Assembly: GCA_017432225.1 (NCBI GenBank)
Contig: JAFRJN010000014.1
Coordinates: forward strand, 1 to 64,000
Direction: 5' to 3'
From: Candidatus Saccharimonadota bacterium
GTDB lineage: Bacteria > Patescibacteriota > Saccharimonadia > Saccharimonadales > Saccharimonadaceae
DNA: 64,000 bases
The translations under genes and the position numbers were made by a program. This document shows, piece by piece, positions 1 through 64,000 of the stretch (position 1 is its first letter; each line of letters opens with the position of its first letter). The notes below the pieces were generated by a model. The model made no database searches. It was not told the DNA's origin and saw only the letters and a list, made by a program, of their open reading frames with translations.

Positions 1-1
1 C

Positions 2-352
2 CCGAAAGGCTGGAGCCTCCCAACTGGTGGAAGCGGTGGAGAGTTTGAAACTCTCGCTACGGCATACGGCTATGGCACTGATAGCGGTAGCACAGTGGCT
101 GGCAAATTACTAGTCGCTAATCCATCTACTGCCACCGAGAATATCAATGGCCAGTATACCCCTGGGCTCTTACTCAGTGGCAACTACAACAGCGGTGGTG
201 CCGACCACCTAGGCGCCCTCGGCCTCTACTGGTCGCGTACTTCGTACTCTACGGGGCGCGCTTACGGCCTGTACCTTTTTACTTCAGGCGTCAACCCACT
301 GCTTCACGGCAATAAGTTCGATGGCTTCGCCGTCCGTTGCCTGCTCCAGTAG
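2..352 (+). CDS. DGR target protein, 3' end (variable C-terminal lectin-like domain)
   Basis: This is the C-terminal 116 residues of a gene whose start lies left of the window; the frame is open from base 2 to the TAG at 350-352. The text has the look of FISUMP/formylglycine-generating-enzyme-like surface domains: GWSLPTGG near the left edge, a Gly/Ser/Tyr-rich middle (YWSRTSYSTG) and a closing GFAVRC. That fold is the usual display scaffold of DGR target proteins. Its last 65 codons form the variable repeat. Twelve residues differ from the template-encoded version, mostly template Asn codons that have become D, H, L, G, Y or F. Family knowledge suggests a surface or secreted ligand-binding protein. 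The ligand and any signal peptide cannot be seen from this fragment. Confidence 0.85.
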   Translation, partial: PKGWSLPTGGSGGEFETLATAYGYGTDSGSTVAGKLLVANPSTATENINGQYTPGLLLSGNYNSGGADHLGALGLYWSRTSYSTGRAYGLYLFTSGVNPLLHGNKFDGFAVRCLLQ

Positions 353-389
353 CCTCCTGGTGGCGGGTCCGGGGTTGTTCCCCTCCGAG
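158..389 (+). repeat. DGR variable repeat (VR)
   Basis: This 232-base segment matches the reverse complement of 2573-2804 end to end without gaps. By eye there are 20 differences, all between 203 and 320, and each falls on an adenine of the template (8 to G, 8 to T, 4 to C). About half of the 40 template adenines in that stretch are changed and none of the other bases are. The part after the stop codon (353-389) is identical to the template. It is GC-rich and includes a small GGGG-TTGTT-CCCC hairpin, as expected for the fixed end where DGR retrohoming starts. Confidence 0.95.
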
Positions 390-504
390 TGTTCTTTTCC
401 TTTGGACTAAACAGATAACGGTCCGAGCAAGAAACTTGAGCAGGGGAAACAAAATATCAAAATGCACAAAAAGGAAAAACAATAAATCAATCAGAAAGGT
501 CGAA

Positions 505-1296
505 ATGGTAAAGAGAGATACGACTGACGAGAAAAAAGGCCCATCAAGAGATGAGTACGTCAAGAATAAAATCGGACTTCTCAAGTGGGAAGAAGACAAT
601 TATACTATGCTTGGTGTGCTTGTGGGGCCAAATGGTATGCACAAAATGTTCGATCATTCCGCGATAATCTATGTTTGTAAAGTTTCGAAAGCGATTGGTG
701 CGCCCTCGGCGAGGTTGATTCTCGACAGTGACTATGACGCGCCAACAGACAAGCCGGTCTGTCTTCTGCCTAATTTTGGACAAGTTGAAAAAATGCTGGT
801 TGCAAACGGAATGAAGGAAAAGAAGACGGAGGGAAAAATTGTCTTTGAGCTAGGCTATCGTGTAGATGCTGCCGATCTGATTGAACTGCAAAAAGAAGAA
901 GAATCGCTTCTTGACAATGCAAACCGATTGGTATTGCCGGTAAAAATATATCCGAGGCTTCGAACTGAACTTGAAAAGTCAGCAAAATTAATTTGTGAGC
1001 TAAATAGAAAAATGAGTGGTGACCTTCGTGAGGTGGTAGGCAATAAAATGGCAACGACGGCGATTAGTCTTTGTACAATGTTCGTAGAAGCGGCTAATGC
1101 GCATATCGACATGAAAAAATATTTGAAAGACGCTAGAGTAAAAGTGAGTGAGCTTAGCGGTGAAACTGTAACATTGATGAACTTGAGACTGATTGAAGGT
1201 AGTAAAGCTATGTCGATTCTGAATCAACTTGACCACACGCAAAAGAAAATTGCTGGTGCATTGGAAAAAGAAAATGGTTCTACTGCTACCAGCTAG
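505..1296 (+). CDS. avd: DGR accessory protein: Avd-like four-helix bundle with extra N-terminal domain
   Basis: The product has 263 residues. I chose ATG 505 because AAAGG lies just upstream; an open frame continues leftward from there but looks non-coding. The C-terminal 100 residues are four amphipathic helices with the Avd / 23S-rRNA intervening-sequence-protein pattern: Tyr-Pro-Arg-Leu entry, a long basic helix, then KKYLKDARVKVSEL and a helix ending in KKIAGALEKE. In studied DGRs Avd binds the reverse transcriptase and template RNA and is required for mutagenic cDNA synthesis. The N-terminal ~150 residues are extra. A stretch around MFDHSAI and LLPNFGQVEKML weakly recalls MutS domain I, which occurs in some DGR accessory proteins. 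The gene lies between VR and RT and overlaps the RT reading frame. Confidence 0.75.
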   Translation: MVKRDTTDEKKGPSRDEYVKNKIGLLKWEEDNYTMLGVLVGPNGMHKMFDHSAIIYVCKVSKAIGAPSARLILDSDYDAPTDKPVCLLPNFGQVEKMLVANGMKEKKTEGKIVFELGYRVDAADLIELQKEEESLLDNANRLVLPVKIYPRLRTELEKSAKLICELNRKMSGDLREVVGNKMATTAISLCTMFVEAANAHIDMKKYLKDARVKVSELSGETVTLMNLRLIEGSKAMSILNQLDHTQKKIAGALEKENGSTATS

Positions 1297-2518
1297 ATGC
1301 GCGGACTCGCCGATGATTCTGGGCCTGCTTCAGCCGACGACTGAAGAAAAAATGAAGGAATATAGACGTCAACAGAAACGCAAAAGGGAACTTTGGGGGC
1401 GCGCGAAAATATTGGAAAGGCGTTTTTCGTATAGGTGGCTAGAACAACAACTGTTTGAAGCGGAAAGGCGGGCCAGGCGTGGTAAGACTCACACGACAGA
1501 TGTGTATATTTTTGAATTAAGATTAGTCGACAATATAAAACAGCTCGCACATGATATTTGGGGGTACGGGTATAAGCCGACGCCGGGAATTAAATTTGTA
1601 GTAAAAAGACCGGTTCCACGGGAAGTCTATGCGGCGCCGTTTCGCGATAGGGTGGTGCATCATTTTTTGTTTGATCTGGTCTATCCATGGTGGGATAATA
1701 TGTTTATTAATAATTCGTATTCTTGTAGATATGGCAAGGGGGCGCTCTATGGAATGGAAATGCTCCGAAGACAAATTAGACGAGTGTCCGAAAACTATAC
1801 TAGGGAAGCGTATATACTAAAACTGGACGTACAAGGATTCTTTATGAGTCTGAACCATAAAAAGCTGATGGAACGAGTGGAATGGGGGCTGGATATTCAA
1901 TTTGACGGAGCGCCGAAACTTAAGAGACTTCTGAAATATTTGTGGAGAATGGTGATTTTTACCGATCCGAAGGAAGGGGTGAGACTACGTGGTAAAAAAT
2001 CCGATTGGGATATTTTGCCGCCAACGAAGATTTTGGCAAATCAACCGCCCGGAACTGGTATTGTGATTGGGAATTTGACTTCGCAACTTTTGTCGAATAT
2101 CTATATGGATCTTTTGGATCGGTATATCATGTATAAACTAAAATATACAAATTATGGACGGTATGTGGATGATTTTTATATTGTGGTGCCGGCAATTCAA
2201 AAGAAAAAGTTACTTCGAGATGTGGCAAAAATTAGAGATTTTTTGAAAAATGAAATGCTTTTGACACTGCATCCGAAAAAACTGTATCTACAGGAAGTGA
2301 AGCATGGGGTGGAATTTCTAGGATTTGTGGTGAAACCATATTATACAATGATAACGAAGAGATTTAAAAATAATTTTACGAGAGCGGCGATCGAAGTGGA
2401 ATGGGGAATAAGAAGCCTAGACGCGGTGGCTTCGTATTTGGGTAGGCTTAAGCATGTGGACGGGAAGAAATTCGCAGCGAATTTGTTTGAATGGGTTGGA
2501 TGGGAATATAGGTTTTAG
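1274..2518 (+). CDS. DGR-type reverse transcriptase
   Basis: This RNA-dependent DNA polymerase (414 aa from ATG 1274) makes the mutagenised cDNA. The DGR fingerprint is clear: REVYAAPFRDRVVHH, then SYSCRYGKGA, the palm motif LDVQGFF, the DGR form of motif 4 IGNLTSQ (2066-2086), the catalytic YVDD at residues 297-300, and VEFLGFVV near the end. There is no maturase or endonuclease domain, which separates it from group II intron enzymes. The start is uncertain: ATG 1274 overlaps the accessory gene by 23 bases after a weak GGAAA, while ATG 1352 (MKEYRRQQ) would give a more typical DGR-RT N-terminus of 388 aa. The catalytic residues are intact, so I infer an active enzyme. Confidence 0.95.
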   Translation: MVLLLPARCADSPMILGLLQPTTEEKMKEYRRQQKRKRELWGRAKILERRFSYRWLEQQLFEAERRARRGKTHTTDVYIFELRLVDNIKQLAHDIWGYGYKPTPGIKFVVKRPVPREVYAAPFRDRVVHHFLFDLVYPWWDNMFINNSYSCRYGKGALYGMEMLRRQIRRVSENYTREAYILKLDVQGFFMSLNHKKLMERVEWGLDIQFDGAPKLKRLLKYLWRMVIFTDPKEGVRLRGKKSDWDILPPTKILANQPPGTGIVIGNLTSQLLSNIYMDLLDRYIMYKLKYTNYGRYVDDFYIVVPAIQKKKLLRDVAKIRDFLKNEMLLTLHPKKLYLQEVKHGVEFLGFVVKPYYTMITKRFKNNFTRAAIEVEWGIRSLDAVASYLGRLKHVDGKKFAANLFEWVGWEYRF

Positions 2519-2551
2519 GCTTATTGGTTCATAGGCTGATTGGTTTATAGG
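2516..2551 (+). repeat. short tandem repeat after RT stop
   Basis: There are two imperfect 16-base copies (TAGGCTTATTGGTTCA, TAGGCTGATTGGTTTA) and the beginning of a third. They start at the RT stop codon and lie between RT and the template repeat. On the minus strand they would fall near the 3' end of the template RNA. Function is unknown. Confidence 0.6.
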
Positions 2552-2559
2552 TGGGGATT

Positions 2560-3086
2560 TCGGAAAAGAAAGCTCGGAGGGGAACAACCCCGGACCCGCC
2601 ACCAGGAGGCTACTGGAGCAGGCAACGGACGGCGAAGCCATTGTTCTTATTGTTGTGATTCAGTGGGTTGACGCCTGAAGTATTAAGGTTCAGGTTGTAA
2701 GCGTGCCCCGTAGAGTACGAAGTACGTGACCAGTAGTTGCCGTTGGCGCCTAGGTTGTTGGCACCACCGCTGTTGTAGTTGCCACTGAGTAAGAGCCCAG
2801 GGGTTTTCCAACAACACTCCTAGGAAGAGACCGTCATTCCTCGGCTACAGTCCAGTCTACACTGTCACAGCTGACAAAGTCCACTCGTCAGTTGATTAAT
2901 CGGAGGGCCAACTTTAACAGATCGCTAAACCTGTCGGCCTAGCATCAGAACGGTATATACCTCATTGTTTTGTCCGATTTTGACGACGCAAATGTTTAAG
3001 GGCGGCCCTTGTGTTCTTTTCCTTTTTAAATGGATGTCCGGCATATAGATACGACGGCATTTCTACTGCGGGATAGGCCCCACCTG
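2560..3086 (-). ncRNA. predicted template-repeat RNA with structured 5' region
   Basis: An inferred transcript from the promoter at 3092-3100 would run through 2805-3086 and the TR. The stretch 2805-2960 has no convincing gene but folds locally on the minus strand: GGCCGACAG pairs with CTGTTAAAGTTGGCC, CTGAC pairs with GTCAG across an 11-base loop, and there is a short CAGT/ACTG hairpin. A 32-codon open frame (3060-2962, MPSYLYAGHP start) lacks a ribosome binding site. The 3' end is a guess, because I see no strong terminator. Confidence 0.5.
2573..2804 (-). repeat. DGR template repeat (TR), on the strand opposite to RT
   Basis: Read on the minus strand, this is the invariant copy of the variable repeat. 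In the VR frame it contains a run of AAC/AAT codons exactly where the VR codons differ, so adenine mutagenesis would target surface-loop residues. Match boundaries are sharp: position 2804 pairs with VR 158 and position 2573 with VR 389. Beyond 2573 about a dozen further bases match with two differences. The TR lies 54 bp past the RT stop and points toward RT. Confidence 0.95.
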
Positions 3087-3091
3087 TGTAT

Positions 3092-3100
3092 ATTATAGCA
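3092..3100 (-). promoter_or_regulatory. extended -10 promoter for the TR RNA
   Basis: On the minus strand the bases read TGCTATAAT, a perfect extended -10 element (TGnTATAAT). No good -35 is visible. It lies between the end of rnhA (3147) and the spacer before the TR, and points only at non-coding sequence and the TR. Confidence 0.6.
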
Positions 3101-3146
3101 CTTGTGGTTATTTCGTAGTTGTTGGGGACTATTGGTGGCTGCGGGG

Positions 3147-3569
3147 TTACTGGTGTTCGCGGGCGGACCGAGCGGCGATGTCGGCGAGCTCGTTCAATTC
3201 GATGAAAGCGTGGCCTTTGACCCAGTGGAGCTCGACATCGTGATTCTGATACAAATCGTAGAGTTCCTGGACGAGGTCGAGATTCTTGATTTCGCCTTGC
3301 TTCTTTTTCCAGCCGTTGCGCTCCCAGGAAGGGGCCCATTTGGTGAGGACGTTGATCCAAAATTCGGAGTCGGTGTAGATTTCTACTGGTTCGTTTGCCA
3401 TGACGGCGAGCTTGATAGCCTCGCGGATGGCGGTGCCTTCCATGCGGATGTTGGTGGTGTGGGGCTCAGCACCAGTCATAATGGTATCTTCGGTGCTGGC
3501 GTCGATGATGGCCCAGCCGCCGGGACCGGGATTGGGGTCGGCGCTACCGTCGGTGTAAAATGTTTTCAT
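3147..3569 (-). CDS. rnhA: ribonuclease HI
   Basis: This cytoplasmic enzyme cuts the RNA strand of RNA-DNA hybrids, such as R-loops and replication primers. The 140-residue protein is full length for the family and has the whole active site: D7 (YTDGS), E44 (RMEGTA), D67 (YTDSEF) and D130, with H120 in the flexible loop (VKGHA). The start follows a strong GGAGG eight bases upstream. It lies 25 bp downstream of tyrS on the same strand and is probably co-transcribed with it. Its other neighbour is the template-RNA promoter of the retroelement, but I see no reason to assign it a role there. Confidence 0.95.
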   Translation of the reverse strand: MKTFYTDGSADPNPGPGGWAIIDASTEDTIMTGAEPHTTNIRMEGTAIREAIKLAVMANEPVEIYTDSEFWINVLTKWAPSWERNGWKKKQGEIKNLDLVQELYDLYQNHDVELHWVKGHAFIELNELADIAARSAREHQ

Positions 3570-3594
3570 GTCTACCTCCTGTGATTTTCTGTGA

Positions 3595-4860
3595 TTATTT
3601 GACGATGGCGAATTTGTTTTTGCCTTTTTTGATGATGGCGGTATTGTCTATGCCGATTTCGGTGGTGATTTTGGTACCGTTGATGGAAATGGCGCCGCCG
3701 GCGATGAACTCGCGAGCCTTTTTCTTGGACTCGGCGAGATTGGACTGGATGAGAGCGTCTACAAGATTGGTGCCTTTGGTGACGACTGGGAGATAGGCGG
3801 CGAACTCGGTGAGCTCGTCTTCTGTGAATGCGGAGAAATCGGTGGATTTAGAAAAGAGCGTCTCGGAGAGGTTTTTGACGGCTTCGGCGGCAAAAGCGCC
3901 GTGGACGACAGTGGTGACACCTTTGGCTAGAGCCTTTTGAGCGAGTCTTTCTTCTGGGTGCTCGCGATGCTGGGCTAGAATGTCGTCGATCTCGGCTGGG
4001 GAATATAGAGTGTAAATCTTAAGTAGGCTATCTACGGCTGCGTCGGGCTGATTCATCCAGAACTGGTAGAAATCATAAATAGAAGTGTAGTTGCCAGAAC
4101 CATTGTCTGTGCTGGCGAGCCAGATGGCGTTGCCCTCGGATTTACCAAATTTGCGGCCGGTGACTGGGTCGATAACGAGCGGAGTGGACCAGACGTCGGC
4201 TTCTGCGTCTTCGAGGCGCTTAATCAGATGAATACCAGAGGTACAGTTGCCATATTGGTCGGCACCACAGAGCTGGAGACTGACGCCGTGCTCGCGGTAG
4301 AGATGGAGAAAATCATAGCCTTGAATCAAAGTATAAGAAAACTCGGCGTAGGAAATGCCAGAACCGCCTTCACCGATACGGTTTTGGACAAATTGACGGT
4401 CGAGAAGCTGAGTCATGGAGAAATTCTTGCCAATTTCTCTTAAGAAATCTAGGTAACCTATGCCTTTAAACCAGTCGTAGTTGTCGACCATGGTCAAGTT
4501 TGGCGTGGTGTGATCCTTGACATCGCCATCGCCGGCATTGATAACTCTCTCGATCTGCTCCTTGATACACTGCTTGTTGTGCTCGACTTCTTCCTTGGGC
4601 TTGAGGTCGCGCTCGCCGTTTTCCTTGGGGTCACCAATTTGGCCGGTGGCACCGCCGACGAGCAGATACGGCTCGTAGCCATGGCGGACGAAACAGGCAC
4701 ACATCATGAGGGCAGCGAGATTGCCAATAGTAAGGGAATCGGCCGATGGGTCGGCGCCCCAGTAGAACTTTTTGGAACTCCTCTCGTCTAGGTCTGCGGG
4801 ATTTTCGATAGTGGTTTTGGCATGGAAGCCACGATAAATTAATTCTTCGGATAATTTCAT
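3595..4860 (-). CDS. tyrS: tyrosyl-tRNA synthetase
   Basis: This class I synthetase charges tRNA-Tyr. The 421-residue protein has the usual layout: a Rossmann catalytic domain (GADPSADSL, then VGGATGQIGDP), the KMSKS-type loop KFGKS at 237-241, and a C-terminal S4-like RNA-binding domain. The HIGH motif is altered: residues 44-47 read TIGN where most bacterial enzymes have HxGH, so both histidines are replaced. The rest of the tyrosine site (for example GADQYGN) looks intact, so I expect it to be functional. It is leaderless, with TATAAT (minus strand, 4872-4867) ending six bases before the ATG. It is first in a tyrS-rnhA pair. Confidence 0.95.
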   Translation of the reverse strand: MKLSEELIYRGFHAKTTIENPADLDERSSKKFYWGADPSADSLTIGNLAALMMCACFVRHGYEPYLLVGGATGQIGDPKENGERDLKPKEEVEHNKQCIKEQIERVINAGDGDVKDHTTPNLTMVDNYDWFKGIGYLDFLREIGKNFSMTQLLDRQFVQNRIGEGGSGISYAEFSYTLIQGYDFLHLYREHGVSLQLCGADQYGNCTSGIHLIKRLEDAEADVWSTPLVIDPVTGRKFGKSEGNAIWLASTDNGSGNYTSIYDFYQFWMNQPDAAVDSLLKIYTLYSPAEIDDILAQHREHPEERLAQKALAKGVTTVVHGAFAAEAVKNLSETLFSKSTDFSAFTEDELTEFAAYLPVVTKGTNLVDALIQSNLAESKKKAREFIAGGAISINGTKITTEIGIDNTAIIKKGKNKFAIVK

Positions 4861-4875
4861 AGTATTATTATACCA

Positions 4876-4902
4876 TAAAAAATAGCCCCTGACGGGGCTA
4901 TC
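4876..4902 (-). terminator. rho-independent terminator of rpmA
   Basis: On the minus strand a GATAGCCCC/GGGGCTAT hairpin with a three-base loop is followed by a run of six T. It sits 11 bases after the rpmA stop and overlaps the upstream region of the tyrS promoter. Confidence 0.9.
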
Positions 4903-4912
4903 TATAGATTCT

Positions 4913-5185
4913 TTAGCGAACTTCTACGCGAACGCGAGGCAATGACTTGCCAGAGAAGTGAGTTTTCTTGGTTTTAACAAAGGTAACCACTCCGTCTCTC
5001 GCTGCGTGAATCGTAAAGTTACGAGACATGTAGGTGCCAGGACCGGCAATCTTGGTAGAACCAGTCTGACGGACGATGACTTCACCGTTTTTGACTTTCT
5101 GACCACCAAAACGCTTAACGCCAAGACGCTGACCAGGGTTGTTGTGGATATTTTTGGCGGTACCGCCAGCTTTTACGTGTGACAT
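4913..5185 (-). CDS. rpmA: 50S ribosomal protein bL27
   Basis: bL27 is a large-subunit protein whose N-terminal tail reaches the peptidyl-transferase centre. The 90-residue product starts MSHVKAGGTAKN, the mature-type tail, so there is none of the cleavable N-terminal extension found in Firmicutes. The family core GQRLGVKRFGGQKV and GSTKIAGPGT is present. The start is preceded by AAGGAAAG. It follows the TRM11-like methyltransferase with no gap (5186/5185) and ends at a strong terminator, so the two genes form an operon. The usual rplU partner is not next to it. Confidence 0.97.
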   Translation of the reverse strand: MSHVKAGGTAKNIHNNPGQRLGVKRFGGQKVKNGEVIVRQTGSTKIAGPGTYMSRNFTIHAARDGVVTFVKTKKTHFSGKSLPRVRVEVR

Positions 5186-6274
5186 TTAAACTTTCCTTAA
5201 TATTATTATATCTCTCGCCACAATCTGACCTTCTCTGTAATAGAGAAGACCACCTAGCGATTTATTATTTACATTATACCCCATATTTTTGATTTCGTCA
5301 ACAATTTCTAGTCTAGAATAGGTTCCGTCTTCTCGCAGCCAAGCTGGAATGGCTATTGCTACCGGAGTGTTTGGCTTAATCTGGGTGCTTAAATTCTTTA
5401 AAAATCCTAGAACTATGTCGCCACAAATCTGTTTCTGCTCTTTTAATTTGATTTCAGCTGGAGGGGTTGACATTGGTGCGCCGAGATAGCCTTCACAAGC
5501 TACTGCGTCAATTTTTTCGGTCCATTTGTAATTAGTCGCGTCGCCAACTGCTAGCTTGAAATTAGAAAAATCAAAGTGCTTTAAGTTTTTTTCGCTATAT
5601 TCAATCATGCGCTCGTTTACATCTGTACCGTAAGCGGTGTAGCCCATGAGGAGCGCTTCTTGCAAGACTACACCTGTGCCGCAGAATGGGTCGAGAACTG
5701 TGGCGCCATTTTTTAGCGGCCCGCAGAGGTTGATGAGAATCTGGGCGAGCTTTGGCGGGAGCATTCCGACCTTGGCATCGCGAAAAGGTCGAGCTTGGTC
5801 GCGCCTAGAATAAGCGTCAATATCTTGCACGCCAATTACTTGGTACCAATCGTTACCACGTTTAATTAATTCGCATTTTTTGGGATTTTTGCCAGACAGA
5901 CCATTGTGAAGTGAAGTGGCAGTGGAGAGCGTCGCATCCTTTCCGGTTACTATTCTAACCGAGCGGCCGTGACGAGTCAGGATTTTTTTAATTTTCATGG
6001 CTTCACTAAAGGCCGAGCGTGGGCTGGCGTTTTTGGAATAGTCGCTCACGCCAAAGGTGATTTTGCCATCTGGGATGTTGGACAAATGTTCAATAACTGC
6101 AACTTCTAACTTTTTGGCAATTTTGAGCGAGCCGCCTAGCCTCGTGATGTCTGGCGGGTTGTCAGATTTAAAAATAGCTAAACTTGGCGCGATTTTTTGA
6201 ACACTCTGAAAAAGCGCTTCGAGCTCCGCGATGGAGATCTCGGCTTTTCGACCTAAAATTGCTAGATATTGCAT
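5186..6274 (-). CDS. TRM11/Trm-G10-like SAM-dependent RNA methyltransferase
   Basis: This is a probable tRNA guanosine-N2 methyltransferase of the UPF0020/TRM11 group (362 aa). The C-terminal half has a Rossmann methyltransferase core: motif I DPFCGTGVVLQEA, the acidic GTDVNERM, and GDATNY. Before it comes the family hallmark RPFRDAKVGMLPPKLAQ. The catalytic motif IV, usually (D/N)PPY, reads EGYLGAP here, which is unusual. The N-terminal half (MQYLAILGRKAEIS) resembles the TRM11 N-terminal module and I see no clear THUMP domain. The ATG at 6274 sits six bases from TATAAT (minus strand, 6286-6281), so the mRNA is leaderless; an upstream in-frame start is unlikely. It is co-directional with rpmA. 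Confidence 0.7.
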   Translation of the reverse strand: MQYLAILGRKAEISIAELEALFQSVQKIAPSLAIFKSDNPPDITRLGGSLKIAKKLEVAVIEHLSNIPDGKITFGVSDYSKNASPRSAFSEAMKIKKILTRHGRSVRIVTGKDATLSTATSLHNGLSGKNPKKCELIKRGNDWYQVIGVQDIDAYSRRDQARPFRDAKVGMLPPKLAQILINLCGPLKNGATVLDPFCGTGVVLQEALLMGYTAYGTDVNERMIEYSEKNLKHFDFSNFKLAVGDATNYKWTEKIDAVACEGYLGAPMSTPPAEIKLKEQKQICGDIVLGFLKNLSTQIKPNTPVAIAIPAWLREDGTYSRLEIVDEIKNMGYNVNNKSLGGLLYYREGQIVARDIIILRKV

Positions 6275-6310
6275 AGAATAATTATAACACAAATGTGGTA
6301 TAATCTATTT
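6275..6310. promoter_or_regulatory. divergent leaderless promoters
   Basis: The 36-bp spacer between two start codons holds one -10 box per strand: TATAAT on the minus strand at 6286-6281 and on the plus strand at 6299-6304 (TGGTATAAT, extended). Each ends exactly six bases before its ATG. Neither gene has room for a Shine-Dalgarno leader. Confidence 0.8.
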
Positions 6311-7369
6311 ATGGCTAAACGAAAAAAGAAGTTTAAGTTCCCGTGGCGAGCGGTGATTTCGGTAGCGACTTTTGTATTGGTGGGGTATGTGGTTTATGAA
6401 AACCGCGATGGATTTGTACAGACTTTTGAAAATCTGAACCAGACAAATATTTTTATAATTCTGTTGCTCGTGCCGGAGCAGCTATTTATGTATTATGCTT
6501 GCGGGCAGATATTTTTTTCGTATCTCACGGCTAAATATCACAAAGTGTTTGGTCGGAAGGAAAAGCTTCTGATTTCGACAGAGCTGAACTTTGTGAACCG
6601 GGCGGTGCCGGCGGGTAGCCTCGGGGGGTTGGCATATCTGACTTATCGTTTGCGCCCGTTTGGAGTGACAGCGGGGCAGGCGAGTTTCCTTTATATTTTC
6701 CGATTTGCGATTACGACGGTAGTGAACTATGTGCAGGCGCTCATTGCGATTTTGATTTTGCTAGCGCTTGGCTCGATACCAGAGGAGGCGACTTGGATTA
6801 TTTGGGTGTCGCTACTCATGAACGCGGGGGTGTTTACGATACTGGGGTTAATTATATATGTAGCGAGCAGCAAAAAACGGATTGAGTGGTTTGCGAAAAT
6901 TATTAGTAATTTGCAGGCGTTCTCGGCGAGGACGATTACATTTGGACATAAAAAGACCTTTGTCCGACGGGACAAAATGGAGGAGTATTTCCTCAGCATC
7001 CACGAGTGCGTAGTGACGGTGAAAAAAGATAAGAAATCTCTGATCCGGCCGACGATGTGGGGACTCGTCTATAGCCTTTGTGAAATTGGGGTGTATTGGA
7101 TTGTGGCGTGTTCGCTGGGGCGGCCGGAGATTTTGCCGGTGATTATGGTGGGGGAAGCGATTGGCTCGGTGTTTGATGGGATTGTGCCGTATGGGCCGTA
7201 CGAACTGGGGATGTCTGGGGTGATGTCGCTGCTCCTTGGTGGGACGGAAGAGGCGGTGGCGATTTCTCTGATTGTGGTGGTGATGGCAAGGGCACTTTCG
7301 CTCATATTCACGATTGGGACGGGTTGGTGGCCATATCAGCAGGCGATTAGGAAAAAGTCTGATGAATAA
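6311..7369 (+). CDS. flippase-like integral membrane protein (LPG-synthase TM / UPF0104 family)
   Basis: This 352-residue polytopic protein has about eight hydrophobic segments after a short basic N-terminus (MAKRKKKFKFPW). The signature FVNRAVPAGSLGGLAYLTYRLR and a late GIVPYGPYELGMSG region match the PF03706/UPF0104 group. That group includes the membrane half of lysyl-phosphatidylglycerol synthase and stand-alone proteins thought to move lipids or glycolipids across membranes. There is no aminoacyl-transferase domain, so lysinylation is not expected. A leaderless start at 6311 is fixed by TATAAT at 6299-6304. The last bases overlap the start of xseA. Confidence 0.75.
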   Translation: MAKRKKKFKFPWRAVISVATFVLVGYVVYENRDGFVQTFENLNQTNIFIILLLVPEQLFMYYACGQIFFSYLTAKYHKVFGRKEKLLISTELNFVNRAVPAGSLGGLAYLTYRLRPFGVTAGQASFLYIFRFAITTVVNYVQALIAILILLALGSIPEEATWIIWVSLLMNAGVFTILGLIIYVASSKKRIEWFAKIISNLQAFSARTITFGHKKTFVRRDKMEEYFLSIHECVVTVKKDKKSLIRPTMWGLVYSLCEIGVYWIVACSLGRPEILPVIMVGEAIGSVFDGIVPYGPYELGMSGVMSLLLGGTEEAVAISLIVVVMARALSLIFTIGTGWWPYQQAIRKKSDE

Positions 7370-8408
7370 TTTTCAGATGGATAATTTGACGCCGTCGGAG
7401 TTTGTCGCCTACGTAAATCAAACTTTGGAATATGCTTATTCGTCGGTGACGGTGGTGGGGGAAGTTTCTGAATTTAAAGTAAATCAAGGTAAATGGGTGT
7501 TTTTTAACGTAAAAGACGAAGAAACGAGCGTGCCGTGTTTTATGACTTTGTGGAGTCTGTCAGTCCCGATTGAGGACGGAATGAAAATAGTAGTTCGGGG
7601 TATACCAAAAATCACCAAGTGGGGGAAGTTTTCCTTTACGGTCTCCAAAATTGCGCCGGTAGGCGAGGGGTCACTCAAGAAGGCATTTGAGATGTTGAAA
7701 AAGAAACTGGCTTCCGAGGGGCTGTTTGACGTTTCTAAGAAGCGGAGCTTGCCAGAAGATTTGAATAAAATTGGGGTAATTTCTTCGACGCAAGCGGCGG
7801 GATATGCGGATTTTGTGAAGATTATTAACGCGAGGTGGGGTGGACTAAAAGTCCTGACGGCACACGTGCAAGTGCAGGGGCTGGATGCGCCGGAGCAGAT
7901 GATACGAGCTTTGAAATATTTTAATGAACATACGGATGTGCAAGTAATTGCACTGATTCGAGGTGGGGGCTCGAAAGATGATTTGGCTTGTTTCAACGAT
8001 GAGGCGCTGGTCCGCGCGGTGGCGGCTTCTAAAATACCGGTAATTACGGGGATTGGGCATGAGATAGATGAATCTTTGTGCGATCTGGCTGCAGATGTGA
8101 GGGCGTCGACACCGTCAAACGTAGCGGAGCTTCTAACTCGCGATAGAAAGACGGAGAAAATTTGGGATAAGGTGCGACTGGCGCGAGAACGGATTTTTAA
8201 TGAAATTCGGTTGACCCAAAATGGGCTAGCGCAAAAACGACGACTGCTCGAAGTTTTGAATCCGGAAAATATTTTGAAACAAGGTTACGCAATAGTGAGT
8301 GGCGACTTGCAAGTTGGAAGTGTTGTAAAAATTACAACACTTGATGCGGAAATGGAAGCAGAGATAAAGAAAAAAGAAGGGAGAAAGAATGAAAGGAGAG
8401 AAAAATGA
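7362..8408 (+). CDS. xseA: exodeoxyribonuclease VII large subunit
   Basis: This is the catalytic subunit of exonuclease VII, which degrades single-stranded DNA to oligonucleotides. The 348-residue protein is about 100 residues shorter than typical XseA. The N-terminal OB-fold is present (SSVTVVGEVSEF to MTLWSL), and the catalytic core is clear: GVISSTQAAGYADF, IALIRGGGSKDDL, and GIGHEIDESLCDLAADVRASTPSNVAE. The loss is in the C-terminal coiled coil, which holds XseB copies in well-studied enzymes. ATG 7362 overlaps the preceding stop; ATG 7377 is an alternative. It overlaps xseB by four bases (ATGA), so the two subunits are translationally coupled. Confidence 0.9.
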   Translation: MNNFQMDNLTPSEFVAYVNQTLEYAYSSVTVVGEVSEFKVNQGKWVFFNVKDEETSVPCFMTLWSLSVPIEDGMKIVVRGIPKITKWGKFSFTVSKIAPVGEGSLKKAFEMLKKKLASEGLFDVSKKRSLPEDLNKIGVISSTQAAGYADFVKIINARWGGLKVLTAHVQVQGLDAPEQMIRALKYFNEHTDVQVIALIRGGGSKDDLACFNDEALVRAVAASKIPVITGIGHEIDESLCDLAADVRASTPSNVAELLTRDRKTEKIWDKVRLARERIFNEIRLTQNGLAQKRRLLEVLNPENILKQGYAIVSGDLQVGSVVKITTLDAEMEAEIKKKEGRKNERREK

Positions 8409-8638
8409 AAGGAGAAAGTATGACGGATAAAAAAATGGCGGGGAAGAATTTAAATCAAAAAATTAAGGAACTGGACGAAAAAGTGGCGTGGTTTTCGTCG
8501 GATGATTTTGAACTTGAAAAAGCGGTAAAGGAATACGAGGAGACTCTAGTACTTACGCGCGAGATTGAGGAAGATTTGAAAAATTTGAAGAACGAAATCG
8601 AGGTTTTGGACAAAGATTTTTCAAAAGATGTGATATAA
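8405..8638 (+). CDS. xseB: exodeoxyribonuclease VII small subunit
   Basis: XseB is the small helical partner of XseA. The 77-residue product is two charged helices (LNQKIKELDEKVAWFSS, then LEKAVKEYEETLVLTREIEE) in the XseB pattern. Two starts are possible, each with AAAGGAG in front: ATG 8405, which overlaps the xseA stop, or ATG 8420. The TAA stop (8636-8638) lies inside the TATAAT box of the next gene (8634-8639), so the end of this operon doubles as a promoter. Confidence 0.85.
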   Translation: MKGESMTDKKMAGKNLNQKIKELDEKVAWFSSDDFELEKAVKEYEETLVLTREIEEDLKNLKNEIEVLDKDFSKDVI

Positions 8639-8645
8639 TGTGATT

Positions 8646-9587
8646 ATGGATAATAGACAACCAATTGTTACTGGGCCGAATGGTAATCCAAAGCCTTTCA
8701 CGGCGGCATTTAGTCAGCCGATTACTTCGCCGGGGGCGGCCGACATGAGCCAGCCGATGCAGCCGGTGATGGCAGCGCAACCGCTGTCGACGGCGCAGTC
8801 TACGCAAACGACGACACAGCCGCAAGGTATGCAAAATGGGGCGATTGTTTCGCCTGGTAATGTGCAACAAAATCCTTTGACGGGTGCGCCGATGATGATG
8901 CAGGCGCCAGTGCCGGTGCAAATAGAGCCGAAAAAGGATCTCAAATCTTTGTTTAAAACGATCGCGATTGTGGCACTGTCGCTCGTTTCTTTGACCTTTA
9001 TTGGGTTGTTTATTTGGATGTTTATACAATATGACGACGTAAAGACGGACGTGGATGGACAGATTACGGCGGCGGTAGTGGCAGCGGTAGACGAAAATAC
9101 TACGAAGCTCGAAAATGAATTTGCGGTGCGAGAAAAATATCCGTTTAAGACTTTTGCGGGGCCGGCGGATTATGGTGAACTAACTTTTGAATATCCAAAA
9201 ACTTGGAGCGTGTATGTGGCGAAAGATGCTCATAATGGCGGTGATTTTGAAGCCTACTTTAATCCTTTGGAAGTAAATGAAGTGAGCAATGAGGTGATCG
9301 CGGCGCTTCGGGTGAAGATTCTGGACACGCCGTTTGATGAAGTGGCGGCGACTTATCAGGGCGAGTTAGAAGGTGAGGAGGCGAAGATGCGGCTTGACTC
9401 GGTGACGATTGGCAAAAATAACGACATTACGGCGAACCGCTATACCGGAGTGATTCCGGGGACGGAATTTAGTGGGATAGTGGTGCTATTTAAGATCCGC
9501 GATAAGGCTGTGATAATGGAGACGGATTCGATGCTATTTGAGGGGGATTATAATACTTTGCTCTCGACAGTGACTTTTAATTCGTGA
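8646..9587 (+). CDS. single-pass membrane protein with extracytoplasmic PsbP-like domain
   Basis: This 313-residue protein has no firm family. Residues 1-95 are a disordered, Gln/Pro/Met-rich cytoplasmic tail (repeated QPM, QPL). One membrane helix follows (TIAIVALSLVSLTFIGLFIW), then an outer domain containing FEYPKTWSVYV and NRYTGVIPG, which resembles the PsbP/Mog1-like fold of lipoproteins. The ATG is fixed by TATAAT at 8634-8639, six bases upstream. Several proteins in this window share the plan of a disordered inner tail, one helix and an outer domain (11408, 24709, 40517, 52558). Role unknown. Confidence 0.6.
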   Translation: MDNRQPIVTGPNGNPKPFTAAFSQPITSPGAADMSQPMQPVMAAQPLSTAQSTQTTTQPQGMQNGAIVSPGNVQQNPLTGAPMMMQAPVPVQIEPKKDLKSLFKTIAIVALSLVSLTFIGLFIWMFIQYDDVKTDVDGQITAAVVAAVDENTTKLENEFAVREKYPFKTFAGPADYGELTFEYPKTWSVYVAKDAHNGGDFEAYFNPLEVNEVSNEVIAALRVKILDTPFDEVAATYQGELEGEEAKMRLDSVTIGKNNDITANRYTGVIPGTEFSGIVVLFKIRDKAVIMETDSMLFEGDYNTLLSTVTFNS

Positions 9588-9600
9588 TATAATTTAGTTA

Positions 9601-10284
9601 ATGTATCAGGAGGTAGATGGAGTCCAAGTGGTGGCGCGGGAACTCAAGCGTCCACTGCTGGAACTTAGGCAATTGGCGCTGGGCTTTGATGGTGGTGGTG
9701 CGGAAGATGAGGCGGTGCGGGCCGAGATGGTGGGGGTGGCGGAAAGAGCGATGCGGCAAGTAGATGATTTGCTCAAAATTCAGAATTTGTCGCGGTATGG
9801 ACTGGAGCCGATAGCGGTGAGAGCAGTATGTGATGAAGTGTTGACGGAAATTGACGCGATGTTTGGGCGTAAAAGATGTCAGATGAAAGTGCGTTACATG
9901 AATCGGCAAAGGCTGGTAAAAGCAAACGCTGAGTTACTAAAGAGCGTAGTGTATAATTTTCTGTTGGATGCGACTAGGTACGCGACGGACGAGATGCAGA
10001 CGGAACTAATTGTCCGCGAGACTGGACAAAAAGTAGCGGTCGAAGTACGAGATTTCGGGCCGTCTTTACCGATCGACGTGTGGCGTGAAGTGCAGAATGG
10101 GACGGTGGGGGCGCCGAGTGATATTGCGATGCGGCCGGGCTCTTCGGCCCTCGGGCTCTACATTGCGTCGAAGTTTTCTAAATATATGCAGGGGGAAATC
10201 TCGGCGGTGCGGCATACGGATGGGACGAGTTTTGTGATCCGGCTGCCGGTGGCAAGGCAGGCGTCGATTTGGGGGGCGGTGTGA
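9601..10284 (+). CDS. degenerate histidine-kinase-like protein (no phospho-acceptor His)
   Basis: The 227 residues have the order of a DHp plus HATPase core without sensor or membrane helix. Where the H-box should read SHELRTPL the sequence is ARELKRPL, so the phospho-accepting His is Arg13. The N-box position that binds Mg-ATP is Asp123 (NFLLDATRYA), and G1 reads DFGPSLP instead of DxGxG. The G2-like segment SSALGLYIASKFS remains. I infer a pseudokinase or docking partner for the receiver protein encoded next. It is leaderless, with TATAAT seven bases before the ATG. It precedes the receiver gene and recO on the same strand. Confidence 0.65.
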   Translation: MYQEVDGVQVVARELKRPLLELRQLALGFDGGGAEDEAVRAEMVGVAERAMRQVDDLLKIQNLSRYGLEPIAVRAVCDEVLTEIDAMFGRKRCQMKVRYMNRQRLVKANAELLKSVVYNFLLDATRYATDEMQTELIVRETGQKVAVEVRDFGPSLPIDVWREVQNGTVGAPSDIAMRPGSSALGLYIASKFSKYMQGEISAVRHTDGTSFVIRLPVARQASIWGAV

Positions 10285-10321
10285 TTTTGGTACTGCTTAT
10301 GATTTTGGTGTGGGGGTGTTT

Positions 10322-10684
10322 ATGATTTTGGTACTAGATGATGACCCGGTGGTGGGCGGGTGTGTGATTCGGGCGCTCGAAAAACAGGGATTTGTTGGAC
10401 AAATGTCTAATAACGTGTTTGACGCGATGGCGATAGTGAATGAGGAAGTGCCGGAAATGATATTTTTGGATGTGTTTCTTACTGGGCCGGATGGATTTAC
10501 ATTTTTGAACGAAATGGCGTCGTATGCGGATACGATGAAGGTGCCGGTGGTGGTTATGAGCGAAAAAGATTTTTCTGCTTATGATTTGTCTGCGTATAAT
10601 GTGGTGGGGGTTCTTGATAAAAATACGATGACGCCGGCGGAAATCGTGAATTTTGCAAAATCGTGCATAACAGGGGAAAAATAA
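10322..10684 (+). CDS. stand-alone response-regulator receiver domain
   Basis: This is a single CheY-like domain of 120 residues with no output domain. The acidic pocket D6-D7-D8, the phospho-acceptor Asp50 (MIFLDVFLTGPDG), the switch Ser80 (VVVMSEK) and Lys100 (VLDKN) are all present, so it should be able to be phosphorylated. The adjacent kinase-like protein lacks its His, so phosphate would have to come from another kinase or a small donor. ATG 10322 is chosen over an in-frame GTG at 10310. The region before it repeats TGATTTTGGT three times between 10281 and 10333. Its stop overlaps the recO start (TAATG). Confidence 0.85.
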   Translation: MILVLDDDPVVGGCVIRALEKQGFVGQMSNNVFDAMAIVNEEVPEMIFLDVFLTGPDGFTFLNEMASYADTMKVPVVVMSEKDFSAYDLSAYNVVGVLDKNTMTPAEIVNFAKSCITGEK

Positions 10685-11403
10685 TGGACACTTGTACAAA
10701 AAATGTTTCGCGGGATGTAAAAACACCAAGGGATGTAAAAACTCGGGCGTTGGTGCTAAAGCGGACGAACTATGGGGAAGCGGATAGAATTGTGAATTTG
10801 ATCACGCCGGAAGGGAAGGTGTCGGTGATGGCGAAAGGGGTGAGAAAACCGCGGTCAAAACTAGCGGGTGGGGTGGAGATGTTTACGCTTTCGGAAGTGA
10901 ATTTGCATTTTGGCAAAGGCGATCTGGCTGTCCTGACTGGTGCGAAGATGGTGCGATTTTATGGTGAAATCATGAAAGACCTCTCCATGATGGAGATGGC
11001 AAGTGGGTTTTTGAAAGAGATTAATCGGGCTTCGGAGATGGTGGATTCGGCGGAATTTTTTGAGATTTTGGACAAGTGCCTAATAGCTCTCAATCAAAGG
11101 TTTAATATGAAGGTGGTGGAGGCGTGGTTTATGTTGAATTTGGCGCGGGCGATGGGAGAACAGATTAATTTGTATACGGATGTGTCGGGCGAAAAGCTGC
11201 GAACTGACCTCAAATACCGGTGGGATGATTTGGAAATGGGGCTCTGTGCGTGTAATGACGGGCCGATTGACGTGGACGCAATTAAATTGATGAGGTTGAT
11301 GTGGACGATGGATCTCGCGGTGGTTTGTCGGGTGAAAAATGCGGACAAATATATGCCAGAAATTTTGAAAATTGCTTATGCTGTGAAAAAAGTGGTAAAA
11401 TAA
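10684..11403 (+). CDS. recO: DNA repair protein RecO
   Basis: RecO is a recombination mediator that with RecR loads RecA onto SSB-coated DNA at gaps. The 239 residues begin with a short extension, then the OB-fold core (TRALVLKRTNYGEADRIV, TPEGKVSVMAKGVRKPRS), and then the helical domain. The usual four-Cys zinc site is largely missing; only CAC at the end of the EMGLCAC stretch remains. The start codon overlaps the receiver-gene stop. Housing recO behind two-component-type genes is unusual, but the spacing implies co-transcription. Confidence 0.85.
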   Translation: MDTCTKNVSRDVKTPRDVKTRALVLKRTNYGEADRIVNLITPEGKVSVMAKGVRKPRSKLAGGVEMFTLSEVNLHFGKGDLAVLTGAKMVRFYGEIMKDLSMMEMASGFLKEINRASEMVDSAEFFEILDKCLIALNQRFNMKVVEAWFMLNLARAMGEQINLYTDVSGEKLRTDLKYRWDDLEMGLCACNDGPIDVDAIKLMRLMWTMDLAVVCRVKNADKYMPEILKIAYAVKKVVK

Positions 11404-11407
11404 TAGT

Positions 11408-12016
11408 ATGAAGACGAAAGCTATAAAGAAAAAGACGGCGAAAACTAAAATTGATAGGGCTGCGGCTGGTGATGCGGTTAGTAATGTGACTGGTAATGCG
11501 GCTGGTAATGCGGCGGTCAGGACGCGTGGTATTGATCATAAAACTTGGATTATGGTTTGCTTTGCGGTGATTGCATTGGTGTTTGTGGTGGTGGCTATTC
11601 TGAATTTTACGCCGAGAGAAAGTTATGATAGTAGCTATTTTCATGATACGGAGGACCGGATAGTATTGACGATGGGACGAGACGCGGCGGCGCTTGAAGA
11701 TAGCCAGTATGAGCCGAATATCACACATATCGTGTATTATTATGAGGGTGATAAAGTGACTGGAGTGAAGGCGTTTTATGAGTATGCTACGGAAAAGGAG
11801 GCCGAGACGGCGTTTACTAACCTTACTCTTGGCAATTTTGCGGATTCGAAATACCGGAGCGGGAGATTTGTGATTTTTCAAGTGAAAAAGGCTAATTATG
11901 AGGGGCTAACGGTAGAGGCTCTGCGGGCGGACATTGAACAGCTCAAGAGTATTGATGCTTTGATTCTTGATTATACTGATGGGTACATCAATAAGTATGC
12001 TGCACTAGAGTTTTAG
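11408..12016 (+). CDS. single-pass membrane protein of unknown function
   Basis: I do not recognise this 202-residue protein. The first 45 residues are Lys-rich then Ala/Gly/Asn-rich (TGNAAGNAAV). They are followed by one membrane helix (residues ~46-67) and a mixed alpha/beta outer domain with alternating Tyr (HIVYYYEGDKVTG, FYEYATEKEAE). It starts four bases after recO ends, so it is read from the same message. There are no catalytic motifs. It shares its domain plan with 8646 and 24709. Confidence 0.55.
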   Translation: MKTKAIKKKTAKTKIDRAAAGDAVSNVTGNAAGNAAVRTRGIDHKTWIMVCFAVIALVFVVVAILNFTPRESYDSSYFHDTEDRIVLTMGRDAAALEDSQYEPNITHIVYYYEGDKVTGVKAFYEYATEKEAETAFTNLTLGNFADSKYRSGRFVIFQVKKANYEGLTVEALRADIEQLKSIDALILDYTDGYINKYAALEF

Positions 12017-12021
12017 TGTGG

Positions 12022-12055
12022 TATAATAGTAACAAATAAAACAAAGGAGTTATAA
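12022..12055 (+). promoter_or_regulatory. ppa promoter and leader
   Basis: Extended -10 TGGTATAAT (box at 12022-12027), followed by a ~22-nt leader containing AAAGGAG seven bases before the ATG. Unlike most genes here, this one has a conventional ribosome binding site. Confidence 0.75.
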
Positions 12056-12658
12056 ATGGCAGATTTTAACAAAGTTCTAGATCCGGGTGATTATGAAAAC
12101 GGCGAACTTAACGTGGTGATTGAAATCCCAACCGGTTCTAATCACAAAATCGAATGGGACCGCGAGCGTGCCTGCTTTATGCTTGACCGGGTTGAGCCAA
12201 TCGCTTTTGCGAAGCCTTGTAACTATGGCTTCATCCCGCAGACTATTGATGAGGATGGCGATGAGCTGGACGTTCTCATGATTACCGACCAGCCACTTAC
12301 TACCGGTATTTGGATGAAGGCTAAAATCCTTGGCGTGATGAAATTTGTCGATGACGGCGAAGTTGACGACAAAATTATCTGCGTACCAGAGGATGACCGT
12401 AATAACGGTGATTGTTATAAGACTTTGGAAGATTTGCCGAAGCGGACTTTGGAACAAATTGAGTTTCACTTTAACCACTACAAAGATTTGAAGAAGCCTG
12501 GTACTACCAAGGTACAGAAATTTGGCGACATCAAAGAAGCTAAACAAGTGATTAAAGATTCGATTGCCCGCTACGAGGAAGCTCATCCAGAAGTAGCAAT
12601 GAAAAAAGGCGCCGAAAAATTTGTCAGCGACATCAAAGCCAAGCTGGAAGAGATGTAA
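12056..12658 (+). CDS. ppa: family I inorganic pyrophosphatase
   Basis: This enzyme hydrolyses pyrophosphate to two phosphates, pulling nucleotide polymerisation and tRNA charging forward. The 200-residue product has the family I signature DGDELDVLM with metal-binding Asp residues, plus IEIPTGSNHKIEWD and NYGFIPQT near the substrate site. It runs about 25 residues past the E. coli enzyme with a charged helix (KKGAEKFVSDIKAKLEEM). It is transcribed alone, with its own promoter and a bidirectional terminator shared with glyQS. Confidence 0.97.
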   Translation: MADFNKVLDPGDYENGELNVVIEIPTGSNHKIEWDRERACFMLDRVEPIAFAKPCNYGFIPQTIDEDGDELDVLMITDQPLTTGIWMKAKILGVMKFVDDGEVDDKIICVPEDDRNNGDCYKTLEDLPKRTLEQIEFHFNHYKDLKKPGTTKVQKFGDIKEAKQVIKDSIARYEEAHPEVAMKKGAEKFVSDIKAKLEEM

Positions 12659-12672
12659 AAACAAAATAAATT

Positions 12673-12700
12673 AAAAATACCCCCAGAAGGGGGTATTTTT
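12673..12700. terminator. bidirectional terminator between ppa and glyQS
   Basis: AAAAATACCCCC pairs with GGGGGTATTTTT across a four-base loop, giving A/T tracts on both sides that serve either strand. The glyQS stop codon begins at the hairpin's right edge. Confidence 0.92.
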
Positions 12701-14042
12701 ATAGCTCGCTAATTTTAACGCGGACTTGCTCGGTAGTGTCGCGGTCGCGGATGGTCACAGAATTATCCGAAAGAGAGTCGAAATCTACTACCACACACTT
12801 CGGTGTGCCGATTTCGTCTTGCTTACGGTATCTTTTACCGATGTTACCAGAATCGTCCCAGGTTACATTGTCGTATTTTTCTTTCAAAAGCTTATAAACT
12901 TCTCGGGCCTTTTCGACTAGCTCTGGCTTGTTTTTGAGCAGTGGCGAAACGCAAAATCTATATGGCGCCAGATTTTCGGCGAGTTTCAAGACGATACGTT
13001 TTTCACCATTTACTTCATCTTCAGTATACGCCGACGACAAAACAGCAAGAAATAATCTTTCTACGCCGATTGATGGCTCAATCACGTGTGGGATAAAGGT
13101 CTCACCGGTTATCTTATCACGATATTCCATATTTTTGCCCGACTCACGCTGAATATTAGAAAGGTCAAAATCTGTCCGATAAGCTAGACCCATCAATTCC
13201 TCAGTACCATTTGGATAATCAAACATGAAGTCAATTGTGCGCTTGCTATAATGTGCACGATCCTCTGCCGGCACTTCTAACTCATGAATTGAAGAAGCCG
13301 GAAGCCCCATTTCCTTCTCCAAAAATTCGTGAAAAGCTACACGCATTTTTTCGAAGTTTTCTTCCCACGAGACCGGATTTACGAAATACTCAATTTCCAT
13401 TTGCGAGCATTCGCGATCTCTTAAAATAAAGTCTCGTGGGCTAATTTCATTTCTAAACGCTTTGCCTTGTTGGGCCAGACCAAACGGCAAAGATGGGTAA
13501 ATCGTATCCACTACGTTTTTGTAATTTGTAAAAATTCCTTGCGCTGTCTCTGGACGAAGGTAGGCGATCGACTTTTCTGCTAGCTCACCGGTATCTTCTG
13601 GCAAAACCGCCCCCACGTGCGTAGAAAACATCATGTTAAACTTGCGAATCGGCCCCCAATTTTCTTTGCCGCAAACTGGACATTTGACATGGAGCGCCAA
13701 AAATTCTTCCGAAGATACTGATTCATTAATGCCATCAGCGATTTTGTCTGCGCGGAAACGAGATTTACATTCTTTACATTCTACTAGAGGATCGGCAAAA
13801 GTCGCCGTGTGGCCTGATGCTTTCCAAACCAAAGGATTCATCAAAATCGCCGCATCTACCCCATACATATCGTCGCGTTTTTCTACAAAATACGACCACC
13901 AAGCGTCCATAATTTTTTTCTTCAAAACCACGCCGAGCGGGCCAAAATCCCAAGTCCCAGCAAAGCCACCATAGACTTCCGACCCTGGAAATACAAACCC
14001 CCGCCTTTTGCATAAAGATACAATATCCTCTAATTTACTCAT
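12699..14042 (-). CDS. glyQS: glycyl-tRNA synthetase (single-chain, class II)
   Basis: This enzyme charges tRNA-Gly. The 447 residues match the eukaryote/archaeal/Gram-positive dimeric type rather than the alpha2-beta2 form. Features include GGFAGTWDFGPLGVVLKK, a zinc-ribbon-like CxxC pair (CKECKSRF, CPVCGKEN), motif 2 AFRNEISPRD, and motif 3 PSIGVERLFLA, followed by the anticodon-binding domain. The start at 14042 follows TATAAT (minus strand, 14054-14049) by six bases; an upstream in-frame start falls inside the promoter. A tRNA-Gly(UCC) gene lies at 19733 in the window. Confidence 0.95.
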   Translation of the reverse strand: MSKLEDIVSLCKRRGFVFPGSEVYGGFAGTWDFGPLGVVLKKKIMDAWWSYFVEKRDDMYGVDAAILMNPLVWKASGHTATFADPLVECKECKSRFRADKIADGINESVSSEEFLALHVKCPVCGKENWGPIRKFNMMFSTHVGAVLPEDTGELAEKSIAYLRPETAQGIFTNYKNVVDTIYPSLPFGLAQQGKAFRNEISPRDFILRDRECSQMEIEYFVNPVSWEENFEKMRVAFHEFLEKEMGLPASSIHELEVPAEDRAHYSKRTIDFMFDYPNGTEELMGLAYRTDFDLSNIQRESGKNMEYRDKITGETFIPHVIEPSIGVERLFLAVLSSAYTEDEVNGEKRIVLKLAENLAPYRFCVSPLLKNKPELVEKAREVYKLLKEKYDNVTWDDSGNIGKRYRKQDEIGTPKCVVVDFDSLSDNSVTIRDRDTTEQVRVKISEL

Positions 14043-14062
14043 ATCACTATTATACCACAAAA

Positions 14063-14085
14063 ATCCCCGGCATGAAGCCGGGGTA
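14063..14085 (-). terminator. terminator of the 14089 gene
   Basis: A CCCCGGC/GCCGGGG hairpin with a five-base loop is followed on the minus strand by ATTTTT. It lies between the stop of the unknown membrane gene and the glyQS promoter. Confidence 0.88.
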
Positions 14086-14088
14086 AAA

Positions 14089-15153
14089 TTAGTAGGCTAA
14101 AATTTGTTCTTCGTCTTGAATATAAATGTCGTAAATGGTTTCTGAAACTTTTGTTTCGCCTCGCAAATTTGTATAAGTTTTTTCGGTCTTTTTAATACAC
14201 GGAGTATTATATGGACCGTCGTAACCTTTGACGTGGACTGATACTTTCTGCCAACTTCCAGTGTCAGTTATGCAAAGAAGATCAGGATCACCTAAATTGA
14301 GATAATATTTGTCACCATTATCATTGTAATAATCATACTTGATTAAGTAAATATTATCATCTATTTCGATTATGTGATCTCTTATATAGCTTGGCAAATC
14401 TTCCTTATAGCCATAATGTTCGCTAATTGGCGACATTACGTTATAAGTAGGTATTTGTGTCGTAACGTTCTTTTGGGTGTCTTCGTCTAGTGTAAAAAAT
14501 ATGATAGCCGTAATGCCTTGAACAATAATAAAAGCAATGAGTGACATTATTGTCAGACCAGCATAATGGTCGGATGACGTGTAGTTCATTTCCTTGCTGA
14601 TCGAATCAGCGGCTCTTGGCATAAGTCTGGTCGAAGCAATCCAAAAGTTTAGAGTGACAATTAAAAGAGACACTGTAAAAAGCGCCCAGTTTTTCCCATA
14701 AAAAGGGAAAAGTAAGGTTGGTCTTATTAAAATTAATACTCCTAGACAGATGCAAAATACACTGTATGCTAAATTTTGCATTGAATCAACTGTATCCATA
14801 TCTACTTCTACTTCTTGCTTTTTGACTGGTAGAACAATCAGGGCCGTAGATTCTTTCGGATCTTCTTTCTCTGAAATTTTGATGCCAGCATAGGCGTAAA
14901 GGCTAGCAATTGCCGAGAAAATCACCATGACTTGAAAAATGACAAATTCGGCGATACCAAGCACTAAATCGCTATCGGATACGATGAGAATGCCGGCCAC
15001 TATCTCATAGACTAGGGCTGTGCGTCTAGCACGAGCCTTGAAGACTGTGGAATAGCTTGCTAGAAGCATTAGAATAGCAGATATAAATATTAATATCAAT
15101 ATCTTTACAATCGTAATAGCCAAAATCCATCCCCCTTTCTTTTTAAAGAACAA
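14089..15153 (-). CDS. polytopic membrane protein of unknown function
   Basis: This product is up to 354 residues with about five to six hydrophobic helices in the first 230 residues and a C-terminal soluble part rich in Tyr and Asp (KYDYYNDNGDKYYLNL). I recognise no family. There is no in-frame ATG near the front. TTG 15153 has AGAGGT about 11 bases upstream; TTG 15123 has a stronger AAAGGGGG about eight bases upstream and would start MAITIVKILIL, which I slightly favour. It is alone in its transcription unit, with a terminator directly behind it. Its AT-richer codon use differs a little from its neighbours. Confidence 0.6.
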   Translation of the reverse strand: MFFKKKGGWILAITIVKILILIFISAILMLLASYSTVFKARARRTALVYEIVAGILIVSDSDLVLGIAEFVIFQVMVIFSAIASLYAYAGIKISEKEDPKESTALIVLPVKKQEVEVDMDTVDSMQNLAYSVFCICLGVLILIRPTLLFPFYGKNWALFTVSLLIVTLNFWIASTRLMPRAADSISKEMNYTSSDHYAGLTIMSLIAFIIVQGITAIIFFTLDEDTQKNVTTQIPTYNVMSPISEHYGYKEDLPSYIRDHIIEIDDNIYLIKYDYYNDNGDKYYLNLGDPDLLCITDTGSWQKVSVHVKGYDGPYNTPCIKKTEKTYTNLRGETKVSETIYDIYIQDEEQILAY

Positions 15154-15298
15154 AATACATAACCTCTTATTATTTTATCACATTTAAGCTAAAAAGTCAA
15201 TCTAGGGATATTGATGGTGTGAGGTGCGGCGAGTTTTGCGGGTAAAAGTTCTTGAATTTTAATTTTAGGATTTTTGAAATGTATGGTATAATGAGCTT

Positions 15299-17155
15299 AT
15301 GAATATATTGGTAGTGGGCAATGTCTTGAAAGATGTGTATTTGAATCTTGATTCTCGATTAGAGAATTTTGAGCAAGACAAAGCAGGGGTGGAATGGATT
15401 GATCTTAGCTTTGATGCTTCGGAGCATCATTATTCCGGTCGAAATTCGAGCTACGGCGGAGCGGCGATTTCGCTCGAAATTTTGCAAAAAATGGGGCTTA
15501 CCGCATCGATTTCGGATACGACTTTCCACTTTGACGAAAATGGGCCGGCAATGAATGGGCCGGCGAGTACGTATCGGTATATTTTAACCTCTGATACAGG
15601 GGTCTCTTATATGACGCCTAGCGTGGAGCCAAAAACTGGGTTTACAACTCCGGTTACGGATGTGGATTATCTGTTTGTGGATCGGTCGGCGTGTTTGACT
15701 CCGGCGGTGATAGACAGAATTATTGCATATTTAGATTATTCAAAAAAGACGCGTCTGGTGCTATATCTAAAGGATTTGACGGTAGAAAAACTGGGGAGCC
15801 TGGTGAAACGGGCGGATTTGGTGTTCCTCGAAGAAGGTAAGGGAAGACCCGATAATTATCCAGAGGAGAGAATTGTTCGGATATCAGATAGGCGACTTGG
15901 GTATATGGACTATGTCGAAAACGTGGCGGTGGACCGCATCGACAGATTGACGCGACTTTCGGCTTATTCGATCGTGGCGGCGACGGTGCTAGGCGGATTT
16001 ATCCTAGGGAAAACGGTGGAATATTCGCTTAAAATGGCACGGATTAATGTAGAAAATGCTACGCTTAATTCAACTTTGGAGATTGCGGAGCTGGAGAGCA
16101 TCGCGGCTTCGACTTCGGAATCGAATCTAGAGATGATCGCCTCTAATCTGATGGCGCGAGGTAAGGGGATACTGGCGGCGGATGAGTCTGGCGGATCGAT
16201 CAAGAAAAAATTTGAGGCACTAAGGATTGCGGATACGTTGGAGAATCGCCATGATTATCGAGAAATTTTGCTTACTACCCCTGGAATTGAAGAATTTTTG
16301 AATGGGGTGATACTGTTTGATGAGACGGCTAAAGACGTGATGGACAATGGTGTTCCGGTGCCGGACTATCTGGTCTCTAGGGGGATTATCCCTGGGATAA
16401 AAGTGGACGAGGGGCTGGCGCCTTTGATTGAACTGCCAGGGGTGGATTCGGAAGCGCTCCCTGATGAGACCTATACCAAAGGACTCTCGGATTTGCCTTC
16501 GAGACTGCGTGAATATTATCGGATGGGGTTAAGATTTTCGAAATGGCGGGCGGCTTTTGAAATTCGTCTGGATGAAAACGGGGTGATTTCGACACCAACA
16601 AATGCGGCAATCTCGGAAAATTGTCGGATTTTGGCCGAATATGCCTCTTTGTCGCAATCTGCGGGGCTTGTACCGATAGTTGAGCCTGAAGTGGTGTATG
16701 ACGGCGCTTATTCGATAGACGAGTGTTCTAGGGTCACTGGGAAGGTTCTAGATGCCTTATTTAAGGAGTTAAGGCGTCGAGGGGTGAACCTGAAAGCTTG
16801 TATTTTGAAAGTGAATATGGTGATATCTGGGAAAAAATACTCTGGAAATAGTGCTGGGGGTGGGTTTACCCCTGAAGAAGTGGGGCGAGCGACCTCGAGA
16901 ATGCTTTACGAATATGTACCGGCGGATCTCGCGGGAGTGGTATTCCTCTCTGGTGGACAAACGCCAGAACAGGCGACGGAGAATCTTGCCGCTATTATGT
17001 CTAGAGGACCGTATCCGTGGCCGGTGTCATTCTCGTTCTCTCGTGCTCTTCAAAATCCAGCGCTGGAGGCCTGGGCAGGGGATGATAGAAATGGGGAGCT
17101 GGCAAAGGTAGCCCTCGCCGAGAGATTATTGGAAAATGCAAGAGTAATTAAATAA
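15299..17155 (+). CDS. fusion: PfkB-like pseudokinase domain + class I fructose-bisphosphate aldolase
   Basis: A 618-residue, two-part protein. Residues ~270-618 are a class I (Schiff-base) aldolase: GKGILAADESGG with Asp295, FSKWRAAFEI, PIVEPEVVYDG, the Schiff-base Lys504 in CILKVNMV, and FLSGGQTPEQ. It splits fructose-1,6-bisphosphate into DHAP and glyceraldehyde-3-phosphate. Residues 1-255 have the PfkB/ribokinase order (ILVVGNVLKDV, GGAAISLEILQKMG, YRYILTSDTG). The GAGD anion-hole/catalytic-Asp segment is replaced by LTRLSAYS in front of the C-terminal helix, so kinase activity is unlikely. I infer a sugar-binding or regulatory domain. Leaderless start: TATAAT 15287-15292, six bases before ATG. 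The stop overlaps the convergent HAD gene by eight bases. Confidence 0.85.
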   Translation: MNILVVGNVLKDVYLNLDSRLENFEQDKAGVEWIDLSFDASEHHYSGRNSSYGGAAISLEILQKMGLTASISDTTFHFDENGPAMNGPASTYRYILTSDTGVSYMTPSVEPKTGFTTPVTDVDYLFVDRSACLTPAVIDRIIAYLDYSKKTRLVLYLKDLTVEKLGSLVKRADLVFLEEGKGRPDNYPEERIVRISDRRLGYMDYVENVAVDRIDRLTRLSAYSIVAATVLGGFILGKTVEYSLKMARINVENATLNSTLEIAELESIAASTSESNLEMIASNLMARGKGILAADESGGSIKKKFEALRIADTLENRHDYREILLTTPGIEEFLNGVILFDETAKDVMDNGVPVPDYLVSRGIIPGIKVDEGLAPLIELPGVDSEALPDETYTKGLSDLPSRLREYYRMGLRFSKWRAAFEIRLDENGVISTPTNAAISENCRILAEYASLSQSAGLVPIVEPEVVYDGAYSIDECSRVTGKVLDALFKELRRRGVNLKACILKVNMVISGKKYSGNSAGGGFTPEEVGRATSRMLYEYVPADLAGVVFLSGGQTPEQATENLAAIMSRGPYPWPVSFSFSRALQNPALEAWAGDDRNGELAKVALAERLLENARVIK

Positions 17156-17912
17156 CGCCTAATATTCCGCGCAGAGCGTAGGCGGTGTCTTCGTGTGAAC
17201 GGACCGTGATGGTGTCGATGCCCATTTGGACTACTGGGTAGTCGTTGCCGCCGGGTTGGGTCATGTCGCCGAAGTAGAGAACGTCTTTTTTATCTACCTT
17301 TAGCTCTTCGAGGAGGTGGGTCATACCAAACTCTTTGTTCATACCAGGGGTGATGGCGTTGATAGAGGTGGTGCCGCCGATTTCGTAGTCAAACTCGGGG
17401 GCGTATTCTTTACACTTTTTGACAATCGCTTCGCGCTTTTTGTAATCGGGGTCCCATTTATACTTTTCTGAAGTGCCGGCTTTTTGGCCGAGGGCGGAGA
17501 AAGTGACCTGGGAAAGGCGGTTTTCGATGATTTCGTCGCCTTCCTTTAATTTGTCCTCTTCCCAGTAACCAAGCTCTTTAGCTGATTTTTCGATGGTTTG
17601 GCTGATTTTGGTTACTTGTTCATCGGTGAGTGGGTAGTTATAAACTAGTTCCCAGTCGTTTTTTTCTTTATTAAACCTATAATATTGGGTGCCTTGAGCG
17701 ACGAAGAGATGGAGATGAGAAAGCTGCTCAGGGGTGGCGCCCTCTAATCTATTGACAATTTGGATTAAAAATTGGTCGAACTTTTGGCCGGAAATCGGGC
17801 AAATCTCGAAGTGGTCGAGGCATTTTTTGAGCAAATCCGCGATTTCATCGGGAATCGGGGTTTTCGCAATATTTAAAGTTTGGTCGATGTCGAATGATAG
17901 TACTTTTTTCAT
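17148..17912 (-). CDS. HAD-superfamily phosphatase, phosphomannomutase-like
   Basis: The 254 residues form a HAD type IIB (cap C2) enzyme. Motif I is FDIDQTLN (nucleophile Asp8, general acid Asp10), motif II lies in CPISGQ, and motif IV is GDMTQPGGND. The ENRLSQVTFSALGQKA segment in the cap resembles eukaryotic-type phosphomannomutase, which interconverts mannose-6- and mannose-1-phosphate; a sugar-phosphatase role is also possible. Its place beside the aldolase fusion and tpiA suggests sugar-phosphate metabolism. The promoter is probably the TTATACT box just upstream (minus strand), sharing an intergenic region with tpiA. Confidence 0.75.
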   Translation of the reverse strand: MKKVLSFDIDQTLNIAKTPIPDEIADLLKKCLDHFEICPISGQKFDQFLIQIVNRLEGATPEQLSHLHLFVAQGTQYYRFNKEKNDWELVYNYPLTDEQVTKISQTIEKSAKELGYWEEDKLKEGDEIIENRLSQVTFSALGQKAGTSEKYKWDPDYKKREAIVKKCKEYAPEFDYEIGGTTSINAITPGMNKEFGMTHLLEELKVDKKDVLYFGDMTQPGGNDYPVVQMGIDTITVRSHEDTAYALRGILGVI

Positions 17913-17944
17913 AATACTTTAAGTATAACATATATTTAAATTGA

Positions 17945-18011
17945 TATATCATATATTCAGGTTTTATCGCCGTTGCAAGCAAGAGGCTCAAAAACCTGAA
18001 TATATGATATA
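17945..18011. repeat. hairpin repeat, family A copy 1 (variable arms, conserved 25-nt core)
   Basis: Perfect 21-bp inverted arms (17945-17965 and 17991-18011) enclose a 25-base core at 17966-17990. The core matches 45311-45335 at 23 of 25 positions. The two differences pair with each other (TTG/CAA here, TGG/CCA there, both around a CAAG loop). The arms of the two copies are unrelated in sequence. The right arm contains most of the -10 box used by tpiA (18008-18013). Confidence 0.8.
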
Positions 18012-18019
18012 ATGGAAAT

Positions 18020-18790
18020 ATGAAAAGTTATATCGTGGGCAACTGGAAGCTGAATTTTAACGTGGGGGAGGCTTCGATTTATTTGCATAAATTGCAGAAA
18101 AAAATACCAAATTACAGAGATGTGGAGGTGGTGGTGGCGCCGACGGCGTTATGTTTGCAGCCTTTGTCTCTGCAGATTGAACGGTCAAAGATGAAACTGG
18201 CGGCGCAGAACGCGTTTTACCGAGATTTTGGGGCCTATACTGGGGAGATTTCGTTTGCGGAACTCGCGGGATTGGTAAATTATGCGATTGTGGGGCATTC
18301 GGAGAGGCGCTATATTTTCCATGAAGATGACAAAATGATTGCCAAAAAAGTGGCGGCGGCGATTCGGAATAAAATTCGGCCGATTTTGTGCATCGGGGAA
18401 ACCGAGAGTGAAAGGTCGTTTGGTGAGACGCGAGATGTAATTCGGGACCAGCTTCTGGGTGGGCTATCAGAGGTGAGTGAAGAGGATATTTCTAAAGTTT
18501 TGATCGCGTATGAGCCGGTGTGGGCGATTTCTTCGACTAAAGATGCAAAACCGGCGACCCCTGATGAGATTGCCGAGGTGGTGGGGCTGATTCGGGCGAA
18601 TTTGAAAGAAATTTACGGGGCGAAAATTGCCGAGGAAGTGCCGGTGCTGTTTGGCGGGAGCGTGAAACCGACTAATGCGGGGGCGTATCTGACGGTGCCG
18701 GGCGTAAATGGGCTCTTAATTGGCGGGGCGAGCTTGATATTAGAACAATTTACTGATATAATAGAGACAGCAAAGAGAGTTAAACAGTAA
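18020..18790 (+). CDS. tpiA: triosephosphate isomerase
   Basis: A glycolytic enzyme that interconverts DHAP and glyceraldehyde-3-phosphate, the two products of the aldolase encoded nearby. The 256-residue TIM barrel has N8 and K10 (GNWKLN), the electrophile His93 (VGHSERR), the catalytic base Glu165 (AYEPVWAI) and the phosphate loop LFGGSVKP. Leaderless: TATAAT 18008-18013 lies six bases before the ATG, partly inside the hairpin repeat. It is followed closely by two small genes on the same strand. Confidence 0.97.
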   Translation: MKSYIVGNWKLNFNVGEASIYLHKLQKKIPNYRDVEVVVAPTALCLQPLSLQIERSKMKLAAQNAFYRDFGAYTGEISFAELAGLVNYAIVGHSERRYIFHEDDKMIAKKVAAAIRNKIRPILCIGETESERSFGETRDVIRDQLLGGLSEVSEEDISKVLIAYEPVWAISSTKDAKPATPDEIAEVVGLIRANLKEIYGAKIAEEVPVLFGGSVKPTNAGAYLTVPGVNGLLIGGASLILEQFTDIIETAKRVKQ

Positions 18791-18793
18791 GTT

Positions 18794-19369
18794 ATGAACA
18801 AACGCTACATCGATTTTGTACCGGTGGACAAAAAAACGGCGAAAAAACCGGTTAATAGTGGTGTGGCAAAAGCTGGTGTAGTGAAAGCTGGCGCGGCGAA
18901 AGCTGGCGCTCCGAAAGTTAGTGTTCCGAGAGGGGCTTTAGAGGTAAGGAAAGGTGCATCGAAGCGAGTGGTTTCTAAAAAGCCGGTTTCTAGTGGTGCG
19001 ATTGACGAGGTGCCACTTGGGCAGATTTTTGGCGAAAAACCATTGCCAGCCGGGGTGACAGCCTCGCGGACAGGCTCTAGGGCAGTCAAGAAGAAGGTGG
19101 GGCCAGATGGGCCACTAATTACGAAGTTTTTGAAAACTGACAAGGTGGAGGAGAAACGGCCACTTTCGAATACTTATGCCAAGAGGGCGGTGGTGACCCC
19201 CAAAATGGCTTCGAGCGCCAAAATAAAGGAGACCGAGAAGAAGGCACCGGAGCGAATTATTACAAAACCAGAGAAAGATTCGAAGGCAGGAATGATTATT
19301 GCGGTGATTTTGACGATTATCTTGGGAGCGGCAGCGGGGACGGTGGCATTTTTGCTTTTGCCGAAGTGA
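18794..19369 (+). CDS. Ala/Lys-rich protein with C-terminal membrane anchor
   Basis: This 191-residue product matches nothing I know. Residues 15-50 carry short repeats (VAKAG, VVKAG, AAKAG, APK). The middle is Lys/Pro-rich and probably disordered. A single hydrophobic helix near the C-terminus (GMIIAVILTIILGAAAGTVA) would make it a tail-anchored protein with a cytoplasmic basic body. It starts three bases after tpiA, so it is probably on the tpiA message. Its charge would suit nucleic-acid or ribosome contact near the membrane, but that is only inference. Confidence 0.55.
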   Translation: MNKRYIDFVPVDKKTAKKPVNSGVAKAGVVKAGAAKAGAPKVSVPRGALEVRKGASKRVVSKKPVSSGAIDEVPLGQIFGEKPLPAGVTASRTGSRAVKKKVGPDGPLITKFLKTDKVEEKRPLSNTYAKRAVVTPKMASSAKIKETEKKAPERIITKPEKDSKAGMIIAVILTIILGAAAGTVAFLLLPK

Positions 19370-19398
19370 TTTAAAATTGGGGTGGTCTAGGAGGTAAA

Positions 19399-19728
19399 AT
19401 GATACAAAAAAATCCCTTTCTCAAATACGTAATGAAGGACAACAAGGAGGACGTGTTTCATTCGTCGACGTATGCGAAAGCACAGAGTGGTGACAAAATA
19501 GGGGTGGCCTCTTCACAGGGGTATCAAGTGAGGGTAAATTTGGCACAAAGCCGGACGAGAGTACGGGGATATGATGAGTCGGAGATAATAACAGGGGCGA
19601 AGAAGAACGCCCCGCGGGCAAAAGTCTATACTCCACCAGAGAAGACTGGCGCGGATACGGGGGCGACCAAACGGGCGATGGCTTCGGCTGGTGGCGTAAA
19701 AAGGGCTGGTATTTCTGTAAAGGCATAA
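19399..19728 (+). CDS. small basic protein of unknown function
   Basis: A 109-residue soluble protein, rich in Lys, Arg, Ala and Ser, probably largely disordered (TGATKRAMASAGGVKRAG at the end). The start is well supported by AGGAGG seven bases upstream. It is co-directional with tpiA and the preceding anchored protein. No domain is recognised. It ends just before the tRNA-Gly gene on the other strand. Confidence 0.55.
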   Translation: MIQKNPFLKYVMKDNKEDVFHSSTYAKAQSGDKIGVASSQGYQVRVNLAQSRTRVRGYDESEIITGAKKNAPRAKVYTPPEKTGADTGATKRAMASAGGVKRAGISVKA

Positions 19729-19732
19729 AAAA

Positions 19733-19807
19733 TGGTGCGAGTGGAGGGAGTCGAACCCTCATCCCAAGTTTGGAAAACTTGTATACTAACCGCTGTACTA
19801 CACTCGC
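19733..19807 (-). tRNA. tRNA-Gly(UCC)
   Basis: On the minus strand the acceptor stem GCGAGTG pairs with CACTCGC, the anticodon stem-loop is CAAGT-TTTCCAA-ACTTG (anticodon TCC), and the T arm is GAGGG-TTCGACT-CCCTC. The discriminator is A and the 3' CCA is encoded. Confidence 0.95.
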
Positions 19808-19809
19808 AC

Positions 19810-19887
19810 TGGGGTGGGATATCGGGATCGAACCGACGACCTTCTGGACCACAATCAGACGCTCTAACCATCTGAGCTAATCCCACC
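19810..19887 (-). tRNA. tRNA-His(GUG)
   Basis: On the minus strand an extra G at -1 precedes the acceptor GTGGGAT, which pairs with ATCCCAC. The discriminator is C and the CCA is encoded. The G-1:C73 pair is the identity element of tRNA-His. Anticodon loop TTGTGGT gives GTG. It sits two bases from tRNA-Gly and is probably processed from the same transcript. Confidence 0.95.
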
Positions 19888-19951
19888 ATGTTATTAAAGA
19901 TATTTTTATTATACATGAAATGATTGAAAATTTCAATATATGTTTTAACCA

Positions 19952-19980
19952 TTGACATTTTGGGAAAAGTGTGATATAAT
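19952..19980 (+). promoter_or_regulatory. sigma70-type promoter of the 20045 gene
   Basis: TTGACA (19952-19957), a 17-bp spacer and TATAAT (19975-19980), with TGA directly before the -10. This is a near-consensus promoter, unlike the -35-less extended -10 promoters of most genes here. A ~58-nt leader ends in GAAGGAGGG. Confidence 0.85.
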
Positions 19981-20044
19981 GGGGTTATGTAACTTAAAAA
20001 TGCCATTTTTTTAAAATATATTAGAATATGAAGGAGGGAAAATT

Positions 20045-20653
20045 ATGGCAAAGAAGAAAGAATTGCAGCAGAAGATGGAAGAGCTCAGCAAGCTTAAGCT
20101 TGAGATGGGTGAGGATGGTCACATGAAGAAGGTATCCGAGCCTGAACAGCCCGAGAAGTCCGAGGAAGAGGAGCCTAAAAAAGGTTTTTTTGGCTCCATG
20201 AAGGAAGGCTTTGAGGAAGGTGCTGACAAGGCCAGGAAAAAGAAGAAGATGCCTCGCGTAAAGAAGGCATCGTCAAAGGTCGAAGAGCCTAAAGATGAAC
20301 TGAAGCCCGAGCCTGAAAAGGTAGAGCCCGAGAAGGTTGAACCCGAAACGGTGGAGCCCGAAGCTATCCCTGAACCCGAACCCGAAGAGGTAGAATCGGA
20401 CCCCGAAAAGGCCGAGATTGTACCAGTACAGAGTAAGGTGGCTATCTTGAGGGCAACGGATGAGACTCATCCTGATGGCCCCGGCAAAGCTTACAGATAT
20501 TGGGATTATGCAGAAAGGATGTATATCCTGACGACCAATTTCTGGGTAGCTAGGCAGTCTTCTGATCTGTGGGACGTGCTATGGGTATGGTATCAGAATG
20601 GTGCTATACACCATGTAATGACAAAAAAGGAGATGCAAAGGTATCTCCCCTAA
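20045..20653 (+). CDS. Lys/Glu-rich protein with Pro-Glu repeat and C-terminal aromatic domain
   Basis: This 202-residue protein is of no known family. Residues 1-80 are a charged, helical cytoplasmic-type segment. Residues 85-125 are a Pro-Glu repeat (VEPEKVEPETVEPEA). The last ~65 residues form a small Trp/Tyr-rich domain (YRYWDYAERMYILTTNFWVA) that might bind a ligand. There is no signal peptide or membrane helix. Strong Shine-Dalgarno (GAAGGAGGG). Codons such as CCC, GAG and AAG are used more than in neighbouring genes, as in the two genes that follow. It is closed by its own terminator. Confidence 0.6.
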   Translation: MAKKKELQQKMEELSKLKLEMGEDGHMKKVSEPEQPEKSEEEEPKKGFFGSMKEGFEEGADKARKKKKMPRVKKASSKVEEPKDELKPEPEKVEPEKVEPETVEPEAIPEPEPEEVESDPEKAEIVPVQSKVAILRATDETHPDGPGKAYRYWDYAERMYILTTNFWVARQSSDLWDVLWVWYQNGAIHHVMTKKEMQRYLP

Positions 20654-20698
20654 TACACCACCCCCAAGTTACACAAAGTTACAAGTTCTTTGAAATTT

Positions 20699-20733
20699 CC
20701 CCTGATGATAAAAATCAGGGGATTTTTCTTTTT
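20699..20733 (+). terminator. terminator of the 20045 gene
   Basis: CCCCTGAT/ATCAGGGG hairpin (20699-20721), seven-base loop, followed by ATTTTTCTTTTT. Confidence 0.92.
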
Positions 20734-20762
20734 GCCATAAGCGTAAAATAATGGTAATGCTA

Positions 20763-20791
20763 TTGACAAAAATGATGATGTGTGCTATAAT
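20763..20791 (+). promoter_or_regulatory. consensus sigma70 promoter of the 20985-23072 operon
   Basis: TTGACA at 20763-20768, 17-bp spacer, TATAAT at 20786-20791, with the extended element TGC before the -10. It is the strongest-looking promoter in the window and drives a leader of nearly 190 nt. Confidence 0.88.
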
Positions 20792-20797
20792 GAAAGT

Positions 20798-20984
20798 AGT
20801 CTGAGTTTTGGGTAAAGTTTTGAACGAGGAAGACCCTTAACAACCGAATCATCTCAGGTTTCAAATATGAAACCTGTTTGCCTATATATAAGATGCGTAA
20901 GCATCACAAGTCCCTGTAACATATATTGTTTCAATGTTGACGGGGGCGAGGCCCCCAATTCATAATTTTGAAGGAGGTCGAAAT
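20798..20984 (+). promoter_or_regulatory. long structured 5' leader, candidate cis-regulatory RNA
   Basis: The leader contains CTGAG pairing with CTCAG around a GGGT/ACCC inner stem; CAGGTTTC/GAAACCTG, which shares CAG with the first stem, so the two compete; GATGC/GCATC with a four-base loop; and GGGGGC/GCCCCC just upstream of the GGAGG of the first gene. No gene is visible in it. It does not match any riboswitch class I know. The overlap between competing stems suggests a switch or attenuator. Confidence 0.5.
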
Positions 20985-21425
20985 ATGTTTATTGTCTCAT
21001 TATTTTTGGGAATCGTAGTAGCATGTCTCATGCTTTCGGCATCCAAGAGATTTGGTGAGGATAAAAAACTCGCTTGGTCTCGCGCCGGAATCGCACTAGT
21101 AGCAGTAACACTAATCAACACCATAGCATCAAAAGGACCAGCCTGGCTAGCAATAATACTATATGTAATAATGTTGGCGGTGATGGGCTATATGATCTAC
21201 TGGTGGATGCAGGAAGGCTCTAATATAAAAGAGCTGATTACCTTTGCGGTAATGATGTTGCTTTTTACACTAGTAACAAAGGCTTGTGGAGCAAGGATTT
21301 ATGACATCACGTCTATGGGATGGTTGAGAGGCATCATAAACTCAATACCAACGATAGTATTTCTGATGTCAATCGGCTACATGGTAGCTGACATGATCTG
21401 GTTTCACGCCGAACTCGACCAATGA
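20985..21425 (+). CDS. four-helix integral membrane protein of unknown function
   Basis: The 146 residues contain four or five hydrophobic segments and very little loop. Between them are short basic or polar turns (SASKRFGEDKKLAWSR, CGARIYDITS). The ATG at 20985 follows GGAGG; an open frame continues upstream into the leader but has no start signal. It lies 12 bp ahead of the 21438 gene, which is co-transcribed. I cannot assign a family; a small envelope or holin-like protein is possible. Confidence 0.6.
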   Translation: MFIVSLFLGIVVACLMLSASKRFGEDKKLAWSRAGIALVAVTLINTIASKGPAWLAIILYVIMLAVMGYMIYWWMQEGSNIKELITFAVMMLLFTLVTKACGARIYDITSMGWLRGIINSIPTIVFLMSIGYMVADMIWFHAELDQ

Positions 21426-21437
21426 GGAGGTGATTCT

Positions 21438-23072
21438 ATGAAAAAGAGGTCGATCAAAGGGTGGATTGCGATTATCATCGCAGCCGTTCTGTCAATCGGC
21501 GTACTGATCATTAATTTGGTTAGTCCGCCAAAACATGAAAGCCTCAGAGTAGAATCATCCGTTGCCGAAGCGAAGGAGGCCCTTGAAGGTCAGAAAGAGT
21601 CTTTGATAGAATCTTTCCTTTCGCTTTTTCGGAAATCTGAGGATAATATTGCAACTGTTGACAGTGAGCCGATTCCAAAGGAACCGGTAGTAGTACCAGC
21701 CGCCGTCTCCGAAGGAGAGTCAGAGGTTGAAGAAGGTGTAGTCGAAGATGTAGTGCAGGACGAAGTTATCTGGCATTTCTATAATCTTGACCTTCAAGAT
21801 GATGACGATAAGCTCAATAACTATAATTTTGGGCCGAATCCCATCCTGGAGAATGTTTCACTTGAGAAAGTCAAAGCTGCTATCAAAGGCAAGAAAGCCG
21901 GCGACTCGGTCAAAGTCCAAGACATTATCGAAATGCTGGATGTGGATGAGTTAAAAGCTAATCAGCTCCAAAGGATGCACGATGACCCAAAATTGGGAGC
22001 AGCGGATATGGCATGGATGGATTCGATAGCGGGAACCCGTTATCTGGGCACTTTCTATTCGGCAGCGAAGGAACAATGGGACGTAGCCATGAACGATGCG
22101 GCAGATGCTTGGATAGAGGATGAAGAGTCCTACTATCAGACACTGACTGCATTTGAGAAATGGCTTGACTCGGCGACGGACGTAAGGATTGAATATCGCG
22201 ATTCTGGTTTGACAGACCAGATGTATATGAACCCCTACACGGTAAACGACATCCCTGACATTGTCGTCATGGAGACTTCTAATCATGAAGGTTGGTTTAT
22301 CGTGTATGAGTTTACGATTAAAGAGACCAAGAAGATCGAGGTGGCGTACAGGATTGATTGCGGTTATCAGCCCACTAATGTCAGTAAGATTATGAATATT
22401 AAGGCAAAACCTAATCCAAATAATCAAACTGGTGGTTCTGATCCGAAGCCGACACCGACGCCAACATCGACGGTGACACCGCCTTCCAATCCGACACCGG
22501 ATAATCCGACGCCAGACAATCCGACACCGGACAATCCGGAGCCAGATAAGCCGGAGCCGGATAATCCTGATCCGCCTGGACCGAATCCGCCTGATCCGCC
22601 TGGACCGAATCCACCTGATCCGCCTGGACCGAATCCGCCTGATCCGCCTGAACCAGAGCCGGAAGATCCACTAAAGGATAAGTCTCAAGGGACACAAGTT
22701 CAGCCAAATGATGATCCAGGACCTGGTGAGGATACCAATAGCGGAGTTGGCTCCCAAACTTCTACGAAGGAAGAGCCGACTAACTCTAATAACATGACTC
22801 AAGAAGAGTATAAGGAAGCCATTGAAGAAATCAAAGAAGCAAACGAGATTTCTAGACAGGCTGGAGATCCAAATACTCCATCTTATACTCCTCCTCAAGT
22901 AACTGAAGAGACGTCCGGACAGAAGACTAACACAATTACGGTCGACAATAATGCCGATATTGGCAATCCGGATAGTCCGGGTAGTACGAGCATTGACACG
23001 CCGACTGAAGTGCAAACTTCTTCTGTGGCGAACGACGAAGCTGGAGAGGCTTGGGACGGCCCTCCGGATTAA
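21438..23072 (+). CDS. membrane-anchored extracellular protein with Pro-rich stalk
   Basis: A 544-residue protein. A basic N-terminus (MKKRSIKGW) and a membrane helix (residues 8-30) anchor an outer part. That part comprises an acidic segment, a globular domain of about 200 residues (residues ~110-310, Trp- and Tyr-containing), then a repeat stalk with NPTPDNPTPD units turning into PPGPNPPDPP units (~350-415), and a polar Thr/Ser/Asn-rich tail. This is the layout of a surface appendage or adhesin. Start supported by GAGGAGGTG. Pro-rich repeats give near-identical DNA repeats at 22490-22650 that could expand or contract by slippage. Confidence 0.6.
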   Translation: MKKRSIKGWIAIIIAAVLSIGVLIINLVSPPKHESLRVESSVAEAKEALEGQKESLIESFLSLFRKSEDNIATVDSEPIPKEPVVVPAAVSEGESEVEEGVVEDVVQDEVIWHFYNLDLQDDDDKLNNYNFGPNPILENVSLEKVKAAIKGKKAGDSVKVQDIIEMLDVDELKANQLQRMHDDPKLGAADMAWMDSIAGTRYLGTFYSAAKEQWDVAMNDAADAWIEDEESYYQTLTAFEKWLDSATDVRIEYRDSGLTDQMYMNPYTVNDIPDIVVMETSNHEGWFIVYEFTIKETKKIEVAYRIDCGYQPTNVSKIMNIKAKPNPNNQTGGSDPKPTPTPTSTVTPPSNPTPDNPTPDNPTPDNPEPDKPEPDNPDPPGPNPPDPPGPNPPDPPGPNPPDPPEPEPEDPLKDKSQGTQVQPNDDPGPGEDTNSGVGSQTSTKEEPTNSNNMTQEEYKEAIEEIKEANEISRQAGDPNTPSYTPPQVTEETSGQKTNTITVDNNADIGNPDSPGSTSIDTPTEVQTSSVANDEAGEAWDGPPD

Positions 23073-23096
23073 TCGTTTCAATATATAGGCAAAAGG

Positions 23097-23149
23097 GTGG
23101 GAGCACTTTAAATTATCGCCCGGCGGAATTATAACCGCCGGGCCTCACC
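23097..23149 (+). terminator. compound hairpin after the 21438 gene
   Basis: A strong inner hairpin GCCCGGCGG/CCGCCGGGC (23118-23126/23135-23143) sits inside a weaker outer pairing GGGTGGGAG with CTCACCC. There is no T tract, so this may stabilise the mRNA end or need a factor for termination. Confidence 0.6.
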
Positions 23150-23313
23150 CCAAACAAACATTTTGATTTATTTGAAGTTTGAGATGATTCGGTTGTTAAA
23201 ACTAGATGAATTTTAACAATTCGGCTAGCAAAAAGGAAAGTTTTCTGATGTTTAAATTTAAAACTCTAATTTGTTAAATTTAATTTTTGATTAAATTTGA
23301 AAGGATATTTGTT
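23144..23313 (+). promoter_or_regulatory. AT-rich leader of the 23314 surface gene
   Basis: This region has no gene. It contains a hairpin TTGTTAAAA/TTTTAACAA (23193-23219) and, near the end, GAAAGGA before the ATG. I find no clear -35/-10 pair. The long AT-rich leader suggests mRNA-stability control of a highly expressed surface protein. Confidence 0.4.
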
Positions 23314-24588
23314 ATGAATAAAATTATCAAGACCGTGATGAGCGTGTCGGCAGCTGCAACCATTGCTACTGCTACGCTCACTCCAGTGATGGTAAACGCT
23401 TGGGGCGATTCTAATAACGGCCGCAAGACTTATACTATCGCACAGATCAATGATGGTGCATTGAAAGACGGTACCATTACTTTTAACTCAATTACTGATG
23501 GTAAAATCGGTGATGAGCGTAACTTTGTTGGCGCTAAACTTACGACTGGTAACTCTAGCGTTTACAATGCTAACGAAATCAACGTGGAAGATGGCCAGAT
23601 TTATACAATTCGGCTCTATGTCCACAACAACAGCCCTAAAGGCACTGACGCAGTAGCGAAAGATGTTTCCGTAGTGTTCTCTCTTCCTACTACTGTTTCT
23701 ACCGAGCATACCGTGATTGGTTATCTCAACTCTTCAAATGCTAACCCAACCCGTTACTGGGATGAGGTAACTTTGAAGTCTGATGAAAACTTTTACATGG
23801 AATATGTGTCTGGTTCTGCGCAATATCGTAACGCGAACGGCGTTTTTGCCCTTCCTGATACGATTATTAACCAGAATACCAAGATTGGTTACACTTCTAT
23901 GAATGGTGAAATTCCTGGCTGTTTCCAATATGACGGCGAGGTGACCATCCAAGTGAAGGTACACAAATCAGTAAGCGCAAAACTTTCCAAGACTGTACGT
24001 ATCAAAGGTTCTGGTGAGAAGTTTGGTGAAGTAGTGGAAGCTAAAGTTGGTGATGAAGTGGAGTTCCAAATTGAATATGTGAACTTGCTCGCTGACTCTG
24101 TCAAGGATGTGATGATCCGTGACGTGCTTCCTACTAACATGGAATATGTTGCAGGTTCGACTGTGTTTTACAACTCGAACTACAAAACTGGTAAAACTTT
24201 GCCAGAAAACACTTTGACCACGACTGGTCTAAACATTGGTAGCTACAACTCCAAGGGTAATGCCTACATTCGCTTCACCGCGAAGGTAGTAGACAAGACT
24301 CTTGCCTGTGGTGCTAACCAACTAGTAAACTGGGCTTCTTCTACGGTTGCTTCTAAAGTAACTAAAGACGACGCTTCGGTGATGGTAGAGAAAACTGGCG
24401 GTACTTGTGATGAGCAGCCAGAACCAAAACCAGAACCAGAACCAACGCCAGATGATCCAGTAATCCCAGATACTCCAAAGGAAGTTGTGAAGACTGGTCC
24501 TGAAAGTATCATCGTTGGTGGTGCACTTGGTGCTGGCGGTCTTACCACTTTGGTAGGCTACACGATTGCTAGCCGGAGAAAATTTTAA
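23314..24588 (+). CDS. secreted surface protein with DUF11-type repeat and sorting-like tail
   Basis: The 424-residue protein starts with a signal peptide (MNKIIKTVMSVSAAATIATA, cleaved near VNAWG). The body is beta-rich and includes a DUF11/isopeptide-like domain (VKDVMIRDVLPTNMEYVAGS) typical of surface adhesins. A Pro/Glu linker (PEPKPEPEPTPDD) leads to a C-terminal VVKTGP, a hydrophobic helix and the basic SRRKF. This resembles an LPxTG sorting signal in which Leu-Pro is replaced by Val-Val. I infer cell-wall or membrane anchoring. ATG 23314 is preceded by GAAAGGA. It is a single-gene unit with its own terminator. Confidence 0.75.
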   Translation: MNKIIKTVMSVSAAATIATATLTPVMVNAWGDSNNGRKTYTIAQINDGALKDGTITFNSITDGKIGDERNFVGAKLTTGNSSVYNANEINVEDGQIYTIRLYVHNNSPKGTDAVAKDVSVVFSLPTTVSTEHTVIGYLNSSNANPTRYWDEVTLKSDENFYMEYVSGSAQYRNANGVFALPDTIINQNTKIGYTSMNGEIPGCFQYDGEVTIQVKVHKSVSAKLSKTVRIKGSGEKFGEVVEAKVGDEVEFQIEYVNLLADSVKDVMIRDVLPTNMEYVAGSTVFYNSNYKTGKTLPENTLTTTGLNIGSYNSKGNAYIRFTAKVVDKTLACGANQLVNWASSTVASKVTKDDASVMVEKTGGTCDEQPEPKPEPEPTPDDPVIPDTPKEVVKTGPESIIVGGALGAGGLTTLVGYTIASRRKF

Positions 24589-24637
24589 GTCTACTTGCTA
24601 GAATCGGTTTGACCGCTTCGCGTAAAGACTCAGATCA

Positions 24638-24673
24638 AATGGACCCTGCATGAAAATGTAGGGTCCATTTTTG
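24638..24673 (+). terminator. terminator of the 23314 gene
   Basis: AATGGACCCTGCAT pairs with ATGTAGGGTCCATT around GAAA, followed by TTTT. Strong rho-independent form. Confidence 0.93.
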
Positions 24674-24708
24674 TGGGAATTTGATTGTGCTTGTGGTATA
24701 ATGGATAT

Positions 24709-25713
24709 ATGAATCCGTCACACAATAATGGTGGGCCTAATGTTCCTGGTGGTGCTGGGAATATTCCTGGCGCGAAGCCGGGTGTGATTGCTAGTGGACC
24801 TGGTGATGCGTCTGTGCCGATAGCTTCGGGGCCGAATATGCCGGCGACGCCGGTGCCGAATGCGCCAGTGGTATCTAGGCAGCCGACTGGTGGGCGGCCG
24901 ATGAGTAATGAAATTGTGTTGACTCCGGATGATGGGGCAAAGAAGCGGAAGCGAAATTTGATAATTGCCGGGGCGTTAGCCGGAGTGATCGTGGTTGCCG
25001 TACTCGCCGCAGTAATAATAGTGGTGGCAAGAAGCGGAAGAAGCAGCAATAACGCTAGCAGTAATGCTGACTACAACTTATTTTCTAACTACGCTAATTA
25101 TTTACTAAACACTTCTAATAATGCCAATGCGGAGATAACCAAGTATGACAAATATGAGGATTATGCTATTCAACTAGCATATTATGACAACAATACGCAA
25201 TATTTTCAACAACTAGAAAAATTGTGGAATAATTTTTATACTAAAATAACTGAAGAAAATAAATATTCTAGTGTGAGTAAAATTATGGGCGACATAAGTT
25301 ATCAAAATGAACTGATGGATTTTATCACAAAATATATGGCGAATACTAAGTGGGATGAGGGTGAACTTTTGGAACTATATATTGATGAAGGGTTGGCGGA
25401 TGCAACGGAGACTGTAAATAATAGCTATAACGATATAGCGAGTACTATTTACGAGCCGGGTAAAACTTATGCGGAGGGGGCTCTCAAAAACGCGATTTTG
25501 GCGCTTAATACATATTCGAAATATCAGTCGCTAGGCTGCATCGTGAACAAGGCGGTAAATTTTGAGTGTCTGGAGCGTAATAGTACTTCAATAACAACTG
25601 TAAAAGCTAGTGATTTGGTGGAGGTTGATGAAAATTTGCCGGAAGATACGATAGAAGCATTGATAAGATTTGCATTTAAAATCAACGATGATTTTGGGAG
25701 TTTAGAAGGGTAG
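24709..25713 (+). CDS. single-pass membrane protein with disordered Pro/Gly tail
   Basis: A 334-residue protein of unknown family. Residues 1-85 are Pro/Gly/Asn-rich and probably cytoplasmic. A KKRKRNL basic patch precedes one membrane helix (IAGALAGVIVVAVLAAVIIVV). The outer ~220 residues are helical and Tyr/Asn-rich. The leaderless ATG lies six bases after TATAAT (24697-24702, TGGTATAAT). It is followed three bases later by the VirB6-like gene, and the pair resembles the 52558-53214 pair. A structural part of a secretion or surface apparatus is plausible. Confidence 0.6.
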   Translation: MNPSHNNGGPNVPGGAGNIPGAKPGVIASGPGDASVPIASGPNMPATPVPNAPVVSRQPTGGRPMSNEIVLTPDDGAKKRKRNLIIAGALAGVIVVAVLAAVIIVVARSGRSSNNASSNADYNLFSNYANYLLNTSNNANAEITKYDKYEDYAIQLAYYDNNTQYFQQLEKLWNNFYTKITEENKYSSVSKIMGDISYQNELMDFITKYMANTKWDEGELLELYIDEGLADATETVNNSYNDIASTIYEPGKTYAEGALKNAILALNTYSKYQSLGCIVNKAVNFECLERNSTSITTVKASDLVEVDENLPEDTIEALIRFAFKINDDFGSLEG

Positions 25714-25716
25714 GAT

Positions 25717-28700
25717 ATGAATAGCATGAAAAAACGAATTTTGGCATCGCTAGGAGTAGCGATAGGGTTAGTGGCGAGCTTGGCGCTTGGGATTTTTCGA
25801 GGGGCTTATGCAGACACTGACTATGTGACCAAAGGTACGGTGTCGGCGTTGGTTTCGTGCTATGAGAATGGAGCGTTTAAAACTCCGGTTGGCACTACTA
25901 GCTTCACTAGTAGTACGCGGGGGAGCACGAGTATGTTTTTGGAGGGCAACCAAACAGTTTACGTGCCGATTGGCTATAGTGGTGACACGGTTAAAACAAA
26001 ATGTGCGGATTTGGTTGGTGGTATGATAACGAGCCGTGGCATTTCGATTCCGAGTGGTGCTGATTCGGCTACGCAGGTGGATACATTTTTGACAAGTCTA
26101 GGGTATACGATGGCGAGTTCCGAAACGGCCTCGAACACAGGTAGGTGCTTCTCGGTCACTTACGAAAAAGTGTATGACTGGCTAGATGCGACTACGCCTA
26201 GTACAAGTGAGACTTTGACGACGCAGAGAGTTTGTGCGGATGTGGTGGAGAGTGATATTATTCAAGTTGACAAATTAAGGATAGAAAGTGGCGATACAAG
26301 CATTATTCAATTCCAGGATGCTAGGGTGGGGTCAATTAAGATTGACTGCCAAATTGGCGGATTGCCAAGTTTAGGCAATTGTAACGACCCGTCGCATGAT
26401 TTTGTGAAAGGGCAGACAAAATGGAGCGATTTTGTAGAAGGAATAAAACAGGATTTGGTGGCTCATAAGTCTCAAGGAACCGATTATCATCCGATTTTGG
26501 GTTATATGGTATCGTACGAATTGAAGGGATTAAGCGATGGTGAAGTTGAAACTAATGATGAATCTGCTGCGGTGGTAAATGCTGAATATACGATGAGCGC
26601 ATCGTCTAATGCAATTGCGAGAGGTACAGAAACTTTGGCGGGATGGGCGACTAATGCGAAACCGGCGTTCTCGGACGATGAAAAATTTAGATTGTATCAG
26701 GCTTATCTAAATAATTACTATAAGGCTGATACTAAATGCGGTCTGTCGGACGACCAGCAAACGTCGGTACAGGGTAACGGATACTCAGAGATTAATTATT
26801 GTACTACGAGTGGCGTACAGGCGTGTTATGTGAAGCCAATGGCTCATACAAATGATTCGGTTGGTGGGGTAGAGAATGGGGTATTTGGTAGCGATTGCGA
26901 CTTCAATTGTGTAGCGGACTTTATGAAGAACTACGACAACGAATCAGCCTGTGTGTCTAGCTCGACCGACCCTGAACAGCCACAAGATAATTCGACCGGC
27001 TTTAATGGGAATACGGCTACGGATAGCGAGATTATCGATTGTAATGGCTTTGAAAATATCGGGGCGACGCAGTGGATTTTGTGTCCGACGGCTAATAATA
27101 TGCAATACACGGCGAATGCACTGGATAAGATTACCGAAAACATGGTGCAAATTGATGCGGATGTGTATAATAACACTACTGTGGAGCAAGTATGGAGCAG
27201 GATTCGAGATATTGCTAACGTACTGATGGTAGTATTATTGCTCGTGATTGTATTTTCACAGCTGACAGGATATGGGATTGATAATTATGGTATCAAAAAG
27301 ATGCTACCGCGGCTGATTTTGATGGCGATTTTAATTAACCTTAGCTTCTATATTTGCCAACTGGCGATAGACTTGTCGAATATTCTGGGCGTAGGGCTTC
27401 GGAATATGTTTGGCGGGGTGGGGAATTCGATAGGCGGGCAGGGCGGTCTGTCATATATGGGGACGATGATTGGCGGTGTATTTACTGGTCTTGCAGCTTC
27501 GTCCGGTGCAGTGGGCGGTGGCGTAAGCGCGGGGGTAGCGATTTTCTCGCTAAGCGCATCAGTGGCGGTAGCAGCATGGGTGGCGGTATTGGTATTTCTT
27601 TTGCTGATCGTAGTGGCAGTAGCGATATTCTTCCTGTCGCTTGGCATTAGAAAGATTTTGGTGATTGTGTGCATTATATTGGCGCCACTGGCGTTTGCGG
27701 CGTATATTTTGCCAAATACGCAGAGATTGTTTAAGAATTGGTGGAGCCTCTTTAAAGCGTGTTTGATTATCTTTCCGATTTGTGGGGCGCTATCTGGGAT
27801 TTCGTATCTTCTGAAGTCGATGTCACAAGGGACGCAGCTGGGGGCGACAGCAAGTCTTGTGATGATGGTCTTGCCGTATGCTGGGTTCTTCTTGATTCCA
27901 ATGCTGGTTACCTCGGCGATTTCGGCGCTTGGTAAGATTGGTGGGGCGATTACATCGATGGGGCAGAATCTCCGGACTGGCGCACAAAACTTGGGTAAGG
28001 CTGGAATGAAGGTAGCCGAAAATACGGGGGCTTACAAGGATATGCAGAAAGAGGCTACTAGGAGACAACAGGAGCAGAGAGTCAATAGAATTATGAGCCG
28101 GCTTGGCAGTAAAGACGATTTGGATGAGAGAGTGAGAAGGGCTAGGGAAAAGGTGCGGCTAAATCCGAATGATCAAAAGGCTCAAAGAGAACTTCGGCGG
28201 GCTGAATACGATCAGAGGAGGCTATATGACGCGCAGCAGACGCTGTATAAGATGGAGGCTGAACAGACGGTGGCTGGTACTTCTCAAGACACTATGGCGG
28301 CTCGCGCGCAGTCTACTCAAGAGTCGTTGGAGTTTAAGAATATCAGCGATCAATTTGCTAATGCGTCGAATAGTCAGATATTAACTGCTTTGACTTCAGC
28401 CGAAAATACATACGCTACGGATAGAAATTCTAATAATGCTACTAGACTTAGAGCTATGCAATCGGTTGCGGTGAATAGAGGTCTAAATACCAATGTACTC
28501 AGTGGTCTTAACCGTTTGTCGCTTGATGACAATAATGAGAATGACCAGAAAGTATTAAATAGTGTAGATTACAATGCTCTTTATAAAGGTCTTACTAGAT
28601 CTGAATTGGCGAATGAGCTTGTGTCTTCTCGTGATGCGTATATCACAGATCGCAACAACGCAAATACTAGAAGATTGCAGAATATAATTCAGGCGGCAGA

Positions 28701-29391
28701 TGGAAGAGAAATGGATAAAGAGCTTTTGGATACTTTGGGCGGCATGAATATGCAGGCTGCTACGGTGGGCGCAAATGGTCAGATGGTCGCTACTAATGAC
28801 GCACGAGTGCTCGATACGATGTCTGGTACAAAGAATAAGGTAGTGAAGCAATTTGGTATTCAGATGGGCAAAACGGCCAACGCACAACAAAATATGACGA
28901 TGGACCAATTTGCTGACTCTACTGGCCCGGTGAAACTTTCCGATGCTTTGACTGGCAAAGGTACTGAATATCTCAATGACGCGAATGACGATATAGTAGA
29001 ATATGTTGCTAACCATAGTATAACAACTAATGCTGCTAATGGGCAGCTAGCTTATAACCCAGTTATGTCTTCTGAGCAGCTTGCAAATATCACGGCGAAT
29101 ACTACTAACGAGAAAGTACTTCGCCAGACTAGAAGAATTTACTCTAACATGAATACAAATGATATAAAGTTTACTGGTAAACAATTGGCTAATTACGATA
29201 TTGACACTCTGCGGATATTGCAGACAAGGATTGATCCGGGTTCGCAGCTCCAGAAAGAATTTGTTAATGCTACTAACCAGATGATAAGCGATCCTGCGAT
29301 CATGAGTAATCTTTCTAAAGATAAAAAGGATGCGTTTAGGGCAATTAGACGTGGTGCTGGTATAAACGATAATTACTTTGATACTCAATAG
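25717..29391 (+). CDS. VirB6/TrbL-like polytopic protein of a type IV secretion-type system
   Basis: The 1224 residues fall into three parts. A signal or anchor helix (MKKRILASLGVAIGLVASLALG) is followed by a ~450-residue outer domain with several Cys. Residues ~500-760 hold about six membrane helices in the VirB6 style (VLMVVLLLVIVFSQLTGYG, the GIRKILVIVCIILAPLAFAAYILP stretch, KNWWSLFKACLIIFPICGA). The rest is a ~460-residue charged, helical, Gln/Asn/Arg-rich cytoplasmic tail. VirB6 forms part of the inner-membrane channel of type IV secretion and DNA uptake machines. Start 25717 or 25726 (MKKR). No ATPase (VirB4/VirD4) is present in the window, so the system is only partly visible. Confidence 0.65.
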   Translation: MNSMKKRILASLGVAIGLVASLALGIFRGAYADTDYVTKGTVSALVSCYENGAFKTPVGTTSFTSSTRGSTSMFLEGNQTVYVPIGYSGDTVKTKCADLVGGMITSRGISIPSGADSATQVDTFLTSLGYTMASSETASNTGRCFSVTYEKVYDWLDATTPSTSETLTTQRVCADVVESDIIQVDKLRIESGDTSIIQFQDARVGSIKIDCQIGGLPSLGNCNDPSHDFVKGQTKWSDFVEGIKQDLVAHKSQGTDYHPILGYMVSYELKGLSDGEVETNDESAAVVNAEYTMSASSNAIARGTETLAGWATNAKPAFSDDEKFRLYQAYLNNYYKADTKCGLSDDQQTSVQGNGYSEINYCTTSGVQACYVKPMAHTNDSVGGVENGVFGSDCDFNCVADFMKNYDNESACVSSSTDPEQPQDNSTGFNGNTATDSEIIDCNGFENIGATQWILCPTANNMQYTANALDKITENMVQIDADVYNNTTVEQVWSRIRDIANVLMVVLLLVIVFSQLTGYGIDNYGIKKMLPRLILMAILINLSFYICQLAIDLSNILGVGLRNMFGGVGNSIGGQGGLSYMGTMIGGVFTGLAASSGAVGGGVSAGVAIFSLSASVAVAAWVAVLVFLLLIVVAVAIFFLSLGIRKILVIVCIILAPLAFAAYILPNTQRLFKNWWSLFKACLIIFPICGALSGISYLLKSMSQGTQLGATASLVMMVLPYAGFFLIPMLVTSAISALGKIGGAITSMGQNLRTGAQNLGKAGMKVAENTGAYKDMQKEATRRQQEQRVNRIMSRLGSKDDLDERVRRAREKVRLNPNDQKAQRELRRAEYDQRRLYDAQQTLYKMEAEQTVAGTSQDTMAARAQSTQESLEFKNISDQFANASNSQILTALTSAENTYATDRNSNNATRLRAMQSVAVNRGLNTNVLSGLNRLSLDDNNENDQKVLNSVDYNALYKGLTRSELANELVSSRDAYITDRNNANTRRLQNIIQAADGREMDKELLDTLGGMNMQAATVGANGQMVATNDARVLDTMSGTKNKVVKQFGIQMGKTANAQQNMTMDQFADSTGPVKLSDALTGKGTEYLNDANDDIVEYVANHSITTNAANGQLAYNPVMSSEQLANITANTTNEKVLRQTRRIYSNMNTNDIKFTGKQLANYDIDTLRILQTRIDPGSQLQKEFVNATNQMISDPAIMSNLSKDKKDAFRAIRRGAGINDNYFDTQ

Positions 29392-29444
29392 AATTGACAA
29401 ATTGTTATTGTGTAATTCTCTCGAAAAAAAGATAACTTTTAGTG

Positions 29445-30239
29445 TTAGTTTTTGGTAGCTTGGAGGACGTGGTCGAAGAGGCAGGTGATGGTGAGGGGGC
29501 CGACGCCGCCGGTTTCGGGAGTGATGGCAGAGAGATCTGTGCGGTCTCTGACTTCGTTTGCGAGGTCGCCCTTCAAGACGCCATCTTCTGAGGCGGTGCC
29601 AGCGTCGACAAGAACGGCACCAGGTTTGACGTATTCATTCAAAATCAAACCCGGTTTGCCGGTTGCGCTTATGATTATATCAAAATTCTTAAGCTTTGTC
29701 AAGTCTGAACCGTGATGAAAGAGCTCGACCTGGTAATTTGAATCTGTAAACATCTTGTATAGTGGAGCGCCAACGAGTTTGCCACGACCAACAATAGCGA
29801 TTTTTTTGGTTTTTAAATCGATGTCGTAGCCGGCGAGGAGCCATAAAATAGCAGTGGCGGTAGCGGAATCGTAGTTACCGTGTTCGCCGAGACCGTCGAC
29901 ATCTTTTGACGGAGCGATAAGATTAGTTAAATCGTTAGTTTTTTTCTTTTCGAGGATTGGGAGTTGCAAAATAATACCGTCTATCTCGGGACTTTTGCTT
30001 GCTTCTTGAATTTTGGCGGCGATGTTGGCGGAATCTTTGGCCTTGTAGTCGATGACTTTTACGCCGATGTCTTCGCCGTATTTGATTTTGAGCTGAACGT
30101 ACTTTACGATAACCGGATTGTCAGAATCGCGAATGATGAGGAGAGTAGGCTTTTTCTCCATTCCGGCGACTTCATAAGCCTGGCGTTCTTTGATAAAACC
30201 GGCGAGTTCGCGGCCACTTAAAATCTTGGGGGTTTTCAT
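29445..30239 (-). CDS. folD: bifunctional methylenetetrahydrofolate dehydrogenase/cyclohydrolase
   Basis: FolD interconverts 5,10-methylene-, methenyl- and 10-formyl-THF for purine and formyl-Met synthesis. The 264 residues have the active-site Lys in YVQLKIKYGEDIGVK, the LQLPI turn, the P-loop-like IVGRGKLVGAPL for NADP, and the ending TGGVGPLTITCLF. The Pro usually before the first Gly is Thr here. Start 30239 overlaps the murB stop by ATGA, so the two genes are coupled; a longer upstream frame runs inside murB and is not used. The convergent VirB6-like gene ends 53 bp away. Confidence 0.93.
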   Translation of the reverse strand: MKTPKILSGRELAGFIKERQAYEVAGMEKKPTLLIIRDSDNPVIVKYVQLKIKYGEDIGVKVIDYKAKDSANIAAKIQEASKSPEIDGIILQLPILEKKKTNDLTNLIAPSKDVDGLGEHGNYDSATATAILWLLAGYDIDLKTKKIAIVGRGKLVGAPLYKMFTDSNYQVELFHHGSDLTKLKNFDIIISATGKPGLILNEYVKPGAVLVDAGTASEDGVLKGDLANEVRDRTDLSAITPETGGVGPLTITCLFDHVLQATKN

Positions 30240-31261
30240 CGCTGGGCCCCGCGGTTTTTGGTATTGATAATCTCGACGGGTTCTTGCTCCATCCAATAGC
30301 CAAATTTGTCATAAACGGTACTGGTGATCTGGGCGCGAGCACGAGCGAGATTAGCATAAGTGCCGGCGGATTCGTTGATTAAGACTAGTGGCGCGGCTGG
30401 GTTGACGCGCATACCATAGAGGAGCTGACCTTTGAAGCCACATTGCTCAATGAGCCAAGCGGAATTGATTTTGTTGCCATCGTGGCCGCGGTGAACTGCC
30501 CAACCTTTCATTTCGGCTTTTTCGGTTTCAATTGGATCTAGATAGACATTTTTGAAAAATGAGCCGGAGCTGGCCTTTTCGCGCGGGTCGGGAAGCTTGT
30601 CCTTTCTGATATTGCTGACGATTTCGCGGATACCTTTGGGTGAAAAATCGGTGGCGCCGTAATCTTCGATGTATTTTTCCATGGAATTGTAAAATGGACG
30701 CTCCATGTGACCAGGCTTCATCTCGAGTGTAACGGAAATAATGAAAAAGCGGTTTTTCATGGTGGTGTTCATAATGCTTTTACGATAGCCGAACTGAAAA
30801 TCTTTTTTCTCTAAAGTGATAAACGAGTTTGTGGCGGTGTCGTAAGCGCGGGCGGATTTAAAGACGTTTGCAACTTCTTGGCCGTAGGCGCCGATGTTTT
30901 GAACTGGGGCAGCACCGACGAGGCCAGGGATTTTGCTTAAAGCTTCGATGCCAGTGTAGCCCTTCTGGCAAGCGTAGTCGACGACGTTGTCCCAATTCTC
31001 GCCGGCCATGATAGTGAACTCGCCGTTATTTTCGCTAAAACCGCGGAGGCGATTTAAAAGAATGACGCCGTCTAGACCTTCGTCGCGACCGATAGTGTTG
31101 GCGCCACCGCCGATGATGTAGGTGGGGTACCAGTAAGCAGAAGCAAAATTGTAAGCTTCGGGAATATCCTTTTCATCTTCGATTTCAAAAACGTGGCGAG
31201 CGATGCCGCCGATGCGCATAGTAGTAAGACTAGAAATAAAAATGTTTTCGTAGGATTTCAT
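30236..31261 (-). CDS. murB: UDP-N-acetylenolpyruvoylglucosamine reductase
   Basis: MurB is a flavoenzyme that makes UDP-MurNAc in peptidoglycan synthesis. The 341-residue protein has the FAD-binding TMRIGGIARHVFE, IIGGGANTIGRDEG and GAAPVQNIGAYGQEV motifs, the active-site Tyr in FQFGYRKS, and the catalytic Ser/Glu region ASSGSFFKN with a C-terminal NPAAPLVLIN. Leaderless: TATAAT on the minus strand ends six bases before the ATG. Together with murC at 49343 it shows that the organism makes its own cell wall. Confidence 0.95.
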   Translation of the reverse strand: MKSYENIFISSLTTMRIGGIARHVFEIEDEKDIPEAYNFASAYWYPTYIIGGGANTIGRDEGLDGVILLNRLRGFSENNGEFTIMAGENWDNVVDYACQKGYTGIEALSKIPGLVGAAPVQNIGAYGQEVANVFKSARAYDTATNSFITLEKKDFQFGYRKSIMNTTMKNRFFIISVTLEMKPGHMERPFYNSMEKYIEDYGATDFSPKGIREIVSNIRKDKLPDPREKASSGSFFKNVYLDPIETEKAEMKGWAVHRGHDGNKINSAWLIEQCGFKGQLLYGMRVNPAAPLVLINESAGTYANLARARAQITSTVYDKFGYWMEQEPVEIINTKNRGAQR

Positions 31262-31476
31262 GACACTATTATACCATATTTTTACGATGCTTTTAGCTTA
31301 AGGGGGGAGTGAAAAATTGGCGATTTTTTGATTTTTTAAATTTAATTTTTTTGAAAAAACAGGGGTGGTAAGGTGGGGGGTTGATTTTTGAATCTCTTTG
31401 TGCTATAAGGGGTGCGGAAAATGGGGTGGTGCTGTTTTCGAAAATATAATATAATATAACAAAGGAAGGTAATACT
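31262..31476 (+). promoter_or_regulatory. recA upstream region
   Basis: This 215-bp gap holds A/T tracts, a possible promoter TGTGCTATAAG near 31398-31408, and a multiple -10 cluster (overlapping TATAAT copies at 31447-31462) before AAAGGAAGG and the ATG. I see no LexA-type operator of the E. coli or Bacillus kind. The murB promoter lies at its left edge on the other strand. Confidence 0.5.
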
Positions 31477-32517
31477 ATGGCGAAAAAAGTTAAAGATACG
31501 GGTGCGGAAAAAACTGATGCTCCTGCTGGGGCGAAAAATGATGGTAAAAGTGAGGCTTTGAAGCTCGCGATTGCGCAGATTACCAAGCAATTTGGCGATG
31601 GGTCGATTATGAAGCTCGGCGAGACGCCAAAGATGGATGTGCAGCTTCTGCCGTCGGGGTCACTATCGCTGGATTTGGCACTTGGTGGGGGCTGGCCGAA
31701 GGGGCGGATTATTGAGATTTATGGGCCGGAATCATCTGGTAAGACGACTTTGGCGCTGCACGCGATTGCAGAAATTCAGAAGCAGGGCGGGCAGGCGGCC
31801 TTTATCGATGCGGAACATGCGCTCGACCCGGCTTATGCCAAGAAAATTGGTGTAGACACGGGGAATTTACTGATTTCGCAGCCAGATAATGGTGAGCAGG
31901 CCCTCGAGATTTGTGAGACGCTGGTGCGGTCTAATGCGGTGGATCTGATTGTAGTAGACTCGGTGGCGGCTTTGGTGCCACAGGCCGAGATTGACGGTGA
32001 TATGGGCGATGCGCAGATGGGGCTTCAGGCACGGCTGATGTCTCAGGCGATGCGGAAGCTGACTGGGATTATTTCGAAATCGCGCGCGACGGTGATATTC
32101 ATTAACCAGATTCGGATGAAGATTGGTGTGATGTTTGGTAATCCGGAGACCACGACTGGTGGGAATGCGTTGAAATTCTACGCTTCGGTACGAGTGGATA
32201 TTCGGCGGATTGGGCAAATCAAAGATGGCGACCAGGTGGCGGGGAACCGGACTAAAATCAAAGTGGTGAAGAACAAAATCGCGGCGCCTTTTCGCACGGC
32301 AGAGTTTGACATCATGTATAATGAGGGGATTTCAAAGACTGGTGATGTGTTAGATCTGGCTGTGGAACATGGCGTGATAGAAAAAGCTGGTGCGTTCTTT
32401 AAATATAATGGCGAAACTCTGGGCCAGGGGCGCGAAGCGGTGAAGAAACTGTTTGCCGAAAAACCAGAATTGATGGGGGAGATTGAGGGTCTGGTACGGG
32501 AAAAAGCGGGGATCTAG
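31477..32517 (+). CDS. recA: recombinase RecA
   Basis: An ATP-dependent strand-exchange protein for homologous recombination and natural transformation. The 346 residues have Walker [10 protein letters not shown], the MAW-type region [23 protein letters not shown]2 around [20 protein letters not shown], and the C-terminal domain. The start follows AAAGGAAGG. Downstream in the same orientation lie a Nudix hydrolase and recX, a likely operon. Confidence 0.98.
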
Positions 32518-32550
32518 GTATTCTTGCGGTGTTAAACTTGTGGAGGTAAT

Positions 32551-33105
32551 ATGCATAAAGACGAGATTTGGCAGTTATATCAAAAAAATGGAGAGCCGAT
32601 TGAGGGGGCTGGTTGGCCGGCGATGCGTAATAATCCGGCGGGCGATGATGGCGAAATTGTGGGGATTGCGATTGTGTTTCTCTTTCGGCGAAACTCGGAG
32701 GGCGAGCTGGAGCTTCTGTGGCAGAAGCGCTCGGATAAGATAGATAGATATCCGGGAGATTATGATATTTCGGCGGGTGGGCATATCAATCTGAATGAGT
32801 CGATTATTGAGGCCGCGATAAGGGAGACCCGTGAGGAGATCGGCGCAAATGTTTCTTCTGATGAGCTCGGGTTTGTAACAATGTATCCGTTTAACAAGAA
32901 TCGATTTGCGTGGATTTTTGCGGCGGATTGGACCGGGAAGGACGATGCTTTTCATTTTGACGATAAAGAAGTGTCGGAGGTGCGGTGGGTGCCACTTTCC
33001 GATACTGACGAATTTCGTAAAAAATATGCAAAGAAACCGTTAAAAGAAGACCCGATTACTTTTGAGACATTGAAATATTGGTTTGAAATAAATGGATATT
33101 TATAA
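32551..33105 (+). CDS. Nudix hydrolase
   Basis: A 184-residue pyrophosphohydrolase. The Nudix box matches GX5EX7REUXEEXGU exactly: it opens GGHINLNE and closes RETREEIGA. Position and length (after SAGGH, with a DEFRKKY tail) resemble IPP-isomerase-type or ADP-ribose/8-oxo-dGTP hydrolases, but the substrate cannot be told from sequence. A TGGAGG lies upstream of the ATG. It sits between recA and recX, overlapping the latter by 14 bases, so a nucleotide-pool sanitation role alongside repair is an inference. Confidence 0.88.
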   Translation: MHKDEIWQLYQKNGEPIEGAGWPAMRNNPAGDDGEIVGIAIVFLFRRNSEGELELLWQKRSDKIDRYPGDYDISAGGHINLNESIIEAAIRETREEIGANVSSDELGFVTMYPFNKNRFAWIFAADWTGKDDAFHFDDKEVSEVRWVPLSDTDEFRKKYAKKPLKEDPITFETLKYWFEINGYL

Positions 33106-33808
33106 GCTAACTGACGATTTGACAAAAAAACATAAACGTGATATAATGGAGGTAGAAGCGTCGGAAGACGCGGGGGTTTCTGATTATAAAATTACTGGAA
33201 TGCGGGAGGGGGTGAGGAATCCCGAGCGGGTGAATGTGTATGTGAATAATAAATACGCGTTTTCGCTGGACATTTCGCAGGTGGTGGAGCTTGGGGTGAA
33301 GGTGGGGCGAGTGATCTCTAGTGCGGAGCTTGAAGAATTTAAAAAAGCTTCAGAGTTTGGGAAAATGTATCAGCGGGCTTTAGAGTGGGTGCTAATGAGG
33401 CCGAGAAGTACAAAGGAATGCCGAGATTATTTATATAAAAAAATATATGAGAAAAAATTGGATAAAAAATACATCGATTTGATTATCGAGAAGTTGCAGG
33501 CGAAGAAATATTTGGATGATCGTCGGTTTGCGGAATACTATGTGGAAAATCGGTTTGTAAAGAAGGGGGTGTCGGAAAAAAGGTTGAGGATGGAACTGAT
33601 GAAAAAAGGTGTGTCAAAGGATGTGGTTGATGAGGTTATGGCGGGGTCGGAGCGAAACGACAGAGAGGAGATTTTGAAAATTATTGTTAAGAAGCGCAAT
33701 AGATACGACGATGAGAAATTGGTTGCGTATCTGTGTCGGCAAGGATTTTCGTATCAGCTTTCGAAAGAGTTGGTGGAGGAGTCGTCGTCGGATTCGATGG
33801 ACGAGTGA
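33092..33808 (+). CDS. recX: regulatory protein RecX
   Basis: RecX controls RecA filament activity. The up to 238-residue product has three-helix repeats (ALEWVLMRPRSTKECRDYL, LQAKKYLDDRRFAEYYVENR, GFSYQLSKELVEE). The conserved part begins at ITGMREGVRNPERVNVYV, so ATG 33092 gives an unusually long N-terminus; ATG 33146 is also possible, and a TATAAT at 33140 sits between the two. Downstream in the recA operon. Its last 55 bases overlap the 3' end of the convergent PRC-barrel gene. Confidence 0.85.
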   Translation: MDIYKLTDDLTKKHKRDIMEVEASEDAGVSDYKITGMREGVRNPERVNVYVNNKYAFSLDISQVVELGVKVGRVISSAELEEFKKASEFGKMYQRALEWVLMRPRSTKECRDYLYKKIYEKKLDKKYIDLIIEKLQAKKYLDDRRFAEYYVENRFVKKGVSEKRLRMELMKKGVSKDVVDEVMAGSERNDREEILKIIVKKRNRYDDEKLVAYLCRQGFSYQLSKELVEESSSDSMDE

Positions 33809-34368
33809 GCTGGCTCGGTTTTTCGGAACGGATTAACAAAATTTGGGACGAAATCTTCCTTTAGGGCACGCTCTTTGATCTTTTTTTCTTCGTCTTTGAC
33901 GATTATTCGATCATCGGTGACTTCGACGATTTCGCTTCTTGGAATGGTAAGTTCGGGGTCGAGGAAACTTTTGAGGGTCGGGCGCTTGACGATGATTTGC
34001 TGAACGCTGAAATTGTCGTTCGTGACGGTGTAGTCGATGATTTTGCCGAGATTAGTGCCTTTCTTCGTGACGACTTTGAGGCCGATGAGATCGAATCCGA
34101 GCTCGAGAACTTTGGCGATTTTGACGACATCGTCATCTTTGATAAACTCATCACGAGAGTCGATCACGAAGCCGAGTGGGGAATATTCGCGGATGGACTT
34201 TGCGTCTAGGATGTTGCCCCCGTCTTCGCCAACGGCGCCGACGGCACGAAAAGCGATGATTTTGAGATTGTCTGGGTCGATGATGGAATTTGCGACAGTA
34301 GCAATGCGGCCGGAGTCTTGGACGCTTAAAATTGGAAAATTTATCAAATTAGAATTTTTGATTAGCAT
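33754..34368 (-). CDS. PRC-barrel domain protein
   Basis: This 204-residue protein holds two PRC-barrel-like beta domains: residues ~10-80 (VQDSGRIATVANSIIDPDN) and ~85-150 (GLKVVTKKGTNLGKIIDYTV). A charged C-terminus rich in Ser/Asp/Glu follows. PRC barrels bind proteins or RNA (RimM, photosynthetic reaction-centre H subunit), and stand-alone tandem forms are common in Gram-positives with unknown role. The 3' end is read on both strands because recX overlaps it by 55 bp. I could not define a clear promoter. Confidence 0.75.
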   Translation of the reverse strand: MLIKNSNLINFPILSVQDSGRIATVANSIIDPDNLKIIAFRAVGAVGEDGGNILDAKSIREYSPLGFVIDSRDEFIKDDDVVKIAKVLELGFDLIGLKVVTKKGTNLGKIIDYTVTNDNFSVQQIIVKRPTLKSFLDPELTIPRSEIVEVTDDRIIVKDEEKKIKERALKEDFVPNFVNPFRKTEPAHSSIESDDDSSTNSFES

Positions 34369-34389
34369 ATATAACCATTAGAGCATATT

Positions 34390-34431
34390 GGGGCTTTCTT
34401 TGGGAAAGAAAGCCCCAACGAAAGAAACCAG
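34390..34431 (+). repeat. hairpin repeat, family B copy 1
   Basis: GGGGCTTTCTTT pairs with AAAGAAAGCCCC around a three-base loop (34390-34416), followed by the linker AACGAAAGAAACCAG (34417-34431). The same hairpin plus linker occurs at 56280-56321, where the fourth base pair is A:T instead of G:C. A related copy is at 48537. In each case a second, unique terminator hairpin follows. Confidence 0.8.
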
Positions 34432-34434
34432 TAT

Positions 34435-34509
34435 AAAAAAGAAAACAGGCACATGTCCTGATTTTCTTTTTTGATTAAAACTGTTTGACGCCTTTGGCGC
34501 CAAACAGTT
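34435..34509 (-). terminator. double terminator of rpsO
   Basis: On the minus strand the first hairpin (34509-34479) joins AACTGTTTGGCGCC and GGCGTCAAACAGTT across AAA, followed by TTAATC; the rpsO stop is inside its stem. A second hairpin (34472-34435), GAAAATCAGG with CCTGTTTTC, ends in TTTTTT. The second is symmetrical enough to work on the plus strand too, behind the family B hairpin. Confidence 0.8.
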
Positions 34510-34774
34510 ATTTCCTGAGGCCCAACTTAGCGACAGTTTTCTTATATAGCTCAAAATCGGTATCTTCAAGATATTTGAGGAGCTTTTTGCGCTTGCCTAC
34601 CATCTGGATTAGACCTCTTTTGGCCATAAAGTCATGTTTGTTATTCTTGACATGCTCGGTTACTTCTTTGATACGAGCGGTCAGAATAGCTACTTGAACT
34701 TCAGGAGAACCAACATCTGCCTTATTACGGGCAACGCTGGCAATAGCCTTGGTTTTATTCTCTTTTGTTATCAT
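34508..34774 (-). CDS. rpsO: 30S ribosomal protein uS15
   Basis: A primary 16S rRNA-binding protein of the platform. The 88 residues match the family's normal length: MITKENKTKAIASVARN, the helical GSPEVQVAILTARIKEVTEHV, NKHDFMAKRGLIQMVGKRKKLLKYL. The ATG at 34774 lies 12 bases after a minus-strand TATAAT, so the leader is at most a few bases. The upstream open frame is not used. The promoter is back-to-back with that of truB, a common rpsO neighbour. Confidence 0.97.
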   Translation of the reverse strand: MITKENKTKAIASVARNKADVGSPEVQVAILTARIKEVTEHVKNNKHDFMAKRGLIQMVGKRKKLLKYLEDTDFELYKKTVAKLGLRK

Positions 34775-34815
34775 AGTAGGTCTATTATAGCATAGATTTG
34801 TGGTATAATCAAGAG
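34775..34815. promoter_or_regulatory. divergent promoters of rpsO and truB
   Basis: The 41-bp spacer carries TATAAT on the minus strand (34791-34786, for rpsO) and TGGTATAAT on the plus strand (box 34804-34809, for truB). The truB box ends six bases before its GTG start. Confidence 0.8.
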
Positions 34816-35520
34816 GTGAATACATTTGATTCGGAAAATCAGATAATTTTGATAGATAAACCGGCGGGGTGTTCATCTTTTCACGCAGTGGCGAAGGTGA
34901 GGGGATTTTTGAAGCGTAAATTTGGACACAAAGTAAAAGTCGGGCATACGGGGACTTTAGATCCGTTTGCGACGGGGCTTCTGATTTTACTTTCGGGGAA
35001 ATGTACGAAAAAATCTAATGAATTCTTAAAATTGGATAAAGTGTATGAAACTACAATAAAATTGGGATATATTTCTGATACTGGTGACACAGAAGGAAAT
35101 ATTATTAAAAAAAGTGATAAAAATGTTGATATAAGTGAAATTGAGAAAGTTTTGGGCGATTTTACTGGGGAAATTGAGCAGAGGCCACCAAAGTTTTCGG
35201 CGATTAAAATTAACGGGCAGAGGGCATATAAACTAGCAAGGAAAGGGGTGGAATTTGAGGTGCCATCGCGAAAGGTGACGGTTTATAAGCTGGAGATTTT
35301 AGAATATAATTATCCGTTTTTGAAACTTCGTTGTTTTGTGTCGTCGGGGACGTATATTCGGACTTTAGCGGAAGATATTGGTGAGGTTTTAGGGGTGGGG
35401 GCGTACTGCGTGGAGCTTCGTCGAATCAAGGTGGGGGAGTATGATGTAAAAGATGCGCGGAAATTGGAGGAATTCGCGGGGGATTTTGAGAAAAATGGGA
35501 CAGAAAAAAGCCCCGAATAA
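34816..35520 (+). CDS. truB: tRNA pseudouridine(55) synthase
   Basis: TruB makes pseudouridine 55 in the T loop of tRNAs. The 234 residues include IDKPAGCSSFHAVAKVR, catalytic Asp in GHTGTLDPFATGLL, RPPKFSAIKINGQRAY and SSGTYIRTLAEDIG. The C-terminal PUA domain is absent or very short. I take GTG 34816 as start because TATAAT ends six bases before it; an ATG is not available nearby. The last codons and stop form the left arm of the terminator hairpin. Confidence 0.95.
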   Translation: MNTFDSENQIILIDKPAGCSSFHAVAKVRGFLKRKFGHKVKVGHTGTLDPFATGLLILLSGKCTKKSNEFLKLDKVYETTIKLGYISDTGDTEGNIIKKSDKNVDISEIEKVLGDFTGEIEQRPPKFSAIKINGQRAYKLARKGVEFEVPSRKVTVYKLEILEYNYPFLKLRCFVSSGTYIRTLAEDIGEVLGVGAYCVELRRIKVGEYDVKDARKLEEFAGDFEKNGTEKSPE

Positions 35521-35540
35521 AAATATTCAGGGCTTAAAAT
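35508..35540 (+). terminator. terminator overlapping the truB stop
   Basis: AAGCCCCGAAT and ATTCAGGGCTT pair (one mismatch) around AAAAAT. The TAA stop of truB lies at the loop edge (35518-35520), so coding sequence and terminator share bases. Confidence 0.7.
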
Positions 35541-35549
35541 ACGTGGAAG

Positions 35550-36272
35550 CTAGTTGCTTTCGGCCTTTTTTAGGGCACGAACCTTGTTTCTGAGGTTTAT
35601 GAACCTGCTTTCGAATTTGTCGCAACTTTCAGCGATGTCCAGTAGTTCGTCTTCGATCTCTTGAGGTTTTATCTCGTTTTTATAAATTAGATCATGATCG
35701 TGACTAGCCCATAGGTGCATAGTTTCTGAACGAATCTGGATTTCCACTGGTCGCATACGTGAACCGTTAAGCGGATCATAAATTCCTACTTGGCAATTCA
35801 AGTGAATGGATTTGTATCCGTTTTTCTTGGGTGACTCAATGTAGTCTTTAACAGATATTACGTTGATGTCAGGAATTTTGAAAATCATCTCTTTGATAAT
35901 ATTGACTTCATCGAGATATTTTGTGATAATTCTAATTCCTGCGACATCTCTTATGTTCTCGACTATACTCTCAAGTGTTAGGGCGTAACCGCGATCGCGA
36001 CATTTGCCCTTGACACTTTTGAATTTCTTGAGTCGATGTTCGATTCGGTCGAAGGGGTTGCCTTCATCCGAATGTTCAAAAGCTTTATTGAGTATGTTAA
36101 TACTCAGTAAGGCTTTGTCCATAGCTGATTCGCAGTCGGCGGCATAACGCTCATATTGATCCTCGAGTAAGTCGAGGTATTCTTCAGAAATATTTTGCTG
36201 ATCTTGAGGCTCGTTTATATCGCTCTCTTCTAGATCTACTGCTACGGTTGCATTAAACTTGGTTTCTTCCAT
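35550..36272 (-). CDS. small alarmone synthetase (RelA/SpoT synthetase domain)
   Basis: A 240-residue single-domain (p)ppGpp synthetase of the YjbM/YwaC type. The synthetase core is visible: RDVAGIRIITKYLDEV, VKDYIESPKKNGYKSIHL (G-loop region) and PVEIQIRSETMHLWASHDHDLIYK. There is no HD hydrolase, TGS or ACT domain. An acidic N-terminal 45 residues is extra. The start at 36272 has GGGGTG eight bases upstream; an in-frame start 11 codons earlier is less likely. This would give the cell a stringent-type starvation signal without full-length Rel, if none is encoded elsewhere. Confidence 0.9.
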   Translation of the reverse strand: MEETKFNATVAVDLEESDINEPQDQQNISEEYLDLLEDQYERYAADCESAMDKALLSINILNKAFEHSDEGNPFDRIEHRLKKFKSVKGKCRDRGYALTLESIVENIRDVAGIRIITKYLDEVNIIKEMIFKIPDINVISVKDYIESPKKNGYKSIHLNCQVGIYDPLNGSRMRPVEIQIRSETMHLWASHDHDLIYKNEIKPQEIEDELLDIAESCDKFESRFINLRNKVRALKKAESN

Positions 36273-36396
36273 TTTTTCACCCCCTGTGGATATTTTAAGA
36301 TACAAACAACAGTTCCATGTCTAATTATATCACACTTATGATAATTTGTCAATATTGAGTGGTGATTTTGGGGGTAAAAAATATCAAAAAGTATGG

Positions 36397-36502
36397 TATA
36401 ATAGGGGTAGAAAGTAAATTAATTTGAGGAAGACGGCAGAGACAGGGGCACTAATCTGTAGCGGTTCTATCTCTGATGTTTTCCTCTAGAGAAAGGATTT
36501 TT
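36397..36502 (+). promoter_or_regulatory. pnp promoter and folded leader
   Basis: TGGTATAAT (box 36397-36402) starts a leader in which GAGGAA (36426-36431) pairs with TTCCTC (36481-36486), CAGAGA (36437-36442) with TCTCTG (36470-36475), and ACAG with CTGT (36456-36459). This stacked hairpin lies just before GAAAGGA and the ATG. In E. coli and others the pnp leader hairpin is the site of autoregulation by PNPase, so the same is inferred here. Confidence 0.7.
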
Positions 36503-38680
36503 ATGGAAATTATAAACCCTAGTGGTAAAAAGACCGTACAGGTGTCGTGCGATTGGCTGGGACGGAAATTGACCATAGAGGTGAACAGAGTAGGATTTCG
36601 GTCGACTTCTTCGGTGTTGGTGACCTACGGTGACACTGTGGTACTGGGGTCGGTGGTAGTAGGGACGAAGCCGGTGGTGCAGGACTTTTTCCCGCTGTCG
36701 ATTGACTACGAAGAGAAGTTTTATGCGGCTGGAAAGATTTCTTCTTCGCGCTTTATCAAGAGAGAAGGCAAGCCGGCGGATGAGGCGGTGCTGGTCGGGC
36801 GGCTGATTGACCGGCCGATTCGACCCCTGTTTCCAAAGGGTTATCGGCAGGAAATCCAGGTAGTTTGTACCGTTTTGTCGATGGACCCTTCGTTTAGACC
36901 AGACTGTGTGGCGATGATCGCGGCATCGTCGGCGCTAATGAACGCGGGCGTGCCGTTTGACGGGCCGATTGCAGGGATTCGGATTGGTAGAATCGGGGGT
37001 GAGTTTAAGGGGTTCTTGAGCCCAGAAGAGCGGGAAATTTCGCCGCTTGATCTGGTGGTAGCCTGCAAAGATGGCAAGGTAGTGATGGTAGAAGCGGGGG
37101 CAAACGAAGTACCAGAGGATACGATCATCGAGGCGATGCACTGGGCAGTGGAAAAGGTCCAGCCGGTTTTGGATCTCCAGAGGCAGCTATCGAAACAGGT
37201 AAATGCACCAGAGCAGGAGTACGAGCTGGTTTTGCCATCTGATGAGGTGATTGAAGAAGTGGCAAAATGGACGGATGGTAAATTTGGCTCGAAAATTCGC
37301 GGAAATGTAATTGAGCGGGCGCAAATGCTAGATGACATGAAATACGAAATGCACGATGAATTTGCGCTGTCGAAGGGTGAGGGCGAGACTGACAATGAGA
37401 AGGTAGAATGGTACGATGAAAATCTGCGTGATGTATATGATCAGGCCTTTGAGCTGGCGGTGCACAAAGAGGTGCGTCGAGGAATTCTCGAAGAGGGCGT
37501 GCGCCCAGATGGGCGGAAACTGACTGAAGTTAGACCTCTGTCTTCGCAAGTGGGGATTTTGCCGAGAGTACACGGGTCGTCGCTGTTTACCCGTGGGGTG
37601 ACTCAAGCGATGAATATTGTGACGCTCGCGCCTTTGTCGTTTGCTCAAGAGGTGGATACAATGGAAGTGACCGGTGGAAAGCGGCGCTATATGCACCACT
37701 ACAACGCGCCATCTTATACGGTGGGCGAATGTGGACGGATGGGCTCGCCTGGGCGGCGTGAAATCGGCCACGGGTATTTGGCAGAGAGAGCTCTAATTCC
37801 GGTGCTTCCATCTGAGGAAGATTTCCCTTATGCTATTCGTTCGGTAACCGAGATTATGTCGCAAAACGGCTCGACTTCGATGGCGGCGACTTGTTCGTCT
37901 TGTATGGCGCTGATGGATGCGGGTGTGCCTTTGAAGCGCCCAGTATCAGGGGTCGCGATGGGGCTAATGGTAGATGTGCCGAAGGGTCAGCCGATTGAAG
38001 TGTCGGATATTGACAAAGCGTATGTACTAACTGATCTGATGGATGCAGAAGACTTTGCTGGTGATATGGACTTCAAGGTGACTGGTACGACTGAAGGGAT
38101 TACGGCACTTCAGATGGATATGAAAGTGCATGGTCTACCAGTGGAAATTCTCGAGAAGGCGATCAAGCAGAGCCATGAGGGTCGGATGTTTATTTTGAAA
38201 CATCTCACAGAGGTGATTTCGGAGCCGAGGAAGAAGATTTCGGATTTTGCACCGAGGATTGAAAAGGTTAAAATTTCAAAGGATAAGATTGGCGCGGTGA
38301 TCGGTAAAGGTGGTGAGATGATTAACAAAATTACTTCGGAAACTGGTGCGGGCGTAGATATCGAAGAGGATGGTCTAGTGACGATTTCGGGGACAAATGC
38401 GGAATCGATCCAAAAGGCGCTCGACTGGGTGAAGAGTCTGACCGAAGAGCCAGAAGTTGGGAAAATCTACAATGGTACGGTGGTGACGATTAAAGATTTT
38501 GGTGCGTTTGTGAATATCTTGCCTGGAGTAGATGGGATGGTGCATATTTCGCAAATCGTGGAAGGTAGAAGGCTAAAGTCGGTGGACGAAGTTCTCCATG
38601 TGGGAGATAAGGTCCGTGTGAGATTAGTGGCGATTGAAAAGGGGAAACTGTCGCTATCTATGATCGGCGTTGATAAATAA
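36503..38680 (+). CDS. pnp: polyribonucleotide nucleotidyltransferase
   Basis: A phosphorolytic 3'-5' exoribonuclease and RNA tailing enzyme, trimeric, central to mRNA turnover. The 725 residues carry two RNase PH domains (FYAAGKISSSRFIKREGKP, then VTGGKRRYMHHYNAPSYTVGE and SEIMSQNGSTSMA-type residues), a linker helix, a KH domain (KIGAVIGKGGEMINKI) and an S1 domain (GAFVNILPGVDGMVHISQI). The length is usual for the family. Its start follows the folded leader and GAAAGGA. lepA begins two bases past its stop. Confidence 0.97.
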   Translation: MEIINPSGKKTVQVSCDWLGRKLTIEVNRVGFRSTSSVLVTYGDTVVLGSVVVGTKPVVQDFFPLSIDYEEKFYAAGKISSSRFIKREGKPADEAVLVGRLIDRPIRPLFPKGYRQEIQVVCTVLSMDPSFRPDCVAMIAASSALMNAGVPFDGPIAGIRIGRIGGEFKGFLSPEEREISPLDLVVACKDGKVVMVEAGANEVPEDTIIEAMHWAVEKVQPVLDLQRQLSKQVNAPEQEYELVLPSDEVIEEVAKWTDGKFGSKIRGNVIERAQMLDDMKYEMHDEFALSKGEGETDNEKVEWYDENLRDVYDQAFELAVHKEVRRGILEEGVRPDGRKLTEVRPLSSQVGILPRVHGSSLFTRGVTQAMNIVTLAPLSFAQEVDTMEVTGGKRRYMHHYNAPSYTVGECGRMGSPGRREIGHGYLAERALIPVLPSEEDFPYAIRSVTEIMSQNGSTSMAATCSSCMALMDAGVPLKRPVSGVAMGLMVDVPKGQPIEVSDIDKAYVLTDLMDAEDFAGDMDFKVTGTTEGITALQMDMKVHGLPVEILEKAIKQSHEGRMFILKHLTEVISEPRKKISDFAPRIEKVKISKDKIGAVIGKGGEMINKITSETGAGVDIEEDGLVTISGTNAESIQKALDWVKSLTEEPEVGKIYNGTVVTIKDFGAFVNILPGVDGMVHISQIVEGRRLKSVDEVLHVGDKVRVRLVAIEKGKLSLSMIGVDK

Positions 38681-38681
38681 A

Positions 38682-40454
38682 ATGGAAAGAATTCGGAATT
38701 TTTGCATTATTGCGCATATTGACCATGGGAAGTCGACCATCGCGGATCGGATGATGGAGATTACTGGGACGGTGTCGAAACGCGAGATGAAAAGCCAGCT
38801 TCTTGATTCGATGGAGCTGGAGCGGGAAAAGGGCATCACGATCAAACTCGCACCGGTGACGATGCAGTGGAAGGGATATACTCTCAATCTGATTGATACG
38901 CCGGGGCACGTGGACTTTTCGTACGAAGTATCGAGAAGTCTGCAGGCGGTGGAAACTGCGGTCCTGGTGGTGGATGCGACGCAAGGAATTCAGGCGCAGA
39001 CGCTCGCCAATGTGTATCTGGCCCTAGAGCAAGATTTAAATATTATCCCGGTGATAAATAAAATTGATCTGCCGGCGGCGGATGTAGAAGGTGTGGCTGC
39101 GCAGATTGTCAATTTATTGGGTTGTAAGCGTGAGGATATTATTGAAGTTTCAGGAAAAACTGGTTTTAATATTGATAAAATTTTGGATAGATTGATTGAT
39201 CTTGATATTAAAATAAATACTGACACCAATGCTAAAACTCGGGCGCTGATATTTGACTCATATTTTGATGATTATCGAGGGGTGGTGCTGTATGTACGGG
39301 TTTTTGAGGGTGAAATTGATAAAAACTCGGAGATTTTGATGATGGCGGCGGAAACGAAAGGCTTGGCGATCGAGGTGGGGATTTTGACGCCAAAAATGAC
39401 GCCGAAAGATTCATTGAGGGCGGGTGAGATTGGCTACATTGTGACGAACCTCAAGACTACGCGTGAAGCGAAGGTTGGTGATACGGTGACGCTCGCAAAA
39501 AATTCGGCTACGGAAAGTTTGCCAGGGTACAAGAATGTGCTACCGTTTGTGTATGCGGGATTTTTTCCGGTGTCAAACGACCAGTATAAAGATTTGAAAG
39601 AAGCAATCGAGAAGCTATCTTTGTCGGATTCGGCGCTGCAGTCGCAGCCGGAAAATTCGCCGATTCTGGGATTTGGACTTCGGATCGGGTTTCTCGGGCT
39701 TCTGCACATGGATATTATCAAAGAACGCTTGGAGCGGGAATTTGGTTTAGATTTGATCGTGACGAACCCGTCGACGAATTATGAAGTGTTGCTAAATACC
39801 GGAGATTTGATTGAAATAAAATCAGCCTCGGAGCTTCCAGAACAGACGTCTATCGCGGAAATTTGCGAGCCGTGGGTGAAGGGCGAGATTATCGTGCCGC
39901 GCGAGATGATTGGAAATGTCCTCAATCTGATTAATGAAAAGCGTGGGCTGCAAACGAACTTGTCTTACATTGAAGAGCGGGCGGTGATTGATTTTGAAGC
40001 GCCGATGGCGAATCTTTTGACGGATTTTTATGACCAACTAAAATCGGTGACGAGTGGATACGCGTCGTTTAATTATGAGCTAAACGGTTACCAAGCGGAA
40101 GATTTGGTGAGAGTGGATTTCCTTGTAGCGGGGCAAAAGATGGATGCGCTCTCGGTGATGGCGCATCGGACGGAGGCGGATGCGATCGGGCGTGAGGTGA
40201 CGAAGAAACTCAAGGAAGTGATACCGCGGCAAAACTTTGAGGTGGCTCTCCAAGCGGCGATTGGTGCGAGGATTATCGCGCGGGAAACGATTGGTGCGTA
40301 TCGAAAAGACGTTTTGGTGAAAATTCATACAGGGGATAGGGATAGGAAAGCAAAACTTCTGGAGAAGCAAAAGAGAGGTAAGGCTAGGATGAAAAGGTTT
40401 GGGAAAATTGATATACCACCAGAAGCGTTTACCGTAATGTTAAAAAAGAATTAA
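38682..40454 (+). CDS. lepA: elongation factor 4 (back-translocase LepA)
   Basis: A translational GTPase that acts on stalled or mis-translocated ribosomes. 590 residues: G1 AHIDHGKST, G3 DTPGHVDF, G4 NKIDLP, domain II, and the LepA-specific C-terminal domain (KQKRGKARMKRFGKIDIPPEAF). Starts one base after the pnp TAA, so translation is coupled and they share the pnp leader. Confidence 0.97.
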   Translation: MERIRNFCIIAHIDHGKSTIADRMMEITGTVSKREMKSQLLDSMELEREKGITIKLAPVTMQWKGYTLNLIDTPGHVDFSYEVSRSLQAVETAVLVVDATQGIQAQTLANVYLALEQDLNIIPVINKIDLPAADVEGVAAQIVNLLGCKREDIIEVSGKTGFNIDKILDRLIDLDIKINTDTNAKTRALIFDSYFDDYRGVVLYVRVFEGEIDKNSEILMMAAETKGLAIEVGILTPKMTPKDSLRAGEIGYIVTNLKTTREAKVGDTVTLAKNSATESLPGYKNVLPFVYAGFFPVSNDQYKDLKEAIEKLSLSDSALQSQPENSPILGFGLRIGFLGLLHMDIIKERLEREFGLDLIVTNPSTNYEVLLNTGDLIEIKSASELPEQTSIAEICEPWVKGEIIVPREMIGNVLNLINEKRGLQTNLSYIEERAVIDFEAPMANLLTDFYDQLKSVTSGYASFNYELNGYQAEDLVRVDFLVAGQKMDALSVMAHRTEADAIGREVTKKLKEVIPRQNFEVALQAAIGARIIARETIGAYRKDVLVKIHTGDRDRKAKLLEKQKRGKARMKRFGKIDIPPEAFTVMLKKN

Positions 40455-40516
40455 TTTTTATATTTTTATTTTTTTGTGGTATAATGGTGTAAACATAAGC
40501 GGAGCATTTTCATTTC

Positions 40517-41731
40517 ATGAGAAGACGACGGGCGATTCCGATGCCTACGAGAGAAGAACGCGAGCGGGCGAAGCTCAAAGCGACCAGCGCGGATCCTTTG
40601 GTATGGGCGATGAAATCGGTGGACGAGAGGTTCCCGGACACTCGTGAGAAAGACGCCCAGACGATTAAAGCCGAGAATGAAGTTGAGGAAAAATTAGGCC
40701 CAGTGGAGACTGGTGACGAGGTGGTAGAGGTTGGAGCAAATGAGGATGCGAATTTTGCGGAAGAATTTGGAGATGATTTTGATGACGATTTTGACGATGA
40801 TGATGAGCTGCTCGACGATTCGGACATTTTGACTGAACCGGATGTGGAAGCGAGCGTAAAAATGATCAATAAAATTTCGGCTTTGAGGAAAAAAGATAAA
40901 GAGACAAAAGCCGAAGTGACTGCCCATGAGAAACCGACAGAAATTAAAGCAGAGGGGAAGCTGGCGATGCCACTTGATGATGGCGTAGTAACGATGGAAG
41001 TTACGCCAATGCGCCAAAATGTGAGTAATGTTCCTGTTTCCGAGGTTAGAAAGGCTTCAGAGGAGACGGTGGAGCCGGAAGCAAAAAGCCGGTTTGGTCT
41101 CAGAAAGATGGATGGGAAAAAGACGGACGAGAAGAAAGTAGACGACAAAAAGAAAATATTCCAGCCGAAGCTAATGAATTTAGATTTTAAACAGAAAAAG
41201 ATGATGATTGGGTTTGCGGTGCTGGTGATTGTAGCGGTGGCTGGCGTGTGCTTCGGGGTGATTGCGACGGTGAAGCAAAGTCAAGCGACGGAAGAATTGA
41301 AAAATCAAATTATTGCGGCGGAGAATTCGGGTGACGACGAAGAGACGACTGGCGAATACATCAATCTGAAAGATTGGGGCATAAAAATTAAGATAGTCGA
41401 GGGGCTAGACAACGTGAGCTATAATACCATCACGGATGATTATGCAGAAGTGCAGATTTGGGCCTCGAAACGAGATACAAGCGCGAATTACGTGCCAACT
41501 TTTGCTAAACAGACCAAGAATAGTAGCCCGCTCGGGACGATGGTGCGGGTGCCGCGATACGAGCGAGCGGCAGCGGGGAGACTAATTTGGTATGATGACT
41601 ACTACAATTATTATTATCAAGGGCCGTCGGGAGTGCCGAAAGTTTCGGAAGATGAGATGAGCTGGTGGGTAGAAAGTTATCTCCTCGTCAAAGAAATGTT
41701 GACGAACGCGGATAACTACACTTCGCTTTAA
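40517..41731 (+). CDS. single-pass membrane protein with acidic cytoplasmic domain
   Basis: The 404 residues begin with a basic patch (MRRRRAIPMP), then ~200 highly charged residues including the Asp run DDFDDDFDDDDELLDD. A Lys-rich stretch leads into one membrane helix (MMIGFAVLVIVAVAGVCFGVIA), then an outer domain of ~130 residues with Tyr/Trp clusters (WYDDYYNYYYQG). Family unknown. TGGTATAAT lies ~30 bases before the ATG, so it has a short real leader. It shares the inside-tail/helix/outside-domain plan of 8646 and 52558. Confidence 0.55.
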   Translation: MRRRRAIPMPTREERERAKLKATSADPLVWAMKSVDERFPDTREKDAQTIKAENEVEEKLGPVETGDEVVEVGANEDANFAEEFGDDFDDDFDDDDELLDDSDILTEPDVEASVKMINKISALRKKDKETKAEVTAHEKPTEIKAEGKLAMPLDDGVVTMEVTPMRQNVSNVPVSEVRKASEETVEPEAKSRFGLRKMDGKKTDEKKVDDKKKIFQPKLMNLDFKQKKMMIGFAVLVIVAVAGVCFGVIATVKQSQATEELKNQIIAAENSGDDEETTGEYINLKDWGIKIKIVEGLDNVSYNTITDDYAEVQIWASKRDTSANYVPTFAKQTKNSSPLGTMVRVPRYERAAAGRLIWYDDYYNYYYQGPSGVPKVSEDEMSWWVESYLLVKEMLTNADNYTSL

Positions 41732-41791
41732 ATTTTCTTTTTAGTTTATGACAAATCGCTACGCAATTTGGATTTATGATATAATAAGATT

Positions 41792-42328
41792 ATGAGAAAA
41801 GTTGGACTATCTTCTTATTATATCATACTTTTCGCTTTTTTGCAAGTTTTGGTTTGTTTGACAGGAGTGGGGGTGAGAGCTGAAGGGGAAGAGACTGGGA
41901 TTACCGATGAACAGAGAAGCGTGATTGTAGACCATTGCGACACGATGAAGGACAATCTGAAGGCTTTGCAGCGGACGGACTCGCGGGCGAGAGTTTATCT
42001 AGGGCGGTATTACGAGACGATTCTTTCTAGCTTTATTACGCCTTTAAACTTGAGACTAGTAGAAAATAATATTTCTAATACTAAACTTTTGGACAATCAG
42101 ACTAATTTTGTGACGCAAAGAGGTAATTTTACGAACGACTATATTATTTATCAGCAGGCTTTGGAGGATTTGGTGAACACGAATTGTAAAACCGAGCCAG
42201 AAAAATTTTATGAAAAATTGGTGGTGGCGAGAGAGCGGCGCGCGATCGTAAATAAAGACGTTTTGAAACTAAAAAGTTTGACTGACGAGCAGAAGAGATT
42301 GGTGGAGGAGCTAAAAAATGGACTCTAA
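41792..42328 (+). CDS. secreted helical protein of unknown function
   Basis: 178 residues with an N-terminal signal peptide (hydrophobic 9-29, likely cleaved after GVGVRAEG). The remainder is alpha-helical with two Cys (DHCDTMK, NTNCKTEP) that could form a disulphide. Leaderless: TATAAT 41780-41785, six bases before ATG. Its last 11 bases overlap the next gene. No family recognised. Confidence 0.55.
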   Translation: MRKVGLSSYYIILFAFLQVLVCLTGVGVRAEGEETGITDEQRSVIVDHCDTMKDNLKALQRTDSRARVYLGRYYETILSSFITPLNLRLVENNISNTKLLDNQTNFVTQRGNFTNDYIIYQQALEDLVNTNCKTEPEKFYEKLVVARERRAIVNKDVLKLKSLTDEQKRLVEELKNGL

Positions 42329-42671
42329 AGAGCCGCAAGAAAAGAAACATGGCGCACGAAATCTAGCGATTCTCGCGGTACTGTCAATTTTGGTGTCGCT
42401 TACGCTTACGACGGTGTCGCTTGCGATTTATCATTATTCGGGCGATATTTATCTAGACCGGTCAAGGCCAGGATATTTGCCAGATACGGAAGAAATTAAA
42501 GATGAGGAAGAAGATGAAGAAGGCGACTATGACTTTAGCAAGAGTGGGGCGATTACGAAAGAGATTTTGGACGAATATTTGAAGAAACTAGATGTGGAAG
42601 TCAAGGCTCTCAATGATTATCGAGATCCATTTGACGACGAAGCGCTTTCTGACTCGCATTTTGGGCTATAA
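42318..42671 (+). CDS. small membrane-anchored acidic protein
   Basis: 117 residues: a charged start (MDSKEPQEKKHG), one membrane helix (LAILAVLSILVSLTLTTVSLAI), then an acidic outer segment (IKDEEEDEEGDYDF). It overlaps the 41792 gene by 11 bases, which suggests coupled translation and a joint role in the envelope. Function unknown. Confidence 0.55.
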   Translation: MDSKEPQEKKHGARNLAILAVLSILVSLTLTTVSLAIYHYSGDIYLDRSRPGYLPDTEEIKDEEEDEEGDYDFSKSGAITKEILDEYLKKLDVEVKALNDYRDPFDDEALSDSHFGL

Positions 42672-42737
42672 AAACCGACTTTTTTGTTGACTTTTTGACA
42701 TAAGTTTTTTATAATGGTAGGTAGGAAAGGTCATACA

Positions 42738-44438
42738 ATGAAAGAACAAAAGGGGATTTTGGGAAAATTGTTGTCAATTACTGGTGTGATTTTGGTGACT
42801 TTGGGGGTATTTGTGTTTCAGAATTTTTCGCATGCTGAAGATACGGCCGAAAATACTGGTGGCAGTGGCAGTGTGGGAGTGACGATAGTAGATACTACTG
42901 ACGCTACTGATGAGGAAGAAGATTGTGTGCCAGTAGTGTGCGACGAGGAAGATACTGAATGCGAGCCAGTAGAATGCGAAGAAGATTGCGAGCCGGTGGT
43001 GTGCGATGAGGAGGACACTGAATGTGTGCCGGTAACTTGTGAAGAAGAAACGGATGAGGATTGTGTGCCGGTAGAGTGCGATGCAGATGATAGTGAATGC
43101 GTACCGGTAGAATGCGAAGATGAAGGTACTGGAGATGATGAGGGTGGTGAAAGCGGCGATGGGGGCGATGAGGGCGGAGAAGAGCAGCCGAAAGTTCTAG
43201 AGATTTTTACTTTGAGATATAATGCTAATGGCGGTACAGGTGCGCCAAGCGCACAAGTCTGCGAGAGTTACGATGGTTCTTGTGGATTCGTGGTAGCAGA
43301 TTCAGTGCCAGTGAGGGACGGCTATGAATTCCGAGGCTGGGCCAAAGATGGTGATGCTAATGACATTTATCAAGCGCGAGCTACGGTGGTGAGTAACAAT
43401 GCGGATGAGCCTTTGACGATGTATGCGGTGTGGGCCGAGATCAAGACTTATACTTTGATGTATGAAGTGAATGGTGGCTCGGGGGCTCCGGAAGTGCAAT
43501 CTTGCAAGAGCGCAAGTGGTAGATGTAGCTTTGTAGTATCTTCGGTAGTGCCGACTCGGAGTGGCTCGGAATTTTTGAACTGGGTCCATGGAGATGTGAC
43601 TTATCTCGGTGGTTCGGAATTTGTGGCGACAGAAACGGTGACGATTCTAATCGCAAACTGGAACCCGATTTACAATTTTAGCTTGGAATATGTTTCGGAT
43701 GAAGGCACGGAAAATTTGCCAGAGACTCAAAAATGCGAGACGACGATGGGGACTTGTACATTTATTATCGCGACCAAAGAACCGACTAGGACTGGGTACG
43801 AGTTCTTGGGTTGGTACCTTGAAGACAAACCGGAGATGCGCGCCAAAGCTGGTGATGAGCTGATGGTGGCGATTGACGGCCCACTGGATGCCAAGATTCA
43901 TGCGGCGTGGTCGAGGATTTATGTAGTCTTGAACTCTGGTGAAATGTTTGGCGCGGGTGAAAGGGTGGTGCTTCGGAGCGCGGCAGTCTACGAAGGATTT
44001 AAGAGCCTAACTATTGATTCCGTGGAAGTGCCGGTAGAGTATTATGTGGTGAGTGAAGGTGAGACTACTTCGGTGGTATTATCGAACGCATTTTCGCAGT
44101 CGCTCTCTACTGGTGAGCATGCTTTTGAGATTGACTGGGAGGATGGCAAGGCTGCTGGCGTGATTTCGGTATCGCAAAATGAAGATGGGAGTAAGAGATT
44201 TGTGGTGGTAGATGCAAATGGTGATGCGGACACGATTAATCTAATGTATCGGCCAAAAGCAGGGGCGGTCTCGAAGGAATCGACTAACGCGGCGACTGAT
44301 GCAGCGACCGAAAATAAAGAGTCTGGGTTTGATGCAGTGAAAACGTTGGTGCTAATCGCTGTGGGGACGTTTGTGATAGTATTTATGGTGAATAAGTTTT
44401 ATATTAAACATAAAATGAACTTCATTGAAGAATTCTAA
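42738..44438 (+). CDS. surface protein with Cys/acidic repeats and InlB-type B repeats
   Basis: The 566-residue protein has a signal peptide (LLSITGVILVTLGVFVFQNF), then ~75 residues of acidic repeats that alternate paired cysteines, such as CVPVVCDEEDTECEPVECEE. Three InlB B-repeat/Flg_new domains (residues ~165-395) follow, each with RYNANGGTG, GYEFRGWA and a YAVWAE-type ending and an inserted Cys pair. A beta domain and a C-terminal membrane helix (VLIAVGTFVIVFMV) complete it. InlB B repeats are adhesive surface domains in Firmicutes. Start 42738 has AGGAAAGG upstream. A host-attachment protein is a fair inference for an episymbiont. Confidence 0.75.
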   Translation: MKEQKGILGKLLSITGVILVTLGVFVFQNFSHAEDTAENTGGSGSVGVTIVDTTDATDEEEDCVPVVCDEEDTECEPVECEEDCEPVVCDEEDTECVPVTCEEETDEDCVPVECDADDSECVPVECEDEGTGDDEGGESGDGGDEGGEEQPKVLEIFTLRYNANGGTGAPSAQVCESYDGSCGFVVADSVPVRDGYEFRGWAKDGDANDIYQARATVVSNNADEPLTMYAVWAEIKTYTLMYEVNGGSGAPEVQSCKSASGRCSFVVSSVVPTRSGSEFLNWVHGDVTYLGGSEFVATETVTILIANWNPIYNFSLEYVSDEGTENLPETQKCETTMGTCTFIIATKEPTRTGYEFLGWYLEDKPEMRAKAGDELMVAIDGPLDAKIHAAWSRIYVVLNSGEMFGAGERVVLRSAAVYEGFKSLTIDSVEVPVEYYVVSEGETTSVVLSNAFSQSLSTGEHAFEIDWEDGKAAGVISVSQNEDGSKRFVVVDANGDADTINLMYRPKAGAVSKESTNAATDAATENKESGFDAVKTLVLIAVGTFVIVFMVNKFYIKHKMNFIEEF

Positions 44439-44460
44439 ATTGTGATATAATGGGGGTATT

Positions 44461-45291
44461 ATGGAAATTAGAAAAGCAATTATTCCGGTGGCGGGATGGG
44501 GGACGAGAAGACTGCCGATTACCAAAATTATTGAAAAATCAATGCTTCCGGTGGGAAATCGACCGCTGGTGGACTATTCTGTGCAGGAGCTAATCAAGGC
44601 GGGCGTGAAAGACATTTACATGATTGTATCGAATGTGGAGCCGTGCCAGGTGCGGGCGTTTTACCGAGACAACTTGGCGTTGAATTTATATTTGAACGAA
44701 CGGGGTAAGACTGACAAATTGGAAAAGGCTAAGACTTTGCCGGACGATGTGCGGATTCACTATATTGCGCAGGACCCGTCGGCGAAATACGGTACGGCGG
44801 TGCCGGTGGCAATGGCAGTGGAAGAGTACGATATTAACGAGCCGGTGTTTGTATATATGGGCGATGATTTTATTTGGAACCCGAACGGTAAATCTTCGGC
44901 GGAGGCGTTGATGGAGGCAGTGAAAGATGAAAATGAGTCGGCGCTGTTTGCAGTCGACCATCCGTACGAGGCGCTTCTAAATGGTGGGGCGCTGACGGTG
45001 GAAGACGAAAAGGTAGTGAAAATCACCGAAAAGCCGACGCCAGAGCAGGTGACGGGACTGACCTCGGTGTCTAAATACATTCTTTCACCAAAAATGCTCC
45101 AGGAAATTGTTGAATATGTGCACGAAAATGACTTTGGGTCGACCGACCAAGAATATATGATTACTGATCCGTTCGCGACCTATATTAATAATGGTGGAGT
45201 AATGAGAGTGGCGCAGACTGATGGGGAATATCTGGATGGAGGCACGGTAGAAGGCTGGCTACATGCCAACAATATCGTACTGGGAGAATAG
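44461..45291 (+). CDS. galU: UTP--glucose-1-phosphate uridylyltransferase
   Basis: Makes UDP-glucose for glycolipids, glycans and cell-surface sugars. 276 residues with the nucleotide-binding signature GWGTRRLPITKIIEKSMLPV, YMGDDFIWN and the ITEKPTPEQ loop. The second residue of the usual AGxGTR is Trp. A -10 TATAAT sits nine bases before the ATG, so it is nearly or fully leaderless. It is followed by hairpin repeat A copy 2, which probably terminates it. Confidence 0.93.
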   Translation: MEIRKAIIPVAGWGTRRLPITKIIEKSMLPVGNRPLVDYSVQELIKAGVKDIYMIVSNVEPCQVRAFYRDNLALNLYLNERGKTDKLEKAKTLPDDVRIHYIAQDPSAKYGTAVPVAMAVEEYDINEPVFVYMGDDFIWNPNGKSSAEALMEAVKDENESALFAVDHPYEALLNGGALTVEDEKVVKITEKPTPEQVTGLTSVSKYILSPKMLQEIVEYVHENDFGSTDQEYMITDPFATYINNGGVMRVAQTDGEYLDGGTVEGWLHANNIVLGE

Positions 45292-45354
45292 CAAAAAATA
45301 AATGGTTCCAATCGCCGTGGCAAGCCAGAGGCTCATGAAACCATTTATTTTTTG
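45292..45354 (+). repeat. hairpin repeat, family A copy 2 (probable galU terminator)
   Basis: Arms 45292-45309 and 45337-45354 are complementary with one mismatch; the core 45311-45335 is the family A core. The right arm ends in TTTATTTTTTG, so on the plus strand this can act as a terminator for galU. It lies seven bases before the CIRCE operator of clpC. Confidence 0.8.
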
Positions 45355-45361
45355 TATTAAA

Positions 45362-45399
45362 CTAGCACTCTTGACACGGGAGTGCTAATTGTGTATAAT
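45362..45399 (+). promoter_or_regulatory. CIRCE operator and promoter of clpC
   Basis: CTAGCACTC and GAGTGCTAA flank a nine-base spacer (45362-45388), one base off the consensus CIRCE element bound by the heat-shock repressor HrcA. The -35 TTGACA (45371-45376) lies exactly in the operator spacer, and TATAAT (45394-45399) follows after 17 bp. HrcA binding would cover the -35. The -10 ends seven bases before the clpC ATG. Confidence 0.92.
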
Positions 45400-45406
45400 C
45401 AGGGGT

Positions 45407-47881
45407 ATGAATGGTGAATTTAGTGAAATAATGAGTCATTTGTCGGAGAATGCGAGATTTGCGCTTCAGAAGGCAGACTACTATAGCAAAAGATATAATA
45501 ATGGTTATATGGGGACAGAGCATCTGCTGCTGGGGCTACTCGCGATAGATACTTCGACGGCGGCGGAAATGGTACGGCGCGAGGGGGTATCGGTAGATGA
45601 GGTGGAAATGGCCCTCAATAAGGTGGCCGTGGAAGTGCCGGGAAGTGATATGGCGATGATGTCTCTCTCAGAGGCGGTGGTCTTGACGCTCCGGATGGCG
45701 CAGAATTTTGTGAACGAGGAGGGACTTGAAGTAGTAGGGACGGAGCATATATTATATGCGCTTCTTTCACAGCCGAATTCACGGGCGTCTTTGATTCTGG
45801 AAGAGATGGATGTAGATTTGGAGAGACTGATGGACGAGGTGGAAGATTTGGTGGAGAAACAGACCAAAGACGAAAAGATTAAAGCCGAAAAAGCCAAATA
45901 CACCAAACAAACGAATTTGAGATTTTTGAAAAAATTTGGCAAAAACTTGACTGAAGAAGCTAAACTAGGGCACCTCGACACGGTGATTGGGCGAGACCCG
46001 GAGATTGAGAGAATTGTGACGGTCCTTTCTCGACGAACTAAATCAAATCCGGTATTGATTGGTGAGGCGGGTGTGGGCAAAACCGCGATTGTGGAGGGGT
46101 TGGCTTCGAGAATTGCAACAAAAAACGTGCCGGGGAATTTGGTGGGCAAGCAGATTTACCAAGTGGATCTTTCTTCCGTGGTGGCGGGGACGAAATTCCG
46201 CGGGGATTTTGAGGAAAGAATTAAAGGGATTATTGACGAGGCGGTAAATGACGACTCGGTGCTTTTGTTTATCGACGAAATTCATCTGCTCTGCGGGGCT
46301 GGTGGGGGAGGTGACGGCGCGATGGATGCGGCGAATATTCTAAAACCGGCGCTGGCGCGGAACGCTCTGAAATTGATTGGTGCGACGACGCTCGATGAAT
46401 ATCGTAAGACTATCGAAAAGGACAAGGCTCTTTCACGGCGTTTCCAGACGGTGATGGTGGAGGAACCGTCGCCGGCAATTACGCTTCGGATTCTCAAAGG
46501 CATCAAAAAACACTACGAGAACCATCACGGTGTAGTGATCCCGGACGAGGTGATCGAGACGGCGATTGTAATGAGCCAGCGATACATTAACGATCGGTTT
46601 ATGCCGGATAAGGTGATTGACGTGATTGATGAGGCCTCGGCGATTTGCAAAGTTTCGGCGGATAAAAAGGACGGGGGCAAATACAAGAAACTAAAAATTG
46701 AAAAAACCGACCTTGAGGAAAAGGTGGCGGAAGCGGCCGAAGCGGAAGATTTTGAAAAAGCGGCGCTGATCAAGACGCAGCTTTCGCGCGTGGAAGATGA
46801 GATTAAGAAACTCGAAAAGTCGGGTAAGAAAAATCTCGAAAAAGCGCCGGTACTTACAGAAGAGAATTTGGCGACGGCGGTGTCGCTCAAGACTGGCATC
46901 CCGGTGTCAAAGGTGCATGGCTCAGAAATGAAGATGCTGCTCCAGCTCGAGGATCACATCAAGGAATCAATTATTGGCCAGGACGAGGCGGTGAGTGCGG
47001 TCTCGAAAGCGATTCGTAGGGGGCGAAGCGGGATTGCTGATTCGAGGAGGCCGATTGGTTCGTTTATCTTTATGGGACCGACCGGTGTAGGTAAGACGGA
47101 GCTCGCGCGGGTGATTGCGAGAGAAGTGTTTGGCGGGGAAAGTGCGCTGATCAAGATTGATATGAGCGAGTTTGGCGAAAAACACAACGTGTCGAGACTG
47201 GTGGGCGCGCCGGCGGGCTACATTGGCTACGATGATGGTGGGAAATTGACCGAAGCGGTGCGAAGGAAACCATACTCGGTGATACTGTTTGACGAAATCG
47301 AAAAGGCGCATCCGGATGTGTTTAATCTGCTGCTTCAGATTTTGGAAGATGGGGTGCTGACTGATGGGCAGGGAAATAAAATTAAATTTAATAATACGAT
47401 CGTAATCCTCACGTCTAACCTTGGCTCGTCGGAAATGTTTAGAGAAAGCGAGCTCGGATTTAGCGCGAAGACGCCGAAAGATAAAAAGGCTTTGGCGGAG
47501 GAATATGAGGAGAATAAAGCGTATGCGATGAAGGCGCTCAAAAAAGTGATGCGGCCGGAGCTGATTAATCGGCTGGATTCGATTCTGGTATTTCACGCGC
47601 TGACCAAGAAAAATGTGGAGAAAATCTTTGATAATTTGATTAATGACCTTAGTAAACGCTTGGCGACGAAAGGCGTGGGACTGAAGATCGATGAAAAGGC
47701 CAAGGAATATTTGATTTCGCGTGGATTTGACCCAAAAAATGGCGCGCGGCCGTTAAGGCGTTGTATCGAGGACGAAGTGGAGTCGTTACTTTCCGAGCAA
47801 ATTATCGCAGGAGATTTGAAAAAGGGCGACATCCCGACTTTGAAATTAGTGAAAGGAAAATTGAAGTTGGAAAAATCATAA
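45407..47881 (+). CDS. clpC: ATP-dependent Clp protease ATPase subunit ClpC
   Basis: A double-AAA+ unfoldase that feeds ClpP. 824 residues: N domain repeats (LSENARFALQKADYYS, TEHLLLGLLA), AAA1 with GEAGVGKTAIVEGL and DEIHLLCGAG, a UVR-type middle (EAEDFEKAALIKTQLSRVE), and AAA2 with GPTGVGKTELARVI and LFDEIEKAHPD. ATG 45407 follows TATAAT by seven bases (leaderless); ATG 45431 is an alternative. Regulated through CIRCE, and clpP is encoded just downstream, so the whole ClpCP protease is heat-shock linked. Confidence 0.95.
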   Translation: MNGEFSEIMSHLSENARFALQKADYYSKRYNNGYMGTEHLLLGLLAIDTSTAAEMVRREGVSVDEVEMALNKVAVEVPGSDMAMMSLSEAVVLTLRMAQNFVNEEGLEVVGTEHILYALLSQPNSRASLILEEMDVDLERLMDEVEDLVEKQTKDEKIKAEKAKYTKQTNLRFLKKFGKNLTEEAKLGHLDTVIGRDPEIERIVTVLSRRTKSNPVLIGEAGVGKTAIVEGLASRIATKNVPGNLVGKQIYQVDLSSVVAGTKFRGDFEERIKGIIDEAVNDDSVLLFIDEIHLLCGAGGGGDGAMDAANILKPALARNALKLIGATTLDEYRKTIEKDKALSRRFQTVMVEEPSPAITLRILKGIKKHYENHHGVVIPDEVIETAIVMSQRYINDRFMPDKVIDVIDEASAICKVSADKKDGGKYKKLKIEKTDLEEKVAEAAEAEDFEKAALIKTQLSRVEDEIKKLEKSGKKNLEKAPVLTEENLATAVSLKTGIPVSKVHGSEMKMLLQLEDHIKESIIGQDEAVSAVSKAIRRGRSGIADSRRPIGSFIFMGPTGVGKTELARVIAREVFGGESALIKIDMSEFGEKHNVSRLVGAPAGYIGYDDGGKLTEAVRRKPYSVILFDEIEKAHPDVFNLLLQILEDGVLTDGQGNKIKFNNTIVILTSNLGSSEMFRESELGFSAKTPKDKKALAEEYEENKAYAMKALKKVMRPELINRLDSILVFHALTKKNVEKIFDNLINDLSKRLATKGVGLKIDEKAKEYLISRGFDPKNGARPLRRCIEDEVESLLSEQIIAGDLKKGDIPTLKLVKGKLKLEKS

Positions 47882-47957
47882 CATCTGATTTTGAAATTAT
47901 ACTCCCGCATTTAACAGGGGAAGAAAAAATCATACTAAAGAAAGGAGAAAACATACT

Positions 47958-48539
47958 ATGAAAGATTATTTAGTACCAACGGTGGTGGAGGAGACCAACA
48001 AAGGCGAAAGAGCTTATGATATTTATTCGAGGCTTTTGAACGACCGAATTGTGTTCCTCGGTGAGGATGTAAATTCGCACACGGCGAATCTTGTGGTGGC
48101 GCAGCTACTGTATCTCGCGCACGAGGATCCAAAGAAACCGATTAAGCTTTATATTAATTCGCCAGGTGGGTCGGTCTATGATGGGCTGGCGATTATTGAT
48201 ACAATGAATTACATCGAGCCGGATGTGGAAACGATTGGAATTGGGCTCCAGGCTTCGATGGGGGCGATGCTGCTTTCCTGTGGGGCGAAGGGCAAACGCT
48301 ATGTCCTGCCGAATGCACGGATTATGATTCACCAGCCATCGTCTGGTACGGAAGGGAAAATTACCGATCAAGAGATTATGCTAAAAGAAGGGATATTTTT
48401 AAAAAAGCGCCTGGCGGAGATTTTTGCCAAAAATACCGGGAAATCGTTGGCGCAGGTGGAGAAAGATATGGATCGGGATAATTGGATGAGTGCCGAAGAG
48501 GCTAAAGAGTACGGAATAATTGATGAAATTATAGCTTAA
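47958..48539 (+). CDS. clpP: ATP-dependent Clp protease proteolytic subunit
   Basis: The serine protease barrel of ClpCP. 193 residues with the catalytic triad Ser100 (GLQASMGAM), His125 (MIHQPS) and the Asp of DRDNWM (~174). The start at 47958 follows AAAGGAG at a normal distance. It lies 76 bp after clpC in the same direction. The TAA stop forms part of the first hairpin of the downstream family B element. Confidence 0.97.
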
Positions 48540-48613
48540 ACTTTCTTTGGAAAAGAAAGTTTAGCAAAGAAATAATGAAAATTGAAATGAAAGTGAATTC
48601 CATTTCAATTTTT
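48537..48613 (+). terminator. family B hairpin (copy 2) plus clpP terminator
   Basis: TAAACTTTCTTT pairs with AAAGAAAGTTTA around GGA (48537-48563), using the clpP stop codon as its first bases. The linker GCAAAGAAATAATG follows, then AAATTGAAATG/CATTTCAATTT with a T tract (48578-48613). The inner CTTTCTTT/AAAGAAAG is shared with 34390 and 56280; the outer pairs differ but still match each other. Confidence 0.8.
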
Positions 48614-48614
48614 G

Positions 48615-48923
48615 TTATTTGATTGGAGAAGTTCTATTGGGTGGATGCCCATAATTAATTTTAACTAGTGGTTGATTTAAATTGAGTTCGTGAATTAGGG
48701 TGTTTACGATGCTGGCGCCGATGCGGAGGCCGGTGAATGAGCCGGGGCCTTTCATGAATTTAATTTCCGAAATATCTTGCCAGTCGGCACCGTTTTCTTG
48801 TAACTTTTCGTGGATGAAATCTAACAATTTTTCTGCCATGTCATGCCCGAGGTCTTTCTCGTACATTTGATCGTTTAGTTTTAACTTAACGATATTTGTG
48901 GATGTATCCAGATACATTTTCAT
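48615..48923 (-). CDS. tsaB: minimal TsaB-like protein (N-terminal half only)
   Basis: TsaB works with TsaC, TsaD and TsaE to make the t6A base in ANN-reading tRNAs. This 102-residue product has the N-terminal ASKHA half (MYLDTST, GPGSFTGLRIGAS) and stops where a normal ~220-residue TsaB would begin its second domain. The sequence downstream is a terminator, so no missing half is nearby. The kept half includes the helices used for dimerisation with TsaD, so a scaffold function is possible. Divergent from tsaE with a shared palindromic promoter. Confidence 0.85.
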   Translation of the reverse strand: MKMYLDTSTNIVKLKLNDQMYEKDLGHDMAEKLLDFIHEKLQENGADWQDISEIKFMKGPGSFTGLRIGASIVNTLIHELNLNQPLVKINYGHPPNRTSPIK

Positions 48924-48941
48924 GATATAATATATTATATA
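48924..48941. promoter_or_regulatory. palindromic promoter shared by tsaB and tsaE
   Basis: The entire 18-base gap between the two start codons is an A/T palindrome apart from its outermost pair, with TATAAT readable on both strands. It leaves no room for leaders or -35 boxes inside the gap. Both genes must be leaderless and their promoters overlap completely. Confidence 0.75.
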
Positions 48942-49346
48942 ATGAAAATTAATTCTGAAAAAGAGAGGATGGGGTTTGCTGCTAATTTTGCTCGTCAGAT
49001 GAATGGCAGCGTGATCGAGCTGATTGGTGATGTTGGAGTTGGTAAGACTACTTTTGTAAAAGGTTTTGCGAGGGAACTTGGGATTAAGGAAGAAATTACG
49101 AGCCCTAGTTTTACCATTTCAAAATCTTATGCAGTACCAGATGGGCGGACTTTGGTTCACTACGATTTTTACCGCTTGGACGACCCGGGGATTATGAGCG
49201 AGGATTTAGCGGAAAATTTGAACGACCAAAACAAAATTGTTATAATAGAGTGGTCGGATTTGATTCAAGATATTTTACCAGAAAATCATACGATTATAAA
49301 TATAAAATATAACGACGATGGCAGTCGAGAAGTGGAGACAAAATGA
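48942..49346 (+). CDS. tsaE: tRNA threonylcarbamoyladenosine biosynthesis ATPase TsaE
   Basis: TsaE is the P-loop ATPase that resets the TsaBD complex in t6A synthesis. 134 residues with Walker A GDVGVGKTT, the switch TSPSFTISKSY, YDFYRLDDP and Walker-B-like IIEWSD. Leaderless from the palindromic promoter. Its stop overlaps the murC start (ATGA). Confidence 0.95.
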   Translation: MKINSEKERMGFAANFARQMNGSVIELIGDVGVGKTTFVKGFARELGIKEEITSPSFTISKSYAVPDGRTLVHYDFYRLDDPGIMSEDLAENLNDQNKIVIIEWSDLIQDILPENHTIINIKYNDDGSREVETK

Positions 49347-50596
49347 AAATATATATTTCGGGAATTTCGGGAACGGGCATGGGGCCGCTAGCTCTAATGG
49401 CGAAAAAAGCTGGAATTGATGTGTGCGGGTCGGATTTAAAAAAGGGCGCGATTTATGATGAACTAATAGAGGCTGGAATCGAAGTAAAAATTGGCGAGCA
49501 AGACGGTGAATTTCTTTGCGAGAAAATTGAGGAAGGGGTGGAATGGTTTGTATATACTTCGGCTTTGCCGGAGGGCTCGATAGAGCTTGAGTATGCAGAG
49601 TCGGCGGGGCTTCGGATTTCGAAGCGCGACAATTTGACGGAATTTCTAGTGCGGAAACAAAAACTCAAAATGGTGGCGGTAGCGGGGACACATGGCAAAA
49701 CCACTACGACCGCAATGATTATTTGGGCGTGTCTGAAATTAAACCTCCCGGTATCCTACGTAGTAGGTTCGACGCTAGGCTTTGCGCCAAGTGGTTCGTA
49801 TGATTTGGGTGACGAATATTTTATTTATGAAGCGGATGAATACGACCGGAACTTTCTCAAATTTTATCCGTGGCTGGCGGTGATTACAACGGTGAGCTAT
49901 GACCATCCGGATATTTACAAAACACCGGAGGACTACGAAGATGCGTTTGAGACTTTCAGAATGCAAGCCGAAAATGTGCTCGATGCGTATGGCGAGGGGC
50001 CGGCGACGGATCAATTTACGCTTGCGGGTGAGGCGCGGCGGCAGGATGCGGCTTTTGCGCTCGGTGCGGTGCTGACTATCTACACGGATTTGATGGAACA
50101 AGGTGAAGCAAGTTTGCCAGATTTTGATGAGATCGTCCAGATTTTGAATGAATTTCCGGGTGTGGGGCGGAGATTTGAAAAGCTTTCGGATGGGATTTAT
50201 ACGGATTACGCGCACCACCCGGAGGAGATTAAGGCGACGATGGAAGTGGCGTTGGAGCAGGCCGAGATTGATAAGAAAAAAGGTGTGGTGGTGGTCTATC
50301 AACCACACCAAAATACTCGCCAGCACGAAGTGCAAGATTTGTACTACGATGCGTTTATTGGCGCACACAAAGTCTTTTGGCTTCCGACTTATCTCACGCG
50401 TGAGGATGAAAGTCTGCCGATTCTCCTACCAATGGATTTTATCAATATGCTGGATAATGCGGAAGTGGCTGAGCCGGCGGAGCTTAATGACAAATTGTGG
50501 CAGGAAATCCAAAAATACCGCGATGATAATTATTTGGTGATCCTAATGACTGCCGGGCCGGCAGATGGCTGGCTCCGGGAGAAACTTTTGGATTAA
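49343..50596 (+). CDS. murC: UDP-N-acetylmuramate--L-alanine ligase
   Basis: Adds L-Ala to UDP-MurNAc, the first amino acid of the peptidoglycan stem. 417 residues: N-terminal Rossmann domain (ISGISGTGMGPLALM), ATP loop GTHGKTTTT, EADEYDRNFL, VSYDHPDIY and DYAHHPEEI in the C-terminal domain. Mpl recycling enzymes have a related sequence, but length and the presence of murB favour MurC. Coupled to tsaE by ATGA; its stop shares bases with the convergent ruvC stop. Confidence 0.88.
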   Translation: MKIYISGISGTGMGPLALMAKKAGIDVCGSDLKKGAIYDELIEAGIEVKIGEQDGEFLCEKIEEGVEWFVYTSALPEGSIELEYAESAGLRISKRDNLTEFLVRKQKLKMVAVAGTHGKTTTTAMIIWACLKLNLPVSYVVGSTLGFAPSGSYDLGDEYFIYEADEYDRNFLKFYPWLAVITTVSYDHPDIYKTPEDYEDAFETFRMQAENVLDAYGEGPATDQFTLAGEARRQDAAFALGAVLTIYTDLMEQGEASLPDFDEIVQILNEFPGVGRRFEKLSDGIYTDYAHHPEEIKATMEVALEQAEIDKKKGVVVVYQPHQNTRQHEVQDLYYDAFIGAHKVFWLPTYLTREDESLPILLPMDFINMLDNAEVAEPAELNDKLWQEIQKYRDDNYLVILMTAGPADGWLREKLLD

Positions 50597-51117
50597 CGTT
50601 TTTCGCGGTTGTTTGAAAATTTGTAATCATCATTTTTGCCGGCGTGATACAAAAAAGCGCAAGTAATAGCCGCGGCCAATGCATCTGCCGCGTCGTCTGG
50701 TTTGGGCTTTTTCTCAAGATTTAGAGTTACTCGTACCATTTCCTGCATCTGCGTTTTGGTAGCGGCACCATAACCAGTCAAGGCTTTTTTGATTTCGTTT
50801 GGTGAATATTCGTAAACTGGCAAATTCTTCTGTGCCGCTACGAGTAACACCACGCCCCTAGCCTCTGCTACGGCAATCCCCGTGGTGATGTTTTTAGAAA
50901 AAAACAATTTTTCTACGGCGACCATTTCTGGTTTGGTTTGCTCAAAAACTAAATTCAAAGATTCATATAATTCTTTTAACCGCTCCGGCATCGGTGCGTC
51001 TACTACCGTTGTAACTGCGCCAAAATCCAAAGCTTTGAGCGACAAACCTACTTCGCTGCTACTAATCAGCCCAAATCCGCAAATACCAATTCCGGGGTCA
51101 ATGCCTAAAATTCTCAT
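50593..51117 (-). CDS. ruvC: Holliday junction resolvase RuvC
   Basis: The nuclease that cuts Holliday junctions with RuvAB. 174 residues with acidic active site D7 (ILGIDPGIG), E69 (MVAVEKLFF) and D141/D142/D145 (PKPDDAADALA). The start overlaps the radA stop (ATGA), so radA-ruvC form one message. ruvA lies 5 kb away at 56377 rather than adjacent. Confidence 0.96.
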   Translation of the reverse strand: MRILGIDPGIGICGFGLISSSEVGLSLKALDFGAVTTVVDAPMPERLKELYESLNLVFEQTKPEMVAVEKLFFSKNITTGIAVAEARGVVLLVAAQKNLPVYEYSPNEIKKALTGYGAATKTQMQEMVRVTLNLEKKPKPDDAADALAAAITCAFLYHAGKNDDYKFSNNREKR

Positions 51118-52463
51118 TTTACAAACCTGATTAAAGTTTCGCGAAGGTCCTTTGAAGGGACTACGAATTTGTCTCGTACTGTGACGGGGCCGATGGCATG
51201 CTGGAAGCCGAGCTTCTTGGCTTCGGCGATTCTTTGGTCGGCGCGAAAAGCCGAGCGAATTTCGCCGCCTAGGCCCACTTCGCCAAAGACGACGTATTTT
51301 TCGTCTAATTTTCGCCCTGCGGCTGCCGAAGCGATTGCCATGCAGACCGCGAGGTCCGCTGCTGAATCATTTAACTTCATGCCGCCAACTACATTGATAA
51401 AAATATCTTGGTCGGATAATTTTAATTTGGTGCGCCTTTCTAGAACTGCAATCAGAAGATTCAGACGATTAAGATCAAATCCACTGGCGGTCCGTTTGGG
51501 GTAGCCATAGTTTGTTTTGTTGACGAGCGCCTGGATTTCGACTAAAATTGGTCGGTTGCCGTTAAGAGTCGCGAGAATTACTGAACCGTCTGTGTTGGTC
51601 CGTTCGGCAAGTAGTGCCGCCGAAGGGTTCTCGACTCCCTTAAGTCCCGAGTCGACCATTTCAAAAATCGCGACTTCGTTGGTCGAGCCAAAACGATTTT
51701 TGACTGCGCGCACAGTTTTAAATCCGCCGTAGCGGTCGCCTTCAAAATTTAAAACGACATCCACGAGATGCTCCAATACTTTCGGCCCGGCTAGCGTACC
51801 TTCTTTCGTCACATGGCCTACTATCACTACTGCGGTATCAGTCGCTTTGGCGGCGCGGATAATTAGATTGCCGCTGTTAGTAACTTGAGAAACGGTGCCG
51901 GGGGCAGAAGAAATCTCGTTTAAAGCCAAAGTTTGAATTGAGTCTACAATCACCAGGTCAAACTCACCACTTTCGATAGTCTTGGCGATGTCATTGGCGG
52001 AAGTCGAGGCGGCGAAATTTAATCTCTCGCTATTAGCGCCGAGTCTCTCTGCGCGGAGCTTTACCTGCCCGGCCGACTCCTCACCGGATATATATAATAC
52101 ATCGTGATTTTTGGCTACTCGTGCGCAGATTTGCATGAGTAGTGTGGATTTACCAATTCCTGGCTGGCCAGCAAGTAGCGAGACTGAGCCCATCAAAATT
52201 CCGCCGCCAAGTACCGTGTCGAGATCTTTGAACTTAGTCGTGAGTCTAGTCTTGGCGTCGCTTGGTACTACGGTTTTTAATTTGACAAAATCGAGTTTTT
52301 TGCCAGAAACGGCGCCCTTTGAGAGGGCAGATTTGCTTTCTGATTCTACACTTGGCGCTTGCTCCACCAGAGTATTCCAGTTGCCGCAATTACTACACTG
52401 GCCGACCCATTTGGCATAGGTGGCTCCGCACTGCTCACAGACAAATTGATTCCTCGCTTTCAT
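51114..52463 (-). CDS. radA: DNA repair protein RadA
   Basis: A RecA-like branch-migration ATPase that helps recombination and natural transformation. 449 residues: N-terminal zinc finger (C9, C12, C23, C26), Walker A GQPGIGKST, the RadA motif KNRFGSTNE and a Lon-like C-terminal domain. ATG 52463 is chosen: the minus strand has TGATATGAT ending seven bases before it. Open frame further upstream is not coding. Confidence 0.96.
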   Translation of the reverse strand: MKARNQFVCEQCGATYAKWVGQCSNCGNWNTLVEQAPSVESESKSALSKGAVSGKKLDFVKLKTVVPSDAKTRLTTKFKDLDTVLGGGILMGSVSLLAGQPGIGKSTLLMQICARVAKNHDVLYISGEESAGQVKLRAERLGANSERLNFAASTSANDIAKTIESGEFDLVIVDSIQTLALNEISSAPGTVSQVTNSGNLIIRAAKATDTAVVIVGHVTKEGTLAGPKVLEHLVDVVLNFEGDRYGGFKTVRAVKNRFGSTNEVAIFEMVDSGLKGVENPSAALLAERTNTDGSVILATLNGNRPILVEIQALVNKTNYGYPKRTASGFDLNRLNLLIAVLERRTKLKLSDQDIFINVVGGMKLNDSAADLAVCMAIASAAAGRKLDEKYVVFGEVGLGGEIRSAFRADQRIAEAKKLGFQHAIGPVTVRDKFVVPSKDLRETLIRFVK

Positions 52464-52557
52464 TAGAAATATCATATCACAAAATTCGTTAAATGTAAAA
52501 TAAGTTTTTGACAAAATAATGTTGCAAAAATGATTTTGGTTGTGGTAAAATGGTGGT

Positions 52558-53217
52558 ATGGAGAAGAGTGGTGCGGAGGTAAAAGCAGGGGATGCTGCTG
52601 CGGTCGAGCAAAAAAATGTCTCGGTGCTAGGGTATACTGCTTCGGAGCAAAAAAAGCCGGCGAAAGAATTGACGTCAAAGCAGAAGAAGGTTTGGATTGG
52701 AGTACTTGCTGGTGTGTGCGTTTTGATTGTGGGGCTAATTATTGCGATAGTGGCGGTAGCAAATATGCGGCCGGGAAACAATACGGAATGCCCGAATGCA
52801 ATGACGGAAGAAGAGGAAAAAGAAGCCGAGGAAGCGGCGATTATCGAAGAATATGCGGCTGTCCAAGAGACGATTAACAAAGTCATCGAATCGACGAGGA
52901 ATATTGATTTAGCCGAAATAGTAAAGACATATCAGTATTATATTAATGATACTGAAGATGCGACGGTAAAAAATATGTTGCGGATGGACCTTTTGATGGT
53001 GGAGATGGGCTACGACACGGAAAAGACGCGGGGCGATGAGCTAATTGATGTAGCGATAGAGATTGACGGTGAAGCACAGAGTTCAAACTCGGCTGCACTG
53101 GTAATGGCGCTGGCTGACAATTATGGTAAAACAGAGCTTTATGATGAATATAAGGCGATTTTCAACGAACGTTTGATAAAAGAGGGGTATAATCCAGACG
53201 AGGAGACTAAGGGATGA
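52558..53217 (+). CDS. single-pass membrane protein paired with a large surface protein
   Basis: 219 residues, unknown family. A charged inner tail of ~50 residues, one membrane helix (GVLAGVCVLIVGLIIAIVAV), then a helical outer part that opens with EEEEKEAEEAA. The leaderless ATG lies six bases after TAAAAT. Its stop overlaps the start of the 1019-residue protein gene (ATGA), so the two are made together. Same arrangement as 24709-25717. Confidence 0.6.
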   Translation: MEKSGAEVKAGDAAAVEQKNVSVLGYTASEQKKPAKELTSKQKKVWIGVLAGVCVLIVGLIIAIVAVANMRPGNNTECPNAMTEEEEKEAEEAAIIEEYAAVQETINKVIESTRNIDLAEIVKTYQYYINDTEDATVKNMLRMDLLMVEMGYDTEKTRGDELIDVAIEIDGEAQSSNSAALVMALADNYGKTELYDEYKAIFNERLIKEGYNPDEETKG

Positions 53218-56200
53218 GAAAAAATCAAATGAGATTCATAAAAATTGCCATAATCGCGATACCCGTATTTATTGCGACGATGATAGCTGGGGCGGATTGC
53301 TATGCCTATAGTAAATATGTAGGTAGATACGAGGCTTGTATGAGTTCGATCACTGCGGGTGTACTAGATGAGCTGTACGAAATAGACCATGGTAAATCAG
53401 CAAAAGAATATATGTGTAGTGAAGCAGCGGCAAACTGGAATACTTGTAGCCTTTGGATTGGTTCGGCGGCAAGTGCCACTGTGCCAACTATTACGGTAAA
53501 TAGCGAATCTGGCACGGCTACTGTGATGTATTGGGGAACTTGTACAGATTATGCTAACCCTACTGCTAGAGTTTGGGTGGATGACGATAATGGCGCGATT
53601 GACGATGCAAAGACGGTGAACCGTCTCGGCTATCCTGCGTTTGGTAGTGCGGCAACTACGCTAGATATAGGTAGATTTATTAGTGGAGCTGCCGTGGAAG
53701 AAGTGAACGAATGTGAAACCAGATACACTCGGACGATAATCGTAGGGCGAACGCATAGTGGTCGCGACAGTAGTAGCCAGGTGCGTCAGACTTTGACTGT
53801 GAGGGTAGTAAAGAATGAGAGTGAGTGTAGCGAGGGGAGCACGTGTGATGACTGGATGCCATCGTCATATCCAGCGTCCAATATGTATCATGGCGTAACG
53901 ACGGTAGACATTAGAATTCAAAACGAACGGTTTGGTGGCTGGCGGGACAATGACATCTGGGCGATGCCGACGGATAGAATTAGCTGGATTGCGTGCTATT
54001 ATCCAGGCGTACAAAGGACGAGCGATACAGATACGGGGAGCTTAAATGGTGCTGATCTGGGATATCCGCTTGACTATGACGGCTTTTTCCTCGGGTATAG
54101 GGGTGCTAATATGCCGCGTAATGCATGTATGAGAAACATGCCTGTCGCTATAGTGGAGTGGGAGCCGTTATATGTGAAGGTAAATAAGGTGAGTGAATGG
54201 CAAAATAAGCTTATCATGACGGGGGATGCGGATGAAGAATATGAAGGTATATGGGCGAGAGGGGACGATACCGTGAGGTATAACATAGTGTCGAAACAAA
54301 CTCATGAAGGAGATGCGGGAGAGACCTTTACAGAGACGGCGATAACTGGTACGCCAGTAGAGGCGACTATTGATGTCCATAATCCTACTACGGACTTTAC
54401 TGCGTGTACGTGTGAAAATTGGCGTTGTATAACGCCGGGATGGAATGATGATTTGGGTGCTTGTACTGGCCATAATAATCCAGATGACCCCTATGAATGT
54501 ACGTCTCATGAGGGTGATTGGGACTGGTCGCCGGGCTATTGCAGAGAGGACACGTGGGATACGTATGGTTGTTCGTGTTGTACGAGTGGTAATTTTGCAA
54601 CGACTGGCAACTCCGGGATAGATGGACTAGCGCCTTGTAGAGGAGACATGGCTCATTGCCAGACTGGGACAGTAAACTCATACGAAAGGACTTTGAACGA
54701 CGCTACGGTGGTGTTTGGGCCGGTGAGTGACAGCTTATCGGTGAGGCTGCCATATAATTTTACTACGAGCACGGATCTTTCGATTGATAGGAGCTTGGTG
54801 TACTCGGGTTCGCCGAATGCGATACGGGTGAGTAGCGTAACCGCTTCGGTCCACACTCGCTACAATGGCGTGACGATTGCTGACTATGCGACGCAAGTGC
54901 CAGGGGCGACGATCTTCCTATACGCTTACGTAACGTCTGATGGTGACGGTGGTGGCTTTGGCGGGTCACTAGGTGGCACGAATAATATTTGCGAAATAAC
55001 TTATACCAAACAATGCGTGGAGCTCGAAAGTACTGGCCAGACTCTGAATGCTGGCGGTAGCCTGGGCGGCAGCACGGATACGATTTGGTCGGGGCTGACT
55101 TATAACGCGTTTGATGCGGCGGCGGGCGACTACATGTGCTTTGCTTCGTCGGTTTCGCCATACACTGTGGCAGGTGATACGGATATGGCTGGTGGTGATG
55201 GGGTATGGACCTACTCTTCGCCAAAGTGTGCGATTATCGCAAAACGACCAATTTTCCAAGTATGGGGTGGTAGTATGTACTCGGTGGGGAATATCGTGGC
55301 GACTTATAATAACAAAGTGAATATTTATAATGAATATAAGTCTGACGTTCAGAGTAATTGGAAGAGAAATGGCGGTACGTCGATCTACTTTACGCCATGG
55401 GTAGAGGAAAGCTTGGTACTCAAAAATGGTACGACTAATACGCTGGCCTCGGGTGCGGCTTCGGCGCTGAATAGCAATGTGGCGGGAGTCGGGACATCGA
55501 CGGTGTTCTGTAACGATAGGGCGGCGTTGTCATTTGCCAACTACTCTGGTACGATTGGCTCGCTCTGTAATGGTGCGGGTACAGTGGGGGCGTCGGGAAT
55601 AGATAGTGGTATTAAGAATCGGGAAGATTTGATAAAGTACTGGGTGGGGACAGGAGCGCTTTCGGCGGCTAATACTGGCGCCGGCACGACCTTTAACCTT
55701 ACCTATCCGAACTCTGTGGGGACGACGATTACTAGTGCTACGGGGAGCAGAGTGCGCTATGCCTACTCTACAGGCGACATTAATTTGTATGGTACGGTGC
55801 CACAAGGGACGACATATCTCATTAAGTCGGACGGCACGGTAAATATTACCAGTGATTTGAAATATAATAACGGTTATACGGACTTTTCGCAGATTCCAAA
55901 AGTGATCATCTATGCACAGAATGTAAATATTTATTGCAATGTGAACGAAGTAGATGCGATTATTGTAACGAAAAATGGCGGCAGTATGGATACCTGCGCA
56001 GGCTCTAATGACCAAAATGATGGCGCTAGGTCTAGACAGCTAAAGATCTTTGGTATGGTGATTGCGGACTCGGTAAGCTTGAAACGGTCATACGGGGCGG
56101 CGGCGAACAGTGGCAACATGGCAGATGCGATTGGTACGCCTTCGGATGGTGCGGCGGCAGAAATCTTTGATTATGATTCATCGATCTTTATGTGGTCGGA

Positions 56201-56273
56201 GTTCATGGCTGGGTCGCAAGAGTCGGATACTTTACAAACAGTTTACCAACACGAGCTTGCACCGAGATATTAG
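53214..56273 (+). CDS. large secreted Cys-containing surface protein
   Basis: 1019 residues. A signal/anchor helix (FIKIAIIAIPVFIATMIAGA) is followed by an outer, beta-rich, Gly/Ser/Thr-rich protein with more than 20 Cys, including a dense cluster near residues 400-480 (CTCENWRC, YGCSCCTSG). The last ~200 residues form a beta-helix-like module (NLYGTVPQGTTYLIKSDGTV, KVIIYAQNVNIYC). There is no C-terminal anchor. No family recognised; an oxidised, disulphide-bonded extracellular structure is likely. Co-translated with 52558. Confidence 0.6.
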   Translation: MRKNQMRFIKIAIIAIPVFIATMIAGADCYAYSKYVGRYEACMSSITAGVLDELYEIDHGKSAKEYMCSEAAANWNTCSLWIGSAASATVPTITVNSESGTATVMYWGTCTDYANPTARVWVDDDNGAIDDAKTVNRLGYPAFGSAATTLDIGRFISGAAVEEVNECETRYTRTIIVGRTHSGRDSSSQVRQTLTVRVVKNESECSEGSTCDDWMPSSYPASNMYHGVTTVDIRIQNERFGGWRDNDIWAMPTDRISWIACYYPGVQRTSDTDTGSLNGADLGYPLDYDGFFLGYRGANMPRNACMRNMPVAIVEWEPLYVKVNKVSEWQNKLIMTGDADEEYEGIWARGDDTVRYNIVSKQTHEGDAGETFTETAITGTPVEATIDVHNPTTDFTACTCENWRCITPGWNDDLGACTGHNNPDDPYECTSHEGDWDWSPGYCREDTWDTYGCSCCTSGNFATTGNSGIDGLAPCRGDMAHCQTGTVNSYERTLNDATVVFGPVSDSLSVRLPYNFTTSTDLSIDRSLVYSGSPNAIRVSSVTASVHTRYNGVTIADYATQVPGATIFLYAYVTSDGDGGGFGGSLGGTNNICEITYTKQCVELESTGQTLNAGGSLGGSTDTIWSGLTYNAFDAAAGDYMCFASSVSPYTVAGDTDMAGGDGVWTYSSPKCAIIAKRPIFQVWGGSMYSVGNIVATYNNKVNIYNEYKSDVQSNWKRNGGTSIYFTPWVEESLVLKNGTTNTLASGAASALNSNVAGVGTSTVFCNDRAALSFANYSGTIGSLCNGAGTVGASGIDSGIKNREDLIKYWVGTGALSAANTGAGTTFNLTYPNSVGTTITSATGSRVRYAYSTGDINLYGTVPQGTTYLIKSDGTVNITSDLKYNNGYTDFSQIPKVIIYAQNVNIYCNVNEVDAIIVTKNGGSMDTCAGSNDQNDGARSRQLKIFGMVIADSVSLKRSYGAAANSGNMADAIGTPSDGAAAEIFDYDSSIFMWSEFMAGSQESDTLQTVYQHELAPRY

Positions 56274-56279
56274 CAGAGT

Positions 56280-56361
56280 GGGACTTTCTTTAGGAAAGAA
56301 AGTCCCAACGAAAGAAACCAGGATGAAAATTACCTGAAAAACGCGGTTTCCAGGTAATTTT
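56280..56361 (+). terminator. family B hairpin (copy 3) plus terminator
   Basis: GGGACTTTCTTT/AAAGAAAGTCCC (56280-56306), linker AACGAAAGAAACCAG (56307-56321), then a second hairpin AAAATTACCTG/CAGGTAATTTT with a T run ending near 56361. It terminates the 53214 gene just before the ruvA promoter. Confidence 0.85.
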
Positions 56362-56376
56362 TGATATAATATATGT

Positions 56377-56958
56377 ATGATATCACACATAAAAGGTACG
56401 ATTGACGAGAAATTTGGTAATTCTATAATTATCGATGTGAATGGGGTGGGGTATGAAGTGACGGTGCCGACGCCGGATTTTGAAAATGTGAAACTGGGGG
56501 AGACGCGGAAGTTCTACACTTACCATGCGGTGCGGGAGCAATCGGAAGAGCTATATGGATTTTCGTCGCTGATGGCCAAGAAACTATTTGAACTTTTGAT
56601 CTCGGTACAAGGGATTGGGCCAAAGGCGGGAATTGCGATTTTATCGCTGGCAGAGGTAGAGGATGTGAGAAATGCGATTGCGAACTCGGATACAGCGTTT
56701 ATTTCGAAAGCTTCGGGAGTAGGAAAGAAATCGGCCGAGCGGGTGATAGTGGATTTGTCTGATAAAGTAGGCATACCATCTAAATATGGTGCGACAGAGG
56801 TGAAATTTGGAGTTTCATCGGCTCCGGCGGAGAAAGATGATGCGCTGGACGCCCTAATTGCGCTAGGCTTTAATCTAAAAGAAGCGACGGAAGCGCTTGC
56901 TGATGTAGATCCGAACCTGCCAGTTGAAGAAAGAGTAAAATTGGCCTTGAAAAGATAA
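56377..56958 (+). CDS. ruvA: Holliday junction branch-migration protein RuvA
   Basis: RuvA holds the four-way junction for the RuvB motor. 193 residues: OB domain (MISHIKGTIDEKFGNSIIID, VNGVGYEV), two helix-hairpin-helix motifs (QGIGPKAGIAIL, SGVGKKSAERVI) and the small RuvB-binding domain. Leaderless, with TATAAT six bases before the ATG. No ruvB in the window. Confidence 0.96.
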   Translation: MISHIKGTIDEKFGNSIIIDVNGVGYEVTVPTPDFENVKLGETRKFYTYHAVREQSEELYGFSSLMAKKLFELLISVQGIGPKAGIAILSLAEVEDVRNAIANSDTAFISKASGVGKKSAERVIVDLSDKVGIPSKYGATEVKFGVSSAPAEKDDALDALIALGFNLKEATEALADVDPNLPVEERVKLALKR

Positions 56959-57009
56959 ACAGAGTGTGGTATAATTTATCTAATTGTAATAATAAGATAA
57001 AGGTATAAT

Positions 57010-57531
57010 ATGAGTTTTTCGATTTTGAAACAGATTGGTGACGCTCAGAAAAAGAAGAAGGTCGTGGACGTGCGCTCTGGTGATACTGTAAAGGTGACCC
57101 AGAAGATTAAGGAAGGCGATAAGTTCCGTTTGCAGATGTTTGAAGGCGTGGTGATTCGTGCGGATCGCAAGGAATCGCATACTGCTCGCATCGTGGTACG
57201 GAAGGTGACTTCTGGTGTAGGCGTAGAAAAGTCGTTTCTCATCCACTCGCCTTTGATTGAAAAGATTGAAGTGACGAAGCGAAGCAAGGTCCGCCGCAAT
57301 AATCTATCCTATCTGCGCGACCGGAGCGGTAAGTCGGCAAGACTTTCGGGGAAAGATTTTGACCGGGCGGCTGTTAATGACGTAACAGTAGCAGAAGAAG
57401 CTGAAGCTGTGGAAGCTCCCGAGGCTGAAGCTGCAGAAACCGAAGCTGTAGAGGCCCCAGTAGAAGATGCAAAAGAGGTGGCGGAAGAGAAGGCTGAAGA
57501 AGTAGCCGAAGAGAAGCCAGCAGAGGCTTAA
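57010..57531 (+). CDS. rplS: 50S ribosomal protein bL19 with acidic C-terminal tail
   Basis: bL19 sits at the subunit interface. Residues 1-118 are a normal bL19 (GDTVKVTQKIKEGDKFRLQ, HSPLIEKIEVTKRSKVRRNNLSYLRDR). The last ~50 residues are an added Ala/Glu/Val tail (EAVEAPEAEAAETEAVEAP). TGGTATAAT at 56970 gives a ~28-nt leader with AAAGG. The TAA overlaps the next ATG (TAATG), coupling it to rnhB. Confidence 0.95.
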   Translation: MSFSILKQIGDAQKKKKVVDVRSGDTVKVTQKIKEGDKFRLQMFEGVVIRADRKESHTARIVVRKVTSGVGVEKSFLIHSPLIEKIEVTKRSKVRRNNLSYLRDRSGKSARLSGKDFDRAAVNDVTVAEEAEAVEAPEAEAAETEAVEAPVEDAKEVAEEKAEEVAEEKPAEA

Positions 57532-58493
57532 TGGCCATCCTTGGCGTAGATGAAGTTGGACGCGGACCCCTAGCGGGTCCGCTTGTCGTGGGCGCAGTAA
57601 TTCTGCCAGAGGACGAAAATGGCAAGAAACCGGGCTGGGTGAACCAACTAGATGATTCTAAGAAGCTCTCTCCGAAACGGAGAGAGTCGCTCAACAAAGT
57701 GATTATTGAAAATGCGGTAGCTTGCGGACTGGGGTGGGTAAAGATTGAAGAACTAAACGAAATTGGCATTACGGAGGGGTTGAAACTTGCAACTAGGCGA
57801 GCGGTGGAGATGGTGCAAAAGCAACACGCCAAGTTTAGTCAGATTATAATTGATGGAAACATTAATTTCCTCAGTGGGACGAAATTAGAAAAATATACCT
57901 CTATTGTGATAAAAGGTGACGCTCTGATTAAAGAGATTTCGGCGGCTTCGATTATTGCGAAGGTGGCAAGGGACAGATATATGATTGAGCTCTCGGACAT
58001 TTACCCGGATTATGGCTTTGAAAGGCACATGGGGTATGGGACGAAGCAGCATCTCGCCGCGTTGAAAGAATTTGGGATTTGTGAAGAGCACAGGATGTTT
58101 TGTGAGCCGGTGGCGAGAGCGGCCGGAATTAAGAAGATATCGCTGGACAAGAAAGTCAAAAATACGACAGATATTGGGCTCAAAGGCGAAGGGGCGGTAT
58201 GTGCGTATCTTGAAAAAAGAGGCCATGAAATTTTGGAAAGAAATTTTAAAACTAGATACTGCGAAATTGACGTGATTTCGATTAGGAGTGGGCGGATTTA
58301 TTTCACTGAAGTAAAAACTAGGAAAAGGGGAAACGGTCTAGACGCGATTGATCTTAAAAAAATGGAAAAAATGAAATTTGCGGCAAAAGTGTTTTTGAAA
58401 TACAAGCCGATATATAATTTCTATGATCCGCTGCTTGCGGTGGCAAGTGTGAACCAAAACTATCGGGTGCTGAATTGGTTTGAGCTGGATTAG
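57531..58493 (+). CDS. rnhB: fusion: ribonuclease HII + YraN (UPF0102) nuclease-like domain
   Basis: Residues 1-~205 are RNase HII, which removes ribonucleotides from DNA: D7/E8 (GVDEVGRG), D108 (IIIDGN), D130 (KGDALI) and SAASIIAKVARD are all present. Residues ~213-320 are a YraN/UPF0102 domain of the Holliday-junction-resolvase-like fold, with E220, D247 (CEIDVIS) and E260-x-K262 (FTEVKTR). In many bacteria rnhB and yraN are separate neighbours; here they are one chain. Coupled to rplS by TAATG. The end overlaps the convergent ychF by four bases. Confidence 0.93.
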   Translation: MAILGVDEVGRGPLAGPLVVGAVILPEDENGKKPGWVNQLDDSKKLSPKRRESLNKVIIENAVACGLGWVKIEELNEIGITEGLKLATRRAVEMVQKQHAKFSQIIIDGNINFLSGTKLEKYTSIVIKGDALIKEISAASIIAKVARDRYMIELSDIYPDYGFERHMGYGTKQHLAALKEFGICEEHRMFCEPVARAAGIKKISLDKKVKNTTDIGLKGEGAVCAYLEKRGHEILERNFKTRYCEIDVISIRSGRIYFTEVKTRKRGNGLDAIDLKKMEKMKFAAKVFLKYKPIYNFYDPLLAVASVNQNYRVLNWFELD

Positions 58494-59479
58494 ACGTTGA
58501 ATTTGAATTCGACGACGTCGCCATCTTGCATAATGTAGGTTTTGCCCTCGGTGCGGAGTTTACCGGCTTCTCTGACGGCCTTTTCGGAGCCGTAGTTTTG
58601 GAGGTCATCGAAATTACAGATTGAGGCGGCGATGAAGCCACGCTCAAAATCGGTGTGGATGGTGCCGGCGGCCTCGGGGGCAGTGGCGCCTTTTTTGATG
58701 GTCCAGGCGCGACATTCTTTTTTGCCGGCGGTGAGGAAAGATTGGAGATTTAGCGTGTCGTAGGCGGCCTTGATGAGCTCCTCCAAGGCGTCGTGCTCGA
58801 CGCCGTAACTTTTGAGAAACTCTTTGCGTTCCTCGCGGGACATGCCGGACATTTCTTCTTCGAGCTTGGCATTGATAAAAATGGCTTTTGATGGTTTTAC
58901 TAGGTTTTGTAGTTTTGATTGTAGGTCCTGATCGGTGAGACCGTTTTCGTCGACATTGAACATATAGATAACGGGTTTCTCCGTGAGATAAGGGATATTC
59001 TCATCTGCGGGGTCCTTTTTCTTTTTGGCATTAACTTTGGCTCTGGTTTCTTCGTCGGCGAGCTGGAGTTCGAGGTTGATGATGTCGATGTCGTCTTTGG
59101 CTTGTTTCAAAATGTCTTCTTCGGGCTTGTTGTCAGCGCGGACGATGTCGTCGTCTTTGAAAGCTCTGACTACATGACAGATGGCTTGGCATTCGCGGAT
59201 GTGAGCGAGGAATTTGTTGCCGAGACCTTCGCCTTTTGACGCTCCTTGGACTAGTCCGGCGATGTCGACAAACTCCACGGTGGCGGGGACGACTTTGTCA
59301 GTTTCGTACATTTTGGCCAGAACATCTAGTCTCTCGTCTGGAACTGGGACGATACCGACATTTGGCTCGATGGTAGCAAAAGGATAGTTGGCAGCGAGTG
59401 CGCCAGCGTTGGTTAATGCATTGAACAGTGTGGACTTTCCGACATTTGGCAGACCCACGATTCCGATCTTTAAATTCAT
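58490..59479 (-). CDS. ychF: ribosome-associated ATPase YchF
   Basis: An Obg-family P-loop protein that prefers ATP and is linked to ribosomes and redox stress. 329 residues: G1 GLPNVGKST, G2/G3 region FVDIAGLVQGASKGEGLGN, the NVDE that replaces NKxD in this family, and a C-terminal TGS domain (TEGKTYIMQDGDVVEFKF). Slightly shorter than the usual ~360. Leaderless: minus-strand TATAAT ends seven bases before the ATG. Divergent from 59535. Confidence 0.96.
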   Translation of the reverse strand: MNLKIGIVGLPNVGKSTLFNALTNAGALAANYPFATIEPNVGIVPVPDERLDVLAKMYETDKVVPATVEFVDIAGLVQGASKGEGLGNKFLAHIRECQAICHVVRAFKDDDIVRADNKPEEDILKQAKDDIDIINLELQLADEETRAKVNAKKKKDPADENIPYLTEKPVIYMFNVDENGLTDQDLQSKLQNLVKPSKAIFINAKLEEEMSGMSREERKEFLKSYGVEHDALEELIKAAYDTLNLQSFLTAGKKECRAWTIKKGATAPEAAGTIHTDFERGFIAASICNFDDLQNYGSEKAVREAGKLRTEGKTYIMQDGDVVEFKFNV

Positions 59480-59534
59480 ATCTGTAATTATACCATATTT
59501 TTGATATAATGGGTAATTTTGGTATAATAGAGAT

Positions 59535-60521
59535 ATGAGAAAAAGGAATGATAAAGGTTATTTGATTTTGTTTTTGGCGGTGTTTGCCGCGATTATCGTG
59601 GTGACGGCGGTCGTGATTTCGAATTTTGGGGTGATTTCGGATTTTATTGTGGGGATGCACTATCAACCGTCTTCCGAGATGGCACAGATCCGGACGGATT
59701 TGGAGCTGACGGGGAAGGGCGCGTCGATTTTTAATGCGTCGCAGCCGGAGCTGATGGAAAGGGTGAATTTTAACCAAAAATGCCGCGAGGTGGAAAACGA
59801 GGCGGCGATTCTCGGGTGTTATACGGAGGGGCAGATTTATGTTTATGACGTTTCTCTAGAGGAGCTCGCGGGGATACGAGAGCTCGCGACGGCGCACGAG
59901 CTGCTGCACGCGGTCTATGCGAGAATGTCTCAAGATGAGCGGGCGAAACTAACTGATAGCTTGGCACAGGTCTTGGAGGAGAATAAAGATTTGCTGGGGG
60001 CGGAGATCGAGTCTTATTCTGACGAACAGAGGCAAGAGGAGCTCTATGTGCGGGCGGGGACGGAAATTCGTGATTTGCCGGCTGATCTAGAGGCACATTA
60101 TGCGGAAATTTTTGCAAATCAGGATAAAATAGCGGATTTTTATGAGAGCTATATTGCGGTGTTCCGAGGAATAGAGCAGAAGCTCAAAAGTCTGTTTGCC
60201 GAAATCCAGAGTCTGCAAAATGAGATTGGTGCGAAAACCTCTGAATACGAGAGTGGCGTGGCGAGTCTAAATGCGAGGATAGCGGAGTTTAATGAGTGTG
60301 CGAAGACTTTGAATTGTTTTGCGTCGGTGGCGGTGTTTAATAGCCAGAGGGCGGGGCTGCTCAATGAGCAGCAAAATTTGAAAGCGGCTTACACCGAGAT
60401 TAGTGCGCTGGTGTCTAAATATAATGCGTTAGTGAACGAATATAACGAAAATGTTTTGCATGGACAGACGCTAAATATGGAAATTAACTCTAGCGTGAAT
60501 GTGGAAGAAGTAGCGGATTAG
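59535..60521 (+). CDS. membrane-anchored HELLH metallopeptidase-like protein
   Basis: 328 residues. One N-terminal membrane helix (LILFLAVFAAIIVVTAVVIS), then an outer domain with a zinc-type motif HELLH at 121-125 and a downstream acidic segment (EELYVRAGTEIRDLP) that could give a third ligand. Residues ~195-310 are a long coiled coil (LFAEIQSLQNEIGAKTSEYE). Possibly a gluzincin-type protease acting on wall or envelope proteins. I do not recognise the family. Leaderless: TATAAT six bases before ATG. Its last 32 bases overlap the convergent stalk gene. Confidence 0.65.
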   Translation: MRKRNDKGYLILFLAVFAAIIVVTAVVISNFGVISDFIVGMHYQPSSEMAQIRTDLELTGKGASIFNASQPELMERVNFNQKCREVENEAAILGCYTEGQIYVYDVSLEELAGIRELATAHELLHAVYARMSQDERAKLTDSLAQVLEENKDLLGAEIESYSDEQRQEELYVRAGTEIRDLPADLEAHYAEIFANQDKIADFYESYIAVFRGIEQKLKSLFAEIQSLQNEIGAKTSEYESGVASLNARIAEFNECAKTLNCFASVAVFNSQRAGLLNEQQNLKAAYTEISALVSKYNALVNEYNENVLHGQTLNMEINSSVNVEEVAD

Positions 60522-61200
60522 TGTCTTTGGCTTTTTGGGTTGTTTTGGATTTGATCGTTTTGCGATGGGCTGGGGTTGATTTGTAATGATACGCGTTTGC
60601 GAGGAGATAAAAGCCCAGAGTAGAGAAAAAAACGATGGCGGTAGAAACGAGGGCCATGAGGGTGATTTTGCGGGAGCGAGTGCTGTAGCTTGGAGCAGCG
60701 GTCTCGGGGACAAAAATTAGGTCTTCGGGGATTTCTGCAAAGTCTTCCGTTTCTTCTGCTTCTTCTGCTTTTTCTGCGGTGGCCTCGTCGGTGGTATTTT
60801 CCGTGGTGGTGTCCTCTGTGGTAGCTGGGGTTTCTGCCAATGGGGTTTGTTTATTGGTGGCTACTTTTTTGGATTTAGTGTTGGCAAAAGAAGTGGATTT
60901 TTGAGTATCTGCCCCTTCTGTGGCTGATGTGCCTTGGTTGGTTTCTGACTCGTTTGAGGTAGGCTCCGTAGTGGCTTCGCCTGCTGGATCCTCTATTTCG
61001 CCAGACCATTCTTCGCCCCACTCTGTGTCATCGGTTTCTTCGGTGGTATTTTCGGTGGTGTTTTCGGCTGTGTTTTCGGTGACTTCGGAGGTTTCGGCTG
61101 GAGTTTCTGAAGTTTCTGTTACTTCTTCAGCGTAAACTGGTAAAGCTACCCAAGTGGTGCAGAAAACGAGAGTAAAAATAAGTTTGATTAGATTTTTCAT
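60490..61200 (-). CDS. secreted Thr/Glu-rich stalk protein with C-terminal membrane helix
   Basis: 236 residues: signal peptide (LIKLIFTLVFCTTWVALPVYA), then ~140 residues of low-complexity Thr/Glu/Ser/Asn (TSETPAETSEVTENTAENTT), a membrane helix (ITLMALVSTAIVFFSTLGFYLL) and a basic tail. Similar composition to cell-wall-spanning stalks. ATG 61200 follows a minus-strand TATAAT by some 30 bases. The 3' end overlaps 59535. No known family. Confidence 0.55.
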   Translation of the reverse strand: MKNLIKLIFTLVFCTTWVALPVYAEEVTETSETPAETSEVTENTAENTTENTTEETDDTEWGEEWSGEIEDPAGEATTEPTSNESETNQGTSATEGADTQKSTSFANTKSKKVATNKQTPLAETPATTEDTTTENTTDEATAEKAEEAEETEDFAEIPEDLIFVPETAAPSYSTRSRKITLMALVSTAIVFFSTLGFYLLANAYHYKSTPAHRKTIKSKTTQKAKDTNPLLLPHSR

Positions 61201-61285
61201 AAAATTTCTCAACACAAAAACCTATTGATTGCTATTATTATAGCATACTTTTGCTAAAAATACAAGATGTGATATAATAGTGATA

Positions 61286-62098
61286 ATGAAAATGTATAAG
61301 TGGAGGCGGCTAACTGTGGTGGCGGCTGCGCTGTTGGGAGTGATAGCGTGGTTAATTTTGAACCCAGCTAGCTATGAGGAAATTTTTACGCGGGTGGAGA
61401 ATACCGGGGCGGAAGCGGGGTTTTCGGATGGTGGGTCGGGGCTCTCGGATGGTAGCGCTGGACTTTCGGATGGTGGGTTGGCGGTAGCCTGTACTGTTGA
61501 GACGCTAGAGAACGGGACTTGTTATGATAAAAACTATGAGAGTCTGGCGATTAATGTGTTAGAGCTTCTCGAGGTAAAGGGGCGGGCGCCTAAGACGGGC
61601 TATACGCGCGAGGAGTTTTATAATTCGTGGCCGACGGTGGATGGGTGCAATTTGAGGCAAAGGATAATCAAGCGGGAGTTTGGCGAGACGGCGGTGCTGG
61701 ATGGGTGTACGGTGGTGGCTGGTGAGTATGACGAACCTTATACGGGGGAGCATAAAGTTTTTGCCTCAAAAGAGCAGATTTCTAAAGGGGTGCAGATTGA
61801 TCATGTGGTGGCGCTTTCGGATGCGTGGCAGAAGGGGGCGCAGTATTTTTCGAAAGAGACGAGATATGCGCTGGCGACGGACCCGTTGAATTTGATTGCG
61901 GTGGACTCGTCAGCAAATCAGGGGAAGTCGGATGGGGATGCGGCGACGTGGCTGCCGAAAAATAAGAAGTTTCGGTGCCAATATGTGGCGAGGCAGGTAT
62001 CGGTGAAGCACAAGTACGCGCTGTGGGTGACAGAGGCAGAAAGGCAAGCGATTTATAATATTCTTTTGACTTGCCCGAATGAGAAAGCACTTTTGTAG
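61286..62098 (+). CDS. membrane-anchored extracellular HNH nuclease (DUF1524-like)
   Basis: 270 residues. An N-terminal membrane helix (LTVVAAALLGVIAWLIL), a short Gly/Ser/Asp repeat (GLSDGSAGLSDGG), then a domain with VQIDHVVALSDAW, the family's HNH-type metal-binding His, plus DPLNLIAVDSSANQGKSD and ATWLPKN. This matches secreted HNH/GmrSD-C-like nucleases of Actinobacteria. An outside nuclease would suit an organism that scavenges nucleotides or takes up DNA from a host. Leaderless: TATAAT (61273-61278) seven bases before ATG. Confidence 0.85.
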   Translation: MKMYKWRRLTVVAAALLGVIAWLILNPASYEEIFTRVENTGAEAGFSDGGSGLSDGSAGLSDGGLAVACTVETLENGTCYDKNYESLAINVLELLEVKGRAPKTGYTREEFYNSWPTVDGCNLRQRIIKREFGETAVLDGCTVVAGEYDEPYTGEHKVFASKEQISKGVQIDHVVALSDAWQKGAQYFSKETRYALATDPLNLIAVDSSANQGKSDGDAATWLPKNKKFRCQYVARQVSVKHKYALWVTEAERQAIYNILLTCPNEKALL

Positions 62099-62148
62099 GC
62101 GCTGGCGATTTTTGGTTTAGGTGATAAGATTTTCTCATAAGGAGATTT

Positions 62149-63000
62149 ATGAGAAAAATAGAAGAAGAAATTAGGGGGTATTTAGACTATTGCAAAAATA
62201 CGCGGCGGATGAGCGGGGTGACGCTTGCGAACAAACGGGATATATTGGAGCGGTTTGTTGATGTGGCGGGGGTGGAGGCGGTGGAGATGATTTCGAACTT
62301 GGAGTTTGATAAATGGATGGCGCATTTGGATTTTTTGGGGGTGAGCGAAACGACGACGAATACTTACAACGCGACGGTGATTGCGATGGTGCGGTATTTT
62401 CAGGATGTGGGGGTTTACGTGCCTTTGAATCTGAATCTGATCCGGAAGCTGAAGGGGGTGAGGAAACCGCGGAAATCGTATACGGAGGAGGAAATTCTGA
62501 TGGTGGTGGGGGCTGCGGAGCGCTCGGGGAATTTGGAAGATTTTGAGACGGGGCTTATGATTCTGGTGATGGCGGAAACGGGGATGCGGATAGCGGAGCT
62601 TACGAGGCTGTCTACGGCGGAGATTTCGGGGCAGAGGATTATGTTTGTGGGGAAGGGACGGAAGCTTCGGGAGGTGTATTTGACTGCTTCGACGGCTGGG
62701 CGTTTGGCGGAATTTTTGGCTGGGCGGGAAGGATATGTGTGGGGTGGCGCGTCTCTAAACGGTGAGCCGCCATGTGTAAATACGGTGAGGACGAGGATGA
62801 CTTTAGCGTTTTTAAATGCGGGGTTTGAGGGGTTCTATCCGCATGTGCTCAGGCATTCGTTTGCGACGAATTTGCAGAGAAGGGGTGCGTCGGTGGCGGA
62901 GATAAAGGAGATGATGGGGCACTCTTCCATTGCTACGACGGAGAGGTATTTGCATGAGTTTGAGGGAAGGATGGAAGAGCTGTTTGAGAAGTATAGGTAG
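62149..63000 (+). CDS. tyrosine recombinase (XerC/XerD-like)
   Basis: 283 residues with a full catalytic set: R147 (TGMRIAEL), K172, H232-x-x-R235 (HVLRHSFAT), H258 (MGHSSIATT) and nucleophile Tyr267. N-terminal SAM-like core-binding domain. Length and motif spacing fit XerC/XerD, which resolve chromosome dimers at dif. No phage or integron genes are nearby, so a chromosomal Xer role is the simplest reading. AAGGAG lies six bases before the ATG. Confidence 0.9.
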   Translation: MRKIEEEIRGYLDYCKNTRRMSGVTLANKRDILERFVDVAGVEAVEMISNLEFDKWMAHLDFLGVSETTTNTYNATVIAMVRYFQDVGVYVPLNLNLIRKLKGVRKPRKSYTEEEILMVVGAAERSGNLEDFETGLMILVMAETGMRIAELTRLSTAEISGQRIMFVGKGRKLREVYLTASTAGRLAEFLAGREGYVWGGASLNGEPPCVNTVRTRMTLAFLNAGFEGFYPHVLRHSFATNLQRRGASVAEIKEMMGHSSIATTERYLHEFEGRMEELFEKYR

Positions 63001-63122
63001 GGGTGTGGGGTGGTTTGGCGGTTTTTGCGGCGATGGTTTTTGTGATTCCTGGCGGACCTCCGCCTCATACATTTAACACAAAATATAAATTAATTCTGCT
63101 TAACTGCAGAAGGAGAAAAACA

Positions 63123-63794
63123 ATGAAAAAATCAATAATTGCAGCTGGTGCAGCATCTGTGGCGTTAGCGGCGATGCCAATGGTAGGCGCTTTTGCACTC
63201 ACTACGCAGACTGATACCTTGCAAGTGACAATCAATGGCGTTTGTTCGTTTGGATATACAGATAGTCAATCTACGCACGTGATTGATGTTGCTGCACCGA
63301 GCCATACTGACGGTACTGCTGGTGCTGGTCCTGCAACTTGGAATAATGATACGCTTTCTGCAACCATGCTCAACGGTACGGAAAACCAGGACTTTGGTAA
63401 GACTACCTTGAATGTATATTGTAATAATAGCGATGGTTACCAAATTACTACTAATGGTACTACTGGAGCCGTTACTACTGTGGGTGCTTTAACTTCAAAT
63501 GACACTAGTGATACTATTCCGGTAAACGCGGGCTTCAGTGCTTCTTCGACTGGCTGGTCTTATCAAGTTGCTGGTACTACCGGTAATACTGGTATAGTAG
63601 CATCTGCGCACGATGGCACTTGGGCTACTGCTGCGAATGCCGAAGATACGATTGTGGAGGCTCCTACTACTGGAGCAAAGACCACTGACAATTCAGGTGA
63701 TACCTTTACAATTACCTATGGCGTAGGTATCGATGAGACATTGTCTGCTGGTACTTACTCTGGATCTATTACTTACACTTTGGTCCAATTGTAA
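63123..63794 (+). CDS. secreted beta-rich surface protein
   Basis: 223 residues with a signal peptide (MKKSIIAAGAASVALAAMPM, cleaved near GAFALT). The mature part is Thr/Gly/Asn-rich and beta-stranded with one Cys pair (NGVCSFGYTD, NVYCNNSDGY), ending in GTYSGSITYTLVQL. That final strand resembles WxL-type or pilin-like domains of Gram-positive surface proteins. Start supported by AAGGAG. Terminator directly after. The next gene is also a membrane/surface protein. Confidence 0.65.
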   Translation: MKKSIIAAGAASVALAAMPMVGAFALTTQTDTLQVTINGVCSFGYTDSQSTHVIDVAAPSHTDGTAGAGPATWNNDTLSATMLNGTENQDFGKTTLNVYCNNSDGYQITTNGTTGAVTTVGALTSNDTSDTIPVNAGFSASSTGWSYQVAGTTGNTGIVASAHDGTWATAANAEDTIVEAPTTGAKTTDNSGDTFTITYGVGIDETLSAGTYSGSITYTLVQL

Positions 63795-63810
63795 TCTAAA
63801 GTAGTGCAAT

Positions 63811-63850
63811 TTAAAATTGCCGTTCATCAAAAAGTGGGCGGCAATTTTAA
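63811..63850 (+). terminator. terminator of the 63123 gene
   Basis: TTAAAATTGCCG pairs perfectly with CGGCAATTTTAA (12 bp) around a 16-base loop. The T-rich right arm makes it usable as a terminator. Confidence 0.75.
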
Positions 63851-63865
63851 TGTTTAGGAGTATAA

Positions 63866-64000
63866 ATGAGCAGAAAAAAGATAATAACCATTGCATTAAT
63901 CGTGGTCACGATAGCTGCAACCGTAATCGCCTTGATTTTTGCGATGCAAGGCAGTATTAAGACTACTGGTACTCATCCCGACGATATTAAGGGAGTAACA
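63866..64000 (+). CDS. membrane or secreted protein, 5' end only
   Basis: The 45 codons to the window edge start at ATG 63866 after TTTAGGAG. They encode a basic start (MSRKKI) and a hydrophobic helix (TIALIVVTIAATVIALIFAM), then a polar segment. Too short to name. It sits 71 bp after the secreted protein gene. Confidence 0.6.
   Translation, partial: MSRKKIITIALIVVTIAATVIALIFAMQGSIKTTGTHPDDIKGVT

Follow-up and report, generated by a model that had tools for sequence, protein, structure and literature searches.

An inverted template repeat and a candidate permuted, retron-like template RNA in a Saccharibacteria diversity-generating retroelement

Comparison with described systems

Most knowledge of how diversity-generating retroelements (DGRs) work comes from one phage system, whose structured RNA lies 3' of the template. 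In the BPP-1 DGR (Mtd/Avd/TR/bRT), the template repeat (TR) lies on the strand of the reverse transcriptase (RT) gene and upstream of it, and a spacer 3' of the TR recruits RT and Avd (PMC12875486). In the inverted DGRs of Shewanella, Vibrio and Photobacterium, the TR, the variable repeat (VR) and the target gene lie together on the strand opposite the RT, and the available part of that account mentions no leader RNA (PMC3521204). The CPR DGRs of "DGR clade 2" are cellular and restricted to Patescibacteria; their targets are reported to lack recognised domains, and a text search of that paper finds no discussion of TR orientation (PMC8144416).

The DGR described here lies at the start of a 64,000-nucleotide stretch of DNA (the window) from a Saccharibacteria relative of Nanosyncoccus from the ruminant gut. 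It shares with BPP-1 the A-specific TR-to-VR mutagenesis, a DGR RT, an Avd-fold accessory protein, a C-lectin-like target and a VR at the 3' end of the target gene. Unlike in BPP-1, however, the TR is antisense to and tail-to-tail with the RT gene, has a promoter-like box of its own and is preceded by conserved structured RNA on its 5' side, and the accessory protein carries an extra N-terminal domain (Table 1). As in the inverted DGRs of Shewanella, Vibrio and Photobacterium, the RT is opposite the TR; it differs from these in that the TR alone is inverted. Like "DGR clade 2", it is cellular and confined to Patescibacteria, whereas its FISUMP/C-lectin targets and proposed permuted RNA set it apart from that group as reported.

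The RNA proposed below has the order of retron msr-msd RNA, i.e., end-pairing strand, structured RNA, template and end-pairing strand. This retron-like order appears to be new relative to described DGR members. Unlike in a retron, the RT is not of retron type (the best retron model scores 45-49 bits, the cut-off being 235), the product would be used for mutagenic homing, and cDNA branched at the 2'-OH of a conserved G is a trait of retrons.

Table 1. Features of the DGR locus, in window coordinates
Feature	Position	Strand	Basis or remark
Target (variable) protein gene, C-terminal 116 aa	2..352	+	ORF open at contig edge; 5' part missing
Variable repeat (VR)	158..400	+	continues beyond target stop codon; 20 A-only differences in 232 nt plus 2 non-A at 3' junction
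GGGG-TTGTT-CCCC inverted repeat, VR 3' part (IMH-side hairpin)	371..383	+	read from sequence
Accessory protein, 263 aa	505..1296	+	N-terminal alpha/beta domain and C-terminal Avd-fold four-helix bundle
DGR reverse transcriptase	1313..2518	+	RVT_1 above cut-off; ORF opens at 1229 and the start codon is uncertain
Pout 3' strand (CCCCACCU), just 3' of TR	2549..2556	-	complementary to transcript 5' end
P0 3' strand (UUCUUUUCC), the TR 3' end	2562..2570	-	partner-swap analysis; fold
Template repeat (TR)	2562..2804	-	antisense to RT and target gene
TR copy of GGGG-TTGTT-CCCC inverted repeat	2579-2591		read from sequence
P1 3' strand (UGGCCCU), UUAAAGU just before	2904..2910	-	leader structure model
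P3 hairpin (GCUAGGCC-GACA-GGUUUAGC)	2924..2943	-	unconstrained fold
P1 5' strand (AGGGCCG)	3003..3009	-	leader structure model
P0 5' strand (GGAAAAGAA)	3014..3022	-	4 nt ahead of P1; partner-swap analysis
Pout 5' strand (AGGUGGGG), likely TR RNA 5' end	3078..3085	-	partner-swap analysis; fold
-10 box TATAAT (extended, TGCTATAAT), proposed TR-RNA promoter	3092..3097	-	promoter signature in related leaders

Template and variable repeats

Upon re-alignment, 158-389 and the reverse complement of 2573-2804 match without gaps over 232 positions, with 20 differences that all lie at TR adenines, as a first-pass annotation of this DNA had reported. Its tally of 20 of 40 adenines and 0 of 80 other bases was a miscount, since 20 of 52 adenines are changed against 0 of 180 other bases; the A-only conclusion holds, and the non-A substitutions as common as those at A, which it had named as evidence against its reading, do not occur. 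The substitutions comprise A>G (8), A>T (8) and A>C (4), and the restriction to A has a hypergeometric P of 5.8e-14 when computed on the first 189 positions (49 A). Twelve residues are altered, 11 template Asn and one His, in agreement with the twelve, mostly Asn, given earlier. The homology extends for another 11 nt, to 400/2562, and this extension holds two non-A differences (TR CT, VR TG) immediately preceding a common TTCTTTTCC. Non-A differences at this place, the 5' edge of the P0 3' strand, also occur in the second DGR of the window's genome and in many relatives. Family-wide, 1342 of 1451 TR-VR mismatches are at A (64 TR-VR pairs; 80 related loci).

Two remote target genes, on contigs C5 and C1 (the window being contig C8), differ from the window TR almost exclusively at A. 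The chances are slightly better than even that their VRs derive from earlier cis-VR alleles copied through recombination among near-identical target genes, a reading compatible with the explanation favoured below. The upstream target sequence is almost identical between the copies, C8 and C5 share the same base at 12 of 13 doubly mutated sites, and the homology of C5 and C1 to the TR ends where the reading frame ends, so that the 3' junction carrying P0 is absent there. However, C1 agrees with C8 at only 4 of 12 such sites, and direct targeting without the junction is possible. As a rule for the lineage, "one TR, many targets" is unsupported because, in two near-closed relatives, the tested TR matched only the cis VR at high identity.

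Reverse transcriptase, accessory protein and target

The window RT carries the IGNLTSQ (SQ motif) and YVDD motifs noted at first pass, both intact, and matches the PHROG reverse transcriptase family at E 1e-72; a match to it is present in 79 of 295 family genomes. Related RTs in the genome contigs were recovered by a search with an alignment of 20 RTs, while a scan of the contigs using a single RT protein as the query returned nothing.

The AlphaFold model of the accessory protein has a pLDDT of 93, and residues 146-262 of this predicted model superpose on the BPP-1 Avd structures 8ub7 (Z 14.5) and 4dwl (Z 14.3), which are outranked only by related S23-family folds in the fold search with the C-terminal domain. 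The protein also matches the phrog_3206 Avd profile (E 1e-3). Judged from the predicted model, the accessory protein is Avd-type. MutS domain I (PF01624; MSL accessory) matched one of 42 N-terminal accessory domains, at E 0.09, and no MutS_I gene for comparison was found in the 15 relatives searched.

The target gene lacks its 5' part since the window begins at base 1 of its contig; its paralogs and homologs are full length. The profile search gives a weak FISUMP/Fib_succ_major match for the window domain and matches above the cut-off for several homologs. A homolog model aligns with FGE/C-lectin-type folds at Z 5-7.9 (VIA-align), below the range where such matches are sure, and a Foldseek search of the PDB with the target domain gave nothing significant. 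The FISUMP matches and the fold matches of the homolog model support the lectin-like domain proposed earlier as a C-lectin/FISUMP domain, and the "tiny host-dependent bacterium" of that proposal fits a host related to Nanosyncoccus.

Taken as a whole, the locus is a cellular DGR. Its likely role is to diversify a secreted C-lectin-like (FISUMP) protein in a Saccharibacteria episymbiont, and it likely belongs to an RT clade whose template RNA is separate and permuted. Its initial identification as a DGR is backed by the A-only differences, the RT with SQ and YVDD motifs, the Avd-fold accessory protein, the C-lectin/FISUMP target and 80 related loci. That reading was right yet incomplete, as the inverted TR, the TR promoter, the structured leader, the second DGR and the remote targets were overlooked.

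Inverted template repeat and leader RNA

Of 64 related cassettes, 63 have the TR antisense to the RT gene, almost always tail-to-tail behind it, and in a supported RT clade (100/98) this applies to every member cassette with an identified TR. In 49 of the 64, including the window, VR and target keep the strand of the RT and the TR alone is inverted; in 13 of 64 relatives, the RT is opposite TR, VR and target (Schillinger group 4 layout), which the window does not fit. RNase HI was rejected as a conserved partner beside the TR, being present at only 4 of 81 loci.

On the TR strand, a promoter-like box is followed by a leader with a P1/P2/P3 junction, directly 5' of the TR. TATAAT with a G-rich start is found in 20 of 64 leaders in the TR sense versus 1 of 64 antisense; 24 cassettes carry a clear promoter-plus-Pout signature, and about 30 are matched by the leader model. 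In P1, 97% of cells are paired and double changes occur at six of seven pairs, and the covariation score of the whole leader structure is 0.54, compared with 0.22 for shuffled and at most 0.22 for slid alignments. MAFFT with RNAalifold alone recovered only P1; P2 and P3 were recognised by eye together with a covariance model. In 1 Mb, leader model R1 (12 training sequences) recovered about 14 leaders that had been held out, nearly all of them immediately 5' of the TR and on its strand; model R2 gave 17 matches in 295 genomes, 15 of them within ~500 bp of a DGR RT (training loci included). The window's own leader gives no R2 match; P0, P1, Pout and P3 are seen in it, P2 is not discerned, and the P3 loop is GACA rather than YNMG. 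Searches against Rfam were negative both for the window TR region (threshold E 5) and for four leader loci (threshold E 0.5).

The helices P0 and Pout are specific to their partners. For P0, own versus swapped partners give a z of 9.5 with P1-anchored leaders and 10 with whole leaders (66 cassettes), with 0 of 20,000 permutations in each of the two tests; the Pout test likewise has 0 of 20,000, at z = 6.0. Folding of the window RNA without constraints yields both helices, and the centroid of this fold includes P1. Whole-RNA folding is weak as proof of Pout and P0: swapped 3' ends pair in 10-16 of 24 folds against 19 for the own ends, because G-rich and C-rich ends pair readily. Comparing own with swapped partners by helix score tests the two helices better.

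Proposed mechanism and alternatives

We lean, with moderate confidence, towards a Saccharibacteria DGR lineage with a permuted template RNA, in which the RT-recruiting structure is 5' of the template, two long-range helices close a retron-like topology, and cDNA is primed from the leader rather than from a 3' spacer. We infer that this RNA is transcribed, bound and primed, and that the TR RNA/RT system is active, in the following manner. The promoter opposite the RT strand would start a separate RNA of about 540 nt (start and end both predicted), the 5' end of which would pair with the bases just 3' of the TR (Pout). A second leader segment would pair with the last TR bases (P0), followed by the P1/P2/P3 junction and then the TR. 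The junction may recruit the RT and the accessory protein, with its Avd fold and additional N-terminal domain, while P0 would position the TR 3' end at the RT active site. Synthesis of the cDNA would begin where P0 has its 5' edge; as in retrons, the primer would probably be a ribose hydroxyl close by in the leader. The RT would miscopy template adenines, and the cDNA would replace the VR via the common 3' sequence.

An ordinary DGR with a flipped TR would instead recruit the RT through RNA 3' of the TR, antisense into the RT gene, the 5' leader being merely regulatory or stabilising. Precedents exist in the inverted DGRs (PMC3521204) and in the 3' spacer used by BPP-1 (PMC12875486), and the end of the RT gene does lie antisense, 3' of the TR, in the window. 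This arrangement is nevertheless unlikely, given that P0 and Pout join the 5' leader with the 3' end of the TR through covariation that is partner-specific, and that terminator-like hairpins immediately follow the TR in several cassettes, leaving little space for a 3' spacer.

Recent activity of the window DGR is plausible. The rather long branch of its RT (0.72 in the RT tree) would suit an inactive element whose A-only pattern is a relic, but this is improbable in view of the intact RT motifs, a VR in frame without stops or non-A decay in 232 nt, and the different A changes in the remote copies C5 and C1. Finally, it is very improbable that Pout and P0 are DNA signals, e.g., ends of an invertible segment or inserted cassette, rather than RNA helices; inverted repeats do flank the TR and complementarity alone cannot separate DNA from RNA, but TR orientation relative to the RT is constant across the cassettes bar one, Pout starts where a TATAAT-driven transcript would start, and P1, P2 and the YNMG-like loops, with double changes between arms, are RNA-like.

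Implications

If the permuted RNA holds across the clade, the template and the recruiting element would be separable modules, the architectures of DGR and retron RNAs would be linked, and a compact template RNA would be usable for directed diversification. The leader model, in combination with P0, would serve as a marker for templates with far-off targets. We also infer a role of this DGR in host attachment, and the system could provide host-dependent Saccharibacteria with a concrete route to vary a surface binding domain.

Repeat Pair and Associated Proteins

The repeat pair reported in the first-pass annotation is real, as window positions 158–389 and the reverse complement of 2573–2804 align without gaps over 232 bases, and its adenine-only pattern holds, with 20 of 20 differences located at adenines of the template repeat (TR) copy (chance of such a distribution ~6e-14). 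The denominators quoted there were wrong, the TR containing 52 adenines in 232 bases and 49 in the first 190, which leaves the pattern unaffected. Twelve residues change between TR and variable repeat (VR), as stated, and the template residue is Asn in 11 of them. The homology extends 11 bases past the 232-base block, where two non-A differences occur (CT in TR, TG in VR).

The identification as a diversity-generating retroelement (DGR) is borne out by the surroundings of the pair, namely a reverse transcriptase (RT) with the IGNLTSQ and YVDD motifs, an accessory protein and a target. In the predicted model of the accessory protein, the C-terminal domain is a four-helix bundle that matches Avd of the Bordetella phage BPP-1 DGR (8ub7, Z 14.5; 4dwl, Z 14.3), preceded by an N-terminal alpha/beta domain for which there is only a hint of a MutS-like (MSL) identity; MSL is an already known DGR accessory type (PMC10053308). 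The target gene is truncated by the contig start, and its protein ends in a FISUMP domain; the predicted model of a close homolog resembles the FGE and C-lectin folds. An RNase HI gene (3147–3569, minus strand) lies directly upstream of the putative TR promoter, probably by chance, since only 4 of the 81 related loci contain it.

Positions of features of the window DGR
Feature	Window position	Strand	Remark
Accessory ORF, two-domain protein	505–1296		model pLDDT 93
TATAAT box	3097–3092	TR strand	
Pout	3085–3078 with 2556–2549	TR strand	
P0	3022–3014 with 2570–2562	TR strand	
P1	3009–3003 with 2910–2904	TR strand	

Leader RNA and Predicted Long-Range Helices

A conserved RNA, the leader, is located 5' of the TR on the TR's own strand. 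In its P1 helix (7 bp, 97% paired), 6 of the 7 pairs show double changes, and the core further comprises a UUAAG segment ahead of P1' and two hairpins, P2 and P3, the latter frequently closed by a YNMG tetraloop. A model built from 12 leaders (R1) recovered ~14 held-out leaders in a search of 1 Mb, almost all of them in the same position and on the same strand. A second model (R2) gave 17 hits over 295 genomes, 15 of them beside a DGR RT by our count, which bears on specificity and not on sensitivity because the training loci lie within these genomes. R2 did not detect the window's own leader, owing to its atypical P2 and P3 loop. No leader-like family was found in Rfam at the thresholds used. 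One cassette carries the leader twice (L132:2531–2609 and 3085–3163), with one copy between RT and TR, and a leader match at G134:C2:67093–67196, on a different contig from that genome's RT hit, is possibly a detached TR.

Sequence comparison indicates that two long-range helices, P0 and Pout, close the template RNA. P0 pairs the bases directly 5' of P1 with the last TR bases, and own partners far exceeded swapped ones both for P1-anchored leaders (z 9.5) and for whole leaders in 66 cassettes (z 10.1), with 0 of 20,000 permutations in each case. Pout pairs the putative transcript 5' end, 6–10 bases past the TATAAT box, with bases shortly after the TR (z 6.0, 0 of 20,000 permutations, 24 cassettes). 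The combination of TATAAT and a G-rich start is present in the TR sense in 20 of 64 leaders vs 1 of 64 antisense. The unconstrained fold of the window's 541-nt RNA contains Pout and P0, with P1 also present in the centroid, and only 7 or 8 of 2000 shuffles equal or exceed each of the window's two long-range helices; in whole-RNA folds with swapped ends, pairing is rather frequent.

In the window, a second DGR of the same genome and many relatives, isolated non-A changes between TR and VR recur at the 5' edge of the P0 3' strand. This would be expected if that edge were the start point of cDNA synthesis and the base at it never reached the VR. Such a start would agree with a role of P0 in positioning the 3' end of the TR; both the RNA ends and cDNA priming are inferred.

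Orientation of the TR across Relatives

Among 80 named related loci and the window, a TR/VR pair was found in 64 cassettes. Of these, 63 have a TR antisense to the RT, and in 62 that TR follows the RT tail-to-tail. The TR behind the RT is the only one of the three elements on the opposite strand in 49 cassettes, VR and target being on the RT strand; a further 13 have both TR and VR opposite to the RT. One locus (L122:560–808) has an antisense TR upstream of the RT, between VR and accessory gene, with P0 and P1 still present.

In a tree of 102 RTs, the window falls within a supported clade (100/98), in which the TR is antisense in every cassette whose TR was identified. RTs further away in this family vary in layout, some being canonical, and the leader search gave no convincing match among them. 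Nine loci with accessory-sized ORFs (L117, L119, L123, L124, L129, L131, L135, L138 and L140) form a supported RT subclade, in whose fetched DNA neither a TR/VR pair nor a leader match was found.

Second DGR and Remote Target Copies in the Host

The host is a member of the Saccharibacteria, whose best named relatives include Ca. Nanosyncoccus alces and are mostly from the guts of goats, sheep, deer and cattle; its genome comprises 620,715 bases in 18 contigs (92% complete). The second DGR lies at the end of contig C5 (116.3–119.7 kb; L017:4288–7728) with its own accessory gene, TR and target, the target gene being truncated by the contig end. Here, 19 of 21 TR/VR differences are at A; this DGR likewise has a P0, a leader (R2 E 2e-6) and an inverted TR.

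Compared with the window's TR, all differences are at A in target copies at the starts of C5 (17/17) and C1 (15/15, over 189 bases), as are 18 of 47 in the copy at the start of C13. For C5 and C1, direct targeting is no more likely than recombination between target copies, because both copies lack the TR 3' junction and the window contig, C8, has the same base as C5 at 12 of 13 doubly mutated sites.

Diverged target paralogs occur at C13:161–348, C11:19104–19291 and C9:349–530. Differences of the C11 paralog from the second TR are at TR adenines in 23 of 44 cases over 190 bases; in the C13 and C11 paralogs, they are enriched at TR adenines without being confined to them, and both are possibly former targets. 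Target paralogs lie at the starts of C1, C5, C8 and C13 and at ends or starts of C6, C9, C14 and C16 (four C-terminal and four N-terminal pieces), so near-identical copies probably broke the assembly. In a full-length paralog (C1:25550–26908; L011), the region ahead of FISUMP weakly matches a CPR 'Pam pilus' pilin domain (NF058581, E 1e-7, below cut-off).

Comparison with Known Systems

The ends of retron RNA pair as a1/a2. In retron RNA, msr precedes msd, and priming is by the 2'-OH of a guanosine (PMC8867640); the RNA here follows the retron order, with the enzyme and outcome of a DGR. In BPP-1, the spacer that recruits RT and Avd lies 3' of the TR and cDNA is primed by an internal adenine (PMC12875486), whereas the conserved structure here is 5' of the TR. 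Inverted DGRs are described as a rare type, with TR and VR together (PMC3521204). Since its RT fails the retron RT test, the window element is classed not as a retron but as a DGR, one that varies from the known members in its RNA and layout.
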